Source: Collinsella ihumii
Lineage (GTDB): Bacteria; Actinomycetota; Coriobacteriia; Coriobacteriales; Coriobacteriaceae
DNA: 64,000 nt
Direction: 5' to 3'
Assembly: GCF_900046475.1 (NCBI RefSeq)
Contig: NZ_FCOU01000005.1
Coordinates: 62,001-126,000, forward strand
The notes under the pieces were generated by a model. It did not search any database, had not been told where the DNA came from, and saw only the letters and a program-made list of their open reading frames with translations. Shown here piece by piece: positions 1 through 64,000 of this stretch (within the stretch, counting starts at the first letter, position 1; the number at the start of each line of letters is the position of its first letter). A program made the position numbers and the translations under genes.

Positions 1-22
1 GTTGGAACGAACCCGTCCCCAA
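1..22. repeat. Copy of a dispersed repeat (edge of window)
   Basis: The first 22 bases are identical to 16229-16250 and are the reverse complement of 30742-30763. The core is GGAACGAACCCGTCCCC. After it, a second CCCGTCCCC follows at about 28-36. The copy lies just beyond the terminator of the first citF gene, so it is intergenic. The left part of the element may lie outside the window. Confidence 0.75.
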
Positions 23-40
23 ACAACCCGTCCCCGCTCC

Positions 41-84
41 AAAAAGAACCGGGCCCCCGGCAGCAGGTGCTGTCGGGGGCCCGG
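41..84 (-). terminator. Intrinsic terminator of the first citDEF operon
   Basis: A 15-bp perfect stem (49-63 with 70-84, arm CCGGGCCCCCGGCAG) with a 6-base loop lies 37 bp after the citF stop. Read on the minus strand it is followed by TTCTTTTTGG, the U-rich tail expected of a rho-independent terminator. A nearly identical hairpin ends the second citDEF operon at 3232-3268. Confidence 0.85.
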
Positions 85-121
85 CGCATATGCGCGGAAA
101 AGCTGTCGTTACCAGGAAGCG

Positions 122-1681
122 CTACTCGAAGGTGTAGGGCTTGATCTGGCGAATGACGTCGAGGATGGTGCCGTCGCGCGCCTCGACGATGGCGACGACC
201 TTGTCCTCCCACTGCAGCGGGTCGGGCTCGCCCACGATGGAGTAGGCCTTCTCCTGCAGCTCCTCGATCGAGACGTGCGGGATACCCGCGGCGTCCATGC
301 AATCGATGATGTCCTGGCGCGCCGGGTTGACGGCGGTGCCGTAGTCGGTCACGACGACGTCGACGCACTCGCCGGGGGTCGTCACCGTGGTGACGTCCTT
401 GCAGATGGTCGGCATGCGGCCGCGCACGAGCGGGGTCACGATGATGCAGCACTTGGAGCCAGCGGCGGTGTCGGGATGACCGCCGGGCGCGCCGCGGACC
501 ACGCCGTCGGAGCCGGTGATGACGTTGACGTTGAACTTGGTGTCGACCTCGAGGGCCGCGAGGATCATGTAGTCAAGGTAGTTGACGTAGGCGCCCTTGT
601 TCGCGGGGTTCGCATAGTCGCTCACGGTCATCTCGACGTGATCGGGACAATCGTGCAGGTGCGCGATGGCCTTGGTGTCGAAGTCCTGCGTGTCGACGAT
701 CTTGCGCACGTAGCCGCGATCCTGCAGGTCGCACATGTTGCCGGTGATGCCGCCGAAGGCGACGCCCATCTTGATCTCCTTGGCGTCCATGCGCTCCTCG
801 AGGAAGCGGGTCACGGCAAGGGACGGGCCGCCGGCGCCGGTCTGATAGGAGAAGCCGTCGACGAACCACGGGGTGGCCGCGATGATGTCGGCAGCGCGCT
901 CGGCCATCATGAGGTCGCGCGGATCCTGGGTGACGCGGGCCTCCTTGGTGCCGATGCGCTTGGGATCGCCGATCTCGTCGACCACGACGACGCAGTCAAC
1001 GTCCTCGCACTTGATGGACGCGGGCACGTTCGGGAAGGGAGCCAGCGTATCGGTCAGCACGACGACGCGGTCGGCGTACTTGGAATCGGGGATGGCGTAA
1101 CCCATGGAACCGCAGTTGTTCTTGCCGCCGTTACCGCTGGCGTTACCGACCTTGTCGCACGACGCGGCAGCGAGGAACGCGATGTCGACGTGCAGCTCGC
1201 CGGCCATGAGGGCGCGGGGACGACCGCCGTGGGAGCGGATGATCGCCGGCTCCTTCAGCTTGCCAGCGGAGATGACATCACCGATGCGACCGCGGACGCC
1301 GGAGGCCTGGACCTGGACGATGATGCCCTGCTCGATGTAGTCGGCGAGCAGGTTGTGGGCGTCACCGAGGGAGGTAGCGGCCACGCGCAGGTCCTTGATG
1401 CCCATCTCCTCGACGAGGACCTTGCACACCATGGAGGCGGTGTAGTCGCCGTTGCGGAACGCATGGTGGAACGAAATGGTCATACCGTCGTGGGCGCCGC
1501 ACTTCTCGCACGCCTCGCGGATGCTCGCGCACAGCTTGTCGGCGACGGGCTTCTCGTTCATGACGGTCGTCGGCGCGTCGCGCTTCAGGATTTGGCCGTC
1601 CTTGGCGAAGCGGCCCTGATAGACTTCCTTGCCGTCGACGAGCAGGTAGTCGGGGATATCCCTTCCGACTGCATTAATCAT
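122..1681 (-). CDS. citF: Citrate lyase alpha subunit, copy 1 (citrate:acetyl-ACP transferase)
   Basis: At 519 aa this is the usual size of CitF, the subunit that exchanges acetate for citrate on the acyl carrier protein CitD, giving citryl-ACP and acetate. Family hallmarks visible are G-G-K-N-N-C-G near residues 185-191, and a G-S-D-G-V-V-R-G-A-P-G-G-H-P-D stretch near 390-404. The protein is soluble, with no signal peptide. It starts 15 bp after the citE stop and is the last gene of a citD-citE-citF operon. A second CitF of exactly the same length is encoded at 3304-4863. By eye the two are about 80% identical, and the differences concentrate around residues 295-350. One copy could act on a related substrate such as citramalate, which is cleaved by a homologous three-subunit lyase, but nothing in the sequence proves that. 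Confidence 0.95.
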   Translation of the reverse strand: MINAVGRDIPDYLLVDGKEVYQGRFAKDGQILKRDAPTTVMNEKPVADKLCASIREACEKCGAHDGMTISFHHAFRNGDYTASMVCKVLVEEMGIKDLRVAATSLGDAHNLLADYIEQGIIVQVQASGVRGRIGDVISAGKLKEPAIIRSHGGRPRALMAGELHVDIAFLAAASCDKVGNASGNGGKNNCGSMGYAIPDSKYADRVVVLTDTLAPFPNVPASIKCEDVDCVVVVDEIGDPKRIGTKEARVTQDPRDLMMAERAADIIAATPWFVDGFSYQTGAGGPSLAVTRFLEERMDAKEIKMGVAFGGITGNMCDLQDRGYVRKIVDTQDFDTKAIAHLHDCPDHVEMTVSDYANPANKGAYVNYLDYMILAALEVDTKFNVNVITGSDGVVRGAPGGHPDTAAGSKCCIIVTPLVRGRMPTICKDVTTVTTPGECVDVVVTDYGTAVNPARQDIIDCMDAAGIPHVSIEELQEKAYSIVGEPDPLQWEDKVVAIVEARDGTILDVIRQIKPYTFE

Positions 1682-1696
1682 ATCTTGGCTCCTCTC

Positions 1697-2617
1697 TTAC
1701 AGATCGCCGTGGTAGACGCCGCACTTCTTGGCGAGCTCGATGATGCGCTCCGCCTCCTTGAAGAACGGAGGATCGACCATCTTGCCGTCGACGACGTACA
1801 CGCCAACACCGGCGTCTGCCTGCTCGCGGCAGCTGCGCACGATCTTCTCGGAATGAGCGATCTGCTTCTGGGTGGGCGCCAGGCGCTCGTGGACATATGC
1901 GATCTGCTTGGGGTTGATCAGCGACTTGCCGTCGAAGCCCATACGGACGATGAGATCGACCTCGCGGCGGAAGCCCTCCTCGTCATCCAGGTTGGGATAC
2001 ATGGTGTCGAGGCACTGAACGCCGGCAGCGCGGGCGGCGAGCAGCATCATGGAGCGAGCGGTGTTGATCTCGATGCCGTCGGGCTCGATCTGCACGCGCA
2101 TCGAGGTGCGGAAGTCGCCGCCGGAGATGGCGCAGCCGAGCATGCGGTCGCTCGCGGTGCAGATCTCGTAGGCGTTCATGATGCCGAGCGGGCTCTCGAG
2201 CGCAGCCATGAGCAGCGTGCGGCCGACCTCGACGCCGAACTCCTTCTCGGCGGCCTCGACGGCAGCCTCGACCTCTTTGACCTGCTCAGCGCTCTCGCAC
2301 TTCGGGATACGGATACCGTCGGCACCGCCGGCGACGCACACGCGCACGTCCTCCTGCCAGTACTCGGTGTCCGTGCCGTTGATGCGGACGATGACCTCGG
2401 TGTCGCCGTAGTCGATCGTGGTCAGCGCGTGATACAGCGAGAAGCGGGCGGCGTCCTTCTGGTTGACGGCGACCGCGTCCTCGAGGTCGAGCATGATGGA
2501 GTCGCAGCCGTAAATATAAGCATCCTTGATGAGGCCCGGGCGCTGCGCGTTCATGAACATCATGGTGCGGCGCAGACGGTCCTTGTTCGGACGCGGACGG
2601 GTGATCTTGCCTGCCAT
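1697..2617 (-). CDS. citE: Citrate lyase beta subunit, copy 1 (citryl-ACP lyase)
   Basis: The 306-aa protein belongs to the CitE/HpcH TIM-barrel family. It cleaves citryl-ACP to oxaloacetate and regenerates acetyl-ACP. The metal and substrate motifs are in place: M-L-D-L-E-D-A-V near residue 42, an arginine in V-I-V-R-I-N-G near 77, the glutamate in A-L-E-S-P-L-G near 140 and G-F-D-G-K-S-L-I-N-P-K near 232. The ATG at 2617 is chosen because it overlaps the citD stop (TAATG), which indicates translational coupling. The reading frame stays open far upstream, but that part is citD read out of frame. It is followed after 15 bp by citF. Confidence 0.95.
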   Translation of the reverse strand: MAGKITRPRPNKDRLRRTMMFMNAQRPGLIKDAYIYGCDSIMLDLEDAVAVNQKDAARFSLYHALTTIDYGDTEVIVRINGTDTEYWQEDVRVCVAGGADGIRIPKCESAEQVKEVEAAVEAAEKEFGVEVGRTLLMAALESPLGIMNAYEICTASDRMLGCAISGGDFRTSMRVQIEPDGIEINTARSMMLLAARAAGVQCLDTMYPNLDDEEGFRREVDLIVRMGFDGKSLINPKQIAYVHERLAPTQKQIAHSEKIVRSCREQADAGVGVYVVDGKMVDPPFFKEAERIIELAKKCGVYHGDL

Positions 2618-2916
2618 TACTGGATGACACCTCCCCAGGGGATGTTGACCATGGACGCGTCGCAGCTGCGGAACACCGCGCACTCGACGCGGGCCTTGAG
2701 CGTGCAGTCCAGCGCGCCCTTGTCCACGACGGAGACCAGACCGGTCTCGACGCCGAGGCGGCCCAGGGTCTCCTCGACCGTGGCCTTGATCTGGCGACCG
2801 TACTGGTTGATGACGCTGCTCTCGATGACAACCTCGAGCTTGTCTGCAGGCGACACGGTCACTTGGGCGTCGCTCGACTCGAGCGTGCCGGCCATTGCGG
2901 TCTTCTCGATAACCAT
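2617..2916 (-). CDS. citD: Citrate lyase gamma subunit, acyl carrier protein, copy 1
   Basis: This 99-aa acyl carrier protein carries the phosphoribosyl-dephospho-CoA arm that moves acetyl and citryl groups between CitF and CitE. The attachment motif A-G-T-L-E-S-S-D is at residues 9-16; the modified serine in characterised CitD proteins is in this motif. The ATG at 2916 sits 6 bases after a GGAAGGGAG ribosome binding site, so I prefer it to the in-frame GTG at 2922. The stop overlaps the citE start. The genes that make and attach the arm (citX, citG) are not in the window. Against the copy at 5802-6101 it differs at roughly 14 of 99 residues. Confidence 0.93.
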   Translation of the reverse strand: MVIEKTAMAGTLESSDAQVTVSPADKLEVVIESSVINQYGRQIKATVEETLGRLGVETGLVSVVDKGALDCTLKARVECAVFRSCDASMVNIPWGGVIQ

Positions 2917-3231
2917 TCGCACTCCCTTCCGTTGCTCCCGTCATGCGTCGGGGCGAGCAGCTTCGACGCATGACGGATTCATGTGCTTTGCACGTCGCGA
3001 CCATCATAGAAGAATCAGCCATAACTTTTTGGGTCATGATAGCTTGGAATTGAGTCGCGTGAGGAATAGTTAGGAAAAGCGGTGTTCCTCAGATGTTTTT
3101 TGACCGCTCAGCGTATCTCAGCATCCGCTTGCTTGTTTTTCTGATGTCTCTCAGTCAGGCATTCCATTTTGTAATGTTTTTTCATGAGTATTGAGAATGT
3201 TTGAGCCAAGCACCTAATGCCCGCAGAAAGG
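2917..3231 (-). promoter_or_regulatory. Upstream region of citDEF copy 1: possible promoter and leader hairpin
   Basis: This gap between the two citrate lyase operons holds no gene. A -10-like TATGAT on the minus strand (3003-3008) lies 87 bases before citD. A TATGAT in similar local sequence lies 72 bases before the second citD (6173-6178), which supports both; no convincing -35 is seen for either. Between this box and citD there is a hairpin with 11-bp arms (2940-2950 with 2964-2974) in the presumed leader. The stretch 3060-3230 is AT-richer than its surroundings, and I can assign no function to it. Confidence 0.4.
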
Positions 3232-3268
3232 ACCGGGCCCCCGGCAGCAGGTGCTGTCGGGGCCCGGT
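3232..3268 (-). terminator. Intrinsic terminator of the second citDEF operon
   Basis: A GC-rich hairpin pairs 3232-3247 with 3254-3268 around the loop CAGGTG. It is followed on the minus strand by CCTTTCTG. It is nearly the same sequence as the terminator at 41-84, so the terminator belongs to the duplicated unit. Confidence 0.8.
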
Positions 3269-3303
3269 GCGCATGCTCGGAAAACTGTCGCCGTCAGGAA
3301 GCG

Positions 3304-4863
3304 CTACTCGAAGTCGTACGGCTTGATCTGGCGGATGACGTCGAGGATGGTGCCGTCGCGCGCCTCGACGATGGCGACGACCTTGTCCTCCCACTGCAGC
3401 GGATCGGGCTCGCCCACGATGGAGTAGGCCTTCTCCTGCAGGCTCTCAATGCTGACATGCGGGATGCCGGCCGCATCCAGGCACTCGATGATATCGGTGC
3501 GGGCGGGGTTCACCGCGGTGCCGTAGTCGGTCACGAGCACGTCAACGCACTCGCCCGGCGTGGTGACGGTGGTGACGTCCTTGCACACAACGGGCATGCG
3601 GCCGCGCACGAGCGGTGTCACGATGATGCAGCACTTCGAGGTTGCCGCGGTATCGGGGTGACCGCCGGGAGCGCCGCGGACCACGCCATCGGAGCCGGTA
3701 ACGACATTGACGTTGAACTTGGTGTCGATCTCGAGAGCGGAAAGCACCATGTAGTCCAGATAGTTCACGAACGAGCCCTTGGATCCGGGGTTCGCGTACT
3801 CGCTCTGACTCATCTCCACATGGTTCGGGTTGTTCGCAAGGTGATTGATTGCGGTCTGATCGAAATCCTGCACATCGATGATTTTGCCGACAAGTCCCTT
3901 GTCCAACAGATTGCAGATAGCACCGGACACGCCACCCAGAGCGAAGCCCATCTTGATGTTCTTCTCGCGCATGTGATCCTCGAGGAATCGATTCACCGCG
4001 AGCGACGGGCCGCCGACACCGGTCTGGAACGAAAAGCCGTTCTTGAAGTATGGCAGCGCGGCGATGACGTCGGCAGCATTCTTGGCCATCATGAGCTCAC
4101 GCGGATCCTGCGTGAAGCGCGCCTCCTTGGAGGCGATGCGCTTGGGGTCGCCGATCTCGTCGACCACGACGACATAATCCACGTCCTCGCACTTGATGGA
4201 TGCGGGCACGTTCGGGAAATCGACCAGGGTGTCCGTGATGATAACGACCTTGTCGGCATACTGCGAGTCGGGGATGGCGAACCCGAGCGAACCGCAGTTG
4301 TTCTTGCCGCCGACGCCGCTGGCATTGCCCGCCTTGTCCGACGTGGATGCGGCGAGGAACGTGACGTCGACGTGCAGCTCGCCGGCCATCATGGCGCGGG
4401 GACGACCGCCATGCGAGCGGATGATCGCAGGCTCCTTCAGCTTGCCATGCGAGATGGCCTCGCCGATGCGGCCGCGCACGCCCGAGGACTCGATATGGGT
4501 GATGATGCCCTGCTCGATATAGTCGGCGAGCAGATCGTGCGCGTCGCCCAAGGAGGTGGCGGCGACGTGCAGGTCGCGCACGCCGAAATCCTCGACGAGC
4601 ACCTTGACGACCTGGCTTGCCGTGTAGTCGCCGTTGCGGAACTCGCTGTGGAACGAGATGGTCATGCCGTCGTGCACGTCGCAGTGCTCGCAGGCCTCGC
4701 GGATGCTCGCGCACAGCTTGTCGGCCACGGGCTTCTCATGCATCACGCACGTGGGCGAATCGCGTTTAACAAGCTGCCCGTCCTTGGCGAAGCGGCCCTG
4801 ATAGACCTCCTTGCCGTCTGCGAGCAGGTAGTCGGGGATATCCCTTCCGACTGCGTTGATCAT
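3304..4863 (-). CDS. citF: Citrate lyase alpha subunit, copy 2
   Basis: A second 519-aa CitF, collinear with the copy at 122-1681 without gaps. The G-G-K-N-N-C-G and G-S-D-G-V-V-R-G-A-P-G-G-H-P-D motifs are intact, so it should be an active citrate:acetyl-ACP transferase. The first 60 and last 170 residues are almost the same in both copies, while residues about 295-350 differ strongly. That pattern points to an old duplication under selection, not a sequencing or assembly artefact. It starts 18 bp after its citE and ends 36 bp before its own terminator. Of the two operons this one is adjacent to the LysR regulator and citC, so it is the more likely original. Confidence 0.95.
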   Translation of the reverse strand: MINAVGRDIPDYLLADGKEVYQGRFAKDGQLVKRDSPTCVMHEKPVADKLCASIREACEHCDVHDGMTISFHSEFRNGDYTASQVVKVLVEDFGVRDLHVAATSLGDAHDLLADYIEQGIITHIESSGVRGRIGEAISHGKLKEPAIIRSHGGRPRAMMAGELHVDVTFLAASTSDKAGNASGVGGKNNCGSLGFAIPDSQYADKVVIITDTLVDFPNVPASIKCEDVDYVVVVDEIGDPKRIASKEARFTQDPRELMMAKNAADVIAALPYFKNGFSFQTGVGGPSLAVNRFLEDHMREKNIKMGFALGGVSGAICNLLDKGLVGKIIDVQDFDQTAINHLANNPNHVEMSQSEYANPGSKGSFVNYLDYMVLSALEIDTKFNVNVVTGSDGVVRGAPGGHPDTAATSKCCIIVTPLVRGRMPVVCKDVTTVTTPGECVDVLVTDYGTAVNPARTDIIECLDAAGIPHVSIESLQEKAYSIVGEPDPLQWEDKVVAIVEARDGTILDVIRQIKPYDFE

Positions 4864-4881
4864 GGGTGATCCACTCCTCTC

Positions 4882-5802
4882 TTACAGGTCACCGTGGTAG
4901 ACGCCGCACTTCTTGGCGAGCTCGATGATGCGCTCGGCCTCCTTGTAGAACGGAGGGTCAACCATCTTGCCGTCGACGACGTACACGCCGATGCCCGCCT
5001 CGGACTGAGCACGGCAGCTGCGCGCGATGTTCTCCGCATGGGCGATCTGCTTCTGGGTGGGGGCGAACTTCTCGTGGATATAGGCGATCTGCTTGGGATT
5101 GATGACGGATTTGCCGTCGAAGCCCATGCGTGCGACCAGATCGACCTCGCGGCGGAAGCCCTCCTCGTCATCCAGATTCGGGAACATGGTGTCGAGGCAC
5201 TGCACGCCGGCGGCGCGGGCCGCAAGCAGCATCTGGCTGCGGGCCGCCTGCATCTCGATGCCGTCCGGCTCAATCTGGACATGCATGCTCTGACGGAAGT
5301 CGCCGCCGGAGATGGCGCAGCCGAGCATACGGTCGCTCGCGGTGCAGATCTCATACGCGTTCATGATGCCGAGCGGGCTCTCGAGCGCAGCCATGAGCAG
5401 GGTGCGGCCGACCTCGACGCCGAACTCGCGCTCCGCGGCCTCGACGGCGGCCTCAACCTGGCGGACCATGTCGGCGCTCTCGCACTTGGCGATGCGGATG
5501 CCGTCGGCACCGCCGGCGACGCACACGCGCACGTCCTCCTGCCAGTACTCCGTATCGAGACCGTTGATGCGGACGATGACCTCGGTGTCGCCGTAGTCGA
5601 TCGTGGTCAACGCGTGGTAGAGGCTGAACCGAGCAGCGTCCTTCTGGTTGACGGCGACCGCGTCCTCGAGGTCGAGGATGATCGAGTCGACACCATAGAT
5701 ATAGGCGTCCTTGATGAGGCCCGGGCGCTGCGCGTTCATGAACATCATGGTGCGGCGCAGGCGATCCTTCTTCGGGCGCGGGCGGGTGATCTTGTCTGCC
5801 AT
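4882..5802 (-). CDS. citE: Citrate lyase beta subunit, copy 2
   Basis: A 306-aa CitE very close to the copy at 1697-2617 and of the same length. The acidic L-D-L-E-D-A-V motif, the V-I-V-R-I-N-G arginine and the A-L-E-S-P-L-G glutamate are all conserved, so it should cleave citryl-ACP to oxaloacetate and acetyl-ACP. Its ATG at 5802 overlaps the stop of citD copy 2 in the same TAATG arrangement as in copy 1. It is much more conserved between copies than CitF is. That would fit two CitF variants served by almost interchangeable CitE and CitD subunits, though this is inference. Confidence 0.95.
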   Translation of the reverse strand: MADKITRPRPKKDRLRRTMMFMNAQRPGLIKDAYIYGVDSIILDLEDAVAVNQKDAARFSLYHALTTIDYGDTEVIVRINGLDTEYWQEDVRVCVAGGADGIRIAKCESADMVRQVEAAVEAAEREFGVEVGRTLLMAALESPLGIMNAYEICTASDRMLGCAISGGDFRQSMHVQIEPDGIEMQAARSQMLLAARAAGVQCLDTMFPNLDDEEGFRREVDLVARMGFDGKSVINPKQIAYIHEKFAPTQKQIAHAENIARSCRAQSEAGIGVYVVDGKMVDPPFYKEAERIIELAKKCGVYHGDL

Positions 5803-6101
5803 TATCGAATAGCACCTCCCCAGGGAATATCGGCGAGCGATGCGTCGCAGCTGCGGAACACCGCGCACTCGACGCGGGCCTTGAGCGTGCAGTCCAGCGC
5901 GCCCTTGTCCACGACGGAAATCAGGCCCTGCTTGATGTCCAGGCGGTCGAGGACATCCTCGACCGTGGCCTTGATCTGGCGACCGTACTGGTTGATGACG
6001 CTGCTCTCGATGACGACTTCCAATGTATCGGCGGGCGACACGGTCACTTGAGCGTCGCTCGACTCGAGCGTGCCGGCCATCGCGGTCTTCTCGATAACCA
6101 T
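5802..6101 (-). CDS. citD: Citrate lyase gamma subunit, acyl carrier protein, copy 2
   Basis: A 99-aa acyl carrier subunit with the A-G-T-L-E-S-S-D prosthetic-group motif at residues 9-16. The ATG at 6101 follows a GGAAGAAGGGAG ribosome binding site, so the GTG two codons upstream is not preferred. It is the first gene of the second citDEF operon and is divergent from the LysR gene 369 bp away. Differences from copy 1 cluster in the middle (about residues 48-60) and near the C-terminus. Confidence 0.93.
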   Translation of the reverse strand: MVIEKTAMAGTLESSDAQVTVSPADTLEVVIESSVINQYGRQIKATVEDVLDRLDIKQGLISVVDKGALDCTLKARVECAVFRSCDASLADIPWGGAIR

Positions 6102-6363
6102 TTGCACTCCCTTCTTCCAATGCTCGGGACGACCCTTGCGGTCCGATTTGCCCTCCCAAGCGCTTCATCGCAATCATAGGAAGTGGTTATCAGTATTAGA
6201 AGTTCTTGATTTACCTTGTATTTCATTCCAAATAGGAATTGTTCAGCACTCGTCGACATTTCTTGCAGCGCGCGACCGTTCAGCTCCAAAACCTATCCGC
6301 CTGCCTGTTCTTATGCTGTTCTTGCAGCTAACATTCCAAATATGAAACGCAGCCCAGAACGAT
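6102..6363 (-). promoter_or_regulatory. Promoter side of citDEF copy 2
   Basis: This is the non-coding region between citD copy 2 and the divergent LysR gene. A minus-strand TATGAT (6173-6178) lies 72 bases before citD and matches the box before citD copy 1. A clear -35 is not visible, which would suit an activator-dependent promoter. The rest is AT-richer than the coding DNA and contains no gene I can support. Confidence 0.35.
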
Positions 6364-6380
6364 ATTGCATAGAATGCAAT
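6364..6380. promoter_or_regulatory. Candidate LysR-type operator (T-N11-A palindrome)
   Basis: The palindrome ATTGCAT-AGA-ATGCAAT has perfect 7-bp arms and contains the T-N11-A core typical of LysR-family binding sites. It lies 90 bp before the LysR gene and about 190 bp upstream of the -10-like box of citDEF copy 2. Autoregulation is the simplest reading. I saw no equally good copy upstream of the first citDEF operon. Confidence 0.5.
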
Positions 6381-6417
6381 CCATGCGTTGCTACCATTTC
6401 CATTACGTTGCGGAATC

Positions 6418-6450
6418 CTATACGCCGGTTTCCATGAAGCCGGTGTATAG
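6418..6450 (+). promoter_or_regulatory. Hairpin just before the LysR ribosome binding site
   Basis: Arms of 11 bp (6418-6428 with 6440-6450, one G-U pair in RNA) enclose an 11-base loop. The hairpin ends 5 bases before the AAAGGAGG site at 6456-6463. Its position suggests either an operator overlapping the transcription start or a leader structure that affects translation. Function unproven. Confidence 0.35.
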
Positions 6451-6470
6451 ATATGAAAGGAGGGCCGCCG

Positions 6471-7394
6471 GTGGACGAAAAGGACTTCGCGCTGCTGCAT
6501 GTGCTCAAGGAGTGCGGCAACATCACCCATGCCGCCGATCGGCTCTATCTCACGCAGTCGGCCCTTTCCAAACGCATCAAGGCGGTTGAGCGCGAGCTGG
6601 GGTGCGAGATCGTCCTGCGCACGCGCAAGGGCGTCCGCTTCACGCCCGCCGGCGAACTGGTGCTCGAGCACACCGCGCAGGCGGCCCGCGAACTCGGTCT
6701 GCTGCGCCGCGAGCTCGACGCCGCCCAAGACAAGGTCTGCGGCACGCTGAGCGCGGGCTTCTCGGTCAACTACGCCTTCATCCACCTGTCCGAGCTGCTC
6801 ACCGAGTATCACCGGCGCTACCCCCAGGTGCAGCTCAACATCGTCACCGGACAGAGCCGCGACCTGCACGGACTGCTGCAGCGCGGCGAGCTCGATGTCG
6901 CGGTGCTGCGCGGCGAGTTTCCCTGGGACGGTATGCAGTACCTTCTGTCTCAAGAGCGCATCTGCGCCGTCTGCACGCACGAGAACGAGCATACGCCGCT
7001 CTCCGAGCTGACCTATATCAACCACACCACCGACGTGGCGCACACCGCGCTCATGACGCGGTGGCTGCACGAGAACAACCTTGCGCAGACCGCGAATCGA
7101 ATCAACGTCACCGCCCTCATGACCTGTCAGGAGCTCGTCAAGCAGGGCATCGGCTGGGCGCTGCTCCCCGAAATCGTGCTCGGCGGCTTCGACGGCTGCA
7201 TTCGTCCGTGCATGTTCTCCAACGGCGAGCCGTTCATCCGGCGTATGTACATCGACTGCCAGAAGGAGGCGGAGCAGCTCCCCCAAGTCCAGGCGCTTGT
7301 GGACCTCATCAAGGAGCAGTACGCCCGCGGATCGGGCGCAAGTCCGGTCAACACCGCGATATCGCCCCAAAGCGCCCTGTCTGACCTGCCGTAA
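6471..7394 (+). CDS. LysR-family transcriptional regulator, probably of citrate lyase genes
   Basis: A 307-aa LysR-type regulator. The N-terminal winged helix-turn-helix covers residues about 4-60 (N-I-T-H-A-A-D-R-L-Y-L-T-Q-S-A-L-S-K-R-I is the recognition region), and the C-terminal periplasmic-binding-like effector domain spans about 85-290. I choose the GTG at 6471 because AAAGGAGG lies 7 bases before it. The ATG at 6453 would place that site inside the gene. It is divergent from citDEF copy 2 and 43 bp upstream of citC, so it probably controls citrate fermentation genes, perhaps in response to citrate. The regulated genes and ligand are inferred from position only. Confidence 0.88.
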   Translation: MDEKDFALLHVLKECGNITHAADRLYLTQSALSKRIKAVERELGCEIVLRTRKGVRFTPAGELVLEHTAQAARELGLLRRELDAAQDKVCGTLSAGFSVNYAFIHLSELLTEYHRRYPQVQLNIVTGQSRDLHGLLQRGELDVAVLRGEFPWDGMQYLLSQERICAVCTHENEHTPLSELTYINHTTDVAHTALMTRWLHENNLAQTANRINVTALMTCQELVKQGIGWALLPEIVLGGFDGCIRPCMFSNGEPFIRRMYIDCQKEAEQLPQVQALVDLIKEQYARGSGASPVNTAISPQSALSDLP

Positions 7395-7437
7395 CGCTCT
7401 TTTCGACCGCCTCCTCCCCCATCCAGAAAGGACCACC

Positions 7438-8481
7438 ATGGAAGACTACACCGTGTCCAAGGTCTGGCCGTCAGACGCCTACACCCTCTCCAAAGTCGAC
7501 GCCCTGCTCGAGCGGGAGGGCATCCAGCGCGACGGCAACCTCGACTACACCTGCGCGATCCAAGATAACGACCTGAACGTCATCGCAACGGGCAGCTGCT
7601 TTGGCAACACCCTGCGCTGCCTCGCGGTCGACAGCCGCTATCAGGGCGAGGGCCTCATGAACAAGCTCATCACCCATCTGATCGATGTGCAGTATGAGCG
7701 CGGGAGCACCCATCTGTTCGTGTATACGAAGGTCTCGTCGGCGAAGTTCTTCTGCGACCTCGGCTTCAAGGAGATCGCCCGCGTCGACGGCATGCTCGTC
7801 TTTTTGGAAAACCGCCTCGACGGCTTCGCCTCCTACCTGCGCAACCTCTCCGCGACGCGTCGAGAGGGCACCGCAGGCGCCGTCATCATGAACGCCAACC
7901 CCTTTACCCTCGGCCATCAGCATCTGGTCGAAGTCGCCGCCGCGGATGTCGACACGCTCCACCTGTTCGTCGTGAGCGAGGATGCGAGTCTGGTGCCGTT
8001 CGCCGTGCGCAAGAAGCTCGTGTGCGACGGCGTCGCCGAAATCGACAACGTCGTGGTGCACGACTCCGGTCCCTACATCATCTCGTCGGCCACCTTCCCG
8101 AGCTACTTCCTGAAAGACGACGCCGCCGTCAACGAGGGCCATGCGCGCCTCGACATCGCCATCTTCAGCCGCATCGCGCACGAGCTCGGCATCACGCGCC
8201 GCTATGTGGGCGAGGAGCCGACCAGCCAGGTCACCGGCGTCTACAACCGCGTCATGCTCGAGGAGCTACCCCGCGAGGGCATCGAGGTCGTCGTGGTGCC
8301 GCGCGTGGGCGTCGACGGCGCTCCCGTCAGCGCCTCGACCGTGCGCCGCGCGCTGCAGACGGGAGACTGGAACCGCGTCCGCGAGCTCGTGCCCGAGACG
8401 ACCTACAGCTACTTCCGAAACCCGGAGGCCGCCCCGGTGCTCGAGCGCATCCGCGCCGCGGAGAACGTGGTCCACTACTAG
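7438..8481 (+). CDS. citC: [Citrate (pro-3S)-lyase] ligase
   Basis: This 347-aa enzyme activates citrate lyase by acetylating the thiol of the CitD prosthetic group with ATP and acetate. The N-terminal ~130 residues resemble a GNAT domain. The C-terminal part is a nucleotidyltransferase-like domain with the T-x-G-H signature in N-P-F-T-L-G-H-Q-H-L (about residues 153-162) and a later S-A-S-T-V-R segment. Both are typical of CitC. The ATG at 7438 follows an AGAAAGGA ribosome binding site. Only one citC is present, so it presumably serves both lyase complexes. A perfect 76-bp palindrome begins 14 bp after the stop. Confidence 0.93.
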   Translation: MEDYTVSKVWPSDAYTLSKVDALLEREGIQRDGNLDYTCAIQDNDLNVIATGSCFGNTLRCLAVDSRYQGEGLMNKLITHLIDVQYERGSTHLFVYTKVSSAKFFCDLGFKEIARVDGMLVFLENRLDGFASYLRNLSATRREGTAGAVIMNANPFTLGHQHLVEVAAADVDTLHLFVVSEDASLVPFAVRKKLVCDGVAEIDNVVVHDSGPYIISSATFPSYFLKDDAAVNEGHARLDIAIFSRIAHELGITRRYVGEEPTSQVTGVYNRVMLEELPREGIEVVVVPRVGVDGAPVSASTVRRALQTGDWNRVRELVPETTYSYFRNPEAAPVLERIRAAENVVHY

Positions 8482-8494
8482 GCAAACTTTTGGG

Positions 8495-8570
8495 CTTTTG
8501 GGGACAGTCCCTTTTTGTTAACGGCGGCGCAGCTGCGCCGCCGTTAACAAAAAGGGACTGTCCCCAAAAG
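8495..8570. repeat. 76-bp perfect loop-less palindrome, TTTGGGGACAG family
   Basis: The 38 bases 8495-8532 are the exact reverse complement of 8533-8570, with no central loop. From the outside inward each arm carries CTTTTGGGGACAG, TCCCTTTTTG, TTAAC and a GC-rich centre. It lies after citC and just before the promoter of the next gene. A TTTTTG run in each arm would let it act as a transcription terminator in either direction. Its size, perfection and the shared border with 9729-9812 and 62971-63058 suggest a mobile repetitive palindrome. Confidence 0.85.
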
Positions 8571-8582
8571 TTCGCCCCCAGC

Positions 8583-8631
8583 TTGCAGAGCCACTCGAGG
8601 CATACTAGAATAGTTGACATGTCAAGTATTC
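8583..8631 (+). promoter_or_regulatory. Promoter with overlapping operator palindrome
   Basis: TTGCAG (8583-8588) and TAGAAT (8606-8611) are separated by 17 bases, a good sigma-70-type promoter. A 24-bp near-perfect palindrome (8608-8631, centre TTGACATGTCAA, one mismatched pair) begins inside the -10 element and covers the likely transcription start. That placement is classical for a repressor operator. It precedes the AbrB-family gene at 8651. Confidence 0.55.
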
Positions 8632-8650
8632 TCGAGATTCGCGAGGCCCT

Positions 8651-9724
8651 GTGGAACTGATTCATATCCTGGCAACCCTGTTCGTCGCCGTTGCGGGCTT
8701 TTTGGTCGCCCGCCGCATCGGCATACCCGTCCCCGCCATGATCGGCTCCATGCTTGCCGTGGGCATCGTCAGCGCGTTCACCGGCTTCACCGAGATGCCC
8801 GCCCCCATCAAGGCGATTTCCCAGGGCATCTCGGGCGCATTCATCGGCCTTTCCATCTCGCGGCGCGACGTACGCAACGTCCCGCACATGATCAAGCCGC
8901 TTATCCTGCTGATCACGCTGCTGACCGTCAACACGATTTCCCTCGGCATCGTGTTCCACGTCTTCTTTGGATGGGACCTCATGACGGGCCTGCTCTCCTG
9001 CGTCGCGGGAGGCATCGCCGACGTCTCGCTCATCGCCATGGATCTCGATGCGGATGCGAGCACCGTCGCCATCATGCAGACGCTGCGCCTGGCCACCGTG
9101 CTCGCCTTTTTGCCCTCATGGGTGCAGTTCATGACGCGCAACATCGATGAGGAGGAGGATTCCGGCCCCTCGCTCGACATGAGCCATGTTGCCAACCCGA
9201 CCGTGCTGGACCGATTCATCAACACGCAGGGACGCAAGACCGCCTTCACCCTGATCATCGCTCTGGCCTGCGGCGCTGTGGGCTATGCGAGCGGAATCCC
9301 CGCAGGCTCGCTTGTCTGCTCTCTGATCGTGGTCGCTGCGCTCAACATCTTCACCGATGCCTGCGCGATGCCCATGACCATCAAGCGCATCGCCCAGGTG
9401 CTCGCCGGCAGCCTCGTGGGCTCATCGGTCACGCCCGAGACCATTTCGCACCTCAACACCATCGTCGGCCCGGTCATCATCATGATGGCCATGTACATGA
9501 TCGTGAACTTCACGTTTTCGAAGATCGCGACCAAGACCGGCATGCTCGATATGAAAAGCGCCCTGTTCGCCTCTTCGCCGGGCGGCGCGAGCGATATGGC
9601 GCTCATCGCCGGAGACCTGGGGGCAGACTTGGCCAAGATCGCCGTGCTGCAGATCTGCCGCGTCATCTACGCGTCGGTGCTCATGCCGCAGGTGGCCATC
9701 TTGGTCGTGCGTCTCATGGCTTGA
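8651..9724 (+). CDS. AbrB-family integral membrane protein (putative transporter)
   Basis: The 357-aa protein is almost entirely hydrophobic, with roughly ten membrane segments arranged as two similar halves (about 1-165 and 190-357). Each half ends in a G-G-(I/A)-(A/S)-D-(V/M)-(S/A)-L-I-A motif, at about residues 120 and 315. This is the pattern of the family once called 'putative ammonia monooxygenase' and now AbrB-like permeases; the substrate is unknown. The start is GTG at 8651 after GCGAGG. It has its own promoter and operator at 8583-8631 and is bracketed by two palindromes of the same family. A role in carboxylate traffic is possible given the citrate genes next door, but this is only positional. 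Confidence 0.8.
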   Translation: MELIHILATLFVAVAGFLVARRIGIPVPAMIGSMLAVGIVSAFTGFTEMPAPIKAISQGISGAFIGLSISRRDVRNVPHMIKPLILLITLLTVNTISLGIVFHVFFGWDLMTGLLSCVAGGIADVSLIAMDLDADASTVAIMQTLRLATVLAFLPSWVQFMTRNIDEEEDSGPSLDMSHVANPTVLDRFINTQGRKTAFTLIIALACGAVGYASGIPAGSLVCSLIVVAALNIFTDACAMPMTIKRIAQVLAGSLVGSSVTPETISHLNTIVGPVIIMMAMYMIVNFTFSKIATKTGMLDMKSALFASSPGGASDMALIAGDLGADLAKIAVLQICRVIYASVLMPQVAILVVRLMA

Positions 9725-9728
9725 TTTT

Positions 9729-9812
9729 GGGGCGAATTTTTGGGGACAGTCCCTTTTTATTCACGGCGGCGCCGCCGTGAATAAAAAGGGACTGTCCCCA
9801 AAAATTCGCCCC
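9729..9812. repeat. 84-bp perfect loop-less palindrome, TTTGGGGACAG family
   Basis: Bases 9729-9770 are the exact reverse complement of 9771-9812. Each arm reads GGGGCGAA, TTTTTGGGGACAG, TCCCTTTTTA, TTCA and CGGCGGC inward. It fills nearly all of the space between two convergent genes (stop at 9724, stop at 9820), so bidirectional termination is the natural role. The border is shared with 8495-8570, but the innermost part is different. Confidence 0.85.
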
Positions 9813-9819
9813 TCTAGGA

Positions 9820-10536
9820 CTACATGCGGCCGAGCTCGCGCATCTTGAGCTCGTAGGCCGTAGCGATGATCTCGCAGCAGCCTTCCACGCCGAACAGGGC
9901 GCGGTTGATGACGAGGTCCTTGCCCTGGCGCAGCTTGCGCTTGCCCGCGGAGTAGCGCTTGTAAAACAGCTCGCGGTTGCGCTGCATCTTCTTGATGAGC
10001 TTGATGGCCTTGGCCTCGGTCAGGCCACGACGGCGCTGCACGATCTCCACGCGCTCGGCGAGCGGCGCGGTGACGTAGACCGTGATGAGGTTCGGGTTGT
10101 CGCGCAGGATGTAGTCGGACAGGCGCCCGATGATGATGCACGACTCCGAGGAGCCCACGTCCAGAATGACCTGCTTCAGGCTCTCGAACAGCTTGTCGGC
10201 CGTGGTGCGCGCGTCAAAGCGATCGGGCAGAAACGTCATCATCTCCGCCGCGACCATCTCATCGTAGGACGCGACCTTGTCGACCACCGTGTCGGAGCGG
10301 CGCGCGGCGCGGATGAGCAGCTCGTTGTCGTACAGGGGAATCCCCAGGCGCTCCTGCAGCGCGATGCCGATCTCATGCGCATCGGTACCGTACTCGCGCG
10401 CAATCGTGATCACGACCGGGTACTCGGGATCGACGAGCTCGGTCGGTGCGCCCAGGGCGTCGTTGGCGTACATGTCCTGCGCGTAGAGCTTGGAGACGTC
10501 CGCCTTGTTGCCGTTCACAATCGCCATGATGGCCAT
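9820..10536 (-). CDS. Cytidylate-kinase-like family protein lacking a standard P-loop
   Basis: This 238-aa protein has the overall layout of the cytidylate-kinase-like family: I-A-R-E-Y-G near residue 45, G-I-P-L-Y-D near 65, I-I-I-G-R-L-S-D-Y-I-L-R-D near 138, and a basic R-R-R-G-L-T-E-A-K-A segment near 167. Where relatives have a glycine-rich G-S-G-G phosphate loop after R-E-Y, this protein has G-T-D-A-H, so ordinary ATP binding is doubtful. About 37 extra residues precede the domain. It is the last gene of the amino-acid ABC operon, 39 bp after the permease stop. Start uncertain: ATG 10536 or 10527, neither with a strong ribosome binding site. Function unknown. Confidence 0.75.
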   Translation of the reverse strand: MAIMAIVNGNKADVSKLYAQDMYANDALGAPTELVDPEYPVVITIAREYGTDAHEIGIALQERLGIPLYDNELLIRAARRSDTVVDKVASYDEMVAAEMMTFLPDRFDARTTADKLFESLKQVILDVGSSESCIIIGRLSDYILRDNPNLITVYVTAPLAERVEIVQRRRGLTEAKAIKLIKKMQRNRELFYKRYSAGKRKLRQGKDLVINRALFGVEGCCEIIATAYELKMRELGRM

Positions 10537-10575
10537 CCAATCTGCCGGGGCGCCTCGCCCCGGCGGCTCGTCTCG

Positions 10576-11223
10576 CTACGCTGCGACCGCGCGGCGCTGG
10601 TACGCGCGCACGAGCAGGGAGATACCGAAATTCAACACGAAGTATAGCAAGAACACGAAGCCGTACATGAGCAGCTTGGCGTCCAGGCTGGGGATCTGCG
10701 CCATGACGACGCGCGCGTTGAACATGAGCTCCATGACGCTGATGCTCGCCAGGTACGAGGAGTCCTTGATGACCGTCGTGCACTGGCTGAACAGCGCGGG
10801 GATGATCGTCTTGAACGTCTGGGGCAGGATGATGAGCCGCATCGACTGGAAGAAACCGAAGCCCTGCGACTGCGCCGCCTCGAACTGGCTCTTGGGGATC
10901 GAGTTGAAGCCGCCGCGCACGATCTCGGCCATGACGGCGGAGGTGAACACGGTAAAGGCGATAACGGAGACCACGAAGTTGGACGCGCGCACCGTGAAGT
11001 AGATGAACAGGATCCACAGGAGGTTCGGCGTGCAGCGGAACAGCTCGATGTAGGCGGTGACGATCCAGCGGAAGATCGACAGCTTGCCATGGCAGTACTG
11101 CTTGATCATGGCGAGGATCGTGCCGAAGATCACCGAGAAGATGATCGCGAGCACCGAAATGCGGATCGTGAGCCAAAATCCGCCGAGGATAAACGACAGG
11201 TTGGTCGCGTTGAAAGCATCCAT
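10576..11223 (-). CDS. Amino-acid ABC transporter permease (second subunit)
   Basis: A 215-aa polar-amino-acid-type permease with about five membrane segments. The coupling loop that contacts the ATPase is visible as E-A-A-Q-S-Q-G-F-G-F-F-Q-S near residues 140-152, a variant of the E-A-A-x-x-x-G motif. It begins 3 bp after the preceding permease gene, with GGAGG overlapping that gene's end, so the two are translationally linked. Together they probably form the heterodimeric membrane channel of the importer encoded at 9820-13878. Substrate not predictable from sequence alone; glutamate, glutamine, cystine and similar amino acids are typical for the family. Confidence 0.9.
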   Translation of the reverse strand: MDAFNATNLSFILGGFWLTIRISVLAIIFSVIFGTILAMIKQYCHGKLSIFRWIVTAYIELFRCTPNLLWILFIYFTVRASNFVVSVIAFTVFTSAVMAEIVRGGFNSIPKSQFEAAQSQGFGFFQSMRLIILPQTFKTIIPALFSQCTTVIKDSSYLASISVMELMFNARVVMAQIPSLDAKLLMYGFVFLLYFVLNFGISLLVRAYQRRAVAA

Positions 11224-11226
11224 GGA

Positions 11227-11976
11227 TTACGCCTCCTCTACGGATTCGATCGTGGACGGCAGGTTGATCACCTTGGCCTTGGGCATGCGCTTGGAGCGCT
11301 TCTCGAGGAACTGGACGAGCAGGGACAGCGGGAAGCAGATGATGAAGTACATCACGCACGCCATGATGTAGCCCTGCAGGTATCCGTAGGTGCCCACGAA
11401 GCTGTTGGAGCGGTACATCAGGTCGCCGCCCGCAACGAGCGCAAGCACCGAGCTGTTCTTGACGAGGTTCAGGGCCTGGTTGCACAGCGGGGGCAGGATC
11501 ACCTTGAAGGTCTGCGGGAGGATGATGTAGAGGTAGGCCTGCGCGCGCGTGAAGCCCTGCGACAGCGCCGCCTCCATCTGGCCGCGCGGAACGGCCTCGA
11601 TGCCCGTGCGGATGACCTCGGACACGTAGGCCGCATGGTACAGGCCGACACCCACGAAGCCGAGCACGACCGACGGAATGGGCACCGGCGTCGGGGAACC
11701 AGTCACGATCTGGAGCAGCTGCGGGCCCATGAGGTACATGAAGACCACCTGCACCGGAAGCGGGGTGTTCTGGTAGAACTCAACGTAGACGCGGCTGATG
11801 GCGCGCAAGATCCGCGAGTGCGTCGTGGAGAACACACCGAGGATCGTACCCAGCACCAGCGCAAGGATCAATCCGTAGATCGACACTTGGAGCGTGATGA
11901 AGAATCCCGACCAAAAGGAATCCATGGCTCCAAAGGTTATCTCCCAACGCATGGGGTCGAGCAGACTCTCGATCAT
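11227..11976 (-). CDS. Amino-acid ABC transporter permease (first subunit)
   Basis: A 249-aa HisM/GlnP-type permease with five or six membrane segments. The EAA loop is visible as E-A-A-L-S-Q-G-F-T-R-A-Q-A near residues 137-149. The ATG at 11976 is chosen because GGGAAAGGAAGGG lies directly upstream; the frame is open further, but that sequence is the structured spacer. The 197-bp gap to the binding-protein gene holds several strong hairpins, so permease expression is probably set below that of the binding protein. It pairs with the permease at 10576-11223. Confidence 0.92.
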   Translation of the reverse strand: MIESLLDPMRWEITFGAMDSFWSGFFITLQVSIYGLILALVLGTILGVFSTTHSRILRAISRVYVEFYQNTPLPVQVVFMYLMGPQLLQIVTGSPTPVPIPSVVLGFVGVGLYHAAYVSEVIRTGIEAVPRGQMEAALSQGFTRAQAYLYIILPQTFKVILPPLCNQALNLVKNSSVLALVAGGDLMYRSNSFVGTYGYLQGYIMACVMYFIICFPLSLLVQFLEKRSKRMPKAKVINLPSTIESVEEA

Positions 11977-11998
11977 AACCCTTCCTTTCCCTCCATCC

Positions 11999-12152
11999 TG
12001 CAGAAAACCAGGTACCCGGGGCGCGCCGGGCGAATGCCCGGCCTGGCCGCGGAGGCGCGATGCGCACTGTTCGGTGCACACCGCGCCTCCGCACCCGTCA
12101 TTTTCTGCAACGATGCGGATTCGCGACTGCAAGCGGCGGTCGCGAATCCGCA
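11999..12152 (-). promoter_or_regulatory. Multi-hairpin spacer between binding-protein and permease genes
   Basis: Directly after the binding-protein stop (12174) comes a 14-bp perfect hairpin (12114-12127 with 12139-12152). A larger structure follows: 9-bp closing arms (11999-12007 with 12101-12109) enclose two smaller hairpins (12025-12031 with 12036-12042, and 12049-12059 with 12082-12092). No U-run follows, so full termination is less likely than partial attenuation or protection of the upstream mRNA 3' end. Such an arrangement gives excess binding protein over membrane parts. Confidence 0.6.
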
Positions 12153-12173
12153 CTCAATCACAAAACGCAGATC

Positions 12174-13055
12174 TTACGCAGCGTCACCGAGCCACGTGGT
12201 GATCTCCTCGTCGATCCAGCCGTTGTCGAGCAGCTCGACGATCGTCTCGTCAACGAGCTCGGACAGGTCGCAACCCTTCTCGGTGGCAACGCCGTACTCC
12301 TGCGTACCGAACTCGATCTCGGGCTGCAGCAGCTCGACGGTGTCGTCCATGTAGGTGTTCAGCGTGGAGCGGTCCATGGCGAAGGCCTGCACCATGCCGG
12401 CGTCGAGCGCGTCTTTGATCTCGGGGTAGGACTGGTACTCCACGAACTGCGGCGTGCAGGTGAAGCCCTCGTCGGAGATCATCTGCTCGACCAGGCTCTG
12501 GGTGGTGGAGCCGGTGGAGACGCCGATGGTGTTGCTGCCGAGGTCGTTCATCGAGGTCCAGCCGTTGGCCTTCTTGACCATAATGCCCACGGAGTCGGTG
12601 CGGTAGGCGGTGGAGAAGTCCCAGCTCTCCTTGCGCTCGTCGGTGATGGTGTAGGTGGCCGCGACGATGTCGAGCTGGCCGGAGTCAATCAGGGTGCCGC
12701 GGGTGGAGGGCGTCACCGTGGTGAACTCGCATAGGCCCTGAGCCTTGGCCTCGTCATAGGTGACGTCGAAGACCGCCGCGGCGATCTGATAGCAGATGTC
12801 GATCTCGAGACCCTCGTACTCGTTGGTCTCGGTGTTCAGATAGCCGTAGCCGAGAACGTCGGCCTTGACGCCGCAGTTGAGCTTGCCGCGATCCTTGATG
12901 GTCTGGATCTTGGAGTCGCCGCTGGCAGTGGAGCTGCCGCCGCCCGTGGTGGAGCCGGAGTCCCCACCGCAGCCGGAAAGCGCGCTGGCGCCAGCCGCCG
13001 CCACGATGCCGAGACCGCAGACCTGCAGGAAATTGCGACGAGAGATGTTCTTCAT
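12174..13055 (-). CDS. Amino-acid ABC transporter substrate-binding lipoprotein
   Basis: A 293-aa extracytoplasmic solute-binding protein of the polar amino acid type (family 3). The N-terminus reads S-R-R-N-F-L, a twin-arginine motif, followed by a hydrophobic stretch and the lipobox L-S-G-C at residues about 26-29. A Gly/Ser/Thr-rich linker follows. The folded protein is thus probably exported by Tat and lipid-anchored outside the cell. Family features include K-A-D-V-L-G-Y-G-Y and E-G-L-E-I-D-I-C-Y-Q near residues 65-90. The ATG at 13055 follows GAAGGGG. It lies between the ATPase gene and the structured spacer before the permeases. Confidence 0.9.
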   Translation of the reverse strand: MKNISRRNFLQVCGLGIVAAAGASALSGCGGDSGSTTGGGSSTASGDSKIQTIKDRGKLNCGVKADVLGYGYLNTETNEYEGLEIDICYQIAAAVFDVTYDEAKAQGLCEFTTVTPSTRGTLIDSGQLDIVAATYTITDERKESWDFSTAYRTDSVGIMVKKANGWTSMNDLGSNTIGVSTGSTTQSLVEQMISDEGFTCTPQFVEYQSYPEIKDALDAGMVQAFAMDRSTLNTYMDDTVELLQPEIEFGTQEYGVATEKGCDLSELVDETIVELLDNGWIDEEITTWLGDAA

Positions 13056-13146
13056 GATCGGTACCCCTTCCATCTGGTACGGATATCGCCATCTGCGACG
13101 TTTGCCGCCGCAGGGGGCTACAGGTAGGGCGAGCGCCGCCGGCTCG

Positions 13147-13878
13147 CTAGTGCAGGATCTTGTTGAGGAAGTCCTTGCAACGGGGATTCTGCGGGTTGGT
13201 GAAGAAGTGCTCGGGCGTGCCCTCCTCCAGGATCTGGCCATCGTCCATGAAGATCACGCGGTCGGCGACCTGCTTGGCGAAGTTCATCTCGTGCGTGACG
13301 CAGATCATGGTGATGTTGTCCTGGGCGAGCTCGATCATGACGTCGAGCACTTCCTGAATCATCTCGGGGTCGAGCGCGGAGGTCGGCTCGTCGAACAGAA
13401 TGATGGGCTGCTTGGTGCACATGGCGCGCGCGATGGCGACGCGCTGCTGCTGGCCGCCGGAGAGGTTCTGCGGGTACTCGCCGGCCTTTGCGGCCAAACC
13501 GACGCGCTCGAGCGCGGCCATGGCGGTGCGCGTCGCCTCTTCCTTGGTCTTCTTCTGCAGCTTGATCGGGGCGAGCGTGAGGTTGCCGAGCACCGTCATG
13601 TTCGGATACAGGTTGAACTGCTGGAACACCATGGACGAGTACTTGCGGGCCATCTCGAGGTGGTTCTTCTTGGTGAGCTCGATGCCGTCGATGATGACCT
13701 GGCCGCTCGTGGGCTCCTCGAGGTAATCGACGCAACGGATGAGCGTGGACTTACCCGAGCCGGACGGCCCGATGACAACGACCTTCTCGCCCTCCTTGAC
13801 GGTGAGGTTGATGTCCTTCAGGACATGAAGGTCGCCGAAATACTTGTTCAGCCCACGGATTTCGATCATGTCGGCCAT
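13147..13878 (-). CDS. Amino-acid ABC transporter ATP-binding protein (GlnQ/HisP type)
   Basis: At 243 aa this is a standard importer ATPase. Walker A is G-P-S-G-S-G-K-S-T (about 38-46), the Q-loop F-Q-Q-F-N-L-Y-P follows, the signature is L-S-G-G-Q-Q-Q-R near 139, Walker B is I-I-L-F-D-E-P-T near 160 and the switch histidine is in T-H-E-M. It is the first gene of a five-gene minus-strand operon: ATPase, binding lipoprotein, two permeases, kinase-like protein. The ATG at 13878 is preceded by AAGGAGG at a rather long distance; the ATG at 13869 would also fit. Confidence 0.93.
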
Positions 13879-14213
13879 TGGCGCGGTTCCCCTCCTTCAA
13901 CGAGCCGAAACCGCGTGGAGCATATGCACCACCCGCGCGAGCGGGCGGTCATGGCGGCTCGACTCATGTGCTGTACGTTCCGTGCGGGACGCGTCTTTGG
14001 TTGCGCGACGCGTCCGCAACGAGTTGATTTTCAAGTTAGCGCATGCGACGCGAAGCGAAACATGCAGAGGTTTTGAATAAAACCATTGTCCACCGGTATG
14101 GTGAACATGGATTTACCCTATTGGAGCTCCATTATACACACCGCTTGAATGCAGTATTTACAGGCAGCTTCCCGAAACAGTTTGGTTACCAAGAATGTAT
14201 AACGCCGCTGAAC
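13879..14213 (-). promoter_or_regulatory. Promoter region of the first amino-acid importer operon
   Basis: This is a 335-bp gap without a gene between the YqeY stop and the ATPase start. A perfect minus-strand TATAAT occurs at 14131-14136. A -35 at the normal distance is poor. The leader from that box to the first start codon would be about 250 bases, long enough for regulation. I recognise no riboswitch. Confidence 0.4.
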
Positions 14214-14657
14214 CTACGAAAGGCGCGCGCCGACCTCCTTGGCTGCCATCGGCTTGTCGAAGTTGCCCCCGGTCGCCTTGGTGAGCGCGCCCATCACGCG
14301 GCCCATGTCCTTCTTGGACACAGCGCCCAGCTCTGCGATCGTCTGCTCGATGAGGGCGATGAGCGCATCGCCCGTCACCTGCTCGGGCAACAGGCTCTCG
14401 AGAATCTTGACCTGCTCGGTGAGCGTATCGGTGCGCTCCTGGTTGTTGGCGGCCTTGATCGACATCTCCAGCGTCTCGTTCGTCTGCTTGATGAGGCGCT
14501 TGATCATGTTGTCGACGTCCGTCTCGGTCGCATCGCGGCGCTCGTTGACCTCGATGTTCTTCACCTCGCCGATAACCTGGCGGATGATGGACAGCCTTGT
14601 CTTGTCCTTGGCCTTCATGGCCGCGATCATCTGCTCGTGCAGCTCTTCGCTCGTCAT
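14214..14657 (-). CDS. GatB/YqeY domain protein
   Basis: A 147-aa YqeY-family protein, related to the tail domain of the GatB subunit of tRNA-dependent amidotransferase. It is mostly helical. The family C-terminal motif is visible as M-G-R-V-M-G-A-L (about residues 117-124) followed by A-K-E-V-G-A-R-L-S at the end. The ATG follows AAGGAGGACAT, an excellent ribosome binding site. Relatives are widespread in bacteria, usually as lone genes. The exact role is not settled; a link to charged tRNA quality or translation is assumed from the homology. Confidence 0.88.
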   Translation of the reverse strand: MTSEELHEQMIAAMKAKDKTRLSIIRQVIGEVKNIEVNERRDATETDVDNMIKRLIKQTNETLEMSIKAANNQERTDTLTEQVKILESLLPEQVTGDALIALIEQTIAELGAVSKKDMGRVMGALTKATGGNFDKPMAAKEVGARLS

Positions 14658-14676
14658 ATGTCCTCCTTATCCTTGC

Positions 14677-14733
14677 GGCTCGCCGAGACGGCGAGGGCCC
14701 CGTTCGGGGGACCCTCGACCGTCTCGGCGAGCC
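14677..14733 (-). terminator. Large hairpin between foldase and YqeY genes
   Basis: A 15-bp perfect stem (14677-14691 with 14719-14733) closes over a second 6-bp stem (14692-14697 with 14712-14717). There is no U-run on the minus strand, so efficient intrinsic termination is uncertain. It sits in the 163-bp gap between the foldase stop and the YqeY start. Confidence 0.5.
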
Positions 14734-14820
14734 TCTTCGCGATCACATGCGCACGCCCGCGGACGCGGCGGTTGGGCCAAAGGTGCCGCGGCGACGCAGC
14801 CGAATCTCCGATGCCCCGTC

Positions 14821-16032
14821 CTACTGGGCGCTGCCGTTAGAGGGCTCGACGCCGTCCAGGCTCACGTTGTAGGGAACGTTCTCGGGCATGGGGTTGATCT
14901 GAATGTCGGCCTGCTCCTTGTAGTTGTCCCACCACTCGGTCCACGCGGAGCTCTCGGCCTGCGTCTTCACGATGTTGGAGATGTAGGTGCGGATCTCCTC
15001 GGGCACCTCGTCGATCGAGGTGACCTCGTTGTCGACATGGAAGTAGCCGGTGCACTTGATGATGTGGTAGCCGTAGGTGCTCTCGACGATACCGCTCACC
15101 TGGTCGACCGACAGAGCGCTCAGCGCGTCCTGGTACTCCGTCACGAAGCTCGTGAGCTTGTCCCAGCCCACGTCGCCGCCGTCCTCCTTGGAGCCGGAGT
15201 CATCGGAGTACTGCTCGACCGCATCCTCGAACGAAAGCTCGCCGGAGTTGATCTTGTCGAGAGCCTCCTGGGCCTTCGCCTGGGCCTCGGCCTTCTCTTC
15301 GTCGGTGGCGTCGGACGCCACGCTCACCAGCAGGTTGGAGGAGCGACGCGCGTCGTTGTAGGTGTCGAGGTTCTCGTTCAGGTAGTCGATGATGTCCTGA
15401 TCGCTCGGGTCGTCGACCGGGCACACCTTCTCCTTCAGCTTGTCGAGGGCAAGGCTGTTCGAGAGGCTCTGCTTGTAGGAATCCTCGGTGTAGCCGTAGC
15501 TGGACAGCTGCTCGATGAACGCGTCCTCGCCGCCGTAGGACGCCGCGGCGTTCTGCCACGCCTCCTCGATGTCCTCGTCGGTGACGGTGATGTCGTTCTC
15601 GCTGATGGCCTGCTGCTGCAGATACTGCTCGGCGTAGCTGTTGATGGTCTGCTCGCGGTAGCTCTCGGGCGTCTGGCCGGCGTCGACCAGATACTGGGCC
15701 CAGCTGCCCTCGCTGCCGTAGCCGTAAGCGTTGCGCACGGCCATGATCTGCTTGGTAATGGTGTCCTCGGTGATGTTGACGCCGCTGACCGTCGCGGCCA
15801 CGCCGCCGGTGAGCTCGTAGTCCTCGCTGTTGTCCCCCGTGATCTGGCTCAGGACGCCCGAGCACGCCATGGCGGTGACCGACAGCAGCATCGCCGCGCA
15901 GCCGATGGCGACGATCAGGATCTTCACGCCCTTGGAAAGCGTCTCCTTCTTGCTCTTCTTGGCCTGGCTCTTGGTGGGCTGGCCCTCAGGTGCGGCATCG
16001 CGCTTGACGCGCAGATTCTTGTTGAGCGGCAT
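14821..16032 (-). CDS. Membrane-anchored parvulin-type peptidyl-prolyl isomerase (SurA/PrsA-like foldase)
   Basis: A 403-aa protein. A basic cytoplasmic tail (residues 1-33) is followed by one membrane segment (about 34-55), which contains a cysteine but no clear lipobox. A SurA-like N-terminal domain follows (about 65-240), then a parvulin domain (about 250-355) with D-G-G-D-V-G-W and T-Y-G-Y-H-I-I-K-C. It would assist folding of exported proteins on the outer face of the membrane. The ATG at 16032 follows GGAAAGGGAC. The end is marked by a large acidic segment. It is not clearly in an operon; YqeY follows after 163 bp and a hairpin. Confidence 0.85.
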   Translation of the reverse strand: MPLNKNLRVKRDAAPEGQPTKSQAKKSKKETLSKGVKILIVAIGCAAMLLSVTAMACSGVLSQITGDNSEDYELTGGVAATVSGVNITEDTITKQIMAVRNAYGYGSEGSWAQYLVDAGQTPESYREQTINSYAEQYLQQQAISENDITVTDEDIEEAWQNAAASYGGEDAFIEQLSSYGYTEDSYKQSLSNSLALDKLKEKVCPVDDPSDQDIIDYLNENLDTYNDARRSSNLLVSVASDATDEEKAEAQAKAQEALDKINSGELSFEDAVEQYSDDSGSKEDGGDVGWDKLTSFVTEYQDALSALSVDQVSGIVESTYGYHIIKCTGYFHVDNEVTSIDEVPEEIRTYISNIVKTQAESSAWTEWWDNYKEQADIQINPMPENVPYNVSLDGVEPSNGSAQ

Positions 16033-16224
16033 AGCGTCGTCCCTTTCCGGTCCCGGTAATCCACGGTTCATCTGCCGTGAGACGAAATCGACATAAAGCT
16101 TTCCGTATTGTCGCACAGGGGGCCAGAAGACCACCATAAAAGCAAGCGATAACCACAGAGCGCATATGCAAGGGGCCCATCACCCGAGGTCGCCGGATGG
16201 GGGGAGGCAATCCGCCCCAATAGG

Positions 16225-16256
16225 ATGGGTTGGAACGAACCCGTCCCCAACCAACC
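16225..16256. repeat. Dispersed repeat, full copy
   Basis: These 32 bases are the exact reverse complement of 30736-30767, and 22 of them also match positions 1-22. The repeat sits inside a hairpin (16224-16233 with 16251-16260). It lies in the 573-bp gap between the foldase gene and prfA, outside any gene. Exact identity at 14-kb distance means recent spread or gene conversion. Confidence 0.8.
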
Positions 16257-16288
16257 CATCTCCAAACGCGCCGAAAAACGTGTATAGC

Positions 16289-16423
16289 GAGTTTGGTGCG
16301 ATTTTTCGATGAGCTTTGCCCACGGGCGGTACACCCCTCAGCATTTGCCCAGTTGGATCCTGCGGAATTACTGATGGGTGCGGCGCGTGTGGGGAAATGA
16401 GCCTCAAAAATCGTACCAAACTC
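16289..16423. repeat. Inverted-repeat element, 18-bp arms
   Basis: The arm GAGTTTGGTGCGATTTTT at 16289-16306 is repeated in inverted form at 16406-16423 with one mismatch, enclosing about 100 bases. The region 16261-16530 is AT-richer than the surrounding genes and holds only a 60-codon frame without a ribosome binding site. I see no gene in the rest of this gap. It may be a small non-autonomous element or a structured RNA. Confidence 0.5.
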
Positions 16424-16532
16424 AACCTACTGTCTCTATAGGTTTTATTCAGAGCGTATTTTTATGCAACTTTGTGCAGTTTTGCAGTGGAAATATACAT
16501 TTCGTACCAGTCCCGACAAAGCCACAGCTGCC

Positions 16533-16593
16533 TAAAACGCATCGCGGGGCGGGAGGATAGCGCACCCTCCCGTCCCGCGGCTTCATCGTTTTA
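16533..16593 (-). terminator. Intrinsic terminator of prfA
   Basis: A 14-bp GC-rich stem (16543-16556 with 16566-16579, one G-U pair) lies inside outer arms TAAAACG/CGTTTTA (16533-16539 with 16587-16593). On the minus strand the GC stem is followed by ATGCGTTTTAGG. The hairpin begins within the first bases after the prfA stop codon. Confidence 0.75.
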
Positions 16594-16605
16594 GAAACGG
16601 CTGCC

Positions 16606-17676
16606 TTAGTCCACGGCCTCCGCCAGCTTCTCGGCGCGGTCAGCTGCCGCCAGCGCGTCGATGACGGTGGCGAGCTGGTCGCCCAGCAGCACGCCGTTGT
16701 ACGTGGAGTTGAAACCGATGCGGTGGTCGGTCACGCGGTCCTGCGGCTGGTTGTACGTGCGGATCTTCTCCGAACGGTTGCCATGGCCGATCTGGCTTTG
16801 GCGTTCGGCGCCGAGCTCGGCCTGCTGCTTCTCGAGCTCCATCTCGTACAGGCGGGCGCGAAGCATCTGCATGCAGACCTCGCGGTTCTGGATCTGCGAG
16901 CGCTGCTCCTGGGACTGGACCACGGTGTTGGTCGGAAGGTGCGTGATGCGCACCGCAGAGTACGTGGTGTTCACGCACTGGCCGCCGGGGCCGGAAGCGC
17001 AGTACGTGTCGACGCGCAGGTCCGACGGATCGATGTGGATGTCGATCTCATCGGCCTCGGGCAGCACGGCGACGGTAGCCGTGGAGGTCTGGATGCGGCC
17101 CTGGCTCTCGGTCTTGGGAACGCGCTGCACACGATGCACGCCTGACTCGTACTTCATGACCGAGTAGACCTTGTCGCCAGACACCTTGAACTCGATGGAT
17201 TTGAAGCCGCCCGCGTCGCTCGGGCTGGAATCGAGCACCTCGAGCTTCCACTTCTGGCTCTCGCAGAAGCGCTGGTACATCTTGAACAGATCGCCCGCGA
17301 AGATGGCGGCCTCGTCGCCGCCGGCGGCCGACCGGATCTCGACGATGGTGTTCTTCTCGTCGTTGGGGTCGCCCGGGATCAGCATGAACTTGATATCTTC
17401 CTCGAGCTGGGGAAGCTTGGCCTCGTTGCCGCTGATGTCCTCCTGGAGCATGGCCTTCTCGTCCGGATCGGACGTGTCGTGCAGCATCTCCTTGGCGATC
17501 TCGATGTCATCGAGCGCCGCCAGGTACTCGCGCGCCGCCGTCACCAACGGGGTCTGGTGCGCATACTCCTTGTTGAGGCGGGTGTACTCCTTGATGTTGG
17601 CAGCGACCGAGGGGTCGGCGAGCTTCTTCTCGAGCTCCTCGTAGGCAGCGATGAGTTTTTCCAGCTTGTCGCGCAT
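16606..17676 (-). CDS. prfA: Peptide chain release factor 1
   Basis: At 356 aa this is the usual RF1 length. It recognises UAA and UAG in the ribosomal A site and triggers peptide release. The stop-codon reading motif is P-K-T near residue 186 (P-x-T class of RF1), and the catalytic G-G-Q is near residue 230 in G-P-G-G-Q-C-V-N-T-T. The ATG at 17676 follows AAAAGGAGA. The methyltransferase gene prmC, which often follows prfA, is absent here; prfA stands alone with its own promoter and terminator. Confidence 0.96.
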   Translation of the reverse strand: MRDKLEKLIAAYEELEKKLADPSVAANIKEYTRLNKEYAHQTPLVTAAREYLAALDDIEIAKEMLHDTSDPDEKAMLQEDISGNEAKLPQLEEDIKFMLIPGDPNDEKNTIVEIRSAAGGDEAAIFAGDLFKMYQRFCESQKWKLEVLDSSPSDAGGFKSIEFKVSGDKVYSVMKYESGVHRVQRVPKTESQGRIQTSTATVAVLPEADEIDIHIDPSDLRVDTYCASGPGGQCVNTTYSAVRITHLPTNTVVQSQEQRSQIQNREVCMQMLRARLYEMELEKQQAELGAERQSQIGHGNRSEKIRTYNQPQDRVTDHRIGFNSTYNGVLLGDQLATVIDALAAADRAEKLAEAVD

Positions 17677-17834
17677 GGATTCTCCTTTTCTTGAGGGCGA
17701 TTTCGCCCTGCATGGTTCGACGTGAAACGATGCCCCGCACGGGATGGCAGCGGCCAGATGCCGCAAGACTGCAAGCGCAGCTAGAACTTGTCGAACTTGA
17801 TAAACACGCGCGAACCTCTTTCTCTCGGCCTTCT

Positions 17835-17862
17835 ATCATACCCAGCGTTCCCGCGCAGGCAA
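17835..17862 (-). promoter_or_regulatory. Probable prfA promoter
   Basis: On the minus strand TTGCCT (17857-17862) and TATGAT (17835-17840) are separated by 16 bases. The leader to the prfA start would be about 150 bases. The rest of the 425-bp gap up to 18101 contains the long palindrome at 17986-18043 and the terminator of the next operon, and no gene. Confidence 0.45.
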
Positions 17863-17985
17863 GCACGCGCGCCCCAAACGAGCCCACAGCACGCCCCACC
17901 TGCGCAAAACGTCCACAGCAAACACGCGATGCGACTGCCGCGCACTCGACGCCCTTTCATGGAAATGCTCGACTATCTCACAACT

Positions 17986-18043
17986 AACTCAGAAAAACTC
18001 AGAATTCTGAGTTGTATGTCAGAATTCTGAGTTTTTCTGAGTT
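17986..18043. repeat. Perfect 25-bp inverted repeat with internal palindromes
   Basis: Bases 17986-18010 are the exact reverse complement of 18019-18043, with the 8-base loop GTTGTATG. Each arm contains the motif CTCAG repeatedly, and ACTCAGAATTCTGAGT (17997-18012) is itself a full palindrome. It lies directly after the terminator of the ABC operon and upstream of prfA. Its AT-rich sequence differs from the GC-rich terminators nearby. It could be a pair of operator sites or a short mobile palindrome. Confidence 0.7.
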
Positions 18044-18044
18044 T

Positions 18045-18076
18045 AAAAAGGGCCGAGGGGAACATCCTCTCGGCCC
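18045..18076 (-). terminator. Intrinsic terminator of the second amino-acid importer operon
   Basis: A hairpin with arms GGGCCGAGAGG/CCCCTCGGCCC (minus strand, 18066-18076 with 18050-18060) is followed by TTTTT. It ends 25 bp after the ATPase stop. Confidence 0.88.
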
Positions 18077-18101
18077 GCAGATGACGGCTATAGTCGCGCT
18101 C

Positions 18102-18875
18102 CTACTCGTCTGACTTGTCGTCCAGGTAGCGTGCAAGGAACTCGCGGGTGCGCGGATGCTTGGGCGAACCGAAGATCTCGGCAGGTGAGCCCTCCTCCGC
18201 GATGATGCCCTTGTCCATGAACACGACGCGGTCGGACACGGTCTTGGCGAACTGCATCTCGTGCGTCACCACGACCATGGTCATGCCGTCGCGCGCCAGG
18301 CCGCGCATGACCTCGAGCACCTCGCCCACGATCTCGGGATCAAGTGCGGACGTGGGCTCGTCGAAGAGCATCAGGTCGGGCTGCATGCACAGCGCGCGGG
18401 CGATCGCCACGCGCTGTTTCTGACCGCCGGAAAGGTTGTTGACATCGGCTTTGGCGAAGTTCGCCAACCCCACGGCCTCCAGATGCCTCATGGCGACCTG
18501 CTCGGCCTCGGGCTTCTTCATCTTCTTGAGCGTGACGGGGGCAAGCGTGCAGTTGTCCAGCACGTTCATGTTGTTGAACAGGTTGAAGCCCTGGAACACC
18601 ATGCCGATCTTCTCGCGCAGACGGTTGACGTCCACGTGCTCGGCGGCGAGGTCGGCCCCGTGGAACCACACGTGACCCGCGTCGGGCGTCTCGAGCAGGT
18701 TGATGCAGCGCAACAGCGTCGACTTGCCGGAACCGGATGCGCCGATGATCGTCACGACCTCGCCGGGCATGACAGCGAGGTTGATGTCGCGCAGAACCTC
18801 GAGGTTGCCGAAGGACTTGCGCAGGCCCTCGATGCGGACCATGGGCTCGGCAGAGGTTGCGGTATTCATAGCCAT
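18102..18875 (-). CDS. Amino-acid ABC transporter ATP-binding protein (second importer)
   Basis: A 257-aa importer ATPase. Walker A is G-A-S-G-S-G-K-S-T near residue 44, the signature is L-S-G-G-Q-K-Q-R near 147, Walker B is L-M-L-F-D-E-P-T near 168 and the switch is T-H-E-M-Q-F-A. It is the last gene of a three-gene operon (binding lipoprotein, permease, ATPase). The ATG at 18875 follows GGAGGAG, which overlaps the end of the permease gene, so the two are coupled. An intrinsic terminator follows. Closest in type to the GlnQ-like ATPase at 13147-13878, but clearly a separate system. Confidence 0.93.
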
Positions 18876-18878
18876 GAT

Positions 18879-20084
18879 TTACTCCTCCACCTTGACCGGC
18901 TGATCGGACGTGCTGCCCATCGTCTCGACCTTGACGTCGAAGCGGCGGGCGAACTTGCCCAGAAGCCACGTCGCGATCATTGTCAGGATCAGGTAGATGA
19001 CCGCAGCGATGAGGAAAGCCGGGAAGTACTGATAGTAGTTGCCGCCGACGGTCCTCGCGCCAAACGTCAGATCGAACACGCTGATGATCGACAGGACCGA
19101 CGAGTCCTTGATATTGATGACGAGCTCGTTCGACAGACCGGGAATGGCATACTTGATGCCCTGGGGGAATACGACTTTGACCATCGTCTGCAGCTGCGAA
19201 AGGCCGAGCGAGCGAGCGGCCTCGGCCTGTCCCTTGTCAACCGATGCGATGCCGCCGCGCAGGACCTCCATCATGTAGGCGGTGGAGTTGAGCGACACCG
19301 TCACCAAGCCAGCCACGAACGGGGACCATACGGCGTTCATCTCGGTAGCCGTGAGCCCCGTGCCGCTCAGCACGCCCACGACTCCGTAGTAGATGATCAT
19401 GGCCTGGACCATCATCGGGGTACCGCGCACGACCGTTGAATAGACCTTGGCGAAGCCCGAGCCCACGACCTTCCAGAACCGGATGAAATCATTATCGGGC
19501 TTATCGATGGTCTGGATACGGCAGAACACGAGCACAAGTGCAAGGAAAAACGCCACGACGGTGCCGATGACGGCAAGCTCGATGGTCGTAGTGACGCCGA
19601 CGAGATACGTATCGCGGCTCACCCAGAACATCCACAGGATGTTCTGGAGGAAATCGTCGCCGGGGCGCTCGGTCGCGGTCACGGCCACGCTCCACGCCGA
19701 GGCGACGCCCATGACCACGCGGTCGACGATCAGCACGAGCGTGATCGCCCATACGACGTAGGCGATATAGCGCAGCACGCGGCGAACAGCGGGCTTGGTG
19801 AACGGCGCAGTCTCGGCGTAATTGCTCCAGTGTGTGAGCTTGAAGACGAGCGCGACGGCGCTCAGCACGAGCCAGGCCGCAAGCAGATAGTACATGACCA
19901 GCTCGACAGTGAACGCCTTCGCCAGAAAGCTCATCTCCGGGCGAGGCTGACTCGAAAGCAGCATGCCGACCAGGGCCACGACGCTTGTTCCCAACAGCAC
20001 GTAACGATGGTCATCGAGGAAAAACGAGGCGATCTTGCCGCGTCTCCTCGGTTCGGTCTGCTCGCCTGATAGGGCAGAGCTCAT
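18879..20084 (-). CDS. Amino-acid ABC transporter permease with long N-terminal membrane extension
   Basis: This 401-aa permease is much longer than the usual ~220 aa. The C-terminal half (about 160-385) is the normal permease domain with the coupling loop E-A-A-R-S-L-G-L-S near residue 296. The N-terminal ~150 residues add about three further membrane segments of unknown role. Only one permease gene is present in this operon, so it probably works as a homodimer. The ATG follows AAAGGAG. A hairpin separates it from the binding-protein gene. Confidence 0.9.
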   Translation of the reverse strand: MSSALSGEQTEPRRRGKIASFFLDDHRYVLLGTSVVALVGMLLSSQPRPEMSFLAKAFTVELVMYYLLAAWLVLSAVALVFKLTHWSNYAETAPFTKPAVRRVLRYIAYVVWAITLVLIVDRVVMGVASAWSVAVTATERPGDDFLQNILWMFWVSRDTYLVGVTTTIELAVIGTVVAFFLALVLVFCRIQTIDKPDNDFIRFWKVVGSGFAKVYSTVVRGTPMMVQAMIIYYGVVGVLSGTGLTATEMNAVWSPFVAGLVTVSLNSTAYMMEVLRGGIASVDKGQAEAARSLGLSQLQTMVKVVFPQGIKYAIPGLSNELVINIKDSSVLSIISVFDLTFGARTVGGNYYQYFPAFLIAAVIYLILTMIATWLLGKFARRFDVKVETMGSTSDQPVKVEE

Positions 20085-20114
20085 GGTTTTCTCCTTTATC
20101 TATGAGATGGGTAA

Positions 20115-20148
20115 GGCGCGCACCGGCCCTGCGGCCTCGGTGCGCGCC
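20115..20148 (-). promoter_or_regulatory. Hairpin between binding-protein and permease genes
   Basis: An 11-bp perfect stem (20115-20125 with 20138-20148) lies in the 100-bp spacer after the lipoprotein stop. Its position parallels the multi-hairpin spacer of the first importer operon and fits unequal expression of binding protein and permease. No U-run follows. Confidence 0.5.
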
Positions 20149-20184
20149 CTGACGGACACGGATGAACCCTCTGTTCGCGCAGCG

Positions 20185-21120
20185 CTACGCGGGCTGACGG
20201 TCCATGCACTCGTTCCACATCTGCTGGCGATCGTCCTCGGAAATGCCGGCGATGATCTCGTTGATCTTCTCGAGCACGGCGTCTTGGCCCTTGGCGATTC
20301 CCGCGTTGTCGGGCATGACGGAATCCTCGAACTTGTCGGTCATCTCGAGCTCGACGAAGTCGGGGTAGGTCTCGATCAGCTTCGGAACGGAAAGCATAGA
20401 GTAGGTGATGATATCGCAGGTACCGGTATTGAGGTTCTCCACGACGAGCGGCTGCGTCTCGGCGGGCGTCATGTGGTTGACGTCCGGGATCTGGTCGATA
20501 ACGGTGTCGTACATAGTGGCCGCCTGGCCCAAGATGGACGCGCCCGCGAGGTCGGCAAACGTGGTGGCGCTTGCGTAGGCGGAATCCTTCTTGGTGATCA
20601 TGACGATGTCGTCATCGATGTAGGAATCGGAGAAGTCTGCAGAGTCGGCACGCTCGGGCGTGACGGACATGCCGGCGCACACGATGTCGATCTGACCGCT
20701 GTTCAGCGCATCGATCAGGCCGTCGAACGAGAGCTTCACGGCAACGCAGTCCATGCCGAGACCCTCGGCGATGATCTTCGCGGCCTGGACGTCGTAGCCG
20801 TCAGCGAAAGCACCGTCGACGTTATCGATGGGGATGGTGTAATCGGATTCCTCGTTGACCTGCCAGTTGTACGGAGGGTATGCAGCCTCCATGCCGACGC
20901 GCAGGGTCTGGCCGTCGCCGAGCGTAGCCTCGCCGGCGTCAGCGTCATCCGCAGCGGAACCGGCACCCGTGCTGTCGGTGCCCGAATCCTGTGCGGCGGG
21001 GCCGCATCCGGAAAGGAACATCATGCCTCCCACGCTGAACGCCGTAAGCCCGGAGAGCTTGAGGAAATCGCGACGGGAGCACTGCCCAGGTTGCATGTTT
21101 GCAAAGGAATTCTTGGTCAT
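20185..21120 (-). CDS. Amino-acid ABC transporter substrate-binding lipoprotein (second importer)
   Basis: A 311-aa family 3 binding protein. The N-terminus has a classical twin-arginine motif (S-R-R-D-F-L-K, residues about 15-21), a hydrophobic segment and the lipobox L-S-G-C near residue 39. An acidic, Ser/Asp/Ala-rich linker follows. The mature domain shows E-A-A-Y-P-P-Y-N-W and G-Y-D-V-Q-A-A-K, typical of amino-acid binders. It is the first gene of its operon. The ATG follows GGAAGGGAAA. Confidence 0.92.
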   Translation of the reverse strand: MTKNSFANMQPGQCSRRDFLKLSGLTAFSVGGMMFLSGCGPAAQDSGTDSTGAGSAADDADAGEATLGDGQTLRVGMEAAYPPYNWQVNEESDYTIPIDNVDGAFADGYDVQAAKIIAEGLGMDCVAVKLSFDGLIDALNSGQIDIVCAGMSVTPERADSADFSDSYIDDDIVMITKKDSAYASATTFADLAGASILGQAATMYDTVIDQIPDVNHMTPAETQPLVVENLNTGTCDIITYSMLSVPKLIETYPDFVELEMTDKFEDSVMPDNAGIAKGQDAVLEKINEIIAGISEDDRQQMWNECMDRQPA

Positions 21121-21362
21121 GATGGTTTCCCTTCCAAAAGTTTTTGTCTATGACCCCTTCCGTGCAACGCAACCGGAGGGGACCCATTCCCCTCCCCCTT
21201 GCAACTTAATGCGAGAAAGTTACGCGCACAATGTGGCAGGATACCGCGGGCGTATGCAGAAAACCACCCCATTTTGCAAGGAAACATGCACGTAACTCAA
21301 TTATGGGCCGAAAACTGAAGGCTTGGCCCCGTCTTGCCACCCGAAAACCGGCCGCGCCCGCC

Positions 21363-22253
21363 CTACAGCAACGTGATGGTGAAGGCGCGCATGTCCGTTT
21401 TACCCGCCTCGAGGATCGTGATGTTCTCCTTGTGCTCGAGCACGTCGTCCTCGGTCGTGTAGGTCGCATGTCCCGTCCAGGGCTCGAGCGCCACGAACGG
21501 CGCTCCCGGCGCGGACCAGACACCCAGGTAATCAAAGCCCGGGAAATCGACGCGGATGCCGCGACCCGACTTGGTGCCCACAAGCGTGACGGTGTTTCCC
21601 GGCACATGATCGAAGATCATCGTGTCATAGGCGAAGCAGTCGCGGGACAGCGCAAGCGTATCGGCATCCTCGACCGGCGTGAACGTGTCCTCGGGATCGG
21701 CGAGTCCACCGCCCAGGATCTTGGGGCACTTGGCCGTCCAGGGCTCGGCGAAACGGAACTCGTAATCCTCGAACGCCTCATCGCCCGCATCGGGCGCGGG
21801 GATGTTGAACGCCGGGTGGCCTCCCACCGAAAACGGCAGATCGACATCGCCCGTGTTGGTGACGGCGAACGTCTGCGTCAGCGACGCGGGGCCGGTCAGC
21901 GCGTACGTCATATTGAGCTTGAACCGATAGGGGTAGGCCTTGAGGGTCTCGTCCGAACTCGAGAACTCGTAGGTAACCGACGACCCATCCTCGGAAACAT
22001 CCACGAGCTCATGCTCATAGATGCGCGCGAGACCGTGACGGGCCATGGAGCACGGGCCGGCGGCCGACGTCGCTGCGTCTGCGCGCAGATTGCCCACGAT
22101 GGGGAACAGCACCGGGGCATGCTTGCCCCAAAATGCGGGATCCGCCTGCCACAGGTACTCGCGTCCGTCGAGCGCCAGGCTGCACAGCTGGGCGCCCATA
22201 CTGTCGATACGTGCCGTCAGTCCGTCGCGAGAGATGGTTGTCATGGTGGACAT
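21363..22253 (-). CDS. Aldose 1-epimerase family protein
   Basis: A 296-aa beta-sandwich protein of the aldose epimerase / YeaD / LacX group. The motifs seen are G-A-Q-L-C-S-L near residue 20, the histidine in R-H-G-L-A-R near 73 and the second histidine in G-G-H-P-A-F-N near 146; both histidines are expected in the active site. It should interconvert alpha and beta anomers of a hexose or hexose phosphate. The ATG follows CTAAGGAG. It is a single gene, 110 bp or more from its neighbours, and divergent from the YqhQ-like gene across the 28-bp inverted-repeat element. Confidence 0.85.
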   Translation of the reverse strand: MSTMTTISRDGLTARIDSMGAQLCSLALDGREYLWQADPAFWGKHAPVLFPIVGNLRADAATSAAGPCSMARHGLARIYEHELVDVSEDGSSVTYEFSSSDETLKAYPYRFKLNMTYALTGPASLTQTFAVTNTGDVDLPFSVGGHPAFNIPAPDAGDEAFEDYEFRFAEPWTAKCPKILGGGLADPEDTFTPVEDADTLALSRDCFAYDTMIFDHVPGNTVTLVGTKSGRGIRVDFPGFDYLGVWSAPGAPFVALEPWTGHATYTTEDDVLEHKENITILEAGKTDMRAFTITLL

Positions 22254-22354
22254 GGGAACTCCTTAGCAAACGTCGCCATCCGGGCTCGACATCACGCCGA
22301 TGCGCCCTAGATTCCACTATACCGCGCAGAGGTCGACACGGGCCTCTCGCGAAA

Positions 22355-22562
22355 GTGGCTAAAAAGTTCTGTTTTGCTGTTGTCGGGCCCCGTGCAAGCG
22401 GGCCCAAACCCGCCCTTGGGCACCGGATGACCCCGCGCCGGGCCCCGATGAGGGTATCCGGGGGCGTCGGGCTCGCCCAGCATGCAGCCAATTCGGACAA
22501 CTCGGCCAAAACGACAGACTCCGCTCCGTCCGCCCAACAGCAAAACAGAACTTTTTAGCCAC
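22355..22562. mobile_element. 208-bp element with 28-bp perfect terminal inverted repeats
   Basis: Bases 22355-22382 (starting GTGGCTAAAAAGTTCTG) are the exact reverse complement of 22535-22562, enclosing 152 GC-rich bases without a plausible gene. It lies between two divergently transcribed genes, so a terminator role is unlikely. The form is that of a miniature inverted-repeat element, although I see no target-site duplication. A large structured RNA is the alternative. The remaining 22254-22354 and 22563-22720 hold no gene I can support. Confidence 0.6.
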
Positions 22563-22720
22563 ATCCGGCCCGCAGCGCCGACGCAACCCGGTCCCGCAAG
22601 CGTTCGCCACGGAAGCGGCCCCAAGGTATGGGAAATCGAAAGATACCGATGCGGGGCCGCAGCGCAGCACCCTTCGCGCTAAGCTTATGCGCGTGAAATC
22701 TCGAAGATCCGGAGGATCGC

Positions 22721-23752
22721 ATGACAGCAAAGCACACGGACATCGCCGAGGAAGGCGAGCTGTTCTGTACGCATATCGGAGGGTCGGCAACGCTTGAGGG
22801 CGTCATGATGCGCGGCAAGCTCAATTGGGCCGTCGCGGTGCGCTGCGAAGACGGCAGCATCTATGTCGAGGAGCACGACCTTCCCGACGCGTCGTCGCGA
22901 CCGGCGTGGTTCCGCTGGCCCATCGTGCGCGGGTGCGTGTCGTTCGCCGAATCCATGGTACTTGCCTACCGCGCACTCGACATCGCCTCCGAGCACGTTT
23001 TCATCGACGAAGAGGACGAGGGGCAGGAAGACGCTCCGTCCGACTCCCCCGAACACGAGCAGAGCGATACCGAGGAGAAGGACGGCGTGATGGGCATCGC
23101 GATGGCCGTCTCCGCCTGCATCGGCGTTCTGATCGGCATCGCCCTGTTCATCCTGCTCCCCCTGCTGATAACCAACCTGGTCGTCGGCGAGCTCAACAGC
23201 GGTAACTCTTTGGTCTGGAGCCTCGTGGAGGCGCTGCTGCGCATGGTCGTGCTCGTCGCCTACGTGGGCGGCGTCGGCCTCATCCCCGACATGGCCCGCA
23301 TGTACGGCTATCACGGCGCCGAGCACCAGTCGATCCACTGCTTTGAGCACGGGCTGCCGCTCACGCCGGAGAACGCCGCGCGGTTCTCGCGCCTGCACGT
23401 GCGCTGCGGCACGGCCTTTCTGGTCATGACCGTCGGCATCGCGCTGATCCTGCACGCCGTGGTGCCCGTGGGAGCCTGGGCCGAGGCGCTGGGCCTCTCC
23501 GGCATCGCGCGCACCCTGTTCGTCATGGGCTCGCGCCTGATCCTGCTGCCCATCGTCGCCGGTGTCTCGTACGAGGTCACCGTGAAGTGGGCGGGATCGC
23601 ACCCGGACAACCCGCTCGTCAAAATCGCCCTGTGGCCGGGCCTGCAGATGCAGCGCCTCACCACGCGCAAGGCGGACCCGGGGATGCTCGAGTGCGCCAT
23701 CGAGGCGCTCAAGCGCGTCGACGCGCGAGAAAAGGCGGCCGCGTCGGCATAG
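22721..23752 (+). CDS. DUF1385 (YqhQ-like) metal-dependent membrane protein
   Basis: A 343-aa protein of the DUF1385/YqhQ family. The N-terminal G-G-x-A-x-x-E-G-V-M-M-R motif is at residues about 20-31. The family signature Y-G-Y-H-G-A-E-H-Q-S-I-H, near 198-209, has histidines and a glutamate that look like a metal site. About four membrane segments lie between residues 125 and 300. An acidic, variable stretch (about 95-120) precedes the first. The ATG follows CGGAGGA. In many Gram-positives this gene lies beside prfA; here it is 5 kb away. Molecular function unknown. Confidence 0.88.
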   Translation: MTAKHTDIAEEGELFCTHIGGSATLEGVMMRGKLNWAVAVRCEDGSIYVEEHDLPDASSRPAWFRWPIVRGCVSFAESMVLAYRALDIASEHVFIDEEDEGQEDAPSDSPEHEQSDTEEKDGVMGIAMAVSACIGVLIGIALFILLPLLITNLVVGELNSGNSLVWSLVEALLRMVVLVAYVGGVGLIPDMARMYGYHGAEHQSIHCFEHGLPLTPENAARFSRLHVRCGTAFLVMTVGIALILHAVVPVGAWAEALGLSGIARTLFVMGSRLILLPIVAGVSYEVTVKWAGSHPDNPLVKIALWPGLQMQRLTTRKADPGMLECAIEALKRVDAREKAAASA

Positions 23753-23786
23753 GAAGACGGGGGCGTAAGCCCCCGTCTTCCTATGC
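23747..23786. terminator. Bidirectional terminator hairpin
   Basis: An 18-bp perfect stem (23747-23764 with 23769-23786) with the tetraloop GTAA overlaps the stop codon of the plus-strand gene and ends one base before the stop of the convergent minus-strand gene. No strong U-run is present on either side. Confidence 0.7.
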
Positions 23787-23787
23787 G

Positions 23788-25431
23788 CTACTCAAGCGGC
23801 TGCAGGCTTTCCACGATGCAGGCGTACAGATAGTCATCGGTCACGAATACCAGGTCCGAGTTTCCGTCGTTTGCGACCATCTCATCGCGGATGGACTCGT
23901 ACGTGACGTTTCCACCGGTCTGCAGATCGACGATCTCTTCCGCCTCGTCCATCGTGTAGTAGTCGTTCGGATCCGTCGAGTTGGTCATGTAGGCATATCC
24001 GATCAGCCAGCCCCAACGGCGCGCCCACACGGACGCGTAGGTTCCGTCGCCGAGGGCGACATCGCCCAGGCAGGCATAGCCCACATCGCCCACCGCCTGC
24101 GTGGTGCCGCGCTGAACGGTCACGTTGAAAAGCTCGAGATCCGGGTATTTCGCCGAGCACACCGAGACATGGTCGCCATCGACCTGCACGGTCACGCGTC
24201 CGTCCCAATACGAGGGCATATAGAACTCGTAGGAGTCGGCGACCACGTGGCGGGAATCGTAAGACTCCTGCTCCTGCTCCTGCTGCTCCTGCTGGGCCGC
24301 AGCCGCGTCCTCGCGGCGCTGGACGGCGGCGGCACGCAGGGCGTCGGCGTCGGCATGGCCGTCCGCCGTGTCGGCGGCGGCGAGCTGGGCGGCGGCCAGG
24401 ATCTGATCGTCGGTCACCTCGAGCGCATCGATGGGCGTCAGGGTGAAGGAGCCCTGCGATGTAACGTCGACGGCGTCGCCCGGGTTATCGGTCGCCACCG
24501 TGATGTCGAGCACCGTGTCGGGAACCGTGTAGATGGTGCCGTCGGCAGCGATGGGCGAACCGGCAACGGACAGCTGGTAGGAACCCTGGCGCAGCATCAG
24601 GCCGGTGCCCGCCGTCGTGACGTACTGTGTCTCGTCGACGGCTTCGCCCGTGGAGTTGGTGCCCACGACGCGGACCGGCAGGCGCGAGGCGCCCTCGTCG
24701 GTGTTCCACCCCTCGGCCGCCACCGCGATCGTCACACTGTGGAGCGCCTGTGTGGCCTGCTCCGCCTGCTGGGTCGCCTCATCCTGCTGGCGCTGCGCAT
24801 CGAGCGCGTACCACAGGCCTCCCCCGGCAAGGGCCGCCACCGCGATGACTCCGACGACGATGCTGACGGTCTTTCCGACATTCCGGCGCGGCTTCTCTCC
24901 GTCGTCATGCGACGGGGCAGCGGACGGCGCGGGAACGGCGACGCGCGGCATGGGCCCGGTCGATCCCGAGCGCAGGCGCGGGTCGGCGGGGGCGACCGCC
25001 TCGCGAGCAATGTCGACCATCGTCGTGTCGGCGGACGGCTGCGCGCTCGGCGCGGATTGGGGAGACCCCGCGCGCGACCCGAGCAGACGCACGCCGCAAG
25101 CGGGGCAGTACGGGTCGGTAGGGCTGACGGGCGCTCCGCAAGAAGGGCAGACGAGCGCCCGGCGCGTGGGAGTCGCGCCCTGGCCGTCGCCCCACAGCGC
25201 GGCAGCGGCCTGCGCCGCATCGTCGGCCATGGGCACGGCCGCCGGCACGCCGGCCGGCGCGACGGACGCGCCGCAATGCGAGCAGAACAGCGCGCCGGGA
25301 GCAAGCTCCGCCCCGCACTGCGGGCAGACGGCAGCCGAGGCGGCCGCGCCGACCGGCTCGATCTTGGTCCCGCATGAGCTGCAGAACAACGCATCGTCGG
25401 ATATCTCAGCATGACAGGTCGGGCAGATCAT
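23788..25431 (-). CDS. Membrane protein with three zinc ribbons
   Basis: The 547-aa protein starts with three C-x-x-C...C-x-x-C zinc ribbons (C-P-T-C/C-S-S-C, C-P-Q-C/C-S-H-C, C-P-S-C/C-P-A-C) within residues 1-120. A Ser/Pro/Ala-rich linker follows, then one membrane segment (about 183-203), a Gln-rich likely coiled coil, a beta-rich middle domain, a second Q/E-rich coil (about 395-412) and a C-terminal domain. The topology puts the ribbons inside the cell and the rest outside. The ATG at 25431 is preceded by GGAAGGAG; the frame extends slightly upstream without a better start. I cannot name a function; related layouts occur in other Actinobacteria and Firmicutes. Confidence 0.8.
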   Translation of the reverse strand: MICPTCHAEISDDALFCSSCGTKIEPVGAAASAAVCPQCGAELAPGALFCSHCGASVAPAGVPAAVPMADDAAQAAAALWGDGQGATPTRRALVCPSCGAPVSPTDPYCPACGVRLLGSRAGSPQSAPSAQPSADTTMVDIAREAVAPADPRLRSGSTGPMPRVAVPAPSAAPSHDDGEKPRRNVGKTVSIVVGVIAVAALAGGGLWYALDAQRQQDEATQQAEQATQALHSVTIAVAAEGWNTDEGASRLPVRVVGTNSTGEAVDETQYVTTAGTGLMLRQGSYQLSVAGSPIAADGTIYTVPDTVLDITVATDNPGDAVDVTSQGSFTLTPIDALEVTDDQILAAAQLAAADTADGHADADALRAAAVQRREDAAAAQQEQQEQEQESYDSRHVVADSYEFYMPSYWDGRVTVQVDGDHVSVCSAKYPDLELFNVTVQRGTTQAVGDVGYACLGDVALGDGTYASVWARRWGWLIGYAYMTNSTDPNDYYTMDEAEEIVDLQTGGNVTYESIRDEMVANDGNSDLVFVTDDYLYACIVESLQPLE

Positions 25432-25601
25432 CTCGCCTTCTCCTTCCTGCTCAACAATCGGTTCAACAACGATACCACGCCGCACAGACGGTCGGGGGCG
25501 CCCGGCGCAGAATGGACCCCCGTCGCCTCCAAACGACGCGTCCGTCCAAAACCTGTCAAAATGTACCCGTCCTCAACGAGTTGCTATACAAAGGAGCGGC
25601 C

Positions 25602-26051
25602 ATGCATAGAATCCTGTTCATCTGCCACGGCAACATCTGCCGGTCGACGATGGCCCAATCGGTTATGGCCGAGCTTGTGCGCCGTGCGGGCCGCGAGCGG
25701 GAATTCGATATCGACTCCGCCGCCACCAGCTATGAAGAGATCGGCAACCCGCCGCACTGGGGCACCGAGACCAAGCTGCGCGAGATGGGCATACCGCTTG
25801 TCCCGCACCGCGCGCGGATCATCTCGCCCAGCGAGTACGACCGGTGGGATCACATCATATATATGGATGGGGAAAACCGGCGCGGGCTCAAGCGCATCCT
25901 CAAAAGCGACCCCGACGGCAAGGTGAGCCGGCTGCTCGACTGGACCGATCGCCCCGGCGACGTCGCCGATCCCTGGTACACCGGCAACTTCGACGCCACC
26001 TACCGCGACGTCCTCGACGGCTGCACCGCGCTCCTCGCCGCGCTCGACTGA
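25602..26051 (+). CDS. Low-molecular-weight protein-tyrosine phosphatase
   Basis: This 149-aa protein has the phosphatase loop C-H-G-N-I-C-R-S at residues 8-15 (C-x5-R-S) and the catalytic aspartate in the late D-P-W motif near residue 125. The start at 25602 follows AAAGGAG. It hydrolyses phosphotyrosine on proteins. In Gram-positives such enzymes often counter tyrosine kinases of capsule synthesis, but no kinase or capsule gene is near. It stands alone, followed by a hairpin at 26077-26116. Confidence 0.93.
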   Translation: MHRILFICHGNICRSTMAQSVMAELVRRAGREREFDIDSAATSYEEIGNPPHWGTETKLREMGIPLVPHRARIISPSEYDRWDHIIYMDGENRRGLKRILKSDPDGKVSRLLDWTDRPGDVADPWYTGNFDATYRDVLDGCTALLAALD

Positions 26052-26076
26052 AAAACAGCCGATTCATTGCTTTCGC

Positions 26077-26116
26077 GCCTCCCTGCGCAAGGGGTCCGAC
26101 CCTTGCGCAGGGAGGC
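26077..26116 (+). terminator. Hairpin after the tyrosine phosphatase gene
   Basis: A 17-bp perfect stem (26077-26093 with 26100-26116) with a 6-base loop lies 26 bp after the stop codon. It is followed by AAATTCG, without a strong U-run, so termination efficiency is uncertain. Confidence 0.65.
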
Positions 26117-26133
26117 AAATTCGTCGGAAACAT

Positions 26134-26158
26134 GAATAATTCGTTCACCTAATTATTC
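26134..26158 (+). promoter_or_regulatory. Possible operator upstream of the MarR-exporter operon
   Basis: GAATAATT (26134-26141) and AATTATTC (26151-26158) form an inverted repeat with a 9-base spacer. A TTGACT box follows at 26165-26170, but no good -10 at the right distance. AT-rich dyads of this type are common targets of MarR regulators, and the regulator gene starts 80 bp downstream. Weak evidence. Confidence 0.3.
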
Positions 26159-26237
26159 GGTACCTTGACTTGTAGATTCACGGTAGTACCCTTCTTGAGT
26201 CCAACTTGAAAAATCGATAAGGGGAAAGGAGATCTGC

Positions 26238-26735
26238 ATGTGCGATACCGCCGATAGCGATCCGGCGAAACGTCCTGCGTGCGCCGCGCCGGATGCCCCA
26301 CAGCCCAACGACACGCCCGAAGAGGCGCGTGCTCGCCGACTGCTGTGGAACCTCGGCTATTGTGGCCATTACCTGCACTTCCACAGCGGGGGAAGGTCTG
26401 GGCGAGCGGCCATCATCTGCCTTCTGGCCAAAAACGACGGCCAGATGTCTCAACAGGAGCTCGGTGCGTTTTTCGACCTCAAGCCCGGCTCGCTGTCCGA
26501 GATTCTCGCCAAGATCGAAAACGCGGGCCTTATCGAGCGAACGCGCAACCCGGAGGACCGCCGCCAGCTTTCCATCCGCCTGACCCAAAAGGGCACCGAG
26601 GAGGCGGCGCTCGAGCAGGAGCGACGCCTGCGCTTCAGACAGCGGGCGTTTTCCTGCCTGACCACCGAGGAACAGGAGCAGCTCGTCGTCATGCTCGACA
26701 CCATTCGTTCGCATTGGGAGGGATTGAATGATTAA
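26238..26735 (+). CDS. MarR-family transcriptional regulator
   Basis: A 165-aa winged-helix regulator. After a polar, proline-rich N-terminus (1-30), the DNA-binding part shows M-S-Q-Q-E-L-G-A-F-F-D-L-K-P-G-S-L-S near 72-89. It then has the wing signature R-T-R-N-P-E-D-R-R-Q-L near 102-112. The ATG follows AAGGAGATC. Its last 8 bases overlap the start of the first exporter gene (ATGATTAA), so the three genes form one operon. It is probably a repressor of the exporter that responds to a transported compound. Confidence 0.92.
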   Translation: MCDTADSDPAKRPACAAPDAPQPNDTPEEARARRLLWNLGYCGHYLHFHSGGRSGRAAIICLLAKNDGQMSQQELGAFFDLKPGSLSEILAKIENAGLIERTRNPEDRRQLSIRLTQKGTEEAALEQERRLRFRQRAFSCLTTEEQEQLVVMLDTIRSHWEGLND

Positions 26736-28560
26736 AACGCTCATGGGGAGCATCCGCGAATACAAGAAAGCGGCTATCGCCACCCCCATCATCGTGACGG
26801 GCGAGGTGGTGATGGAGGTCGCCATCCCCTTCGTGACCGCCCAGCTCATCAACACCATCCAGCAAGGCGCCACCGTGTCCGAGATGCTGCCTTTCGCCGG
26901 CATCCTCGTCGCCATGGCGCTCGCGTCGCTGTGCTTCGGCATCGGCGCCGGCCTCACCTGCTCTGAGGCGAGCTGCGGCTTTGCCAAGAACCTGCGCCAC
27001 GACGTGTTCGCCGCCGTCCAGCGCTTCAGCTTCGCCAACATCGACCAGTTCTCCAGTTCCTCGCTGGTGACGCGCCTCACCACGGACATCACCAACGTGC
27101 AGCTGGCCTACATGATGATCATCCGCACCGCCATCCGCTGCCCGCTCATCCTCATCTGCGGCATCATCATGGCCTTCATCATGGGCGGCCCCATGGCCAT
27201 CGTGTTCGTCGTCGTGGTGCCCATCCTGGGCTTCGGCCTCTACAAGGTCATCCGCACGGTGCACCCCATCTTCCGCTCGGTGTTCCACAAGTACGACGCG
27301 CTCAACGAGTCCATTGAGGAGAACGTCACCGGCATGCGCGACGTCAAGAGCTACGTGCGTCAGGACTACGAGAAGCAGAAGTTCGGCCGTGCCGCCCAGG
27401 ACGTGTGCGCCGACTTCACGCGCGCCGAGAAGATCCTCGCCTTCAACGCGCCGATGATGAACCTCGCCGTCTTCACGGTGTTCACGATCATCATCCAGTT
27501 CGGCTCCTACCTCATCATCTCCAGCCGCGGCACCGCGCTCAACGTGGGCCAGTTCTCCGCGCTGACCACCTACGGCTTCATGATCCTCATGGCGCTCATG
27601 ATGGTGTCCATGGTGTTCGCCATGATCACCATGGCGCAGGAGTCGGCCGAGCGCATCGTCGAGGTCATCGAGACCGAGCCCACCATCAAGAACCCGGAGC
27701 ACCCCATCACCTTCATGCGCGACGGCTCCATCGACTTCGACAACGTCACCTTCAAGTATTCCGAGAAGGCCGAGCACCGCGCGCTCGCCGAGATCGACCT
27801 GCACATCAAGAGCGGCGAGACCCTGGGCATCATGGGCGGCACCGGATCGGCCAAGACCTCGCTCGTGAACCTCATCAGCCGTCTGTACGACGTGACCGAG
27901 GGCTCCGTGAAGGTCGGCGGCGTGGACGTGCGCGACTACGACCTCGAGTACCTGCGCAACAACGTGGCCGTGGTGCTCCAGAAAAACGTGCTGTTCTCCG
28001 GCACCATCAAGGAGAACCTGCGCTGGGGCGACCCGAACGCCAGCTATGACGAGCTCGTCGAGGTCTGCAAGCTCGCCCAGGCGGACGAGTTCATCCAGGG
28101 CTTCCCGCAGAAGTACGACACCTACATCGAGCAGGGCGGCACCAACGTATCCGGCGGCCAGAAGCAGCGCCTGTGCATCGCGCGCGCCCTGCTGAAGCGC
28201 CCGAAGGTCCTGATTCTCGACGACTCCACGAGCGCCGTCGACACCAAGACCGACGCGCTCATCCGCGAGGGCCTGGCGCAGTACCTGCCCGAGACCACCA
28301 AGATCATCATCGCACAGCGCACGAGCTCCGTCGAGCACGCCGACCGCATCCTGGTGCTCGACAACGGTCATATCGTGGGTCTGGGCACGCACGACGAGCT
28401 CATGCAGACCTGCGACATCTACCGCGACACGTACGAGTCCCAGAACCGCACCAACGACGAGGATACCGAGGCCGCAGCCGTCCACGACGACGCCTCGGCG
28501 CAAAAGGATCCCGCCACGCAAGCCGAAACCGCGAAAGGAGGTGTCGCCGATGAGCATTAA
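26728..28560 (+). CDS. ABC exporter half-transporter, degenerate-site subunit
   Basis: At 610 aa, it has six membrane helices (about 20-310) fused to an ATPase domain. The Walker A is altered (G-G-T-G-S-A-K-T near 368-375, alanine for the last glycine) and the Walker B ends D-D instead of D-E (V-L-I-L-D-D-S-T, near 493-500), so the catalytic glutamate is replaced. The signature V-S-G-G-Q-K-Q-R is intact. This is the pattern of the non-catalytic half of heterodimeric exporters. It overlaps the regulator upstream and its partner downstream (11 bases). The last ~45 residues are polar and alanine-rich. Confidence 0.92.
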   Translation: MIKTLMGSIREYKKAAIATPIIVTGEVVMEVAIPFVTAQLINTIQQGATVSEMLPFAGILVAMALASLCFGIGAGLTCSEASCGFAKNLRHDVFAAVQRFSFANIDQFSSSSLVTRLTTDITNVQLAYMMIIRTAIRCPLILICGIIMAFIMGGPMAIVFVVVVPILGFGLYKVIRTVHPIFRSVFHKYDALNESIEENVTGMRDVKSYVRQDYEKQKFGRAAQDVCADFTRAEKILAFNAPMMNLAVFTVFTIIIQFGSYLIISSRGTALNVGQFSALTTYGFMILMALMMVSMVFAMITMAQESAERIVEVIETEPTIKNPEHPITFMRDGSIDFDNVTFKYSEKAEHRALAEIDLHIKSGETLGIMGGTGSAKTSLVNLISRLYDVTEGSVKVGGVDVRDYDLEYLRNNVAVVLQKNVLFSGTIKENLRWGDPNASYDELVEVCKLAQADEFIQGFPQKYDTYIEQGGTNVSGGQKQRLCIARALLKRPKVLILDDSTSAVDTKTDALIREGLAQYLPETTKIIIAQRTSSVEHADRILVLDNGHIVGLGTHDELMQTCDIYRDTYESQNRTNDEDTEAAAVHDDASAQKDPATQAETAKGGVADEH

Positions 28561-30520
28561 CAGCGATGCCAAGAAGCAGTACGAGGCCAGCCGCCAGAAC
28601 GTCGCCGGCCGCCAGGCGCCCGCAGCGCCCGCACGCGGCGGGCGCGGGAAGACGCTCGGCCGCCTCATCCGCACCCTGTTCACGTTCTATCCCAAGCTTT
28701 TGCCCATCGTGGTCGTGTGCATCGTGGTCCAGGCCATCCTGTCCGCCATGCCCGCCACCTTCATCCAGCGCGCGCTCGAGATCGTGACCGCCACGTGGGA
28801 GTCGGGCGACTGGGCATCGGTGTCCGGCAGCATCACCACCCTCACGCTGACGCTCATCTGCGTGTACGCCGTCACGCTCGCCGCGAACTTCACCCAGACG
28901 CGCCTCATGGCCATCATCACCCAGGGTTCGCTCGAGAAGTTCCGCGAGATGCTGTTCGACCACATGCAGGATCTGCCGATCAGCTACTTCGACCAGCACC
29001 AGCGCGGCGATATCATGAGCTACTACACCAACGATATCGACACCCTGCGCCAGATGATCTCGCAGTCCATGCCCAACATCTGCCTGACAGTCATCACCTG
29101 CTGCTCGGTGATCTGCGTCATGGTGTACTACAGCGTGTGGATGGCGCTCGTCGTCATCCTGGGCGTGTGCTTCATGGCCTACATGACCAAGCAGCTCGGC
29201 GGCCGCTCCGCCCGCAACTTCGTGGCGCAGCAGCATGAGATCTCGGTGGTCGAGGGTCATGTCGAGGAGATCATGAACGGCCAGCGCGTCGTGAAGGTCT
29301 TCTGCCACGAGGACGCCGCGCAGGAGGACTTCGATGTCCGCAACGAGAAACTCTTCCGTGCCGCCCGCGCCGCCAACATGTACACCAACACCCTGGGCCC
29401 CATCCTCATGAACCTGGGCAACCTGATGTACGTCATCGTGGCACTCGCCGGCGGTATCTTCATCGCCTTCGGCACGCCCAACGTGTCCGTGTCCGGCCTG
29501 GCCTTCTCCGTTGCCGTCACCGTGCCGTTCCTCAACATGACCAAGCAGTTCGCCGGCCAGATCGGCCAGATCTCCCAGCAGATCAACGCCGTAGTCATGG
29601 GCCTCGCAGGCGCCGAGCGCATCTTCGAGCTCATGGACGAGGAGCCTGAGCACGACGAGGGCTACGTCACGCTCGTGAACACGAAAATGGAGAACGGCCA
29701 GCTCGTGGAGGTCGAGACGGGCAAGCACACCGGCCGCTGGGCCTGGAAGCACCCGCATCACGACGGCACCGTCGAGCTTGTGCCGCTCGAGGGCGACGTG
29801 CGCCTGTCCCACGTCGACTTCGGCTACAAGCCCGGCCACACCGTGTTGCATGACGTGAGCGTGTGGGCGAAGCCTGGCCAGAAGATCGCCTTCGTGGGCG
29901 CCACCGGTGCCGGCAAGACCACCATCACGAACCTCATCAACCGCTTCTACGACATCGCCGACGGCAAGATCCGCTACGACGGCATCAACATCAACAAGAT
30001 CAAGAAGAACGATCTGCGCCGCTCGCTCGGCATGGTGCTGCAGGACGTGAACCTGTTCACCGGCACCGTCATGGACAACATCCGCTACGGCCGCCTGGAC
30101 GCCACGGACGAGGAGTGCATCGCCGCGGCCAAGCTCGCGGGCGCGCACGGCTTCATCGAGCGCCTGCCCGAGGGCTACAACACGATGCTGACCGACAACG
30201 GCTCCAACCTGTCCCAGGGCCAGCGCCAGCTGCTCTCCATTTCCCGCGCCGCCGTTGCCGACCCGCCCGTCATGATCCTGGACGAGGCCACCTCGAGCAT
30301 CGACACGCGCACCGAGGCCATCGTGCAGCGCGGCATGGACGCCCTGATGAACGGGCGCACCACGTTCGTGATCGCGCACCGTCTGTCGACCGTCCGCAAC
30401 TCCGACGCGATCATCGTGCTCGACCACGGCCGCATCATCGAGCGCGGCAGCCACGACGAGCTGATCGCCAAGCGCGGCACGTACTACCAGCTGTACACCG
30501 GTGCCTTCGAGCTGGAGTAA
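28550..30520 (+). CDS. ABC exporter half-transporter, catalytic subunit
   Basis: A 656-aa membrane-ATPase fusion. The ATPase motifs are canonical in Walker A (G-A-T-G-A-G-K-T, near 450) and Walker B (V-M-I-L-D-E-A-T, near 573, with the catalytic glutamate), but the signature is L-S-Q-G-Q. This complements the partner subunit, giving one active and one degenerate ATP site. The ATG at 28550 has AAAGGAGG at 28534-28541, so I prefer it to the GTG at 28541. A charged insert of about 40 residues (near 365-410) lies between membrane and ATPase domains. Likely a drug, lipid or peptide exporter under MarR control. Confidence 0.92.
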   Translation: MSINSDAKKQYEASRQNVAGRQAPAAPARGGRGKTLGRLIRTLFTFYPKLLPIVVVCIVVQAILSAMPATFIQRALEIVTATWESGDWASVSGSITTLTLTLICVYAVTLAANFTQTRLMAIITQGSLEKFREMLFDHMQDLPISYFDQHQRGDIMSYYTNDIDTLRQMISQSMPNICLTVITCCSVICVMVYYSVWMALVVILGVCFMAYMTKQLGGRSARNFVAQQHEISVVEGHVEEIMNGQRVVKVFCHEDAAQEDFDVRNEKLFRAARAANMYTNTLGPILMNLGNLMYVIVALAGGIFIAFGTPNVSVSGLAFSVAVTVPFLNMTKQFAGQIGQISQQINAVVMGLAGAERIFELMDEEPEHDEGYVTLVNTKMENGQLVEVETGKHTGRWAWKHPHHDGTVELVPLEGDVRLSHVDFGYKPGHTVLHDVSVWAKPGQKIAFVGATGAGKTTITNLINRFYDIADGKIRYDGININKIKKNDLRRSLGMVLQDVNLFTGTVMDNIRYGRLDATDEECIAAAKLAGAHGFIERLPEGYNTMLTDNGSNLSQGQRQLLSISRAAVADPPVMILDEATSSIDTRTEAIVQRGMDALMNGRTTFVIAHRLSTVRNSDAIIVLDHGRIIERGSHDELIAKRGTYYQLYTGAFELE

Positions 30521-30542
30521 CCGATACCCTCATAGCACCTGA

Positions 30543-30579
30543 AGCGGCCCCGTGCATCTCATGGATGCGCGGGGCCGCT
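30543..30579 (+). terminator. Hairpin after the exporter operon
   Basis: A 10-bp GC-rich stem (30543-30552 with 30070 offset by a 17-base loop to 30570-30579) begins 23 bp after the stop. There is no immediate U-run; GTTTTAAA comes about 18 bases later. Confidence 0.55.
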
Positions 30580-30612
30580 CGCATGATGGTGAAATGTTTT
30601 AAACCCTACCGG

Positions 30613-30700
30613 CCCGTTCATTCATGAATGAGCGAGGTGTCGAACAATCGAATCCTGGGCAAACGTCAAAATGGCCTCCGCTCTTTCATGAATGAACGGG
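30613..30700. repeat. 88-bp inverted-repeat element
   Basis: CCCGTTCATTCATGAA (30613-30628) returns as its exact reverse complement at 30685-30700, and the homology continues imperfectly inward for several bases. The interior of 56 bases holds no gene. With the dispersed repeat that follows at 30736, it makes the 400-bp gap between exporter and HAD gene a cluster of repetitive DNA. The rest of the gap (30768-30920) is GC-rich with several short dyads, and I see no gene there. Confidence 0.55.
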
Positions 30701-30735
30701 GGCTTAGGCCAGGCGGTCCGCCGACTGCCCGCTTC

Positions 30736-30767
30736 GGTTGGTTGGGGACGGGTTCGTTCCAACCCAT
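30736..30767. repeat. Dispersed repeat, full copy (inverted orientation)
   Basis: Exact 32-base reverse complement of 16225-16256; the last part also matches positions 1-22. The core is GGGGACGGGTTCGTTCC. Intergenic, between the exporter operon and the HAD phosphatase. Confidence 0.8.
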
Positions 30768-30920
30768 GCCTGGCGTCGCGACGGTTTTTGCGGGAAGGCG
30801 CCGCGGGTGCATATCGGGGACGTACCTTCCGCATGCACTTTTGCATGCTGGGGACACCCCTTCGGCGCGCACGCTCGCGCGAGCCCCTCGAGGTGCCGGG
30901 ACATGCCCCATGAACCCGCG

Positions 30921-31736
30921 CTAGATCAAACCAAAGTGCGCCAGGCCGGTAGCTACGCCGTCGTGCGCGGCGGAATCGGTCACGTAATCGGCCTGCGCCT
31001 TGACGACATCCATGGCGTTGTCCATGGCGATCGATGTCTCGACGGCCCGCAACATGGGGAGGTCGTTCTCAGAGTCGCCGAAGGCGTACGTGTTCTTCGT
31101 GCTGTGGTTCAGCTGCTCCAGCGCCTTCGCGATGCCGAAGGCCTTGTCAATACCCACGGGCCCCGCCTCGCCCGCACCGAGCCCCAGGTTGTAGAACGTG
31201 TAATGGGAGCGCAGGGGCTCGCCCATCTGCTCGACGCGCTCGATCATGTCGCCCGCATAGGAGAACTTGCTGAAGCGCAGGTCCGTAGCGGCGCACAGTT
31301 CCTCCCACGAATGGACGGAGAGCGCACCGGGGATATCGGTGTAGACGCCGCCGTTCGGAAGCAGGGCGGCAGAGCAGTCCGTGCCCTCGAACAGCACCTC
31401 GATGCCCTCCCCCATCAGCCAATCGACCGTCGCGTGCAGAAGGTCGAGGTCGATCGTCCGCTCGAACACCTTACGCCCCTCGAAAAACAGACATGCACCG
31501 GACGATGTGATGAGTCCGGTCGGATTGAGATCGAGAAGCCCCTGGTTGATCAGGTTGCGAGGACGGCCCGTGCAGATAAACGACAGATTCCCCCGCGCGT
31601 GAAGGCGCTCGAACGCTCGCTTCACCCCCGGCGTCACCTGCGCGTGCGCAACGTTTTGCGCCGCATTGGCGTCTGGGTCGTGCCAGATGAGCGTCCCGTC
31701 AACATCGAAGAACGCCACGGCAGGGGCATCGTACAT
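30921..31736 (-). CDS. HAD-superfamily hydrolase, Cof type
   Basis: A 271-aa phosphatase of the Cof/IIB HAD group. The nucleophile motif is F-F-D-V-D-G-T-L (D11 and D13) and motif II is I-C-T-G-R. Motif IV is G-D-S-E-N-D-L-P-M-L near 218, and the large cap lies between II and III. Such enzymes dephosphorylate sugar phosphates or flavin/pyridoxal phosphates; the substrate here cannot be told. The ATG follows AAGGGAGA. It is divergent from the rRNA methyltransferase gene. Confidence 0.9.
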   Translation of the reverse strand: MYDAPAVAFFDVDGTLIWHDPDANAAQNVAHAQVTPGVKRAFERLHARGNLSFICTGRPRNLINQGLLDLNPTGLITSSGACLFFEGRKVFERTIDLDLLHATVDWLMGEGIEVLFEGTDCSAALLPNGGVYTDIPGALSVHSWEELCAATDLRFSKFSYAGDMIERVEQMGEPLRSHYTFYNLGLGAGEAGPVGIDKAFGIAKALEQLNHSTKNTYAFGDSENDLPMLRAVETSIAMDNAMDVVKAQADYVTDSAAHDGVATGLAHFGLI

Positions 31737-31767
31737 GGGTATCTGTCTCCCTTCTTGTCGCTCGCTT

Positions 31768-31778
31768 CATCATATAAT
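31768..31778. promoter_or_regulatory. Overlapping divergent -10 elements
   Basis: TATAAT on the plus strand (31773-31778) and TATGAT on the minus strand (31769-31774) overlap in the 156-bp gap between the divergent HAD and methyltransferase genes. No good -35 is seen for either. The two promoters would exclude each other if both are used. Confidence 0.35.
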
Positions 31779-31892
31779 GGTGCGATGCCGATAGCGGCAT
31801 CATCTTGCGCGCTCTTCAGCGCATCTCCATTCGCCCGCGCCATATCCGTACGATCCCGCGCGCCGCGCACCATCCATCCAGAAAGGCCCCTC

Positions 31893-34217
31893 ATGGAATT
31901 CTATGCAAGCTGCCCTCAAGGGTTTGAAAGCGCTCTCGCCGACGAGCTGCGCGACCTGGGTCTTCCACGGGTGCGCAAGCTCAAGGGGCGCGTGTCGTTT
32001 GCGGGCACCCCGGAAGACGCGGAGCGCGCCTGCCTGTGGTCGCGCCTGGCAAGCCGTATCTTCGTGGTCTTGAAGCGCTTTACCTGCCGCGATGCCGACG
32101 AGCTCTACGACGAGGTCTATACCATGCCGTGGGAGGACATCCTGAGACGCGGGTCGACCATCGCGATCACGGCATCGGGTACGAACGGGAACCTGCGCAA
32201 CACGCGCTTCACCGCGCTGCGCGCCAAAGACGCCCTCTGCGACCGCCTGGCCGACGAGGTCGGCGTCCGCGCCGATGTGGACACCGGACACCCCGATGCC
32301 CGCATCTCGATCGCCCTCCATGACGACCGCGCCAGCCTGCAGCTCGACCTGTCGGGCGAGCCGCTGTTCCGTCGCCTGCCCCGCGAGATCGGCCGCCAGG
32401 GAGGCTCGCTCGCCCTGCGCCCCGATTACGCTGCGCTCGTGTTGGCGCAGGTCGCATGGAAAGCATGCTGCGACGCGGACGACGCGCCGGTGCTGATCGA
32501 CCCCTGCTGCGCAGACGGGGGGATCCTTCTGGAGGCGGCATCGATCGCGGCCGGCCGGGCGCCGGGGCTCGAGCGCACGCGCTGGGGCTTTTCGTGCTGG
32601 GCGGATCACGACCGCGCCGCATGGGACCGGATGCGCTCAGAGGCCAGGCAGCGAGCTCAACAGGTCGGCCGGGCGCATGCGCGCATCATCGCGACCGACT
32701 TCGATGCCGCTGCGCTCTCCCGCACCCGTCGCCTGATCAAAGCAGCCGGTGCGGACGGCATCGTCACGTTCGTCCAGCCGACCGTCGAGGCGATATCGGC
32801 GCACCTCGGCAGCCCCTCGGACACCCACGTACTCGCCGCCTACATGTGCGCGCTCAGGCTCAACGACGCGTCCCGCGCGTCAAGGCTCATCCAGCAGCTC
32901 GCGGCGCTCGCCCCGCTGCGGTACGCGCCCGTCTCGGCGCTTTCCCGCGACGGCCTGCTCGAGGTCGCCCTGCGCATGCGCCCGACCGCCGACATCGCGA
33001 TCAAGCCCAACAACGAGGACGCGCGCCTCGTCCTGTTCGACCGCTCGCACGGCTCCGCCGACGCGGAATCAGACGCAGGCGCAAACACGCACCCGAACGC
33101 ATCGACGCGCACGTCGGCACCGGTCGAGACCGTCGCCACCGTGGACGTGGGAGACGGCTCCCCCGTCGCCGTGCTCGTCCCCGAATCCGATCAGTTCGCC
33201 GCACGCCTCAAAAAGGTCGCGCGCCTGCGCCGCAAATGGGCCAAGCGCGAGGGCGTCACCTGCTACCGCGTCTACGACGCCGACCTTCCCGACTACTCCG
33301 CAGCCATCGATCTGTACGAAGGGGCTCCCGACACGCCGGGCCGCTGGGTCGTCGTCGCGGAATACGCGGCGCCCAAGTCGATCGATCCCTCCCTCGCGCA
33401 GGCGCGCCTGCTTGACATGCTCGAGATCACCCCGCGCGTCCTCAAGGTCGACCCCGACCACGTCGCCGCGCGCTCGCGCACCCGTTCGCGCGGCGGCTCC
33501 CAGTACGCCACCGGCGGCGGAGCGTCGTCGGGAGGCTCCGCGCGCGAGACGGATCGTGCCCAGACCCATCAAAACGCCTGGGAGCAGGGCGCGGTCCACA
33601 TCCAGGAGGGCGGCCTGACCTTCACGGCCAACTTCAACAGCTACCTCGACACGGGAATCTTCCTCGACCACCGCGTCACGCGCGACCTCGTGCGCACGTA
33701 CGCCAAGGGCTGCAAGCGCTTCCTCAACCTGTTCGCCTATACCGGGACGGCCACGTGCTATGCCGCAGACGGCGGGGCGCTGAGCACAACGACGGTCGAC
33801 CTCTCCAACACGTATCTGGACTGGGCCCGCCACAACATGGCTCAAAACGGCTTCACCGGACCTGAGCATCGCTTCGTGCGCGATGACGTCCTGGCATGGG
33901 TCGCCGAGCAGCGGCGCGCCCATCGCACGTGGGACCTCATCTTCTGCGATCCGCCCACCTTCTCCAACTCCGCCAAGATGGGCGAGCGGACATGGGACGT
34001 CCAGCGCGACCACGTCGAGCTGCTGTGCGCCCTCTCCGACCTGCTGGCGCCGGGCGGGCGCGCCATCTTCTCGTGCAACCTGCGGACCTTCCGCCTGGAC
34101 GAGCGCGCGCTCGCCGACGCGGGCATCGCGGTCGAGGACATCACCGAGCGGACCATCCCCGAGGACTTTGCGCGCAACAAGCGCATCCACCGCTGCTTCA
34201 TCATCACCAACCGATAG
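31893..34217 (+). CDS. rlmL: RlmKL-like 23S rRNA methyltransferase, N-terminal methylase degenerate
   Basis: The 774-aa protein has the architecture of the two-domain RlmKL: a THUMP-type RNA-binding region (about 50-160), an N-terminal methylase (about 165-400) and a C-terminal methylase (about 550-774). The C-terminal half keeps its motifs (L-N-L-F-A-Y-T-G-T near 611, F-C-D-P-P-T-F near 685), as in the RlmK part that makes m7G2069. In the N-terminal half, motif I reads D-P-C-C-A-D-G-G in place of the usual D-P-x-C-G-S-G-T. The catalytic N-P-P-Y-G segment, expected near 311, is missing (L-A-A-Y-M-C-A-L-R-L there). The m2G2445 activity is therefore probably lost. The ATG follows AGAAAGG. Confidence 0.85.
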   Translation: MEFYASCPQGFESALADELRDLGLPRVRKLKGRVSFAGTPEDAERACLWSRLASRIFVVLKRFTCRDADELYDEVYTMPWEDILRRGSTIAITASGTNGNLRNTRFTALRAKDALCDRLADEVGVRADVDTGHPDARISIALHDDRASLQLDLSGEPLFRRLPREIGRQGGSLALRPDYAALVLAQVAWKACCDADDAPVLIDPCCADGGILLEAASIAAGRAPGLERTRWGFSCWADHDRAAWDRMRSEARQRAQQVGRAHARIIATDFDAAALSRTRRLIKAAGADGIVTFVQPTVEAISAHLGSPSDTHVLAAYMCALRLNDASRASRLIQQLAALAPLRYAPVSALSRDGLLEVALRMRPTADIAIKPNNEDARLVLFDRSHGSADAESDAGANTHPNASTRTSAPVETVATVDVGDGSPVAVLVPESDQFAARLKKVARLRRKWAKREGVTCYRVYDADLPDYSAAIDLYEGAPDTPGRWVVVAEYAAPKSIDPSLAQARLLDMLEITPRVLKVDPDHVAARSRTRSRGGSQYATGGGASSGGSARETDRAQTHQNAWEQGAVHIQEGGLTFTANFNSYLDTGIFLDHRVTRDLVRTYAKGCKRFLNLFAYTGTATCYAADGGALSTTTVDLSNTYLDWARHNMAQNGFTGPEHRFVRDDVLAWVAEQRRAHRTWDLIFCDPPTFSNSAKMGERTWDVQRDHVELLCALSDLLAPGGRAIFSCNLRTFRLDERALADAGIAVEDITERTIPEDFARNKRIHRCFIITNR

Positions 34218-34239
34218 GCCCCCGCGCACTTCCGCACAA

Positions 34240-34281
34240 GAACCCGTCTCCCGTGGCCGAATCGCCACCGGGGACGGGTTC
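34240..34281. terminator. Hairpin after the rRNA methyltransferase gene
   Basis: A stem of about 12 bp with one mismatch (34240-34251 with 34270-34281) begins 22 bp after the stop. The right arm contains GGGGACGGGTTC, the core of the dispersed repeat family, so this may be a derivative of that repeat that serves as terminator. Confidence 0.55.
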
Positions 34282-34303
34282 ATCTAGCAGACGGCCCGCC
34301 ACG

Positions 34304-34331
34304 TTGCATAAGTGCGCAAAGCTGCCATAAT
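34304..34331 (+). promoter_or_regulatory. Probable promoter of the potassium transporter gene
   Basis: TTGCAT (34304-34309) and CATAAT (34326-34331) are 16 bases apart, 42 bp before the start codon. I looked for a cyclic-di-AMP riboswitch in this gap and found no sign of one; the leader is too short. Confidence 0.5.
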
Positions 34332-34373
34332 TACTGGCAATTCTGTTGTCCTACCAAGGGAGAAGCGAACATC

Positions 34374-36422
34374 ATGGGATCTTCCCGTAATGCGAATGCT
34401 GCTGAGCGATCATCTGCGCAGCATTCTCCTGAAATCCCCATCAGCATCGGGGCCATGCTCGTGACGCTGGGTGTCGTGTACGGCGACATCGGAACGTCGC
34501 CGATGTACGTCACCAAGGCGCTGCTCGCGGGCAACGGCGGCATCATGTCCGTCAACGAGGAGTTTATCCTGGGCGCCATCTCGCTCGTCATCTGGACGGT
34601 GACCCTGCTGACCACCGTCAAGTACGTCCTCATCTCGCTGCGCGCCGACAACCACGGCGAAGGCGGCATCTTCGCGCTCTACAGCATCGTGCGGCGCGGC
34701 GCCAAATGGCTGATCATCCCCGCCATGCTCGGCGGATCCGCCCTGCTCGCCGACGGCGTGCTCACCCCCGCGGTCACCATCACCACCGCCATCGAGGGCT
34801 TGCGCACCATCCCCGAGGTGCACGCCATCATGGGGAACAACCAGCTCAACGTGGTGATCATCACGCTCATCATCGTCTGCGCGCTGTTTATCGTCCAGCG
34901 CGCCGGCACCTCCAAGATCGGTCGCGCCTTCGGCCCGGTCATGACGTTCTGGTTCATCTTCTTGGGCGTCAGCGGCCTTATGCACGTGCTGGGCAACCCC
35001 GTGGTGCTCAAGGCGTTCAACCCCGTCCGCGGCATCATGTTCCTGCTTTCGCCCAACAACCACGCGGGCATCATGATCCTGGGCAGCTGCTTCCTCGCCA
35101 CGACGGGCGCCGAGGCGCTGTATTCGGACATGGGCCACGTCGGACGCGGCAACATCTACGCCACCTGGCCGTTCGTGAAGATCTGCCTGATTCTTTCCTA
35201 TCTCGGCCAGGGCGCATGGCTGCTCGCCAACGCCGGCAACACCGAGCTGCTCGGCATCGCCGACCTCAACCCGTTCTTCCAGATGCTGCCCGACGCCATC
35301 CGTCCCTTCGGCGTCGTGCTGTCGACCTGCGCGGCCATCATCGCGTCCCAGGCACTCATCACCGGCGCGTTCTCCCTGGTCTCCGAGGCGAGCGGCCTGG
35401 ACCTCATGCCGCACATGCAGGTCTTCTATCCGGCGGAGACCAAAGGCCAGCTCTACATCCCCATGGTCAACTACGTCATGTGGGCCGGCTGCATCGTCGT
35501 CGTGCTGCTGTTCCAGTCCTCGGCGCACATGGAGGCCGCCTACGGCCTGGCCATCACCATCACGATGATCTGCACCACCGTGCTGCTGTTCTTCTACCTG
35601 CATAAGATCCGCAAGGTGAAGGTGCTCCCATTCATCTTCGTGGTGTTCTTCGTGGCGCTCGAGGGTTTCTTCTTCTTCTCGTCGCTCACCAAGTTCTTCC
35701 ACGGCGGCTACTTCACCATCCTGCTCGCCGCGCTGATCATGGCCATCATGGTCAGCTGGTACAACGGCAGCCGCGTCGAGCGTCGACAGGCGAACCTGTT
35801 GCCGATCCATTCCTACCTCGACCAGCTTGACCGCCTGCGTCACGACGAGACCTATGACAAGCTGTGCGACAACCTGGTGTACCTCACCAACAACACCCGC
35901 ACCGACTATCTCGACCGCGACATCCTGTATTCCATCTTCGACAAGCATCCCAAGCGCGCGCAGGCCTACTGGTTCTTGAACGTGCAGGTGACCGACGAGC
36001 CGCATACGTTCGAGTACGCGGTCGAGAACTTCGGCACCGACTACGTGTTCCGTGTGACGTTCTACCTGGGCTACAAGGTCAACCAGCGCGTGAACGCCTA
36101 CCTGCGCCAGGTCGTCGGCGACCTTTCCGCCTCCGGCGAGCTGCCGCCGCAAAAGAGCGACTACTCGGTATACAAGACGCCGGGCCCCATCGGCTCGTTC
36201 CGCTTCTGCATGGTCTACAAGACGCTGGCTCCCGAGTCCGACGTCGATCCGAGCGAGCGCAGCGCCATCGCCTTGAAGTACGCGATCCGCCGTCACGCCG
36301 GCTCGCCGGTTCAGTGGTACGGCCTGGAGAACTCCAACGTCATCTACGAGTACGTGCCGCTATTCACCAAGTTCAAGACGGTCGAGCATCTGACGCGCAT
36401 CTATCCTTCGCAGCACTCGTAA
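34374..36422 (+). CDS. kup: KUP-family potassium uptake protein
   Basis: A 682-aa potassium:proton symporter. The family signature G-V-V-Y-G-D-I-G-T-S-P-M-Y is at residues 33-45. About 12 membrane segments fill the first ~455 residues and a cytoplasmic C-terminal domain the last ~225. The ATG follows AAGGGAGAAG. The gene stands alone with its own promoter and ends in a 26-bp hairpin shared with the convergent nitroreductase gene. Confidence 0.95.
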   Translation: MGSSRNANAAERSSAQHSPEIPISIGAMLVTLGVVYGDIGTSPMYVTKALLAGNGGIMSVNEEFILGAISLVIWTVTLLTTVKYVLISLRADNHGEGGIFALYSIVRRGAKWLIIPAMLGGSALLADGVLTPAVTITTAIEGLRTIPEVHAIMGNNQLNVVIITLIIVCALFIVQRAGTSKIGRAFGPVMTFWFIFLGVSGLMHVLGNPVVLKAFNPVRGIMFLLSPNNHAGIMILGSCFLATTGAEALYSDMGHVGRGNIYATWPFVKICLILSYLGQGAWLLANAGNTELLGIADLNPFFQMLPDAIRPFGVVLSTCAAIIASQALITGAFSLVSEASGLDLMPHMQVFYPAETKGQLYIPMVNYVMWAGCIVVVLLFQSSAHMEAAYGLAITITMICTTVLLFFYLHKIRKVKVLPFIFVVFFVALEGFFFFSSLTKFFHGGYFTILLAALIMAIMVSWYNGSRVERRQANLLPIHSYLDQLDRLRHDETYDKLCDNLVYLTNNTRTDYLDRDILYSIFDKHPKRAQAYWFLNVQVTDEPHTFEYAVENFGTDYVFRVTFYLGYKVNQRVNAYLRQVVGDLSASGELPPQKSDYSVYKTPGPIGSFRFCMVYKTLAPESDVDPSERSAIALKYAIRRHAGSPVQWYGLENSNVIYEYVPLFTKFKTVEHLTRIYPSQHS

Positions 36423-36451
36423 ACAGGCCGGACAAGGGCTGGCACTTTTAA

Positions 36452-36507
36452 GCGGGGCCGGTACGTTTTGGACGGGGTCATCCCCGTCCAAAACGTACCG
36501 GCCCCGC
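36452..36507. terminator. 26-bp perfect hairpin between convergent genes
   Basis: Bases 36452-36477 are the exact reverse complement of 36482-36507, with the 4-base loop TCAT. The arm begins GCGGGGCCGGTACGTTTTGG. It fills the gap between the kup stop and the nitroreductase stop, so it can terminate both. It is far longer than a terminator needs to be and resembles the other perfect palindromes of the window in style, though not in border sequence. Confidence 0.75.
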
Positions 36508-36512
36508 GGCGT

Positions 36513-37298
36513 CTACCAGTTTTCGAGCCACCGCTCCATCGAGCGGCCCATCTCCTTCATGAAGTCCGAGGTGTGCTTGCGGGTGTAGATGTCGACCACC
36601 CGCTCCCCAGCCTCCTGCACATGGGGGCGGAACATCGCATCCATCTCCGCTATCTGCGCATCGAGCGTCGCCTTGTCCGCACGACGATAGCGCTCGGACA
36701 TGACGATGTTCTCGACGGGGTGAGGCGTCGCGGGACGCTCTTTTGCGGGAACGCCCAAGATGAGCATGCTGAGCGGCACCGTATGCTCCGGCAACCCGAG
36801 CAGTTCGCCAACCTCTTCGGCATTCTCGACGATGTCGCCGATATAGCAGCTGCCCAGGCCAACCGCCTCGGCAGCGATCACCGCGTTTTGCGCGGCGATG
36901 ACCGCATCTTGCGCCGCGATGGCAAACTCCCCCAGGCCCGGGGTCCGACGAGGCTGCTTGCCCGTGCGCTCGACGAACGCCTCGTCGAAGCACCCCACGT
37001 GCTCGAACAGATCGATCCACTTGCAATAGTCCACCACGAACACGAGCGCCCACGGAGCCTGCGCGATCATGGGCTGATGGTCGCAAAGCTCCGCCAGCCG
37101 GTCGCGCGTCGCCTGCTCGCGGATGTCGATAATGGAGTACATCATCATCGCGCCCGCCGAAGGGGCGCGCGTCGCGGCGTGCAGGACCGCTTCGCGCTGG
37201 GCGTCGGAAACGAGCTCGGGCGCGAATCGACGCGTTGAGCTGCGCCGCTCGATGACATCGAGCACGGCGTTATTCCAGGCAGGGGTCATATCGCTCAT
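36513..37298 (-). CDS. Nitroreductase-family FMN protein
   Basis: A 261-aa nitroreductase fold protein. The N-terminal FMN phosphate motif R-R-S-S-T-R-R-F is near residues 20-27, and G-L-G-S-C-Y-I-G-D-I near 150-159 is the second typical segment. The ATG at 37298 follows GGAGG at 8 bases; an upstream ATG (37316) lacks a ribosome binding site. Family members reduce nitro compounds, quinones or enones with NAD(P)H; the natural substrate cannot be predicted. The gene is single and convergent with kup. Confidence 0.88.
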   Translation of the reverse strand: MSDMTPAWNNAVLDVIERRSSTRRFAPELVSDAQREAVLHAATRAPSAGAMMMYSIIDIREQATRDRLAELCDHQPMIAQAPWALVFVVDYCKWIDLFEHVGCFDEAFVERTGKQPRRTPGLGEFAIAAQDAVIAAQNAVIAAEAVGLGSCYIGDIVENAEEVGELLGLPEHTVPLSMLILGVPAKERPATPHPVENIVMSERYRRADKATLDAQIAEMDAMFRPHVQEAGERVVDIYTRKHTSDFMKEMGRSMERWLENW

Positions 37299-37396
37299 AG
37301 GCACATCCTCCATCATCTACGGGCGGACCATTCACGCGTACAACCGAGTATGCACGCGTGTATTCCAGCTGTTTTCTCATCCTAACTGTGCGGTCC

Positions 37397-37422
37397 TTGT
37401 CGAGTCGATACAATCTCGACAA
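37397..37422 (+). promoter_or_regulatory. Possible operator/promoter of the LTA-synthase-like gene
   Basis: TTGTCGAG (37397-37404) and CTCGACAA (37415-37422) form a perfect 8-bp dyad. A -10-like TACAAT (37409-37414) lies in the spacer, about 100 bp before the start codon. A protein bound to the dyad would cover the promoter. Confidence 0.35.
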
Positions 37423-37516
37423 TCGTTCTGTACCATTGGTTCTTGCAGCATCAAGACGATGTCACCTTTTGGTTAAGAATCTTTGGGCCGCCTGGCCCAT
37501 AAAGGAGTTTTCCGCC

Positions 37517-39727
37517 ATGGTCGTAACGATCATCACGTGTCTAGGCCTTGCCGGTACGGTGACCTCTGCAGCCCTCGCCGTGCGTCGCGCCCGCTCCGGG
37601 CAAGGATCCATCTCCCCCTATGCCGTCGCATGGGGTATAGCGTTCGCCCTGCTCCAGGCCTTTATCGCCATCTGGTCGGGCATCGGGCTCGTTCAGGATG
37701 ACCTGCTCTCCGCACTCGTGCTGAACATCATCCTGACCGGATGCGCGACTACCGCCTTCAACCGCGAGCAGCTTGCATCCCGCCTGCAGGGCCTGACGTC
37801 CCCGACCGGGCGCTTCCCCCACCCCCTCGTGCTCTCCATCGCGTTCATGCTGCTTGCGAGTACCGCCGCCACGCTCGGGCTCGAGCTTTCATCGAACCAC
37901 AATCTGACCTGGATGTACCCGCTGTGCCTGCTGCTTGAGTTCGGCCTGATCGCCGGCGTGCTCACGGGCCTCTTCTTGGTGCTCCAGCGCCGCGGCGCCG
38001 CGAGCGCCGCCCTCGCGCTCATCCTCTATATCATCGGCGTCGCCGAGTACTTCGTCATCACCTTCAAGTCCATGCCCATCACGCCGGGCGACCTGTCCGC
38101 CCTCTCCACGGCGGCAGCTGTGGCGGGAACGGGCTACACCTACACGCTGTCCGCGTTCTGCCTGTATGCTCTCGCGTGCGCCGCAATCGCCATGCTGCTT
38201 GCCATGCTCGCTGGCACCCTGCGTCCCGCCCCCGAGGCCCGTTCGCGCAAGGGCCTCATCATCAACCTCGTCATCGGCCTGCTCATCATCGGCGGGGTCG
38301 GCGCACACGTCACCCTTATCGACTACTACCACACCCTCGGCATCACGATCTACACGTGGCGCCCGCTTGAGAGCTACTACCGTCAGGGATTCTTGCCCGC
38401 CTTCATCTCGGGCGCCCAGACCATCAACCCTCCCAAGCCCGACGACTACAGCGTCGATGCAGCCGAGGCCCTCATCGATGAGTACGCGCGCGCCTACGAT
38501 GAGCAGAACGCGACCAACGGGAACCGCGCCGCGGCCGAGGCCCAGTTCGATGAGGAGAAGCCCACGGTCATCGCCATCATGAACGAGACGTTCGCCGATC
38601 TGTCCATCTACCAGCAGATGCACGCGGACTACACCGGTCCCGAGTTCTTCAAGAGCCTGTCGGACTGCCTGCAGCGCGGCAAGCTCTACGTCTCGGCGTA
38701 CGGCGGCGGCACCGCCAACACCGAGTACGAGTTCCTGACCGGAAACTCAATGTCCAACCTCGGCACGGGCGTGTACCCCTACACCATCTACAACCTCATG
38801 GACGCCGAGAACCTCGCTGGTCAGTTCAAGGACCTCGGGTACGACACGGTGGCGATGCACCCCAACCATGCAACGAACTGGAACCGCGAGAACGTCTACG
38901 AGGACTTCGGGTTCGACGATTTCCTGGCCATCGAGGACTTCCAAGATGCCGAGACGCTGCGCGGCATGGTCACCGACCGCGCCACGTACGACAAGATTCT
39001 CGAGCTGCTCGATACCAACAACAACCCGCAGTTCATCTTCGACGTGACGATGCAGAACCACTCCGGCTACAACACCGGCCTCATTCCTGCCGACAAGCGC
39101 GTCGAGCTGAGCATCGACGGCATGTCCGACTCCGAGATCAACGAGTACGTCTCGCTGATCAAGGAATCCGACGAGGCCCTGCGCTACTTCATCCGCCAGC
39201 TGGAGCGGCTCGACCGCAAGGTCGTCGTGGTGTTCTTCGGCGACCACCAGCCCTTCTTCCCCTCGCGCTTCAACGACCTGTGGTTCACCGACGAGGACGA
39301 GGCGACGCACCAGGAGCGCCTGTGGCAGACCGACTACCTCATCTGGGCCAACTACGACGTGGCGGGCAACGACCAGACGAGCGAGACGGTCGACCTGTCC
39401 ACCAACTACCTGGGCTCCGCTCTCATGAACGTCATCGGCGCACCGCTCAGCGATTACCAGAAGTCGCTCATCAGCCTGCGCGAGGCGCTGCCCGCCATCA
39501 ACACCACGGGCTTTGAGGACGCCGACGGCCGCTGGTACCTCTCGAGCGTCACCGACGCAGGCGGGAACGCCACGCTGGAGGAAGCCGTTCAGGCCCGCAG
39601 CGACTACGCGACGATGCAGTACTACGAGATGTTCTACGACGGCAAGAACATCTACACGACGCGATACCAATCGGCGGCAAACGAGACCGATCCGAACCTC
39701 GCACCGGGAACGACCAAGATCCAGTAG
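37517..39727 (+). CDS. LTA-synthase-like sulfatase-fold phosphoglycerol transferase
   Basis: The 736-aa enzyme has an N-terminal membrane part with about seven to nine segments (residues 1-285) and an extracellular sulfatase-type domain (about 340-690). The metal and nucleophile sites are visible: M-N-E-T-F near 355, the threonine in G-G-G-T-A-N-T-E near 397, M-Q-N-H-S-G-Y near 513 and G-D-H-Q-P near 575. It should transfer phosphoglycerol from lipid to a growing surface polymer. The ATG at 37517 follows AAAGGAG; the longer frame upstream lacks a ribosome binding site. Closest to LtaS or a related cell-wall phosphoglycerol transferase; which polymer is made is unknown. Confidence 0.9.
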   Translation: MVVTIITCLGLAGTVTSAALAVRRARSGQGSISPYAVAWGIAFALLQAFIAIWSGIGLVQDDLLSALVLNIILTGCATTAFNREQLASRLQGLTSPTGRFPHPLVLSIAFMLLASTAATLGLELSSNHNLTWMYPLCLLLEFGLIAGVLTGLFLVLQRRGAASAALALILYIIGVAEYFVITFKSMPITPGDLSALSTAAAVAGTGYTYTLSAFCLYALACAAIAMLLAMLAGTLRPAPEARSRKGLIINLVIGLLIIGGVGAHVTLIDYYHTLGITIYTWRPLESYYRQGFLPAFISGAQTINPPKPDDYSVDAAEALIDEYARAYDEQNATNGNRAAAEAQFDEEKPTVIAIMNETFADLSIYQQMHADYTGPEFFKSLSDCLQRGKLYVSAYGGGTANTEYEFLTGNSMSNLGTGVYPYTIYNLMDAENLAGQFKDLGYDTVAMHPNHATNWNRENVYEDFGFDDFLAIEDFQDAETLRGMVTDRATYDKILELLDTNNNPQFIFDVTMQNHSGYNTGLIPADKRVELSIDGMSDSEINEYVSLIKESDEALRYFIRQLERLDRKVVVVFFGDHQPFFPSRFNDLWFTDEDEATHQERLWQTDYLIWANYDVAGNDQTSETVDLSTNYLGSALMNVIGAPLSDYQKSLISLREALPAINTTGFEDADGRWYLSSVTDAGGNATLEEAVQARSDYATMQYYEMFYDGKNIYTTRYQSAANETDPNLAPGTTKIQ

Positions 39728-39738
39728 CCAGCCATCAT

Positions 39739-39786
39739 AAAGCGCGCGCCCTTGTTTTCCATCGAGAACAGGGGCGCGCGCTTTTT
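39739..39786 (+). terminator. Intrinsic terminator of the LTA-synthase-like gene
   Basis: Arms AAAGCGCGCGCCC and GGGGCGCGCGCTTTTT form a strong stem that extends inward over the loop region and ends in a U-run. It begins 12 bp after the stop codon. Confidence 0.9.
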
Positions 39787-39833
39787 CACCGGTGCGCACA
39801 GGAAAGCGCCGCGGCACGCGGGGGTATCCGCAG

Positions 39834-40379
39834 CTACCTGATGTCCAGAGCGTCCAGCATCGCGTCGGCGATCTTTTGCGCATCGCTCGCATCGGGGTGG
39901 CTTGCCGCGGCGTCGAAGTTGTCGATCATCGCCTGCACGCGCTGGTCACCGGGTTTCTCCGCCAGCATGGCCTCATAGCGCTTGCGAATCGCCGGGCCCA
40001 TCTTCCCCTGACACATGGCACCCCCCAGATACGCCGCGTCTTCGGGCAGCTTTGCCTTCACGCCGGCAAGAATCCGCTCGAAATACTCGGGCGCCCCGCC
40101 GAATCCGGCCGTGCCGAACAGGAAGACCTGCTTGCCAGACAGCTCGGGCAAAAGCTCCGACACCTCCTCAGAACAGGTTCCCTTGTCACACCAGAAGCCC
40201 AGCAGAACCACATCGGCAGGCTTGATCGCCGAGCGCGCACCATCGAGGTCGGCTGCGGTGATCTCGCACGCTTCCGCCTCGATACCATGCTGAGCCAGCG
40301 CATCCCTCAGCGCCTCGGCGACCATCTTGGTGTTGCCCCCACGGCTGTTGTAGAGCAGCGCGACGTTCCTCTTGTCCAC
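39834..40379 (-). CDS. Flavodoxin-family protein
   Basis: A 181-aa flavodoxin-like protein. The FMN phosphate loop is Y-N-S-R-G-G-N-T-K near residues 10-18, and the family segment G-F-W-C-D-K-G-T-C is near 63-71. I choose the GTG at 40379 because GGAG lies 6-7 bases before it; the ATG at 40403 adds 8 residues but has no ribosome binding site. It probably carries electrons for a small redox system. It follows mtlA on the same strand, but a hairpin at 40497-40527 separates them. Confidence 0.82.
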   Translation of the reverse strand: MDKRNVALLYNSRGGNTKMVAEALRDALAQHGIEAEACEITAADLDGARSAIKPADVVLLGFWCDKGTCSEEVSELLPELSGKQVFLFGTAGFGGAPEYFERILAGVKAKLPEDAAYLGGAMCQGKMGPAIRKRYEAMLAEKPGDQRVQAMIDNFDAAASHPDASDAQKIADAMLDALDIR

Positions 40380-40496
40380 GTCCCTCTCCCTATCACTCGT
40401 CATGAAACCGTAATCACACCGCTCTATACCCCAGCTCGGCGTCGGATAACCGCACGGCGCGCATATCAACCGTGCGATACGCCCACCGCACGCATA

Positions 40497-40527
40497 CGCG
40501 GGCCTCCGGATCAACCGGAGGCCCGCG
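40497..40527 (-). terminator. Hairpin after mtlA
   Basis: A 13-bp perfect GC-rich stem (40497-40509 with 40515-40527) with a 5-base loop lies 24 bp after the mtlA stop. There is no U-run on the minus strand, so read-through into the flavodoxin gene is possible. Confidence 0.6.
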
Positions 40528-40550
40528 CGCATGAAAGGGATCGGGTGATG

Positions 40551-42431
40551 CTAGTTCGCCTTGTTCAGCACGTCGGCGATCCATGCCACGTCATCGGTGG
40601 TCTTCATCTTCTCGAGCACGCTCTCGTCCTCGATGGCCTTGCAGATGGCCGCCAGCACCTCCAGATGCTCGTTGCCCTTGCCGGCGATGCCAAAGAGCAG
40701 ATACGCCTTCTCGCCATCGAAGTCCACGCCGTCGGGATACTGCTGCAGGACCACGCCGGTATGCTTCACCGCATCCTTGGCCTCGTTCGTGCCGTGCGGA
40801 ATCGCCACGCCCATGCCCATGTAGACGCTGGTCAGCTTATCGCGTTCGACCATGGCATCCACGTAGCTCGCGTCGACGCAGCCCTTCTCCACGAGCAGCG
40901 CGCCGGAAGCCCTGATCGCGTCCTCGCGTGAAAGCGTCAGGCAGCCCACGCGGATATCATCGGCCGTCACGCTGAGCACAGGCGCGGACTGCTCGGCCGG
41001 CTTGGGCTCTTCCACGAGCGCCGGAGCGGCAACCTCGTCGCCCTTGAGCTCGTGGGCGCGGGCGAGCTTGGTCAGCGCCTCGTACAGCGCATCGAGCGCG
41101 GGGTCGTCAAGGAAGTTGTCGATGGTGACGATCTGCGCGGTCGGCGCGCTCTTGCGGGCACGTTCGGACAGCACGCGCTGGCACACCACGATGGCCGCGT
41201 CGGCGGGAACGGTGTCGACGCTCGAATGCTCAACGGTCAGGTCGGGGCGCTCCGCCTTGATGCGGTTGCGGAACCTGGTGGCGCCCATTGCAGAGGAGCC
41301 CATGCCGGCGTCGCACGCGAACACGATCTTGCCGTCCTTCGTGTCCGAGATGACCGCGGCCTCGGAGGTGCCCTTCATCTCGCGCATCTGCTCGCTTGCG
41401 CGATCGATATCCGCCACGGCCATGGAACGCACCAGCGGGACGGCGATCGCAAACGACACGCCGGCGGCAATCGCGACGCCGATGATATTGGTGACCATGA
41501 ACTCAGGCGGCGTCATGGACAAAAATGCAATGATGGAACCAGGAGAAGCCGCAGAGGTCAAGCCGGTGCCGGTGAAGCTGAACCATGCGATGGCGCAGGC
41601 GTTGCCCACGATGGGAGCGATGATGACCTTGGGGTTCATGAGCACGTAGGGGAAATAGATCTCGTGGATACCGCCGAAGAAGTGGATGATGACGGCACCG
41701 GGCGCAGACTGGCGCGTCTTCGCGTCGCGGCAGAAGAAGCAGTATGCCAGCAGCACGCCGAGACCGGGGCCGGGGTTGGCCTCAAGCATGTACATGATCG
41801 AGCGTCCGGTCTCCTGCGCCTGGGCGATGCCGATGGGCGTGAAGATGCCGTGATTGATGGCGTTGTTCAGGAACAGCACCTTCGCCGGCTCGATGAAGAT
41901 CGCGAGCAGCGGCATGAGGCTGTACTGGATCAAGATCTGGACGCTACCCATGAGGACGGTGAGGATCGCCGTCATGATCGGGCCGATGGCGACGTAGCCG
42001 AGCATCGCCAGCAGCATGCCGATGATGCCGACCGAGAAGTTGTCGATAAGCATCTCAAAGCCAGCGGGCGTGCGGCCCTCCATCGCCTTGTCGAACATCT
42101 TGATGACCCAACCGGCAAACGGGCCCATCACCATGGCGCCCATGAGCATCGTCGTGTCGGGCGCGCCGGCGATGCAGCCGATGACCGCGATGGCACCGGT
42201 GATGCGCCCGCGATCTCCTCCGGTGAGATAGCCGCCCTGAGCCGCGATGAGCACGGGGATGAGATAGGAGAGCATGGGTCCCGTAATGCTCGCGAACTGC
42301 TCGTTGGGCAACCAGCCCGTCTCGATGAACAGCGCCGTCAGGAAGCCCCAGGCGATAAAGGCGCCGATGTTCGGCATCACCATACCGCTCAAGAACTTTC
42401 CGAATGACGACACTTTGTCTTTGATCGCCAT
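40551..42431 (-). CDS. mtlA: Mannitol-type PTS permease, IICBA
   Basis: The 626-aa protein matches the layout of MtlA. The IIC membrane domain (about 1-340) has M-V-M-P-N-I-G-A-F-I-A-W-G near 17 and G-G-I-H-E-I-Y-F-P near 254. The IIB domain has the phosphocysteine in A-C-D-A-G-M-G-S-S near 371. The IIA domain has the phosphohistidine in I-P-H-G-T-N near 543. It takes up and phosphorylates a hexitol, most likely mannitol, giving mannitol 1-phosphate. The ATG follows GAAAGGGAGG. It is divergent from pfkB. No mtlD or mtlR is present; a SorE-like dehydrogenase and a DeoR regulator are instead. Confidence 0.92.
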   Translation of the reverse strand: MAIKDKVSSFGKFLSGMVMPNIGAFIAWGFLTALFIETGWLPNEQFASITGPMLSYLIPVLIAAQGGYLTGGDRGRITGAIAVIGCIAGAPDTTMLMGAMVMGPFAGWVIKMFDKAMEGRTPAGFEMLIDNFSVGIIGMLLAMLGYVAIGPIMTAILTVLMGSVQILIQYSLMPLLAIFIEPAKVLFLNNAINHGIFTPIGIAQAQETGRSIMYMLEANPGPGLGVLLAYCFFCRDAKTRQSAPGAVIIHFFGGIHEIYFPYVLMNPKVIIAPIVGNACAIAWFSFTGTGLTSAASPGSIIAFLSMTPPEFMVTNIIGVAIAAGVSFAIAVPLVRSMAVADIDRASEQMREMKGTSEAAVISDTKDGKIVFACDAGMGSSAMGATRFRNRIKAERPDLTVEHSSVDTVPADAAIVVCQRVLSERARKSAPTAQIVTIDNFLDDPALDALYEALTKLARAHELKGDEVAAPALVEEPKPAEQSAPVLSVTADDIRVGCLTLSREDAIRASGALLVEKGCVDASYVDAMVERDKLTSVYMGMGVAIPHGTNEAKDAVKHTGVVLQQYPDGVDFDGEKAYLLFGIAGKGNEHLEVLAAICKAIEDESVLEKMKTTDDVAWIADVLNKAN

Positions 42432-42495
42432 CGTGTCCTCCCTTTCGTTTGTGGGTAGCGATTCGATAGCCTGTATCCTATTGTTGTTGTTTCAA

Positions 42496-42620
42496 TAGTT
42501 CTGTCTAATCCTTGCTTTTACACTTTAAACGGTAGTTTTTGTCGGTAAATGGCAGTTCTGGACTTTTGTTTTCACTATTTTTGACTGTTGTATTGACAAA
42601 GCATTTCGCTGATTTAGGCT
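42496..42620 (+). promoter_or_regulatory. Divergent control region of the hexitol module
   Basis: A plus-strand promoter, TTGACA (42593-42598) and TAGGCT (42615-42620) with a 16-base spacer, lies 38 bp before the PfkB gene. Upstream, three similar direct repeats are seen: TAGTTCTGTC (42496-42505), TAGTTTTTGTC (42533-42543) and CAGTTCTGGAC (42553-42563). They could be binding sites of the DeoR protein encoded at 45127. The region is clearly AT-richer than the genes around it. Confidence 0.45.
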
Positions 42621-42657
42621 GTACTTAGCTTTCGAACCAACAGAAATGAGGTTTGCG

Positions 42658-43587
42658 ATGATCTACACCGTTACCTTGAACCCCGCCGTCGACAAGACCA
42701 TCTATGTCGACAACTTCACCTTGGATGCGGTCAATCGCGTCTCCTCCATCCGCCAGGATGCGGGCGGCAAGGGCATCAACGTCTCCAAGACCATCCAGCA
42801 ACTGGGGGGCACGAGCACGGCTGTTGCGTTTTTGGGCGGTGCATCGGGCTCCTTCATCACCTCCGCTCTCGATGAGATGGGCATCCCCGTGCGCGCGTTC
42901 GCAGCCGAGGGCGACACACGTACCAATACTAAGGTTGTCGACCTTGTCTCGCACACCTACACCGACATCAACGAGCCAGGTGCCGCAGTCACCAAGGCCA
43001 TGCTCGACGATGCACTCGCCATCTTGGCGCTCGAGATCAATCCGGGCGATATCGTCGTGCTTTCCGGCAGCCTGCCCGCCGGCGCTCCGACCAAGACCTA
43101 CGCCACCTGGACGCGCGCCTGCCGCAAGGCCGGTGCTCGCGTCTTCCTCGACGCCGACGGCGAGGCGCTCGTCGAAGGGCTCGCCGCCAAACCGAGCCTC
43201 ATCAAGCCGAACGAAGTCGAACTCGGCCGCATGCTCGGACGCGAGCTCGTCGACGATGACAGCATCATCGCCGCAGCTCAAGAGCTTGTCGACGACGGCA
43301 TCGAGCAGGTCATGGTCTCCATGGGTGGCGCGGGCGCGATCTTTGTGACCGACAAGGGCGCATACCGGCTGCACCAGCCCGCCGTCGAGGTGATCTCCAC
43401 CGTCGGCGCCGGAGACTCCGTCGTCGCGGCGCTCGCGTACGCCGCCGACCAGAACCTTCCCCTCGAGCAGGCGGCGCGCCTCTCCATGGCCGTGGGCGCC
43501 GCGACCGTCATGCAGCCGGGAACCGAGCCTGCCAAGCGGGACGACATCGATCGCTTGCTGGACCAGGTGAAGCTCACGCGCCTGTAG
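42658..43587 (+). CDS. PfkB-family sugar-phosphate kinase (1-phosphofructokinase type)
   Basis: A 309-aa ribokinase-fold kinase of the FruK/LacC subgroup. It starts M-I-Y-T-V-T-L-N-P-A-V-D and has D-A-G-G-K-G-I-N-V-S-K near 35-45. The catalytic G-A-G-D-S is near 247. Start at 42658: GAGG stands 6 bases upstream, better than the ATG at 42646. It would phosphorylate fructose 1-phosphate, tagatose 6-phosphate or fructose 6-phosphate. First gene of an operon with the SorE-like dehydrogenase, divergent from mtlA. Confidence 0.88.
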   Translation: MIYTVTLNPAVDKTIYVDNFTLDAVNRVSSIRQDAGGKGINVSKTIQQLGGTSTAVAFLGGASGSFITSALDEMGIPVRAFAAEGDTRTNTKVVDLVSHTYTDINEPGAAVTKAMLDDALAILALEINPGDIVVLSGSLPAGAPTKTYATWTRACRKAGARVFLDADGEALVEGLAAKPSLIKPNEVELGRMLGRELVDDDSIIAAAQELVDDGIEQVMVSMGGAGAIFVTDKGAYRLHQPAVEVISTVGAGDSVVAALAYAADQNLPLEQAARLSMAVGAATVMQPGTEPAKRDDIDRLLDQVKLTRL

Positions 43588-43659
43588 CCCCTACCCCTCA
43601 TCCACGCCCCATCGGAAATCTCGCGCTGCGATCTGCGGCGCGTCAAGAAAGGAGTAATC

Positions 43660-44928
43660 ATGAAAGCAAAAGCAGTCCGCCTACACGCGGCCAACGACCT
43701 TCGCCTGGAGGAGTTCGAGCTGCCCCCCATCAAGGATGACGAGGTGCTCGTGCGCGTCGTGTCCGACAGCATCTGCATGTCCACCTACAAGTGCGCCACG
43801 CTGGGCGTCGACCACAAGCGCGTGCACGAGGACGTGGCCGAGCACCCCGCCATCATGGGCCACGAGTTCGCCGGCGATATCGTCGAGGTGGGTGCCAAGT
43901 GGGCCGACCGTTTCAAGCCGGGCATGAAGTTCACCATCCAGCCCGCGCTCAACTACAAGGGCACCATGTGGAGCCCGGGCTACTCATACGAGTTCTGCGG
44001 CGGCGACGCCACCTACTGCATCCTGCCCGCCGAGGTCATGGAGTGCGACTGCCTGCTGGAGTACACCGGCGAGGCCTACTACCAGGCGTCGCTCGCCGAG
44101 CCCATGAGCTGCTCCATCGGCGCGTTCCATGCCGCGTACCACACCCAGATGGGCGTGTACGAGCACGAGATGGGCATCCGCGAGGGCGGCAAGCTGGCCA
44201 TCGTGGCCGGCGCAGGCCCCATGGGCCTGGGCGCGCTCACCTACGCGCTGCACTGCGACCGTCGCCCGAGCCTCGTCGTGGTGGCCGACATCAACCAAGA
44301 CCGTCTGGACCGCGCCGCCGAGCTCTTCCCACCTGCGGAGATCAAGGCCGAGACCGGCATCGACCTCATGTTCATCAACAACGGCGCCTGCGATGACCCG
44401 GTGGCCACGCTGCGCGAGGCCTCGGGCGGCACGGGCTTCGACGACGTGCTGTGCTACGCGCCGGTCGCTCCGGTCGTCACGCTCTCCTCGGCCATCATGG
44501 GCCGCGACGGCTGCCTCAACTTCTTCGCCGGACCTACCGACAAGCAGTTCAGCGCCCCCATCAATTTCTACGAGGTGCATTACGGTTCGCACCACGTCAT
44601 GGGCACCACCGGCGGCAACACCGCCGACATGGTGGAGTCGCTGGAGCTCACCGCGGCGGGCCGCGTCGATCCGTCCGTCATGGTCACCCACGTGGGCGGT
44701 CTGGATGCCGCAGCCGACACCACGCTCAATCTGCCCAAGATCCCGGGCGGCAAGAAGCTCATCTACACGCACATCTCCATGCCGCTGACCGCCCTTGACG
44801 ACCTGCGCTCCAAGGCCGCAGAGGACGAGCGCTACGCCGGCTTGGCAGACATCGTCGAGGCCAACCGCGGCCTGTGGTGCCCCGCCGCCGAGCGCTACCT
44901 GCTCGAGCACTGGGCCGAGACCGAGTAG
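43660..44928 (+). CDS. Zinc-type alcohol dehydrogenase, SorE-like (hexitol/ketose phosphate)
   Basis: A 422-aa medium-chain dehydrogenase. The GroES-like part has the zinc-binding G-H-E-F-A-G-D near 67 and a cysteine in D-S-I-C-M-S-T near 34. The four-cysteine structural zinc loop of classical members is absent. The nucleotide fold shows G-A-G-P-M-G-L-G near 187. Length and pattern recall L-sorbose-1-phosphate reductase (SorE) and its relatives. Next to MtlA and a PfkB kinase, and with no MtlD, it is the candidate for oxidising the imported hexitol phosphate, but that is inference. The ATG follows AAAGGAG. Confidence 0.85.
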   Translation: MKAKAVRLHAANDLRLEEFELPPIKDDEVLVRVVSDSICMSTYKCATLGVDHKRVHEDVAEHPAIMGHEFAGDIVEVGAKWADRFKPGMKFTIQPALNYKGTMWSPGYSYEFCGGDATYCILPAEVMECDCLLEYTGEAYYQASLAEPMSCSIGAFHAAYHTQMGVYEHEMGIREGGKLAIVAGAGPMGLGALTYALHCDRRPSLVVVADINQDRLDRAAELFPPAEIKAETGIDLMFINNGACDDPVATLREASGGTGFDDVLCYAPVAPVVTLSSAIMGRDGCLNFFAGPTDKQFSAPINFYEVHYGSHHVMGTTGGNTADMVESLELTAAGRVDPSVMVTHVGGLDAAADTTLNLPKIPGGKKLIYTHISMPLTALDDLRSKAAEDERYAGLADIVEANRGLWCPAAERYLLEHWAETE

Positions 44929-44999
44929 CACGACGATTTCTCCTCGGATCCCATCTTTCGGCGGCCGTCAGCAGGGGGCGGTCGCCGCTTCTCCCCATG

Positions 45000-45039
45000 A
45001 TCAATGCCGCGGGCAGCGCTTTCTGCCCGCGGCATTGAT
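45000..45039 (+). terminator. Hairpin after the SorE-like gene
   Basis: A 17-bp perfect stem (45000-45016 with 45023-45039) with a 6-base loop lies 71 bp after the stop codon. It separates the kinase-dehydrogenase pair from the DeoR gene. A short U-run (TTTC) follows. Confidence 0.65.
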
Positions 45040-45126
45040 TTCAAACCGGCACGGGATTTATTTCTGCCGTGCTCTGTTATGATGCATCTCACAGCAACAT
45101 GCTCAACTTCAAACGGAGAGAATCGC

Positions 45127-45879
45127 ATGGAAGAGCGTCGCAATGCCATCGTAGAGCTCGTCGAAGCCATGGGAACGGTGTCGTTTCGACAGTTGAAGGA
45201 GAACTTCCCCAACGTTTCGGAGATGACACTCCGCACCGATCTCAAGGCGCTCGACGCCGAGGGGCGCATCGTCCGCATCCACGGCGGCGCGCGCTCCGTT
45301 GAGCAGATCATCGGCACCGACGGATTGCTCAGCACGCGAACGGGCAAGAACACCGAAGCCAAGAAGCTCGTTGCCCGCAAGGCCCTCGGACTCGTTCAAC
45401 CCAACACGAGCATCTTCCTTGATTCGGGCAGCACCACCACAGCATTTGCCGCCGCCCTACCCGACGAAAACGCGTTGATCTTCACCTCGGGACTTACTTG
45501 CGCCGCCGAACTTGCGCGCCTTGAACGCCCGCAGGTCTACGTCATCGGAGGCAAGCTCAACCGCTACAGCATGAGCATCACCGGCAGCCAGAGCGTCGAC
45601 GCCGTCAAGGAATTGGCGTTTGACCAGTATTTCATGGGCGTGACGGGCTATTCGCCAAAAACCGGGTTCTCCTGCGGCTCAAGCAAGGAGGCGAGCCTCA
45701 AGCGCGCGTGCATCGAGCAGGCCGATGAGGTGATCGCCCTCATGGACTCCAGCAAGGTCGGCACCCGCAGTACGTTTTCGGTCTGCGGGCTCGAGCGCGT
45801 CGATATCATCGTGAGCGACGGCAACCTGCCCGCCGATTTCCTGCAGGCCTGCGCCACCGCAGGCGTCGAGGTTCTGTAG
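45127..45879 (+). CDS. DeoR/GlpR-family transcriptional regulator
   Basis: A 250-aa regulator. An N-terminal helix-turn-helix (M-E-E-R-R-N-A-I-V through D-L-K-A-L-D-A-E-G-R-I, residues 1-50) ends in I-R-H-G-G-like I-H-G-G-A. The C-terminal sugar-phosphate sensor domain shows D-S-G-S-T-T near 97 and a final segment with D-S-S-K-V-G near 204. The ATG at 45127 follows CGGAGAG. It probably represses the mtlA and pfkB promoters until a hexitol or ketose phosphate binds. Confidence 0.9.
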   Translation: MEERRNAIVELVEAMGTVSFRQLKENFPNVSEMTLRTDLKALDAEGRIVRIHGGARSVEQIIGTDGLLSTRTGKNTEAKKLVARKALGLVQPNTSIFLDSGSTTTAFAAALPDENALIFTSGLTCAAELARLERPQVYVIGGKLNRYSMSITGSQSVDAVKELAFDQYFMGVTGYSPKTGFSCGSSKEASLKRACIEQADEVIALMDSSKVGTRSTFSVCGLERVDIIVSDGNLPADFLQACATAGVEVL

Positions 45880-45970
45880 GACATCGGAGATCCGGCAGCC
45901 GTCTGGCTACGGTGGGAGTATCGCACCCTGATTAAACCTTTTGCCACGATGCAAAAGCGACAGTAGATGA

Positions 45971-46018
45971 ATTTGGTATCAATCTCCAGTTCCGACACCT
46001 CAAACGTTGATACCAAAT
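45971..46018. repeat. 12-bp inverted repeat downstream of the DeoR gene
   Basis: ATTTGGTATCAA (45971-45982) and its exact complement (46007-46018) are 24 bases apart. They lie between the DeoR stop and the convergent exporter stop at 46076. It is AT-rich and unlike the GC-rich terminators elsewhere. Function unclear. Confidence 0.4.
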
Positions 46019-46075
46019 CCAAACAATTGATATGACGACCCCCTGCACGCGATTCGCCGGAGGACAACGACCACT

Positions 46076-47941
46076 CTATCCCTCGCTGAACTGGCTGTTA
46101 TACAGCTCCGCATAAGAGCCGCCAAGCGCCAGAAGCTCGTCATGTGTGCCGCGCTCCAGAATCTGCCCGTCGCGCATGTAGAGAATGCAGTCCGCGTTGC
46201 GAATCGTCGAGAGGCGGTGCGCCACCACGAAGCTCGTGCGACCGTCCATCAGCTCGTCAAAGGCGGCTTGGACCTGCAGCTCGGTGCGGGTGTCGATGCT
46301 CGAGGTCGCCTCGTCAAGCAGTAGGATGGCAGGGTCGGTCAGCATGACGCGCGCGATGCACAAAAGCTGCTTCTGGCCTGCCGAGAAGGATCCGCCGTCC
46401 TCGCCGATCACCGTGTCGTAGCCCTGCGGCAGCTGCGCGATGAACTTGTCGGCATGCGCTCGGCGAGCGGCCGCGATGACCTCCTCGCGCGTAGCATCCG
46501 GTTTGCCGTACGCGATGTTGTCGTGAACGGTGCCCTCGAACAGCCATGTATCCTGCAGCACCATGCCAAACGATCTGCGCAGGCTCGCGCGCGTGATGTC
46601 GCGCGTCTCGACGCCGTCCAGCTCAATGCGACCGGCGTCCACGTCGTAAAAACGCAACAGCAGGTTGATCAGCGTCGTCTTACCGCAGCCTGTCGGACCG
46701 ACAAGCGCAAACCGCATACCCGGCTTGGCGTCGATGCAGATGTCCTGAAGAAGCTTGCGGTCCTTCACATAGGAGAAATCAACATGGGACAGGCTCACGC
46801 CGCCCTGGGGATGGTCGACGACAGCCGCGTCGGCCGCGTCGGGCTGCTCCTCGACGGCATCGAGCAGGGCAAACAGGCGGCGTGCCGAAGCATAGGCCGT
46901 CTGGATCTGCGTGATGACGCTCGTCACCTCGTTGAACGGCTTGGTGTACTGGTTGGCGTACGACAGAAACGTCTGAACCTCGCCCACCGTCAGTGAAGCC
47001 GGCACGCCCGTGATGACGCCAGCGCAACCGATAACCGCCACCACCGCATAGATGAGGTTGTTGATGAAGCGGGTCCCCGGATTGGAGAGCGAGCTTAAAA
47101 ACTGGGCGCGCTCGCCGGCAACATAGAGCTCACCGTTGATGGCGTCAAAACCGTCTTGGGCCTCGTCACCATGCGCGAAGGCATCGACCAGGCGCTGATT
47201 GCCCACGTATTCCTCGATGTAGCCACCCAGCTGACCCTGCACGCGCTGCTGGTCGTTGAAGCTCCGGTTGGAAAATTTGGCGATCAGCGAAGCGGCGAGC
47301 ACCGATGCGGGCGTCACGAGCACGACCACGATCGCCATGGGAACCGAGATCGTCAGCATGAACACGAGCGTGCCCACGATGGTCACCACGCCGGTGAACA
47401 GCTGCGTGAAACCTTGCAGCAGGCCATCACCCACCTGGTCGACATCGTTGACCACGCGCGAGATGAGGTCGCCGTGCGGGTGCGCATCGATGAACGAAAG
47501 CGGCATGCGACCGAGTTTTTCGCTCGCTTGGATGCGCATGTCGCGCACCGTCTCGTAGCAGAGGCGGTTCACGCAATAGCCCTGCAGCCATTGGAACGCC
47601 GCAGCGCCGATGACGACAAGCGCAAGCACCTGCACCAGCGGCAGCAGCGCATCGAAATCGACGCGCCCGGCATCGATGATGAGGTCGATACCGCGTCCGA
47701 TCAAAATGGGCGTATACAGCTGGAGGACCACGGAGATGGCAGCGGAGACGAAGGAGATGGAGAACGAGACCGCATGCGGCCTGACATATGAGAGGAGCCT
47801 GCGCGTCACCTCGCCGGTCGACAGGCGAACGCCGCCGATCTCACCGCGCGGGGCGCCGCCGCCGTCGGCATTCAGATTGTCGTTTCCCGAAACGCTGGCC
47901 GTGACCGTGGACACCGATCCGGCAGATGCATACGGATTCAT
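46076..47941 (-). CDS. ABC exporter half-transporter, catalytic subunit (second exporter)
   Basis: A 621-aa membrane-ATPase fusion. A polar N-terminal tail (1-45) is followed by six helices, then the ATPase with Walker A G-P-T-G-C-G-K-T (near 412), signature F-S-A-G-Q-K-Q and Walker B I-L-L-L-D-E-A-T (near 537), with the catalytic glutamate. It is the second gene of the pair: its ATG overlaps the partner's stop (TGATG). Together with 47941-49800 it should form a heterodimeric exporter; no regulator gene is attached. Confidence 0.92.
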   Translation of the reverse strand: MNPYASAGSVSTVTASVSGNDNLNADGGGAPRGEIGGVRLSTGEVTRRLLSYVRPHAVSFSISFVSAAISVVLQLYTPILIGRGIDLIIDAGRVDFDALLPLVQVLALVVIGAAAFQWLQGYCVNRLCYETVRDMRIQASEKLGRMPLSFIDAHPHGDLISRVVNDVDQVGDGLLQGFTQLFTGVVTIVGTLVFMLTISVPMAIVVVLVTPASVLAASLIAKFSNRSFNDQQRVQGQLGGYIEEYVGNQRLVDAFAHGDEAQDGFDAINGELYVAGERAQFLSSLSNPGTRFINNLIYAVVAVIGCAGVITGVPASLTVGEVQTFLSYANQYTKPFNEVTSVITQIQTAYASARRLFALLDAVEEQPDAADAAVVDHPQGGVSLSHVDFSYVKDRKLLQDICIDAKPGMRFALVGPTGCGKTTLINLLLRFYDVDAGRIELDGVETRDITRASLRRSFGMVLQDTWLFEGTVHDNIAYGKPDATREEVIAAARRAHADKFIAQLPQGYDTVIGEDGGSFSAGQKQLLCIARVMLTDPAILLLDEATSSIDTRTELQVQAAFDELMDGRTSFVVAHRLSTIRNADCILYMRDGQILERGTHDELLALGGSYAELYNSQFSEG

Positions 47942-49800
47942 CAGGCCTCACCTCCTGCCAGTTGGGGACGGACGCGCGTCGGGCGGTCGACCGCAGGCGC
48001 CGACGTGGGCGCAGCGGAGCCTCCGAGCTCTTCGCGCTTAAGCTGAGACAGGCAGATCTCCTCGTACAGAGGGCAGTTCGCCAGCAGCTCATCATGCGTG
48101 CCGAGTCCGGCGACCTGACCGTGCGACATGACGCAGATCACATCGGCGTCGCGCACCGATGAGACGCGCTGGCTCACGATCACCGTCGTGAGCGGCAGGC
48201 CGCCCTCGGCGGCGCTGCACTGCCCGCGCTCGTGTATCGCGTGGCGCAGGGCGGCATCGGTCTTGAAGTCGAGCGCCGATGCGGAGTCGTCGAGAATCAA
48301 GATGAGCGGGTCGCCCACCAGGGCGCGCGCGATCGTCAGGCGCTGGCGCTGGCCGCCAGAGAAGTTCTTGCCCCCTGCCTCGACAGGTGCGTCCAGCCCT
48401 TGGGGAAGCTTGCGCACGAACTCCGCCGCCTGCGCGATCTCCAGCGCGGCCCACAGCTGATCGTCCGTCGCATGCGCATCGCGCCATGTCAGGTTGCTGC
48501 GTATGGTGCCCGAGAGCAACGATGCCCGCTGCGGCACGATGCTGACCACATGCCGCAGCTGCTTGAGCGGCCATGCGCGCACGTCGGCGCCCATGACCTC
48601 GACGGAACCGGAACGCGTATCGTACAGGCGCAGCATCAGCGACACGAGCGTCGACTTGCCCGAACCGGTACCGCCGATCACACCGAGCGTCTTTCCGAGC
48701 CCCAGCTCGAGCGTCGCCTGGTCGATCGTGTTCACCTCGGCATCGCCGAATGCAAAGCAGGCGCCATCCATGCGTATCGCACAGGGAGCCTCGCCCGAAG
48801 CAACGGCATCGGAGGACGGCAGGTCAACCGACTCGTTGCCCGCATCGACAATCGACGGCTCGCAGTGCAGCACCTCGTTCACACGAGACGCGCTCGCGCT
48901 CGCCTTGGTGAACACCACGACGAGGTTCGCCACGTACACGATCGACAGCAGCGTCTGCGTCATGTAGTTCACGAACGCCATGACCTCGCCCTGCGTGAGT
49001 TCGCCCGTATCCACCTGGATGCCGCCCATCCACAAGATGGCGCAGACACCGAGATTCATGACGAGGAACGTCACCGGATTGAGGATCGACGACAGCTTGC
49101 CGACCGCGATCGCGACGGCTGCCTGGTCGTAGGCCGCGTCCCTGAAGCGCTCGCGCTCGTGCTCCTCGCGCACGAACGCGCGGATGACGCGGACGCCTGA
49201 AAGCCCTTCGCGCGTAATCAACCCGATGCGGTCGAGCTTGGCCTGCATCTGCTTGAAATATGGCACGCACCGGGCCATGACAATCCAGAACACCAGGCCG
49301 ATCAAAGGCGTCGAGACCAGGAAGATCAAGCCGAGCTTCAAGTCGATCAACAGCGCCGCGACCATGGAGCCGATCGCCAGAAACGGCCAGCGGATGAGCT
49401 GGCGGATACCCAGCGCCAAAGCGAGCTGGATCTGGTTGATGTCGTTGGTGATACGCGTGATAAGCGACGGGGTGCCAAATCGGTCGAGCTCCGCGTGCGA
49501 GAACTCGTTGATGCGACGGTAAAGGCGCGAACGCACCGCCGTGCCCATGCCTTGCGACGCGAGCGCCGCCATCTTCTGGCATACGAGGGTGAATCCCATG
49601 CCTACCACGGCCATCACGAACAACAGCACGCCGTAGCGAACGACGACGCCCGCGTCGTGCGAACCCACGCCCTCGTCGATCATGCGCGCGATCACCAGCG
49701 GCGTCAGCAAATCAAAGAAGACCTCGAGCAGCTTGCAGGCGGGACCGATAACGAAATACCGAACATATCCGCCCGAGAAGCGCTTGATTAGCTCCAGCAT
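47941..49800 (-). CDS. ABC exporter half-transporter, degenerate-site subunit (second exporter)
   Basis: A 619-aa half-transporter. Walker A is normal (G-G-T-G-S-G-K-S, near 373) and the signature is F-S-G-G-Q-R-Q-R, but Walker B reads L-I-L-D-D-S-A (near 500), aspartate in place of the catalytic glutamate. It is thus the non-catalytic partner. Start: GGAG lies 9 bases before ATG 49800 and only 3 before ATG 49806, so I choose 49800. A 19-bp inverted repeat lies in its leader. Confidence 0.92.
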   Translation of the reverse strand: MLELIKRFSGGYVRYFVIGPACKLLEVFFDLLTPLVIARMIDEGVGSHDAGVVVRYGVLLFVMAVVGMGFTLVCQKMAALASQGMGTAVRSRLYRRINEFSHAELDRFGTPSLITRITNDINQIQLALALGIRQLIRWPFLAIGSMVAALLIDLKLGLIFLVSTPLIGLVFWIVMARCVPYFKQMQAKLDRIGLITREGLSGVRVIRAFVREEHERERFRDAAYDQAAVAIAVGKLSSILNPVTFLVMNLGVCAILWMGGIQVDTGELTQGEVMAFVNYMTQTLLSIVYVANLVVVFTKASASASRVNEVLHCEPSIVDAGNESVDLPSSDAVASGEAPCAIRMDGACFAFGDAEVNTIDQATLELGLGKTLGVIGGTGSGKSTLVSLMLRLYDTRSGSVEVMGADVRAWPLKQLRHVVSIVPQRASLLSGTIRSNLTWRDAHATDDQLWAALEIAQAAEFVRKLPQGLDAPVEAGGKNFSGGQRQRLTIARALVGDPLILILDDSASALDFKTDAALRHAIHERGQCSAAEGGLPLTTVIVSQRVSSVRDADVICVMSHGQVAGLGTHDELLANCPLYEEICLSQLKREELGGSAAPTSAPAVDRPTRVRPQLAGGEA

Positions 49801-49834
49801 AGGCATTGTCTCCAAGCGACCGAACAACACGGTT

Positions 49835-49913
49835 AGGGAAACGCCGATCAATTTCTTTCGCGGCGCCCGCCACGAGGCCGACCGGCGCGAAATGAATTGA
49901 TCGGCGTTTCCCT
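49835..49913 (-). promoter_or_regulatory. Inverted repeat in the leader of the second exporter
   Basis: AGGGAAACGCCGATCAATT (49835-49853) is repeated as its exact complement at 49895-49913, enclosing 41 bases. It ends 35 bp before the start codon of the exporter operon. It could act as a leader hairpin controlling the operon, or be a small inserted element, as the IS110-like transposase lies directly behind it. Confidence 0.5.
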
Positions 49914-50005
49914 CGCATCATCATACGCCAGATGCAGGTCGCTCAGATGTACCTCAAGGAAAGCATGACAGGAGCGTGGCCGAATCTTGACCGATCCGAA
50001 AGACG

Positions 50006-51573
50006 ATATGAGAAAGCCATTGAGGGGAAAGCCTCCCCGCGGCATGCCGGGTCGCGGGCTGGGCGGGAACAATGGTGTTGTATCTGTCACCTCGCGGTAC
50101 CCGCCGTACCGCACGCATGGGAGGAGGCTCCCCATGACCCATGTTACCTCCATCGGGCTCGACGTACACGCGCGCTCCGTGTCGGCATGCGCCTTCGACC
50201 CGTTCACCGGCGAGGTGGTGCAGAGGTCCTTCGGGACCGACGCCGGCGAGATCGCCGCCTGGATCAAGGGGTTCGAGGAGCCCAAGGCGGTCTACGAGAG
50301 CGGGCCGACCGGCTTCGCCCTCTGCCGCCAGCTCAGGGCGCTGGGCGTCGACTGCGCCGTCGGCGCGGTGTCGAGGATGCAGAAGCCCGCCGCGGAGAAG
50401 AGGCGCAAGAACGACAGGCGCGACGCGGCGTTCCTGGCCCGCCTGCTCGCCACGCGCAACGTCGTCGAGGTGTGGGTGCCGCCCGCCGAGGCCGAGGCCG
50501 CCCGAGATGTCCGAGCGCTCGGCGCGCAGGGCGTCAAGCGCGCACGGCAGCGGCTCTCCAAGTTCCTGCTGCGGCGCGGCCACGTCTTCGACGAGACCGA
50601 CGCGCTCGGCCGCAGGCGGGGAGCCTGGACGCGCGCGTTCTGGCGCTGGGCCGAGGGGCTCAGGCCCGACGAGCCCGCCGCGGCGTCCGCCTTCGACCAC
50701 TACGCCACCTGCGTGCGCTGCGCCGAGTCCGACAAGCGCGCCCTCGAGAAGCTGGTGCTCGCCGAGGCCCGCTCCGAGCGGTGGGCCGGCGTCGTCGGCG
50801 CGCTGTCGTGCATCAAGGGCGTCGACGCCGTCACGGCGTTCTGCCTCGCGACCGAGGCCGGGTGCTTCTCCCGGTTCGCCACGGCGGGCGCCTACGCGTC
50901 CTGGCTCGGCCTCACGCCGTCCGAGCACTCGAGCGGCGAGAAGGAGGCGACCGGCGGCATCACCAAGACCGGCAACTCGGCCTCCAGGCGGGCGCTCGTC
51001 GAGGCGGCATGGCACTACGCCTAGCGCTCGACCTTGCCCACGCCGCCGCTGGACACGACGTTCGCCCGCGCATCAGGGGCAGGGCGGCCGACGCCACGAG
51101 GAGGCTGCGCGCCCGCCACGAGGCGCTGCGCGCGGCCGGCAAGCGGCCGTGCGTCGCCAACGTCGCGGTCGCCCGTGAGCTCGCCTGCTGGGTCTGGGAG
51201 ATCGGCAGGAGCGCCGAGGGGACGCTCGGGTAGCGCCCGGGACCACACGCCTTCCCGCCGGGAGGGCCCGCGCTTCGACGCATCGCCGGGGCCGGCTCAC
51301 GACTTTTCCGATGGGCAGCCGGACGGCCGCGCCCGAGAAGAAAGACTCCAAGGGTTTTTCGACCGACGGCCCCGGACGGAGAATCGAAATGCGGTGGCGC
51401 GCGGCGACATACCGAACCCGCATGCCGCGCCAGGAGCCCGCGGATATTAGCTTGCCAGGCGAGCGACGACTAACGAGCATCCGCGCGGGCCCTCCCGGCT
51501 GGAATAAGCGCAGGTCCGGAATGGAATTTCCGGACCTGCCGCATCATGCCTCTTGACAATGGCTTTCTCATAT
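50006..51573 (+). mobile_element. IS110-like insertion element (approximate limits)
   Basis: The segment holds one IS110-type transposase gene with long non-coding ends (128 bp before, about 340 bp after). I take as limits the 17-bp sequence ATATGAGAAAGCCATTG (50006-50022), which recurs inverted at 51557-51573; the true ends may differ, since IS110 elements usually lack terminal inverted repeats. The right end lies about 9 bp from the 3' end of the SRP RNA gene. The downstream part 51234-51556 holds a 12-bp hairpin (51510-51521 with 51528-51539) and no gene. Confidence 0.6.
50134..51233 (+). pseudogene. IS110-family transposase, frameshifted
   Basis: The first frame gives 296 residues: a RuvC-like DEDD domain (S-I-G-L-D-V-H near 6, R-K-N-D-R-R-D-A near 92) and the C-terminal transposase domain with the catalytic-serine region T-G-N-S-A-S-R-R near 280. 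It then stops at 51022. The missing family tail (V-R-P-R-I, then R-H-E-A-L-R, then V-A-V-A-R-E-L) continues in another frame up to 51233. A one- or two-base indel between about 51017 and 51050 explains this. No slippery heptamer for programmed frameshifting is seen. The ATG follows GGAGGAGGC. Confidence 0.8.
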
Positions 51574-51581
51574 TAAACGAA

Positions 51582-51701
51582 AGCGCCCGTGCGCTCGATG
51601 GGAACGGGTGCCCGGCAGAGGCTCCTTATGGCTGCTTCCTCCCGGACCTGACCAGATTCGGAACATATCGTCACCCGAACCCATCGAACGCGCTAGGCGC
51701 T
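51582..51701 (-). ncRNA. ffs: Signal recognition particle RNA (small bacterial type)
   Basis: Read on the minus strand, the apical hairpin contains GGTCAGGTCCGG, GGAAGCAGCC, the universal SRP54-binding domain. The flanks pair over a long helix: AGCGCC with GGCGCT at the ends, then GCG-TTCGATGGG with CCCATCGAGCGC (one bulge or mismatch region around TTCG/GTTC). The length is about 120 bases. It targets membrane and secreted proteins together with Ffh. The 3' end is followed by TTTCGTTT. Confidence 0.9.
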
Positions 51702-51709
51702 GTTGCACT

Positions 51710-51718
51710 ATAGTACCA
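51710..51718 (-). promoter_or_regulatory. Extended -10 promoter of the SRP RNA gene
   Basis: TGGTACTAT on the minus strand places an extended -10 (TGn plus TACTAT) about 8 bases before the first paired bases of the SRP RNA. The -35 is poor, as is common for extended -10 promoters. The tRNA-Lys gene has a similar box (TGGTACAAT). Confidence 0.5.
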
Positions 51719-51723
51719 GACCC

Positions 51724-51757
51724 CATGCAATTTTGGGGACAGTCCCTAAAATTGCAT
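51724..51757. repeat. Short palindrome with the GGGGACAG core
   Basis: CATGCAATTTT (51724-51734) and AAAATTGCATG (51747-51757) are exact complements around GGGGACAGTCCCT, with a single mismatch in the inner part. The core is the same as in the perfect palindromes at 8495, 9729 and 62971. It overlaps the -35 region of the SRP RNA gene and lies 14 bp after the tadA stop. Confidence 0.65.
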
Positions 51758-51771
51758 GCAGGCCCCTGTGT

Positions 51772-52290
51772 CTACGCCTCGTCGCTAGAAGGTGCGCTCG
51801 CCTTCTCTTTCTCGCGTTCCGCCTTGCGCCTTTGGCGAAGAGCGGCGAAAAACTCGCGGAGCAAACCTGCGCATTCGTCTTCCAGCACGCCTTGCGTCAC
51901 CTCGAACGCGTGGTTGAGGCGCGGGTCGTCGTTCACCTGGTATAACGTCCCCGTCGCCCCGCCCTTGGGATCCGGGGCGCCGAACACGCAGCGGTCGATG
52001 CGCGCGTTGACCATAAGGCCCGCGCACATGAGACAGGGCTCGAGCGTCACGTAGACGGTGCAGCCCGTCAGACGCCAGCGCTTCAGCACCCGGGACGCCT
52101 GCAGCATGGCGGCGAATTCGGCGTGAGCTGACGGGTCCTCCGCGGTTTCTCGCAGGTTGTGGGCTCGCGCGATGATCTCGTCTTCATACACCACGACCGC
52201 ACCGATGGGCACTTCCCCCAAGCGTTCCGCCTTGCGCGCCTCCTCCAGGGCCTCGCGCATGTAGCGCTCGTTTGATTCGATTGTGTTCAC
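51772..52290 (-). CDS. tadA: tRNA-specific adenosine deaminase
   Basis: A 172-aa zinc deaminase that converts A34 to inosine in tRNA-Arg(ACG). The zinc and proton-shuttle motifs are H-A-E (56-58) and P-C-L-M-C (85-89). It carries a longer charged C-terminal tail (about residues 150-172) than many relatives. The start is GTG at 52290 after GGAAGGAC. It is a single gene between the SRP RNA gene and tRNA-Ser. Confidence 0.94.
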   Translation of the reverse strand: MNTIESNERYMREALEEARKAERLGEVPIGAVVVYEDEIIARAHNLRETAEDPSAHAEFAAMLQASRVLKRWRLTGCTVYVTLEPCLMCAGLMVNARIDRCVFGAPDPKGGATGTLYQVNDDPRLNHAFEVTQGVLEDECAGLLREFFAALRQRRKAEREKEKASAPSSDEA

Positions 52291-52343
52291 GCACGTCCTT
52301 CCGCCGATCCGCCTTTTCGTTTGATGCTATCATTACCAATCAC

Positions 52344-52433
52344 GGAGAGATGGCAGAGCGGTTGAATGCGGCGGTCTTGAAAACCGTTGAGCGCGCGAGC
52401 GTTCCGAGGGTTCGAATCCCTCTCTCTCCGCCA
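52344..52433 (+). tRNA. tRNA-Ser (anticodon TGA)
   Basis: A 90-base gene including the encoded CCA. The acceptor GGAGAGA pairs with TCTCTCC, the anticodon loop is CTTGAAA (anticodon TGA), and a long variable arm (GAGCGCGCGAGCGTTC) and the T-loop GGTTCGAATCC are present. The long variable arm confirms the serine class. Confidence 0.96.
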
Positions 52434-52572
52434 CCTTGCCTTTGCACCACCTCTTGAAACCAAATATGGCTAATCCCCGCCATCGGGGTATTCAGCGGTC
52501 ATGCACCGGCCCATTTCCATGTAAGATAGCGAAGGTTTTCAAGCCGCTTCTACCCTACAAGAGGATTGCCTC

Positions 52573-53463
52573 ATGTCCGCACTGCTTTCCATCGCAACCC
52601 CCGCCCTTCTCGCCGCAAACGCCGGCGGAGGAGCTGCCAGCCAGATGGTTCCCGTCCCGATCGGATTCGAGATGCTCGCCGTCGTCACCGCTTCGGCCAC
52701 CGGAGCGCTTGCTGCGCGCGAGCAGAAACTCGATCTCATTGGAGCCATATGCCTTGCGGTCGTCTGCAGTCTGGGCGGCGGCCTGTTGCGCGACATGATC
52801 CTTCAGGTCGGAAGCGTTTACTTCCTCGACCAGCCGCTCGCGCTGCCCGCATCCGTCATCACGGCGGCCATCACCTTCGTCATCCCCTCGCTTTTGGAGA
52901 AGCAGGACCGCCTTATCGCGATCCTCGATATCTTCTCCGTGGGGCTCTTTGCCGCCACGGGCGCCGATAAGGCGTACGTCTACGGATTCGAGCCGCTTAT
53001 CTGCGTGACCATGGGGTTTTTCACCGCGGTCGGCGGAGGCATGATTCGCGATGTATGCCTGGGACGCACGCCCGCTATCTTTCAACCGAGCAATTTCTAC
53101 GCTGTCGCCGCCATCGGCGGCGCCGTCGCCTACGTGGTTCTTGCGGATATGGACATCTCCAACATCATCGCGTTGATCGTCTGCGTCGCGACAACCATGC
53201 TCTTGCGCTTTATCTCGCTCGCCTACGACATCAAGAGCCCGGCCGACATGGACATCGCCGAGGCGATCCATCGGTCACGACGCCGCACGCGCACCACGAC
53301 GCGCCCCGAAACCACCAACCGCTCCATCGAGGAGCTCGAGGGTCGACGCGAGCGCGTTCAAGCCGATATCGCACGTCGCCGCCATCGCGAAAGCAAGAAA
53401 GCAGCCCTCGATCGGCTCAAGCGGCATCGCCAGCAGCGCGAGCATCGGCGTCTCGATCTCTAA
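52573..53463 (+). CDS. TRIC / UPF0126 family channel protein
   Basis: A 296-aa membrane protein with about seven helices (residues 30-225), built of two repeats, each with a glycine-rich G-G-G-x-x-R-D motif (near 74 and 158). This is the signature of the bacterial TRIC-type cation channels, formerly UPF0126. The C-terminal 70 residues are very basic and probably helical, an unusual cytoplasmic extension. The ATG follows AAGAGGA. Ion selectivity is not predictable, though potassium is likely from the family. Confidence 0.88.
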   Translation: MSALLSIATPALLAANAGGGAASQMVPVPIGFEMLAVVTASATGALAAREQKLDLIGAICLAVVCSLGGGLLRDMILQVGSVYFLDQPLALPASVITAAITFVIPSLLEKQDRLIAILDIFSVGLFAATGADKAYVYGFEPLICVTMGFFTAVGGGMIRDVCLGRTPAIFQPSNFYAVAAIGGAVAYVVLADMDISNIIALIVCVATTMLLRFISLAYDIKSPADMDIAEAIHRSRRRTRTTTRPETTNRSIEELEGRRERVQADIARRRHRESKKAALDRLKRHRQQREHRRLDL

Positions 53464-53563
53464 ACTGACCGTATTGACCGTTTTTTCTGGCACAATGTCG
53501 ATTTCCCAAAATACAAACAATAGATTGTATTGTCTGTAATAGATAAAACAGTATTCCCTGAAA

Positions 53564-53602
53564 AAAAGCGCCCTATCCCCACGGTGGGGATAGGGCGCTT
53601 TT
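53564..53602. terminator. Bidirectional intrinsic terminator
   Basis: An 18-bp perfect stem (53564-53581 with 53585-53602) is flanked by A-runs on the left and T-runs on the right, so it works in both directions. It lies between the convergent TRIC and typA genes. Confidence 0.9.
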
Positions 53603-53639
53603 CAATAACAAATACGCGTTCTACCGGGTAAAACGCTTC

Positions 53640-55475
<1,836 letters not shown>

Positions 55476-55571
55476 ATGTCCCTCTTCCTCACTGCAGCAC
55501 GCATGCCCAATCGGTGGGCGTGCGATATTCTCGGTAATCGGTTTGAAAAAACGTATATATAGTAGCGGACC

Positions 55572-56024
55572 TTAGAAGAGCGCGGGCTCTTCACCTGCAG
55601 GTTCAGGGTCGCTCCACATAAAGTTGTCTTTGGCGCCAACGCCGTCGTAGAGCACGTAGGCCGAAAAACCCGTCGCAAGCCCCCGCTCGTAGAAGCTCAC
55701 GAGCACCGCGTTCTCATAGGCCCCGTCGATCTCGACGCATCCGGTGCACGCGATCGCATAGCGCTCGAGCTTGCCCACGCCGTCGCTGGACACGCCGTGC
55801 GCCGCATGCTCGGTCACAAACGCCTGCGCGGCGCTCAGGCAGGCCTCCTCACCGTCATCGGTGAAGACGACCTCGTATCGGTTGCACGCCTTGTCCTCAA
55901 CGCACACGACGACTCCCGGATCATCGCCCTCGGCAAGCGCGTCGAGAAACATGCCGATCACATCGCAGGTCATCTCGTCGAGCTCGGGTGAGACGGTGCT
56001 GGTCGTCTGGTTGTTCTGGGGCAT
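55572..56024 (-). CDS. Small acidic protein of unknown function
   Basis: A 150-aa soluble, acidic protein (many D and E, few K), with no signal or membrane segment. It contains five cysteines and alternating strands such as V-V-V-C-V-E-D and A-V-L-V-S-F-Y-E-R. The ATG at 56024 follows AGAGG at 9 bases, so I prefer it to the ATG at 56033. It ends 97 bp from the typA start on the same strand, so it could precede typA in one transcript. I do not recognise the family. The compact size and clear ribosome binding site argue for a real gene. Confidence 0.7.
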   Translation of the reverse strand: MPQNNQTTSTVSPELDEMTCDVIGMFLDALAEGDDPGVVVCVEDKACNRYEVVFTDDGEEACLSAAQAFVTEHAAHGVSSDGVGKLERYAIACTGCVEIDGAYENAVLVSFYERGLATGFSAYVLYDGVGAKDNFMWSDPEPAGEEPALF

Positions 56025-56121
56025 CGCACGCATCCTCTCGCGCAGGCAATCGTATGGTCTAACCGTTTATTCTACCGCGTATCCCGGTCATGCTGCACAG
56101 GGCGGCAATCAAACCCGCAGG

Positions 56122-56697
56122 TTACAGATTCGCCGCATCTTCAGCGATCTTGCGAGCGGCGTCACGCGTCTGGAGCAGCTCGCGCGAACGCTTCTGCAGC
56201 GCATCGACCTGGCTGGACAGTATGACGGCATCGATGACGCCCCACACGGCAACCATCGAGGCGATGGAGCCGATCGTCGCCCCGAAGCCGCCGGCAAAAC
56301 GCATCCGCAGGCAGACGAACGCGACCACCGCGGCAACGCCGGCCATGACGAGCATCGAGCGGCGCCGCTCGCGCATGGTACGCAGCTGCGCCACCACCGA
56401 GAGCCGCGCGGTCTCCGCGGCGTTCGCGCGGGCTGTTGCCTCGAACGCGATCGATGCGGGAGATGAGGCCTGAGCGGCAGACGGGCGGCGCGCCGAGGAC
56501 CGCGCGCCCTTGAGCAGCACGTCGCGTGCCTCGTTGATGGCGCGCATCTGCTGCTCAGCGCGTTCGCGAAGACGCTTGTTGTCGCCGTACTTGTCCGGAT
56601 GGAGCATCTGTGCGAGCTCGCGATAGGCGGCCGCGATCTCCTCGCGGCCGGCACCCGTCGACAACCCGAGCACGCTCAGTGCCTCGTCGCGCGTCAT
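56122..56697 (-). CDS. J-domain membrane protein
   Basis: A 191-aa protein with a J domain at residues 1-62 (H-P-D at 33-35, preceded by a tyrosine-rich helix), a polar linker (65-85) and two membrane segments (about 115-130 and 140-157). The HPD motif stimulates the ATPase of a DnaK chaperone. Anchoring it in the membrane suggests recruitment of DnaK to the membrane. There is no G/F-rich or zinc region, so it is not DnaJ itself. The ATG follows GAGGAGGA. Confidence 0.85.
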   Translation of the reverse strand: MTRDEALSVLGLSTGAGREEIAAAYRELAQMLHPDKYGDNKRLRERAEQQMRAINEARDVLLKGARSSARRPSAAQASSPASIAFEATARANAAETARLSVVAQLRTMRERRRSMLVMAGVAAVVAFVCLRMRFAGGFGATIGSIASMVAVWGVIDAVILSSQVDALQKRSRELLQTRDAARKIAEDAANL

Positions 56698-56719
56698 GCG
56701 TCCTCCTCGAATACCTATG

Positions 56720-56745
56720 AAAAGACCCCGTCGCCGGGGTCTTTT
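56720..56745 (-). terminator. Intrinsic terminator of tRNA-Lys
   Basis: AAAAGACCCC and GGGGTCTTTT (56720-56729 with 56736-56745) form a 10-bp stem whose minus-strand end is TCTTTT. It lies 9 bp after the tRNA 3' end and before the J-domain gene. Confidence 0.85.
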
Positions 56746-56754
56746 ACATACATA

Positions 56755-56830
56755 TGGTGGGCCGTTAGGGGTTCGAACCCTAGACCTTGGGATTAAAAGT
56801 CCCCTGCTCTGCCAGCTGAGCTAACGGCCC
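56755..56830 (-). tRNA. tRNA-Lys (anticodon TTT)
   Basis: A 76-base gene with the encoded CCA. The acceptor GGGCCGT pairs with ACGGCCC, the anticodon loop is CTTTTAA (anticodon TTT), and the T-arm GGGGTTCGAACCC is intact. It is flanked by its own promoter and terminator. Confidence 0.96.
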
Positions 56831-56839
56831 GCGAATGGC

Positions 56840-56848
56840 ATTGTACCA
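56840..56848 (-). promoter_or_regulatory. Extended -10 promoter of tRNA-Lys
   Basis: TGGTACAAT on the minus strand ends 9 bases before the first base of the tRNA. It is the same type of extended -10 as at the SRP RNA gene. The -35 is weak. Confidence 0.5.
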
Positions 56849-56890
56849 CGTCGGCCGCACATTGCCGCCCACGTTGGCACGCGAGGCAAA

Positions 56891-58171
56891 CTACTCCCAG
56901 CTCCACTGGCCGTTCACGAACACGGGAATCTCCGTGCCGTCGGCGCAGATGCCCATGATATCGAGGTCGTCGGTGCCGATCATGAAGTCCACGTGGGTGC
57001 TCGACGTGTTGACCCCGCGCTCGCGCAGCTGATCGGTCGTCATGCCGTACCCGCCCTCGTAGCACTCGGCAAACCCGATACCGAGCGCCAGATGGCAGCT
57101 CGCGTTCTCGTCGTACAGCGTGTCGAAGAACAGCATCTCGCTCTCGCGGATGGGCGTGTTCTTGGAGATGAGCGCGACCTCGCCAAGACGACGAGCGCCC
57201 TCGTCGGTTGCAAGGATGCTCGTGAGCGCGTCCTTGCCGATCACCGCGTCGTAGTCGACCACGCGGCCGCCCTCGAAGCGCAGCCAGAAGCGATCGATCT
57301 TGTTGCCGTGGTGGATGAGCGGGAGCGCGGAGTACACGATTCCTTCCGCCTTCTCGCAGTCCGGCGAGGTGAACACCTCCTCGGTCGGGATGTTCGGGAA
57401 GAACGGGTGGCCGTCCGGCGTCTCGCCGCAGCCTCCCGCCCACAGATGGCGGTCGGTCAGGCCGACCGTCAGGTCCGTGCCGTTATCCGCTGTGTAGTGC
57501 AGGGCGACAAAGCGCTTCTCGTTCAGGAAGCGCAGGTTCTTCTCGAACGTCGCGTTGTGCAGCTCCCAATCGCTTTCGGGATCCGCGCCGTCAGCACGCG
57601 CGACGGACAGGATCGCGCACCACAGGCGATAGATGGCGACGTCGTCCGGCACGCCGGGAAACACATGCTTCGCCCATGCCGCGACGGGAGCGCCCGCAAT
57701 ACACCAGGGGTTGATGTTGAAATCGAGGCCGCGGCGGAAAGAGCGGCACTGGGTGTTGCGGGCCTTGGAGGCTGCGGCGGGCTTTGCGGGATCGATGCCC
57801 TTGAGCGCCTCGGGGTCGGCGCCCTCGACAAAGATGAAGCAGGCTCCCGCCTCCGCGAGCGAATCGAGCTGGATGCGCTGCCACTCGGGCGTCTGCTCGA
57901 AATACGCGGTCTCGACGTTCTCATAGGTCATGCGCGTCACCGCGTCGTCGTTCCAGATGACCGTCACGTGGCCGGCTCCAGCCGCGTAGCCGTGCTTGAC
58001 AAGCAGGCGCACGAACTCGCAGGTCTCCACCGGCGCCTGGACCACCATCTCCTGACCGGGCTTCACGTTCACGCCCGTGCGCACAATCAGGTTCGCGTAG
58101 CGATCGATCTGCGGCGCGAGCGCCTTGATGCCGGCACGGGCCTCTTCGGCGGTCAGCTCGGCTCTATCCAT
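56891..58171 (-). CDS. M29-family aminopeptidase
   Basis: A 426-aa metallopeptidase of the M29 (AmpS/PepS/aminopeptidase T) family. Metal ligands are expected in E-E-V-F-T-S-P-D (near 256-263), the L-G-E-V-A-L-I-S segment (near 332-339), and the H-V-D-F-M-I-G-T-D end motif (near 395-403), all present. It removes N-terminal residues from peptides in the cytoplasm. The ATG at 58171 follows ATAGGAGGA; an upstream start (58186) has no ribosome binding site. It is followed by tRNA-Lys. Confidence 0.93.
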   Translation of the reverse strand: MDRAELTAEEARAGIKALAPQIDRYANLIVRTGVNVKPGQEMVVQAPVETCEFVRLLVKHGYAAGAGHVTVIWNDDAVTRMTYENVETAYFEQTPEWQRIQLDSLAEAGACFIFVEGADPEALKGIDPAKPAAASKARNTQCRSFRRGLDFNINPWCIAGAPVAAWAKHVFPGVPDDVAIYRLWCAILSVARADGADPESDWELHNATFEKNLRFLNEKRFVALHYTADNGTDLTVGLTDRHLWAGGCGETPDGHPFFPNIPTEEVFTSPDCEKAEGIVYSALPLIHHGNKIDRFWLRFEGGRVVDYDAVIGKDALTSILATDEGARRLGEVALISKNTPIRESEMLFFDTLYDENASCHLALGIGFAECYEGGYGMTTDQLRERGVNTSSTHVDFMIGTDDLDIMGICADGTEIPVFVNGQWSWE

Positions 58172-58301
58172 GGTTCCTCCTATCAATCACGCGCACGCGC
58201 GGGCCCAAAAAAGGGGCACGTCGCGCTCAGGCGACGCACCCCATATTCCATCCATGTTGCCGACAGGATGCCGGCCCTTGTGCACGTCGCCTCCGGCGCA
58301 G

Positions 58302-58898
58302 CTACTTCTTTTTCTTGGCCTCGCGCTTGGCGCGATCGGCGGCAGTGGCCTCTTCGATCAGCGCGATCTGTTTGGCCTCGGACATGCCCTCGGCACGACG
58401 GCGGGCGTCGTTGCGCAGCGGGCGGATGCGCACGATATCGTAGATGAACGCCGCGATGATGCAGACGTACGCGATGACCAGGCCCACGATCTGGACGGGC
58501 TGGGCGATATCGGCAGCACCGGTATCGATGCCCAGCAGCACGAGCCACACGGCCAGCGTGGCAACCAGACCCACGGCAAGCAACACCCAGAACACCCTGC
58601 GCCGGCTCTTGTAGTCGGGCTCGCCTTTGAGAAGCTCGTTCGAGACCGCGTAGATGCGATCCTCCTGAAGGCGCTGCTCGCGCCTGCGGGCGCGCTTCTC
58701 CTCGCGGGAGAGGCCCGCCAGGGACTCGCCGCGCTCGGCCTGCTTGCGCTTCTCCTTGGCGGAAGCCGGGACGACGCGCACAGACGAAGCGGCCGCGCGC
58801 GCCGGCTTGGCGGAACCTGCCGACTTGCGCGTGAATCCGGTCATGTCGCCGGACTGCTGCGCCTGGCTACGCTTGTTCATGGGGTTGCGGGTACTCAC
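58302..58898 (-). CDS. Basic protein with two membrane segments, coupled to purC
   Basis: A 198-aa protein. A very basic N-terminal half (residues 1-95, rich in R, K, A, S) is followed by two membrane segments (about 103-123 and 135-157) and a charged helical tail that ends K-K-K-K. The GTG at 58898 is chosen because GGAG stands 9 bases before it, within the end of purC, and the purC stop directly adjoins (TAAGTG). The ATG at 58880 is the alternative. No known family; the topology suggests both ends are cytoplasmic and may bind nucleic acid or lipid head groups. Confidence 0.75.
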   Translation of the reverse strand: MSTRNPMNKRSQAQQSGDMTGFTRKSAGSAKPARAAASSVRVVPASAKEKRKQAERGESLAGLSREEKRARRREQRLQEDRIYAVSNELLKGEPDYKSRRRVFWVLLAVGLVATLAVWLVLLGIDTGAADIAQPVQIVGLVIAYVCIIAAFIYDIVRIRPLRNDARRRAEGMSEAKQIALIEEATAADRAKREAKKKK

Positions 58899-59786
58899 TT
58901 ACTTGTTCTCCTTCATGGACCTGAACGCGGTGCCCGTGATGATCTCATAGGCCTCGCGGTATTTGGCCGAGGTCTCCTCGATGACGTTGGCGGGCAGCTG
59001 CGGCGCGTCACCGGTCATGTCCCAGTTGGCGAGCAGCCAGTTGCGCAGGTACTGCTTGTCGTAGCTGGACTGGACCTTGCCCTCTTCGTACTCGGCGGCC
59101 GGCCAGAAGCGGCTGGAGTCCGGAGTCAGGCACTCGTCGATCAGCGCCACCTTGCCATCGATCAGGCCGAACTCGAACTTCGTGTCGGCGATGATGATGC
59201 CGCGCGTCGCCGCGTAATCGGCGGCTGCGGAGTAGATCTTGATGGACAGGTCGCGAAGCTGGCTGGCGATGTCCTCGCCCACGATGTCGCAGCAGCGCTC
59301 GTAGGAGATGTTCTCGTCATGGTCGCCGATATCGGCCTTGGTGGAAGGCGTGAACAGCGGCTCGGGGAGCTTGGAGGCCTCGGTCAGGCCGGCGGGCAGC
59401 TTGATACCGCACACGGTGCCGTCCTGGTCATAGGTCTTCTTGCCGCTGCCGGTCAGATAGCCGCGGACGATGCACTCGATCTTGATGGGCTCTGCCTTCT
59501 TGACGAGCATGGCGCGGCCGGCCAGGTAGTCGCTGTAGTCGGCGAACTCCGCCGGGAAGTCCTTCACGTCGATCGAGACCACGTGGTTGGGGACGATGTC
59601 GGCGAACTTATCGAACCAGAACGCGGAGATGCGGTTCAGCACCTCGCCCTTATACGGAATCTCGTTCGGCAGAATATAGTCGAACGCCGAGATGCGGTCG
59701 GATGCAACCATGAGCAGGTTGTCGCCGGCATCGTAGATATCGCGAACCTTGCCCTGGGAATCCGGACGACGCTCCATCGAAGTCAC
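58899..59786 (-). CDS. purC: SAICAR synthase
   Basis: The 295-aa enzyme adds aspartate to CAIR in purine synthesis. Motifs are G-K-V-R-D-I-Y near residue 10, A-S-D-R-I-S-A-F-D near 26, I-E-C-I-V-R-G-Y near 101 and D-T-K-F-E-F-G near 200. The length fits the longer bacterial type. The GTG at 59786 lies 9 bases after AAGGAG, so I prefer it to the TTG at 59795 or the ATG at 59777. It is coupled to the small membrane protein downstream; no other pur gene is near. Confidence 0.95.
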   Translation of the reverse strand: MTSMERRPDSQGKVRDIYDAGDNLLMVASDRISAFDYILPNEIPYKGEVLNRISAFWFDKFADIVPNHVVSIDVKDFPAEFADYSDYLAGRAMLVKKAEPIKIECIVRGYLTGSGKKTYDQDGTVCGIKLPAGLTEASKLPEPLFTPSTKADIGDHDENISYERCCDIVGEDIASQLRDLSIKIYSAAADYAATRGIIIADTKFEFGLIDGKVALIDECLTPDSSRFWPAAEYEEGKVQSSYDKQYLRNWLLANWDMTGDAPQLPANVIEETSAKYREAYEIITGTAFRSMKENK

Positions 59787-59921
59787 GCTGGTCAACTCCT
59801 TAACCTAGATATACGTTCTCCCACACCGGAGGTGCCGATGTGCAACTGGCCTGCTCGGAGCGGCAGAAACTCGCCCGCACGGGGCGGGCGCGAGTATCTC
59901 CTTGACCGGCAGGAGCACAGT

Positions 59922-61505
59922 CTAGTGTTTCATTGTACTTGAAGGCGCTTCGGGTGCATGCTCACGCGGAAGATGAATCGTAAAAGTCGTACCCTTTCCA
60001 AGTTCCGACTCCACGGAGATGAACCCGTGATGGCGCTCGACGATCTGCTTGGTCACCGCAAGGCCGACACCCAGTCCGCCCGCCTCGCGCGCACGGCTCG
60101 CATCGGCGCGCCAGAACCTTCCGAAGATGCGCGACAGATCCTCCTTGGCGATGCCGATACCCGTGTCGGCAACCGAGATGAGCACGTCCTTTCGGTCGAG
60201 CATGACCGACGCGACCACCCAGCCGCCCTCCGGCGTGTAGCGCATGGCGTTGGAGAGCAGGTTGATGATGGCCTGCGTGATCATGTCGGGATCGATCTCG
60301 ATGGTGGCGCCGCGGCCACCCGTCTCATCGGCAAAGCGAAGGCGCAGGTCGCGCTGGACGAACAGCTGCTCTTGGGAATTCACGATGTTGCGCGCGAGCG
60401 CGACGACGTCCACCGGCTCGAGGTTGAGCGGGGCCGTGCGGTTTTCCATACGGGAGAGGTCGAGCATCTGCTGCACGAGGCGCGCCAGGCGGCGCGTCTC
60501 CGATGCGACGGTCTCAAGATGCTCGGAATCGGTGGGATAGACGCCGTCTTGCATGGCCTCGACGGTGGCGAGCATGGCCATCAGCGGCGTGCGCAGCTCA
60601 TGAGCCACGTCCGACGTCAGACGGCGCTCGTGCTTCAGGTCCTTCTCGAGCGAGGTGGCCATCTCGTCGAACGTCTCGCCCAGCTGGTCGATCTCGTCGT
60701 CTCCGCGCATGGCCGTGCGCGCGGACAGGTCGCCGTCGCGGATCTGCTTGGCCGTGCCCGTGATGCGACGAATGGGCTTCACGAGGCTGCGCGACACCAG
60801 AAGACCGACGAGCAGCGCGATCACCACGGCCACGAACGCGGCGATGACCATGGCGTTGAACGTGCGATCGCGAAACGCCGCATCGGCCTTGGTGAGCAGC
60901 ACGTCGCTGCCCATGACCCACAGGCGCACCGAGCCGACGTTCTCGCCGTCGCTCGTGACGATCTGCTCGGTCACCGCTCCCTCGGCATCGGTCGGCGCCG
61001 TGGATACCAGGCTGTGCGCCTGCGCGGGCCAGCTCTCGTCATCGCTCTCCTCGCCGGAGGACCCTTCTTCCCTGAGGCGCTTGAGCTCGGCGGCGACCGG
61101 GGCGGCTGGCCACGTGTCATCGTACAAGATGGTGCCGTCGGCATACATCACCTGCAGGCCGATGTCATCCGATGTCATGGTGGAGTCGCTCAGCGAAGCC
61201 AGGTCGGAGAGGCTCCACGAGCCCTTGGTCTCATAGATGCTCGCAAGCTTCTGACTCGTGAGCTGCGCGATCTCGGTCACGTTGGCGCGCGTGTACTCGG
61301 AAAACACGCCGCCCCACACCACCGAGACCACGCAGACCAGGATCAACACAGTCATGAGCGAGGTCAATGCGAACGAGAGCGCCATGCGCGTGCCGTAGCT
61401 CATATGCGTGCGGGAATCGGAACGAGGCGTGTTCCAGCTCGCGCGGGAACTCGCCTCGGTGTCCTGTTTGTTCTTTTGTTCGGTAACCAAGCGTGCCGGA
61501 AGCAT
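59922..61505 (-). CDS. Sensor histidine kinase
   Basis: The 527-aa kinase has two membrane segments (about 42-65 and 215-238) that flank an acidic extracellular sensor domain (66-214). HAMP follows (about 239-290), then the phosphoacceptor helix S-D-V-A-H-E-L-R-T-P-L near 299-309 and the ATPase domain with N-L-L-S-N-A-M-R-Y, D-T-G-I-G-I and G-G-L-G-V-G-L. Its start overlaps the regulator's stop (TAATG). The signal is unknown; an extracellular domain of 150 residues suggests an envelope or small-molecule signal. Confidence 0.93.
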   Translation of the reverse strand: MLPARLVTEQKNKQDTEASSRASWNTPRSDSRTHMSYGTRMALSFALTSLMTVLILVCVVSVVWGGVFSEYTRANVTEIAQLTSQKLASIYETKGSWSLSDLASLSDSTMTSDDIGLQVMYADGTILYDDTWPAAPVAAELKRLREEGSSGEESDDESWPAQAHSLVSTAPTDAEGAVTEQIVTSDGENVGSVRLWVMGSDVLLTKADAAFRDRTFNAMVIAAFVAVVIALLVGLLVSRSLVKPIRRITGTAKQIRDGDLSARTAMRGDDEIDQLGETFDEMATSLEKDLKHERRLTSDVAHELRTPLMAMLATVEAMQDGVYPTDSEHLETVASETRRLARLVQQMLDLSRMENRTAPLNLEPVDVVALARNIVNSQEQLFVQRDLRLRFADETGGRGATIEIDPDMITQAIINLLSNAMRYTPEGGWVVASVMLDRKDVLISVADTGIGIAKEDLSRIFGRFWRADASRAREAGGLGVGLAVTKQIVERHHGFISVESELGKGTTFTIHLPREHAPEAPSSTMKH

Positions 61506-62233
61506 TACTTGCTGGCGTCCTCATCTTTCTTGGGTTGCTGCGGGGCCTCAAAACGATAGCCGACACCGTGCACGGTGAACAGCCACTTGGGTTTCTTGGG
61601 ATCGTCGCCCAGCTTGGCGCGCAGGTTCTTCACATGGCTGTCGATCGTGCGCTCGTAGCCCTCGAAGTCGTAGCCCAGAACCTTCTCGACCAGCTCCATG
61701 CGGTTGTACACGCGGCCCGGATGGCGGGCGAGCGTAGTGAGCAGCTTGAACTCGGAAGCCGTGAGGTCGACCTCGCGGCCCTCAACCAAAATCTTATGGC
61801 CGGAGATGTCGATGACCAGATCGCCGAAGTCGAGCACCTCGACCTGGGGCTCATCGGCCAGATGCGTGCGGCGGAACAGCGCGCGCACGCGGGCCACGAG
61901 CTCGCGCGGCGAGAACGGCTTGATGAGGTAGTCGTCGGCGCCGAGCTCCAGGCCGATGATGCGGTCCTCGACCTCGCCCTTCGCGGTCAGCATGATGATG
62001 GGCACGTCGGAGGTGTCGCGGATGGCACGGCACACGCGCTCGCCGGAGAGCTTGGGGAGCATGAGGTCGAGCACGATCAGATCGAACTGATGCTTCTCGA
62101 ACTCCTCGACGGCAGACTGGCCGTCACCCACGCCGACAACCCAATACCCCTCGCGCTCGAGATAAGCGGCCACAGCATCACGAATTGCCTTCTCGTCTTC
62201 GACTAGCAGAATCTTTCTTGCATCCGAAGCCAT
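61505..62233 (-). CDS. OmpR-family response regulator
   Basis: A 242-aa regulator with a receiver domain (acidic pair at 12-14, phospho-aspartate D56 in L-D-L-M-L-P, lysine near 105) and a winged-helix output domain (about 135-230) with Y-E-R-T-I-D-S-H-V-K-N-L-R. The ATG at 62233 follows AAAGGGGC. It is the first gene of the two-component operon, with the kinase translationally coupled behind it. Confidence 0.95.
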   Translation of the reverse strand: MASDARKILLVEDEKAIRDAVAAYLEREGYWVVGVGDGQSAVEEFEKHQFDLIVLDLMLPKLSGERVCRAIRDTSDVPIIMLTAKGEVEDRIIGLELGADDYLIKPFSPRELVARVRALFRRTHLADEPQVEVLDFGDLVIDISGHKILVEGREVDLTASEFKLLTTLARHPGRVYNRMELVEKVLGYDFEGYERTIDSHVKNLRAKLGDDPKKPKWLFTVHGVGYRFEAPQQPKKDEDASK

Positions 62234-62393
62234 TTCAGGCCCCTTTCTTCTCGCGTCCGGGACGTATTCGTTCATTCTAACGCACATTGTGCTCATTGCT
62301 GATTATGTGCACGCCAACATGCCCGTCAAATGACGAGCGCCGGCGGTTGCAGTACATTATTCCCACTGAGCCGTATTTCTACCAGGAGACATC

Positions 62394-62960
62394 ATGGCCT
62401 ACCAAATTCGCACCGCAACCCCAGCGGACGCCGAGCGCCTGCTCTCGATCTACGCACCGTTTGTGACCGATACCGTCGTGTCCTTTGAGTTCGAAGTTCC
62501 GAGCCTCGATGAGTTCCGACGCCGCATCGAGGCAACCGGCAAAGACTTCGCCTACCTCGTCGCCGAGGACGCCGAATCCGGCGACATCGCGGGATACGCC
62601 TACTACTCTACGTTGAGGAGCCGCCCGGCATATCAGTGGGCAGCCGAGACATCCATCTACCTCAATCCGGCCCATCAGGGCCGCGGGCTGGGGTCCACCC
62701 TGCTCCACAAGCTCGAGGAGCTCATGGCCGCGCAGGGCATAGCGCTCGCCGTCGCCTGCATCACATCCGAAAACACGGTGTCGATCGCGTTTCACGAACG
62801 CCTGGACTACCGCATCTGCGGCACATTCGACAACTGCGCGTTCAAGCTCGGGCGCTGGCTTTCGGTCACGTGGATGGAAAAGCAGCTTCTCCCCTGCGAC
62901 GCGGCGCCCCAGCCACGAGGCCCGCTCTCACCGAAAACCATCGCCTCGATCCTCGCATAG
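62394..62960 (+). CDS. GNAT acetyltransferase, phosphinothricin-acetyltransferase type
   Basis: A 188-aa N-acetyltransferase. The acetyl-CoA loop is Q-G-R-G-L-G-S near residues 98-104, and the E-T-S-I-Y-L motif (near 87) and F-H-E-R-L-D-Y (near 131) are typical of the PAT/YncA group. Such proteins acetylate small amines such as methionine sulfone or phosphinothricin-like compounds. The substrate here is unknown, so a resistance role should not be assumed. The ATG follows CCAGGAGA. Confidence 0.88.
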   Translation: MAYQIRTATPADAERLLSIYAPFVTDTVVSFEFEVPSLDEFRRRIEATGKDFAYLVAEDAESGDIAGYAYYSTLRSRPAYQWAAETSIYLNPAHQGRGLGSTLLHKLEELMAAQGIALAVACITSENTVSIAFHERLDYRICGTFDNCAFKLGRWLSVTWMEKQLLPCDAAPQPRGPLSPKTIASILA

Positions 62961-62970
62961 CGTCCGGTCA

Positions 62971-63058
62971 CCCGGATGGGTCCTTTGGGGACAGGTGCGT
63001 TTTTGTCGACGGCATGCCGTCGACAAAAACGCACCTGTCCCCAAAGGACCCATCCGGG
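62971..63058. repeat. 88-bp perfect loop-less palindrome, TTTGGGGACAG family
   Basis: Bases 62971-63014 are the exact reverse complement of 63015-63058. The arm reads CCCGGATGGGTC, CTTTGGGGACAG, GTGCGTTTTTG, TCGACGGCAT inward. It lies between the convergent acetyltransferase and partial gene. Of the three big palindromes it has the most diverged inner part but the same TTTGGGGACAG and TTTTTG segments. Confidence 0.85.
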
Positions 63059-63063
63059 CCGCG

Positions 63064-64000
63064 CTACAGCTGGAATACGCGGGCCACGACGCTTTCGGGA
63101 ATGCCCTGCGTATCCTTCGTGGTGGCATAGGTCACAAACAGGTCGCACGTCCCCTCGCTCGCAGGATAGTCCCCGTAGTCGAGCGAACGGTCCGGACAGG
63201 CCAAGACCGCGTAGGTCTGCGCGTCCGTGTCGATCATGCAGTGCGACGCGCGCGTCTTGATGAGATAGCGCGTGCCCTTGCCCGCCGGACATGCGGCCGG
63301 CTCGCGCGCGACATAGACGTAAGGGCCTCCCTCACGGCCGATGAACGTGCCCATGTTGCCGAGGATGCCGCTGCCCGAATAGCTCGCCTCGATGGCGAAG
63401 GCGAACGAATTCCCCATGTAGACCGCCTCGAAGGGGCGGACGCCCGCCGGCAGGACCAGCTGATCGATCTGACGGAAATTGGAATCGCTCAGGTCGACTG
63501 CCGTCATGCCGTAGTACGTTCCCTCGTCGGCGCGCACGCGCGGCGAGATCGTGAGCACGTTGTCGCAGACGCGCGGATGCGTGGCGAAGCGGCCGGGGGA
63601 CTCCCAGACCTCCTCGCTATCGGAATCGCCAACCGACCAACGGTAGCAGTGGCTCGCCTCAGTGGTCTTCGAACCGTTGGTGCTGGGCATCTTCTGCCAA
63701 TAGACCGTCGAGCCCACCGCCGTGAACATGGAGGGTTCCCAATCGGAATCGCCCTGGTCGAGCTGCTCGGGATCTCCGGTCAGCTGCCCGTCGGCAAATC
63801 CCGCCGCCAGCAGCACCCAGGTCAACGACGAGTAGTCGACCTCGAGCCATGCGAACACGCCCGATCCGCAGCGAACGTCGTGGAAGTTGTAGCGGCGGCC
63901 GCGCGTGGCGGAGCTCACCAGCGTGACCAGGTTTCCCGATGTCAGCGACAGCACGCCGACGGTGTTGGGAGAGGCTGCCGACTCAGGTGCCATCATCGCC
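63064..64000 (-). CDS. Unknown protein, 5' end beyond window (possible beta-propeller)
   Basis: At least 310 residues are visible, and the frame is still open at the edge, so the start (and probably an N-terminal signal or membrane segment) is outside. The sequence is rich in aromatic residues and G-S turns, with repeated blocks such as V-F-A-W-L-E-V and V-Y-W-Q-K-M every 40-50 residues, which suggests beta-propeller blades. I do not recognise a named family. It ends next to the palindrome at 62971-63058. Confidence 0.6.
   Translation of the reverse strand, partial: AMMAPESAASPNTVGVLSLTSGNLVTLVSSATRGRRYNFHDVRCGSGVFAWLEVDYSSLTWVLLAAGFADGQLTGDPEQLDQGDSDWEPSMFTAVGSTVYWQKMPSTNGSKTTEASHCYRWSVGDSDSEEVWESPGRFATHPRVCDNVLTISPRVRADEGTYYGMTAVDLSDSNFRQIDQLVLPAGVRPFEAVYMGNSFAFAIEASYSGSGILGNMGTFIGREGGPYVYVAREPAACPAGKGTRYLIKTRASHCMIDTDAQTYAVLACPDRSLDYGDYPASEGTCDLFVTYATTKDTQGIPESVVARVFQL

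Follow-up and report, generated by a model that had tools for sequence, protein, structure and literature searches.

A palindrome of 76 bp without loop or mismatch, lying between citC and an AbrB-like gene of Collinsella ihumii, raises the question of what such an element is and how it came to be spread and kept. The initial annotation had claimed perfect loop-less palindromes at three places in the window, by which we mean the whole 64,000-nt stretch of DNA that was analyzed, and had read them as one family with a shared border, a T-run and a variable interior, possibly spread by a RAYT. All three palindromes were borne out, with 100% complementary arms and zero loop, and the window also contains the half-site TTTGGGGACAG in a single hairpin:

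8495..8570, no strand assigned: doublet 1, a perfect palindrome without a loop, located between citC and the AbrB-like gene
9729..9812, no strand assigned: doublet 2, a perfect palindrome flanked by two convergent ORFs
62971..63058, no strand assigned: doublet 3, a perfect palindrome of the variant whose core is followed by GGTG, flanked by two convergent ORFs
51724..51758, + strand: single, undoubled REP-like hairpin with TTTGGGGACAG at 51732-51742, which folds alone (-13.9 kcal/mol, z -6.0)

The arms measure 38 nt in doublet 1 (8495-8532/8533-8570), 42 nt in doublet 2 if written without overlap (84 bp in total) and 44 nt in doublet 3 (62971-63014/63015-63058, 88 bp). As single-stranded DNA, each doublet folds into one long hairpin, at -51.1 kcal/mol for doublet 1 (8485-8580, z -13.9), -53.6 kcal/mol for doublet 2 (z -17.2) and -61 kcal/mol for doublet 3 (z -16.7). 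The half-units alone folded no better than shuffled sequences (z -0.15, 0.05 and 0.27). TTTGGGGACAG occurs in both arms of all three, at 8497-8507 (+) and 8558-8568 (-), at 9739-9749 (+) and 9792-9802 (-), and at 62984-62994 (+) and 63035-63045 (-), with the T-run after the core present as described. When up to one mismatch was allowed, the window had eight matches to TTTGGGGACAG against 0.55 expected, and six of these were the doublets, one per arm. When 64-kb sequences were simulated 100 times under a first-order Markov model, the longest loop-less arm was 12 nt, compared with the 44 nt observed. The palindromes are thus far longer than chance allows in the window, but long perfect palindromes turned out not to be rare in the genus, which qualifies the view that they are unusual. 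Pfam identifies the neighbors as citC (PF08218), a member of the AbrB family (PF05145), a cytidylate-kinase-like gene and a GNAT gene; one more neighboring ORF had no Pfam match. Long perfect inverted repeats lacking TTTGGGGACAG are found elsewhere in the window, at 36452-36507, 53564-53602 and 17986-18043.

The predicted family of dispersed inverted doublets was recovered from the C. ihumii genome (2.84 Mb, a 35-contig draft). Exact TTTGGGGACAG borders define 11 doublets, which hold 22 of the 24 exact half-sites in the genome; the reversed control gave one. A search with a 20-nt half-site at up to three mismatches yielded 29 matches (control, 0), which resolve into 13 doublets and 3 singles. 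Together with the two GGTG doublets of the exact-border set, these 13, which have a TCCC core, bring the total to at least 15 doublets. Six of the 13 deviate from the pattern, and in five of these six both halves deviate identically. The core GGGGACAG fits the motif GGGGWSAS, and three more doublets carry AGGGACAG in both halves. In the 11 exact-border copies, pairing runs 0-29 nt beyond TTTGGGGACAG in sequence that is partly copy-specific. Since the arms pair outside it, TTTGGGGACAG is a conserved core and not the outer edge of the arms: it is shared as proposed, although "border" does not describe it.

To compare the arms, we aligned 12 of the 15 doublets, leaving out two shorter copies and one that is 1 base longer. 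In this alignment, 98.6% of 516 cells were paired. Fourteen of the 43 pair positions were invariant and four varied on one side only, so that 25 of the 29 varying positions showed double changes. By cell, 72 were altered on both sides, 8 on one side, and 7 were unpaired, although the aligned copies are kin and the cells are not independent events. None of 500 shuffles scored as high, and slid structures were paired at 37-47%. Within columns 9-42 (408 cells), we counted 42 both-sided changes, 2 one-sided changes and no unpaired cell. The nine copies of equal length gave a similar picture, with 98.2% of 387 cells paired and double changes in 21 of 24 varying pairs. The interior does vary among copies, but the variation is compensated pair by pair. 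The initial annotation had taken covarying arms as a sign against mobility. They fit both mobility and selection on structure; as they are seen here among dispersed copies, covariation does not separate a mobile repeat from a fixed terminator. These paired-arm sequences form a natural set with which to study how long perfect palindromes, often regarded as unstable, persist in bacteria.

The same comparison bears on whether near-palindromes could have been collapsed into perfect ones during assembly. The draft state of the genome would leave room for this, as would a contig of one congener (G035) that ends inside a palindrome. Yet the copies differ from one another while their own arms match, which makes an artefact highly improbable; in addition, mismatches persist in several copies, and 25 of the 113 matches listed from records outside the genus have fully paired inner arms.

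We next turn to the other species of the genus. A pattern search (gap 28-58) found no doublet with exact TTTGGGGACAG borders in the 42 other species. The half-site was enriched in G019 (52 copies), G015 (13), G026 and G029 (8 each) and G014 (7), with 0-2 copies in controls. The initial annotation had expected of a fixed terminator that palindromes would sit at identical sites in all relatives; instead, none of the 8 other loci surrounding the AbrB-like gene contains TTTGGGGACAG, and neither does any of the 29 other loci compared around the gene adjoining doublet 3, a gene present in 42 of 42 other genomes. Some of these places hold different palindromes. Another long palindrome lies behind the AbrB-like gene in G040 and G041, and the G035 contig ends inside what is apparently the same one; in G019 and G029, different palindromes again precede this gene. 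G041 and G040 also part ways at another intergenic site, where their palindromes belong to two different families. In sampled stretches of six other species, we found 3-6 inverted repeats each that scored at least 16, which are raw finder counts. Their arms reached 28-78 nt in G040, G041, G036 and G019 and only 16-23 nt in G039 and G029, and not all of these repeats come from REP-like families. Among them is a 158-bp near-perfect palindrome in G019 (L231, 18647-18804) with 78-nt arms and two mismatches, which is apparently composed of two distinct REP-like units, one after the other.

The positions of the doublets suggest a different explanation, namely that they are bidirectional terminators or stabilizers of mRNA 3' ends, with pairing kept by selection on the RNA and spread being secondary. 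By a crude choice of ORFs, eight of the 11 exact-border copies are no more than 40 nt away from a predicted ORF's 3' end, and doublets 2 and 3 take up nearly all the space between their convergent ORFs, so that another terminator would hardly fit. Doublets 1 and 2 each contain, on both strands, a sub-hairpin, GGGGACAGTCCCT, that is followed by TTTT; these account for 4 of the 10 terminator-like sites of the stretch scanned, where 1.8 are expected. In G019, the site of doublet 3 is occupied by an ordinary hairpin and a T-run. However, the sub-hairpin has only 5 pairs and is absent from the two GGTG copies and from a second repeat family described below, and the long stem has the opposite order to an intrinsic terminator, with a T-run before it and an A-run after it whichever strand is read. 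The palindromes had no match in an Rfam search at the gathering threshold, and this explanation does not account for dispersal, restriction to one species or pairing of the whole arm. We consider it unlikely as the primary role of the doublets; termination as a side function is possible.

If the doublets are mobile, a RAYT-like enzyme might be flanked by the same motif, as the initial annotation had suggested checking. PF01797 was found in 37 of the 43 genomes of the genus, and not all of these matches are RAYT-like. The flank scan covered 33 loci, ten of which had no ORF by the HUH pattern and one of which (L061) repeats another (L013), giving 22 distinct ORFs, of which those at L030, L033 and L037 may be wrong. 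Eleven of the 22 RAYT-like ORFs were spanned by an inverted repeat that scored 15 or higher and carried a GGGAC core in one or both arms, a count that scores the gene resident in C. ihumii as unflanked (its left copies are ~750 bp off) and omits the GGGGACGG copies on both sides in L030. In G019, the RAYT-like gene has TTTGGGGACAG twice on each side in inverted orientation. At L043 2003-3422, this gene is enclosed by a 166-nt inverted repeat (99%) with tRNA-Ala on both sides, plus REP units, and the G019 repeat unit folds alone (z -3.0). The C. ihumii genome itself has two PF01797 matches: the shorter has no HUH ORF by pattern, and the other is a RAYT-like ORF of 332 codons, the resident gene. 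No TTTGGGGACAG half-site was found at up to two mismatches in the 3.3-kb loci around either match, so the arrangement of inverted TTTGGGGACAG repeats on both sides of a RAYT-like gene is seen in G019 but not in C. ihumii.

The resident and G019 proteins align through the C-terminus at 37% identity. Both score above the cut-off for PF01797 and below the curated cut-off for NF047646 REP_Tyr_transpos, at 49.1 and 53.5 of 80 bits, respectively. The G019 protein had weak matches to HTH_38, HTH_23 and HTH_28, all below cut-off, and the resident protein had none at E <=1. A PDB sequence search with the resident protein returned no match. The enzyme class is probably TnpA_Y1 subclass 2.1, going by the portion of Quentin et al. 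2018 (PMC6006769) available to us.

What surrounds the resident gene is a different repeat, GCAAATYGGGGACGYACC, which also has one half-site in the window:

L061 5230-5310 and 6995-7060, contig C9 of the C. ihumii genome: GCAAATYGGGGACGYACC flanks of the resident gene
30809..30826, + strand: half-site of the GCAAATYGGGGACGYACC family, single copy in the window (GCAWAYCGGGGACGTACC; 1 match, 0 mismatches, 0.20 expected)

Two tandem copies of GCAAATYGGGGACGYACC lie on each side of the gene, inverted, and one copy ends in T. At up to three mismatches, the genome has 122 matches (control, 5), many of which, among those listed, are inverted doublets 44 nt apart. From 20 doublet-like places, we compared the 16 with equal core length and left out one out-of-register row (L011). 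Eight of 30 pairs vary and all eight show double changes; the 480 cells include 27 both-sided changes, 1 one-sided change and 4 mispairs. The GGGGACGY sequence of this family misfits GGGGWSAS at position 7. Since GCAAATYGGGGACGYACC flanks the resident gene and forms covarying doublets, it represents a REPIN-like family belonging to the resident enzyme, and TTTGGGGACAG represents another of like design without a resident partner. No enzyme in the C. ihumii genome is tied to TTTGGGGACAG, because the resident gene carries the different family on both sides. The proposal that a RAYT spreads the family is therefore upheld in part: sister-species RAYT-like genes are flanked by a core of the same type, and by TTTGGGGACAG itself in G019, but the resident gene is not.

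These flanks also bear on a further possibility, that the doublets are miniature elements (MITEs) of another, classical transposase. Inverted termini and a lack of coding capacity would suit a MITE, but the core matches TIRYT repeats and the same motif flanks the Y1 gene in G019, which leaves this origin quite improbable.

Already known, as far as the available excerpts of the papers go, are TIRYT repeats, which have a GGGGWSAS motif, form inverted repeats around RAYT-like Y1 transposases and are often dimers (Di Nocera et al. 2013, PMC3733652), and REPINs, which are inverted REP doublets whose two arms show compensatory changes (Bertels and Rainey 2011, PMC3116915). The TTTGGGGACAG family resembles the TIRs/TIRtrons of the former in its GGGGWSAS core, in its dispersed copies that are often dimers and in the inverted repeats around the sister-species RAYT-like gene. 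It differs from their description in those excerpts in being an orphan, in the nearly perfect pairing of whole arms and in three half-units that form no hairpin beyond chance. With REPINs, it shares an extragenic location, compensatory arm changes, two inverted half-units that form one long hairpin, and dispersal in many copies (at least 15 doublets). In contrast to the REPINs of the excerpt, it has another core, its RAYT-like subgroup is not that of the paper's enzymes, and pairing extends past the conserved core. It also lacks a half that is its own REP hairpin and a unit flanking a RAYT gene in the same genome. Because the half-units in the window fold no better than shuffled and the whole doublet arm pairs instead, we do not count the TTTGGGGACAG doublets as REPINs in the strict sense.

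Taken together, we favor, with a probability of roughly 70%, the reading that the palindrome is a copy of a REPIN-like non-autonomous repeat, the presumed substrate of a TIRYT/RAYT-like Y1 (HUH) transposase, belonging to a family that is an orphan in this genome. Its observed base consists of the doublets, their dispersal, the absence of exact-border copies from congeners, the covarying arms and the GGGAC-core flanks of sister RAYT-like genes; counting against it, the half-units of the window palindromes form no hairpin of their own beyond chance, unlike REP units. Two half-units with a GGGGACAG core, set head to head, can form a single long hairpin when the DNA is single-stranded, on which a Y1 (HUH) transposase of the TIRYT/RAYT-like subgroup may act in trans. 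Going by the anatomy of the doublets and by published RAYT/TIRYT work, a TIRYT would recognize single strands with the GGGGACAG core and move them as doublets, and we infer that TTTGGGGACAG doublets were mobilized by such an enzyme. Candidate single-stranded substrates for a TIRYT or the resident enzyme are TTTGGGGACAG or its GGGGACAG core, and GGGGACGTACC. The doublets would land, or be tolerated, mostly behind genes. The orphan status of TTTGGGGACAG could mean that the enzyme was lost, that it lies in an unassembled part of the genome or that the resident gene acts outside its own family. Between movements, the arms may change together, with one arm copied from the other while hairpinned, as in quasi-palindrome template switching.

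Template-switch mutation at quasi-palindromes makes imperfect inverted-repeat arms more alike (PMC7202029, PMC3820800), and would yield the arm matching that the covariation calls for; in the excerpts of these papers, it is a mutation process of E. coli and yeast, so that upkeep of the doublets by it can only be suggested. We prefer hairpin-templated copying as the likely source of arm matching, with selection for hairpin function as the alternative. In its strongest form, copying would turn the doublets into self-correcting palindromes: a mutated arm would prompt a hairpin-templated rewrite of the other, and the sequence would drift while each copy stayed a near-perfect mirror. This idea is tentative and, on balance, doubtful. 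If it were true, many families with a GGGGAC core, in several phyla, would be subject to self-correction, possibly including the outer flanks, and long perfect palindromes would be a lasting trait of a bacterial genus and not a fragile accident.

Orthologous palindromes speak to this choice. Among 15 palindromes of a G041 contig, eight could be projected to G040 and one gave a clean orthologue (G041 L222 8404-8509, with 52-nt arms; G040 L221 6034-6133, with 49-nt arms). It has 45 aligned pairs with three both-sided and no one-sided changes, the arms are matched within each species and the center is common to both. Because the two copies differ at three pairs, always in both arms, arms can change together in place, and this orthologue is a test case for template copying versus selection. 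The orthologue at 300872 (G041/G040) has one both-sided and three one-sided changes, and the orthologous pair at G040C12:101339 keeps uncompensated mismatches in both species. The one-sided differences in other orthologous pairs count against template copying. Of the eight projected palindromes, the six besides the clean orthologue and the one at 300872 belonged to different families or were rearranged, degenerate or misaligned. Terminators served as a yardstick, but 17 hairpins, six with a usable orthologue, gave eight both-sided and eight one-sided changes and did not discriminate.

Outside the genus, the exact pattern occurs at 110 or more loci. The 80 of these loci listed by name come from Clostridia, Atopobiaceae/Olsenella, Acidobacteria, Gammaproteobacteria, Saprospiraceae, Planctomycetota and others, a non-random sample. 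Among the 113 matches in the 110 loci listed, inner arms were at least 90% paired in 47, including the 25 fully paired, and less than 50% paired in 16; because of these 16, the pattern gathers non-palindromes too. A TIRYT-like ORF was found near the match in 1 of 116 loci listed (110 from genomes and 6 viral), and had no GGGGACAG within 800 bp, so that these loci lend no support to a link with such enzymes outside the genus. The six viral contig matches are one sequence in both orientations with 20 of 32 positions pairing, and we rejected them as copies of this element.

In open-licence PMC, a search for Collinsella with repetitive extragenic palindromes led to PMC8040213 and PMC7771070, whose retrieved portions do not describe these elements; the former reports 250 candidate RNAs from microbiomes that are palindromic, of which 230 resemble terminators. 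Searches there for RAYT with Collinsella, for GGGGACAG as a palindrome and for CTGTCCCC with transposase returned no literature that we recognized as related, going by the excerpts displayed, and in that of PMC4853749 the letters occur only in a primer. As far as these searches go, three things are new: the repeat families of this genus, the orphan state of TTTGGGGACAG, and the pairing of whole arms to near perfection. They add to the range of TIRYT-type repeats, which have been little studied, a genus in which 43 species were sampled and several families coexist. Apart from the palindromes, the window contains a match to Corio-PBP RNA, a coriobacterial RNA family in Rfam and thus in keeping with a coriobacterium, at 21156-21229 on the - strand.
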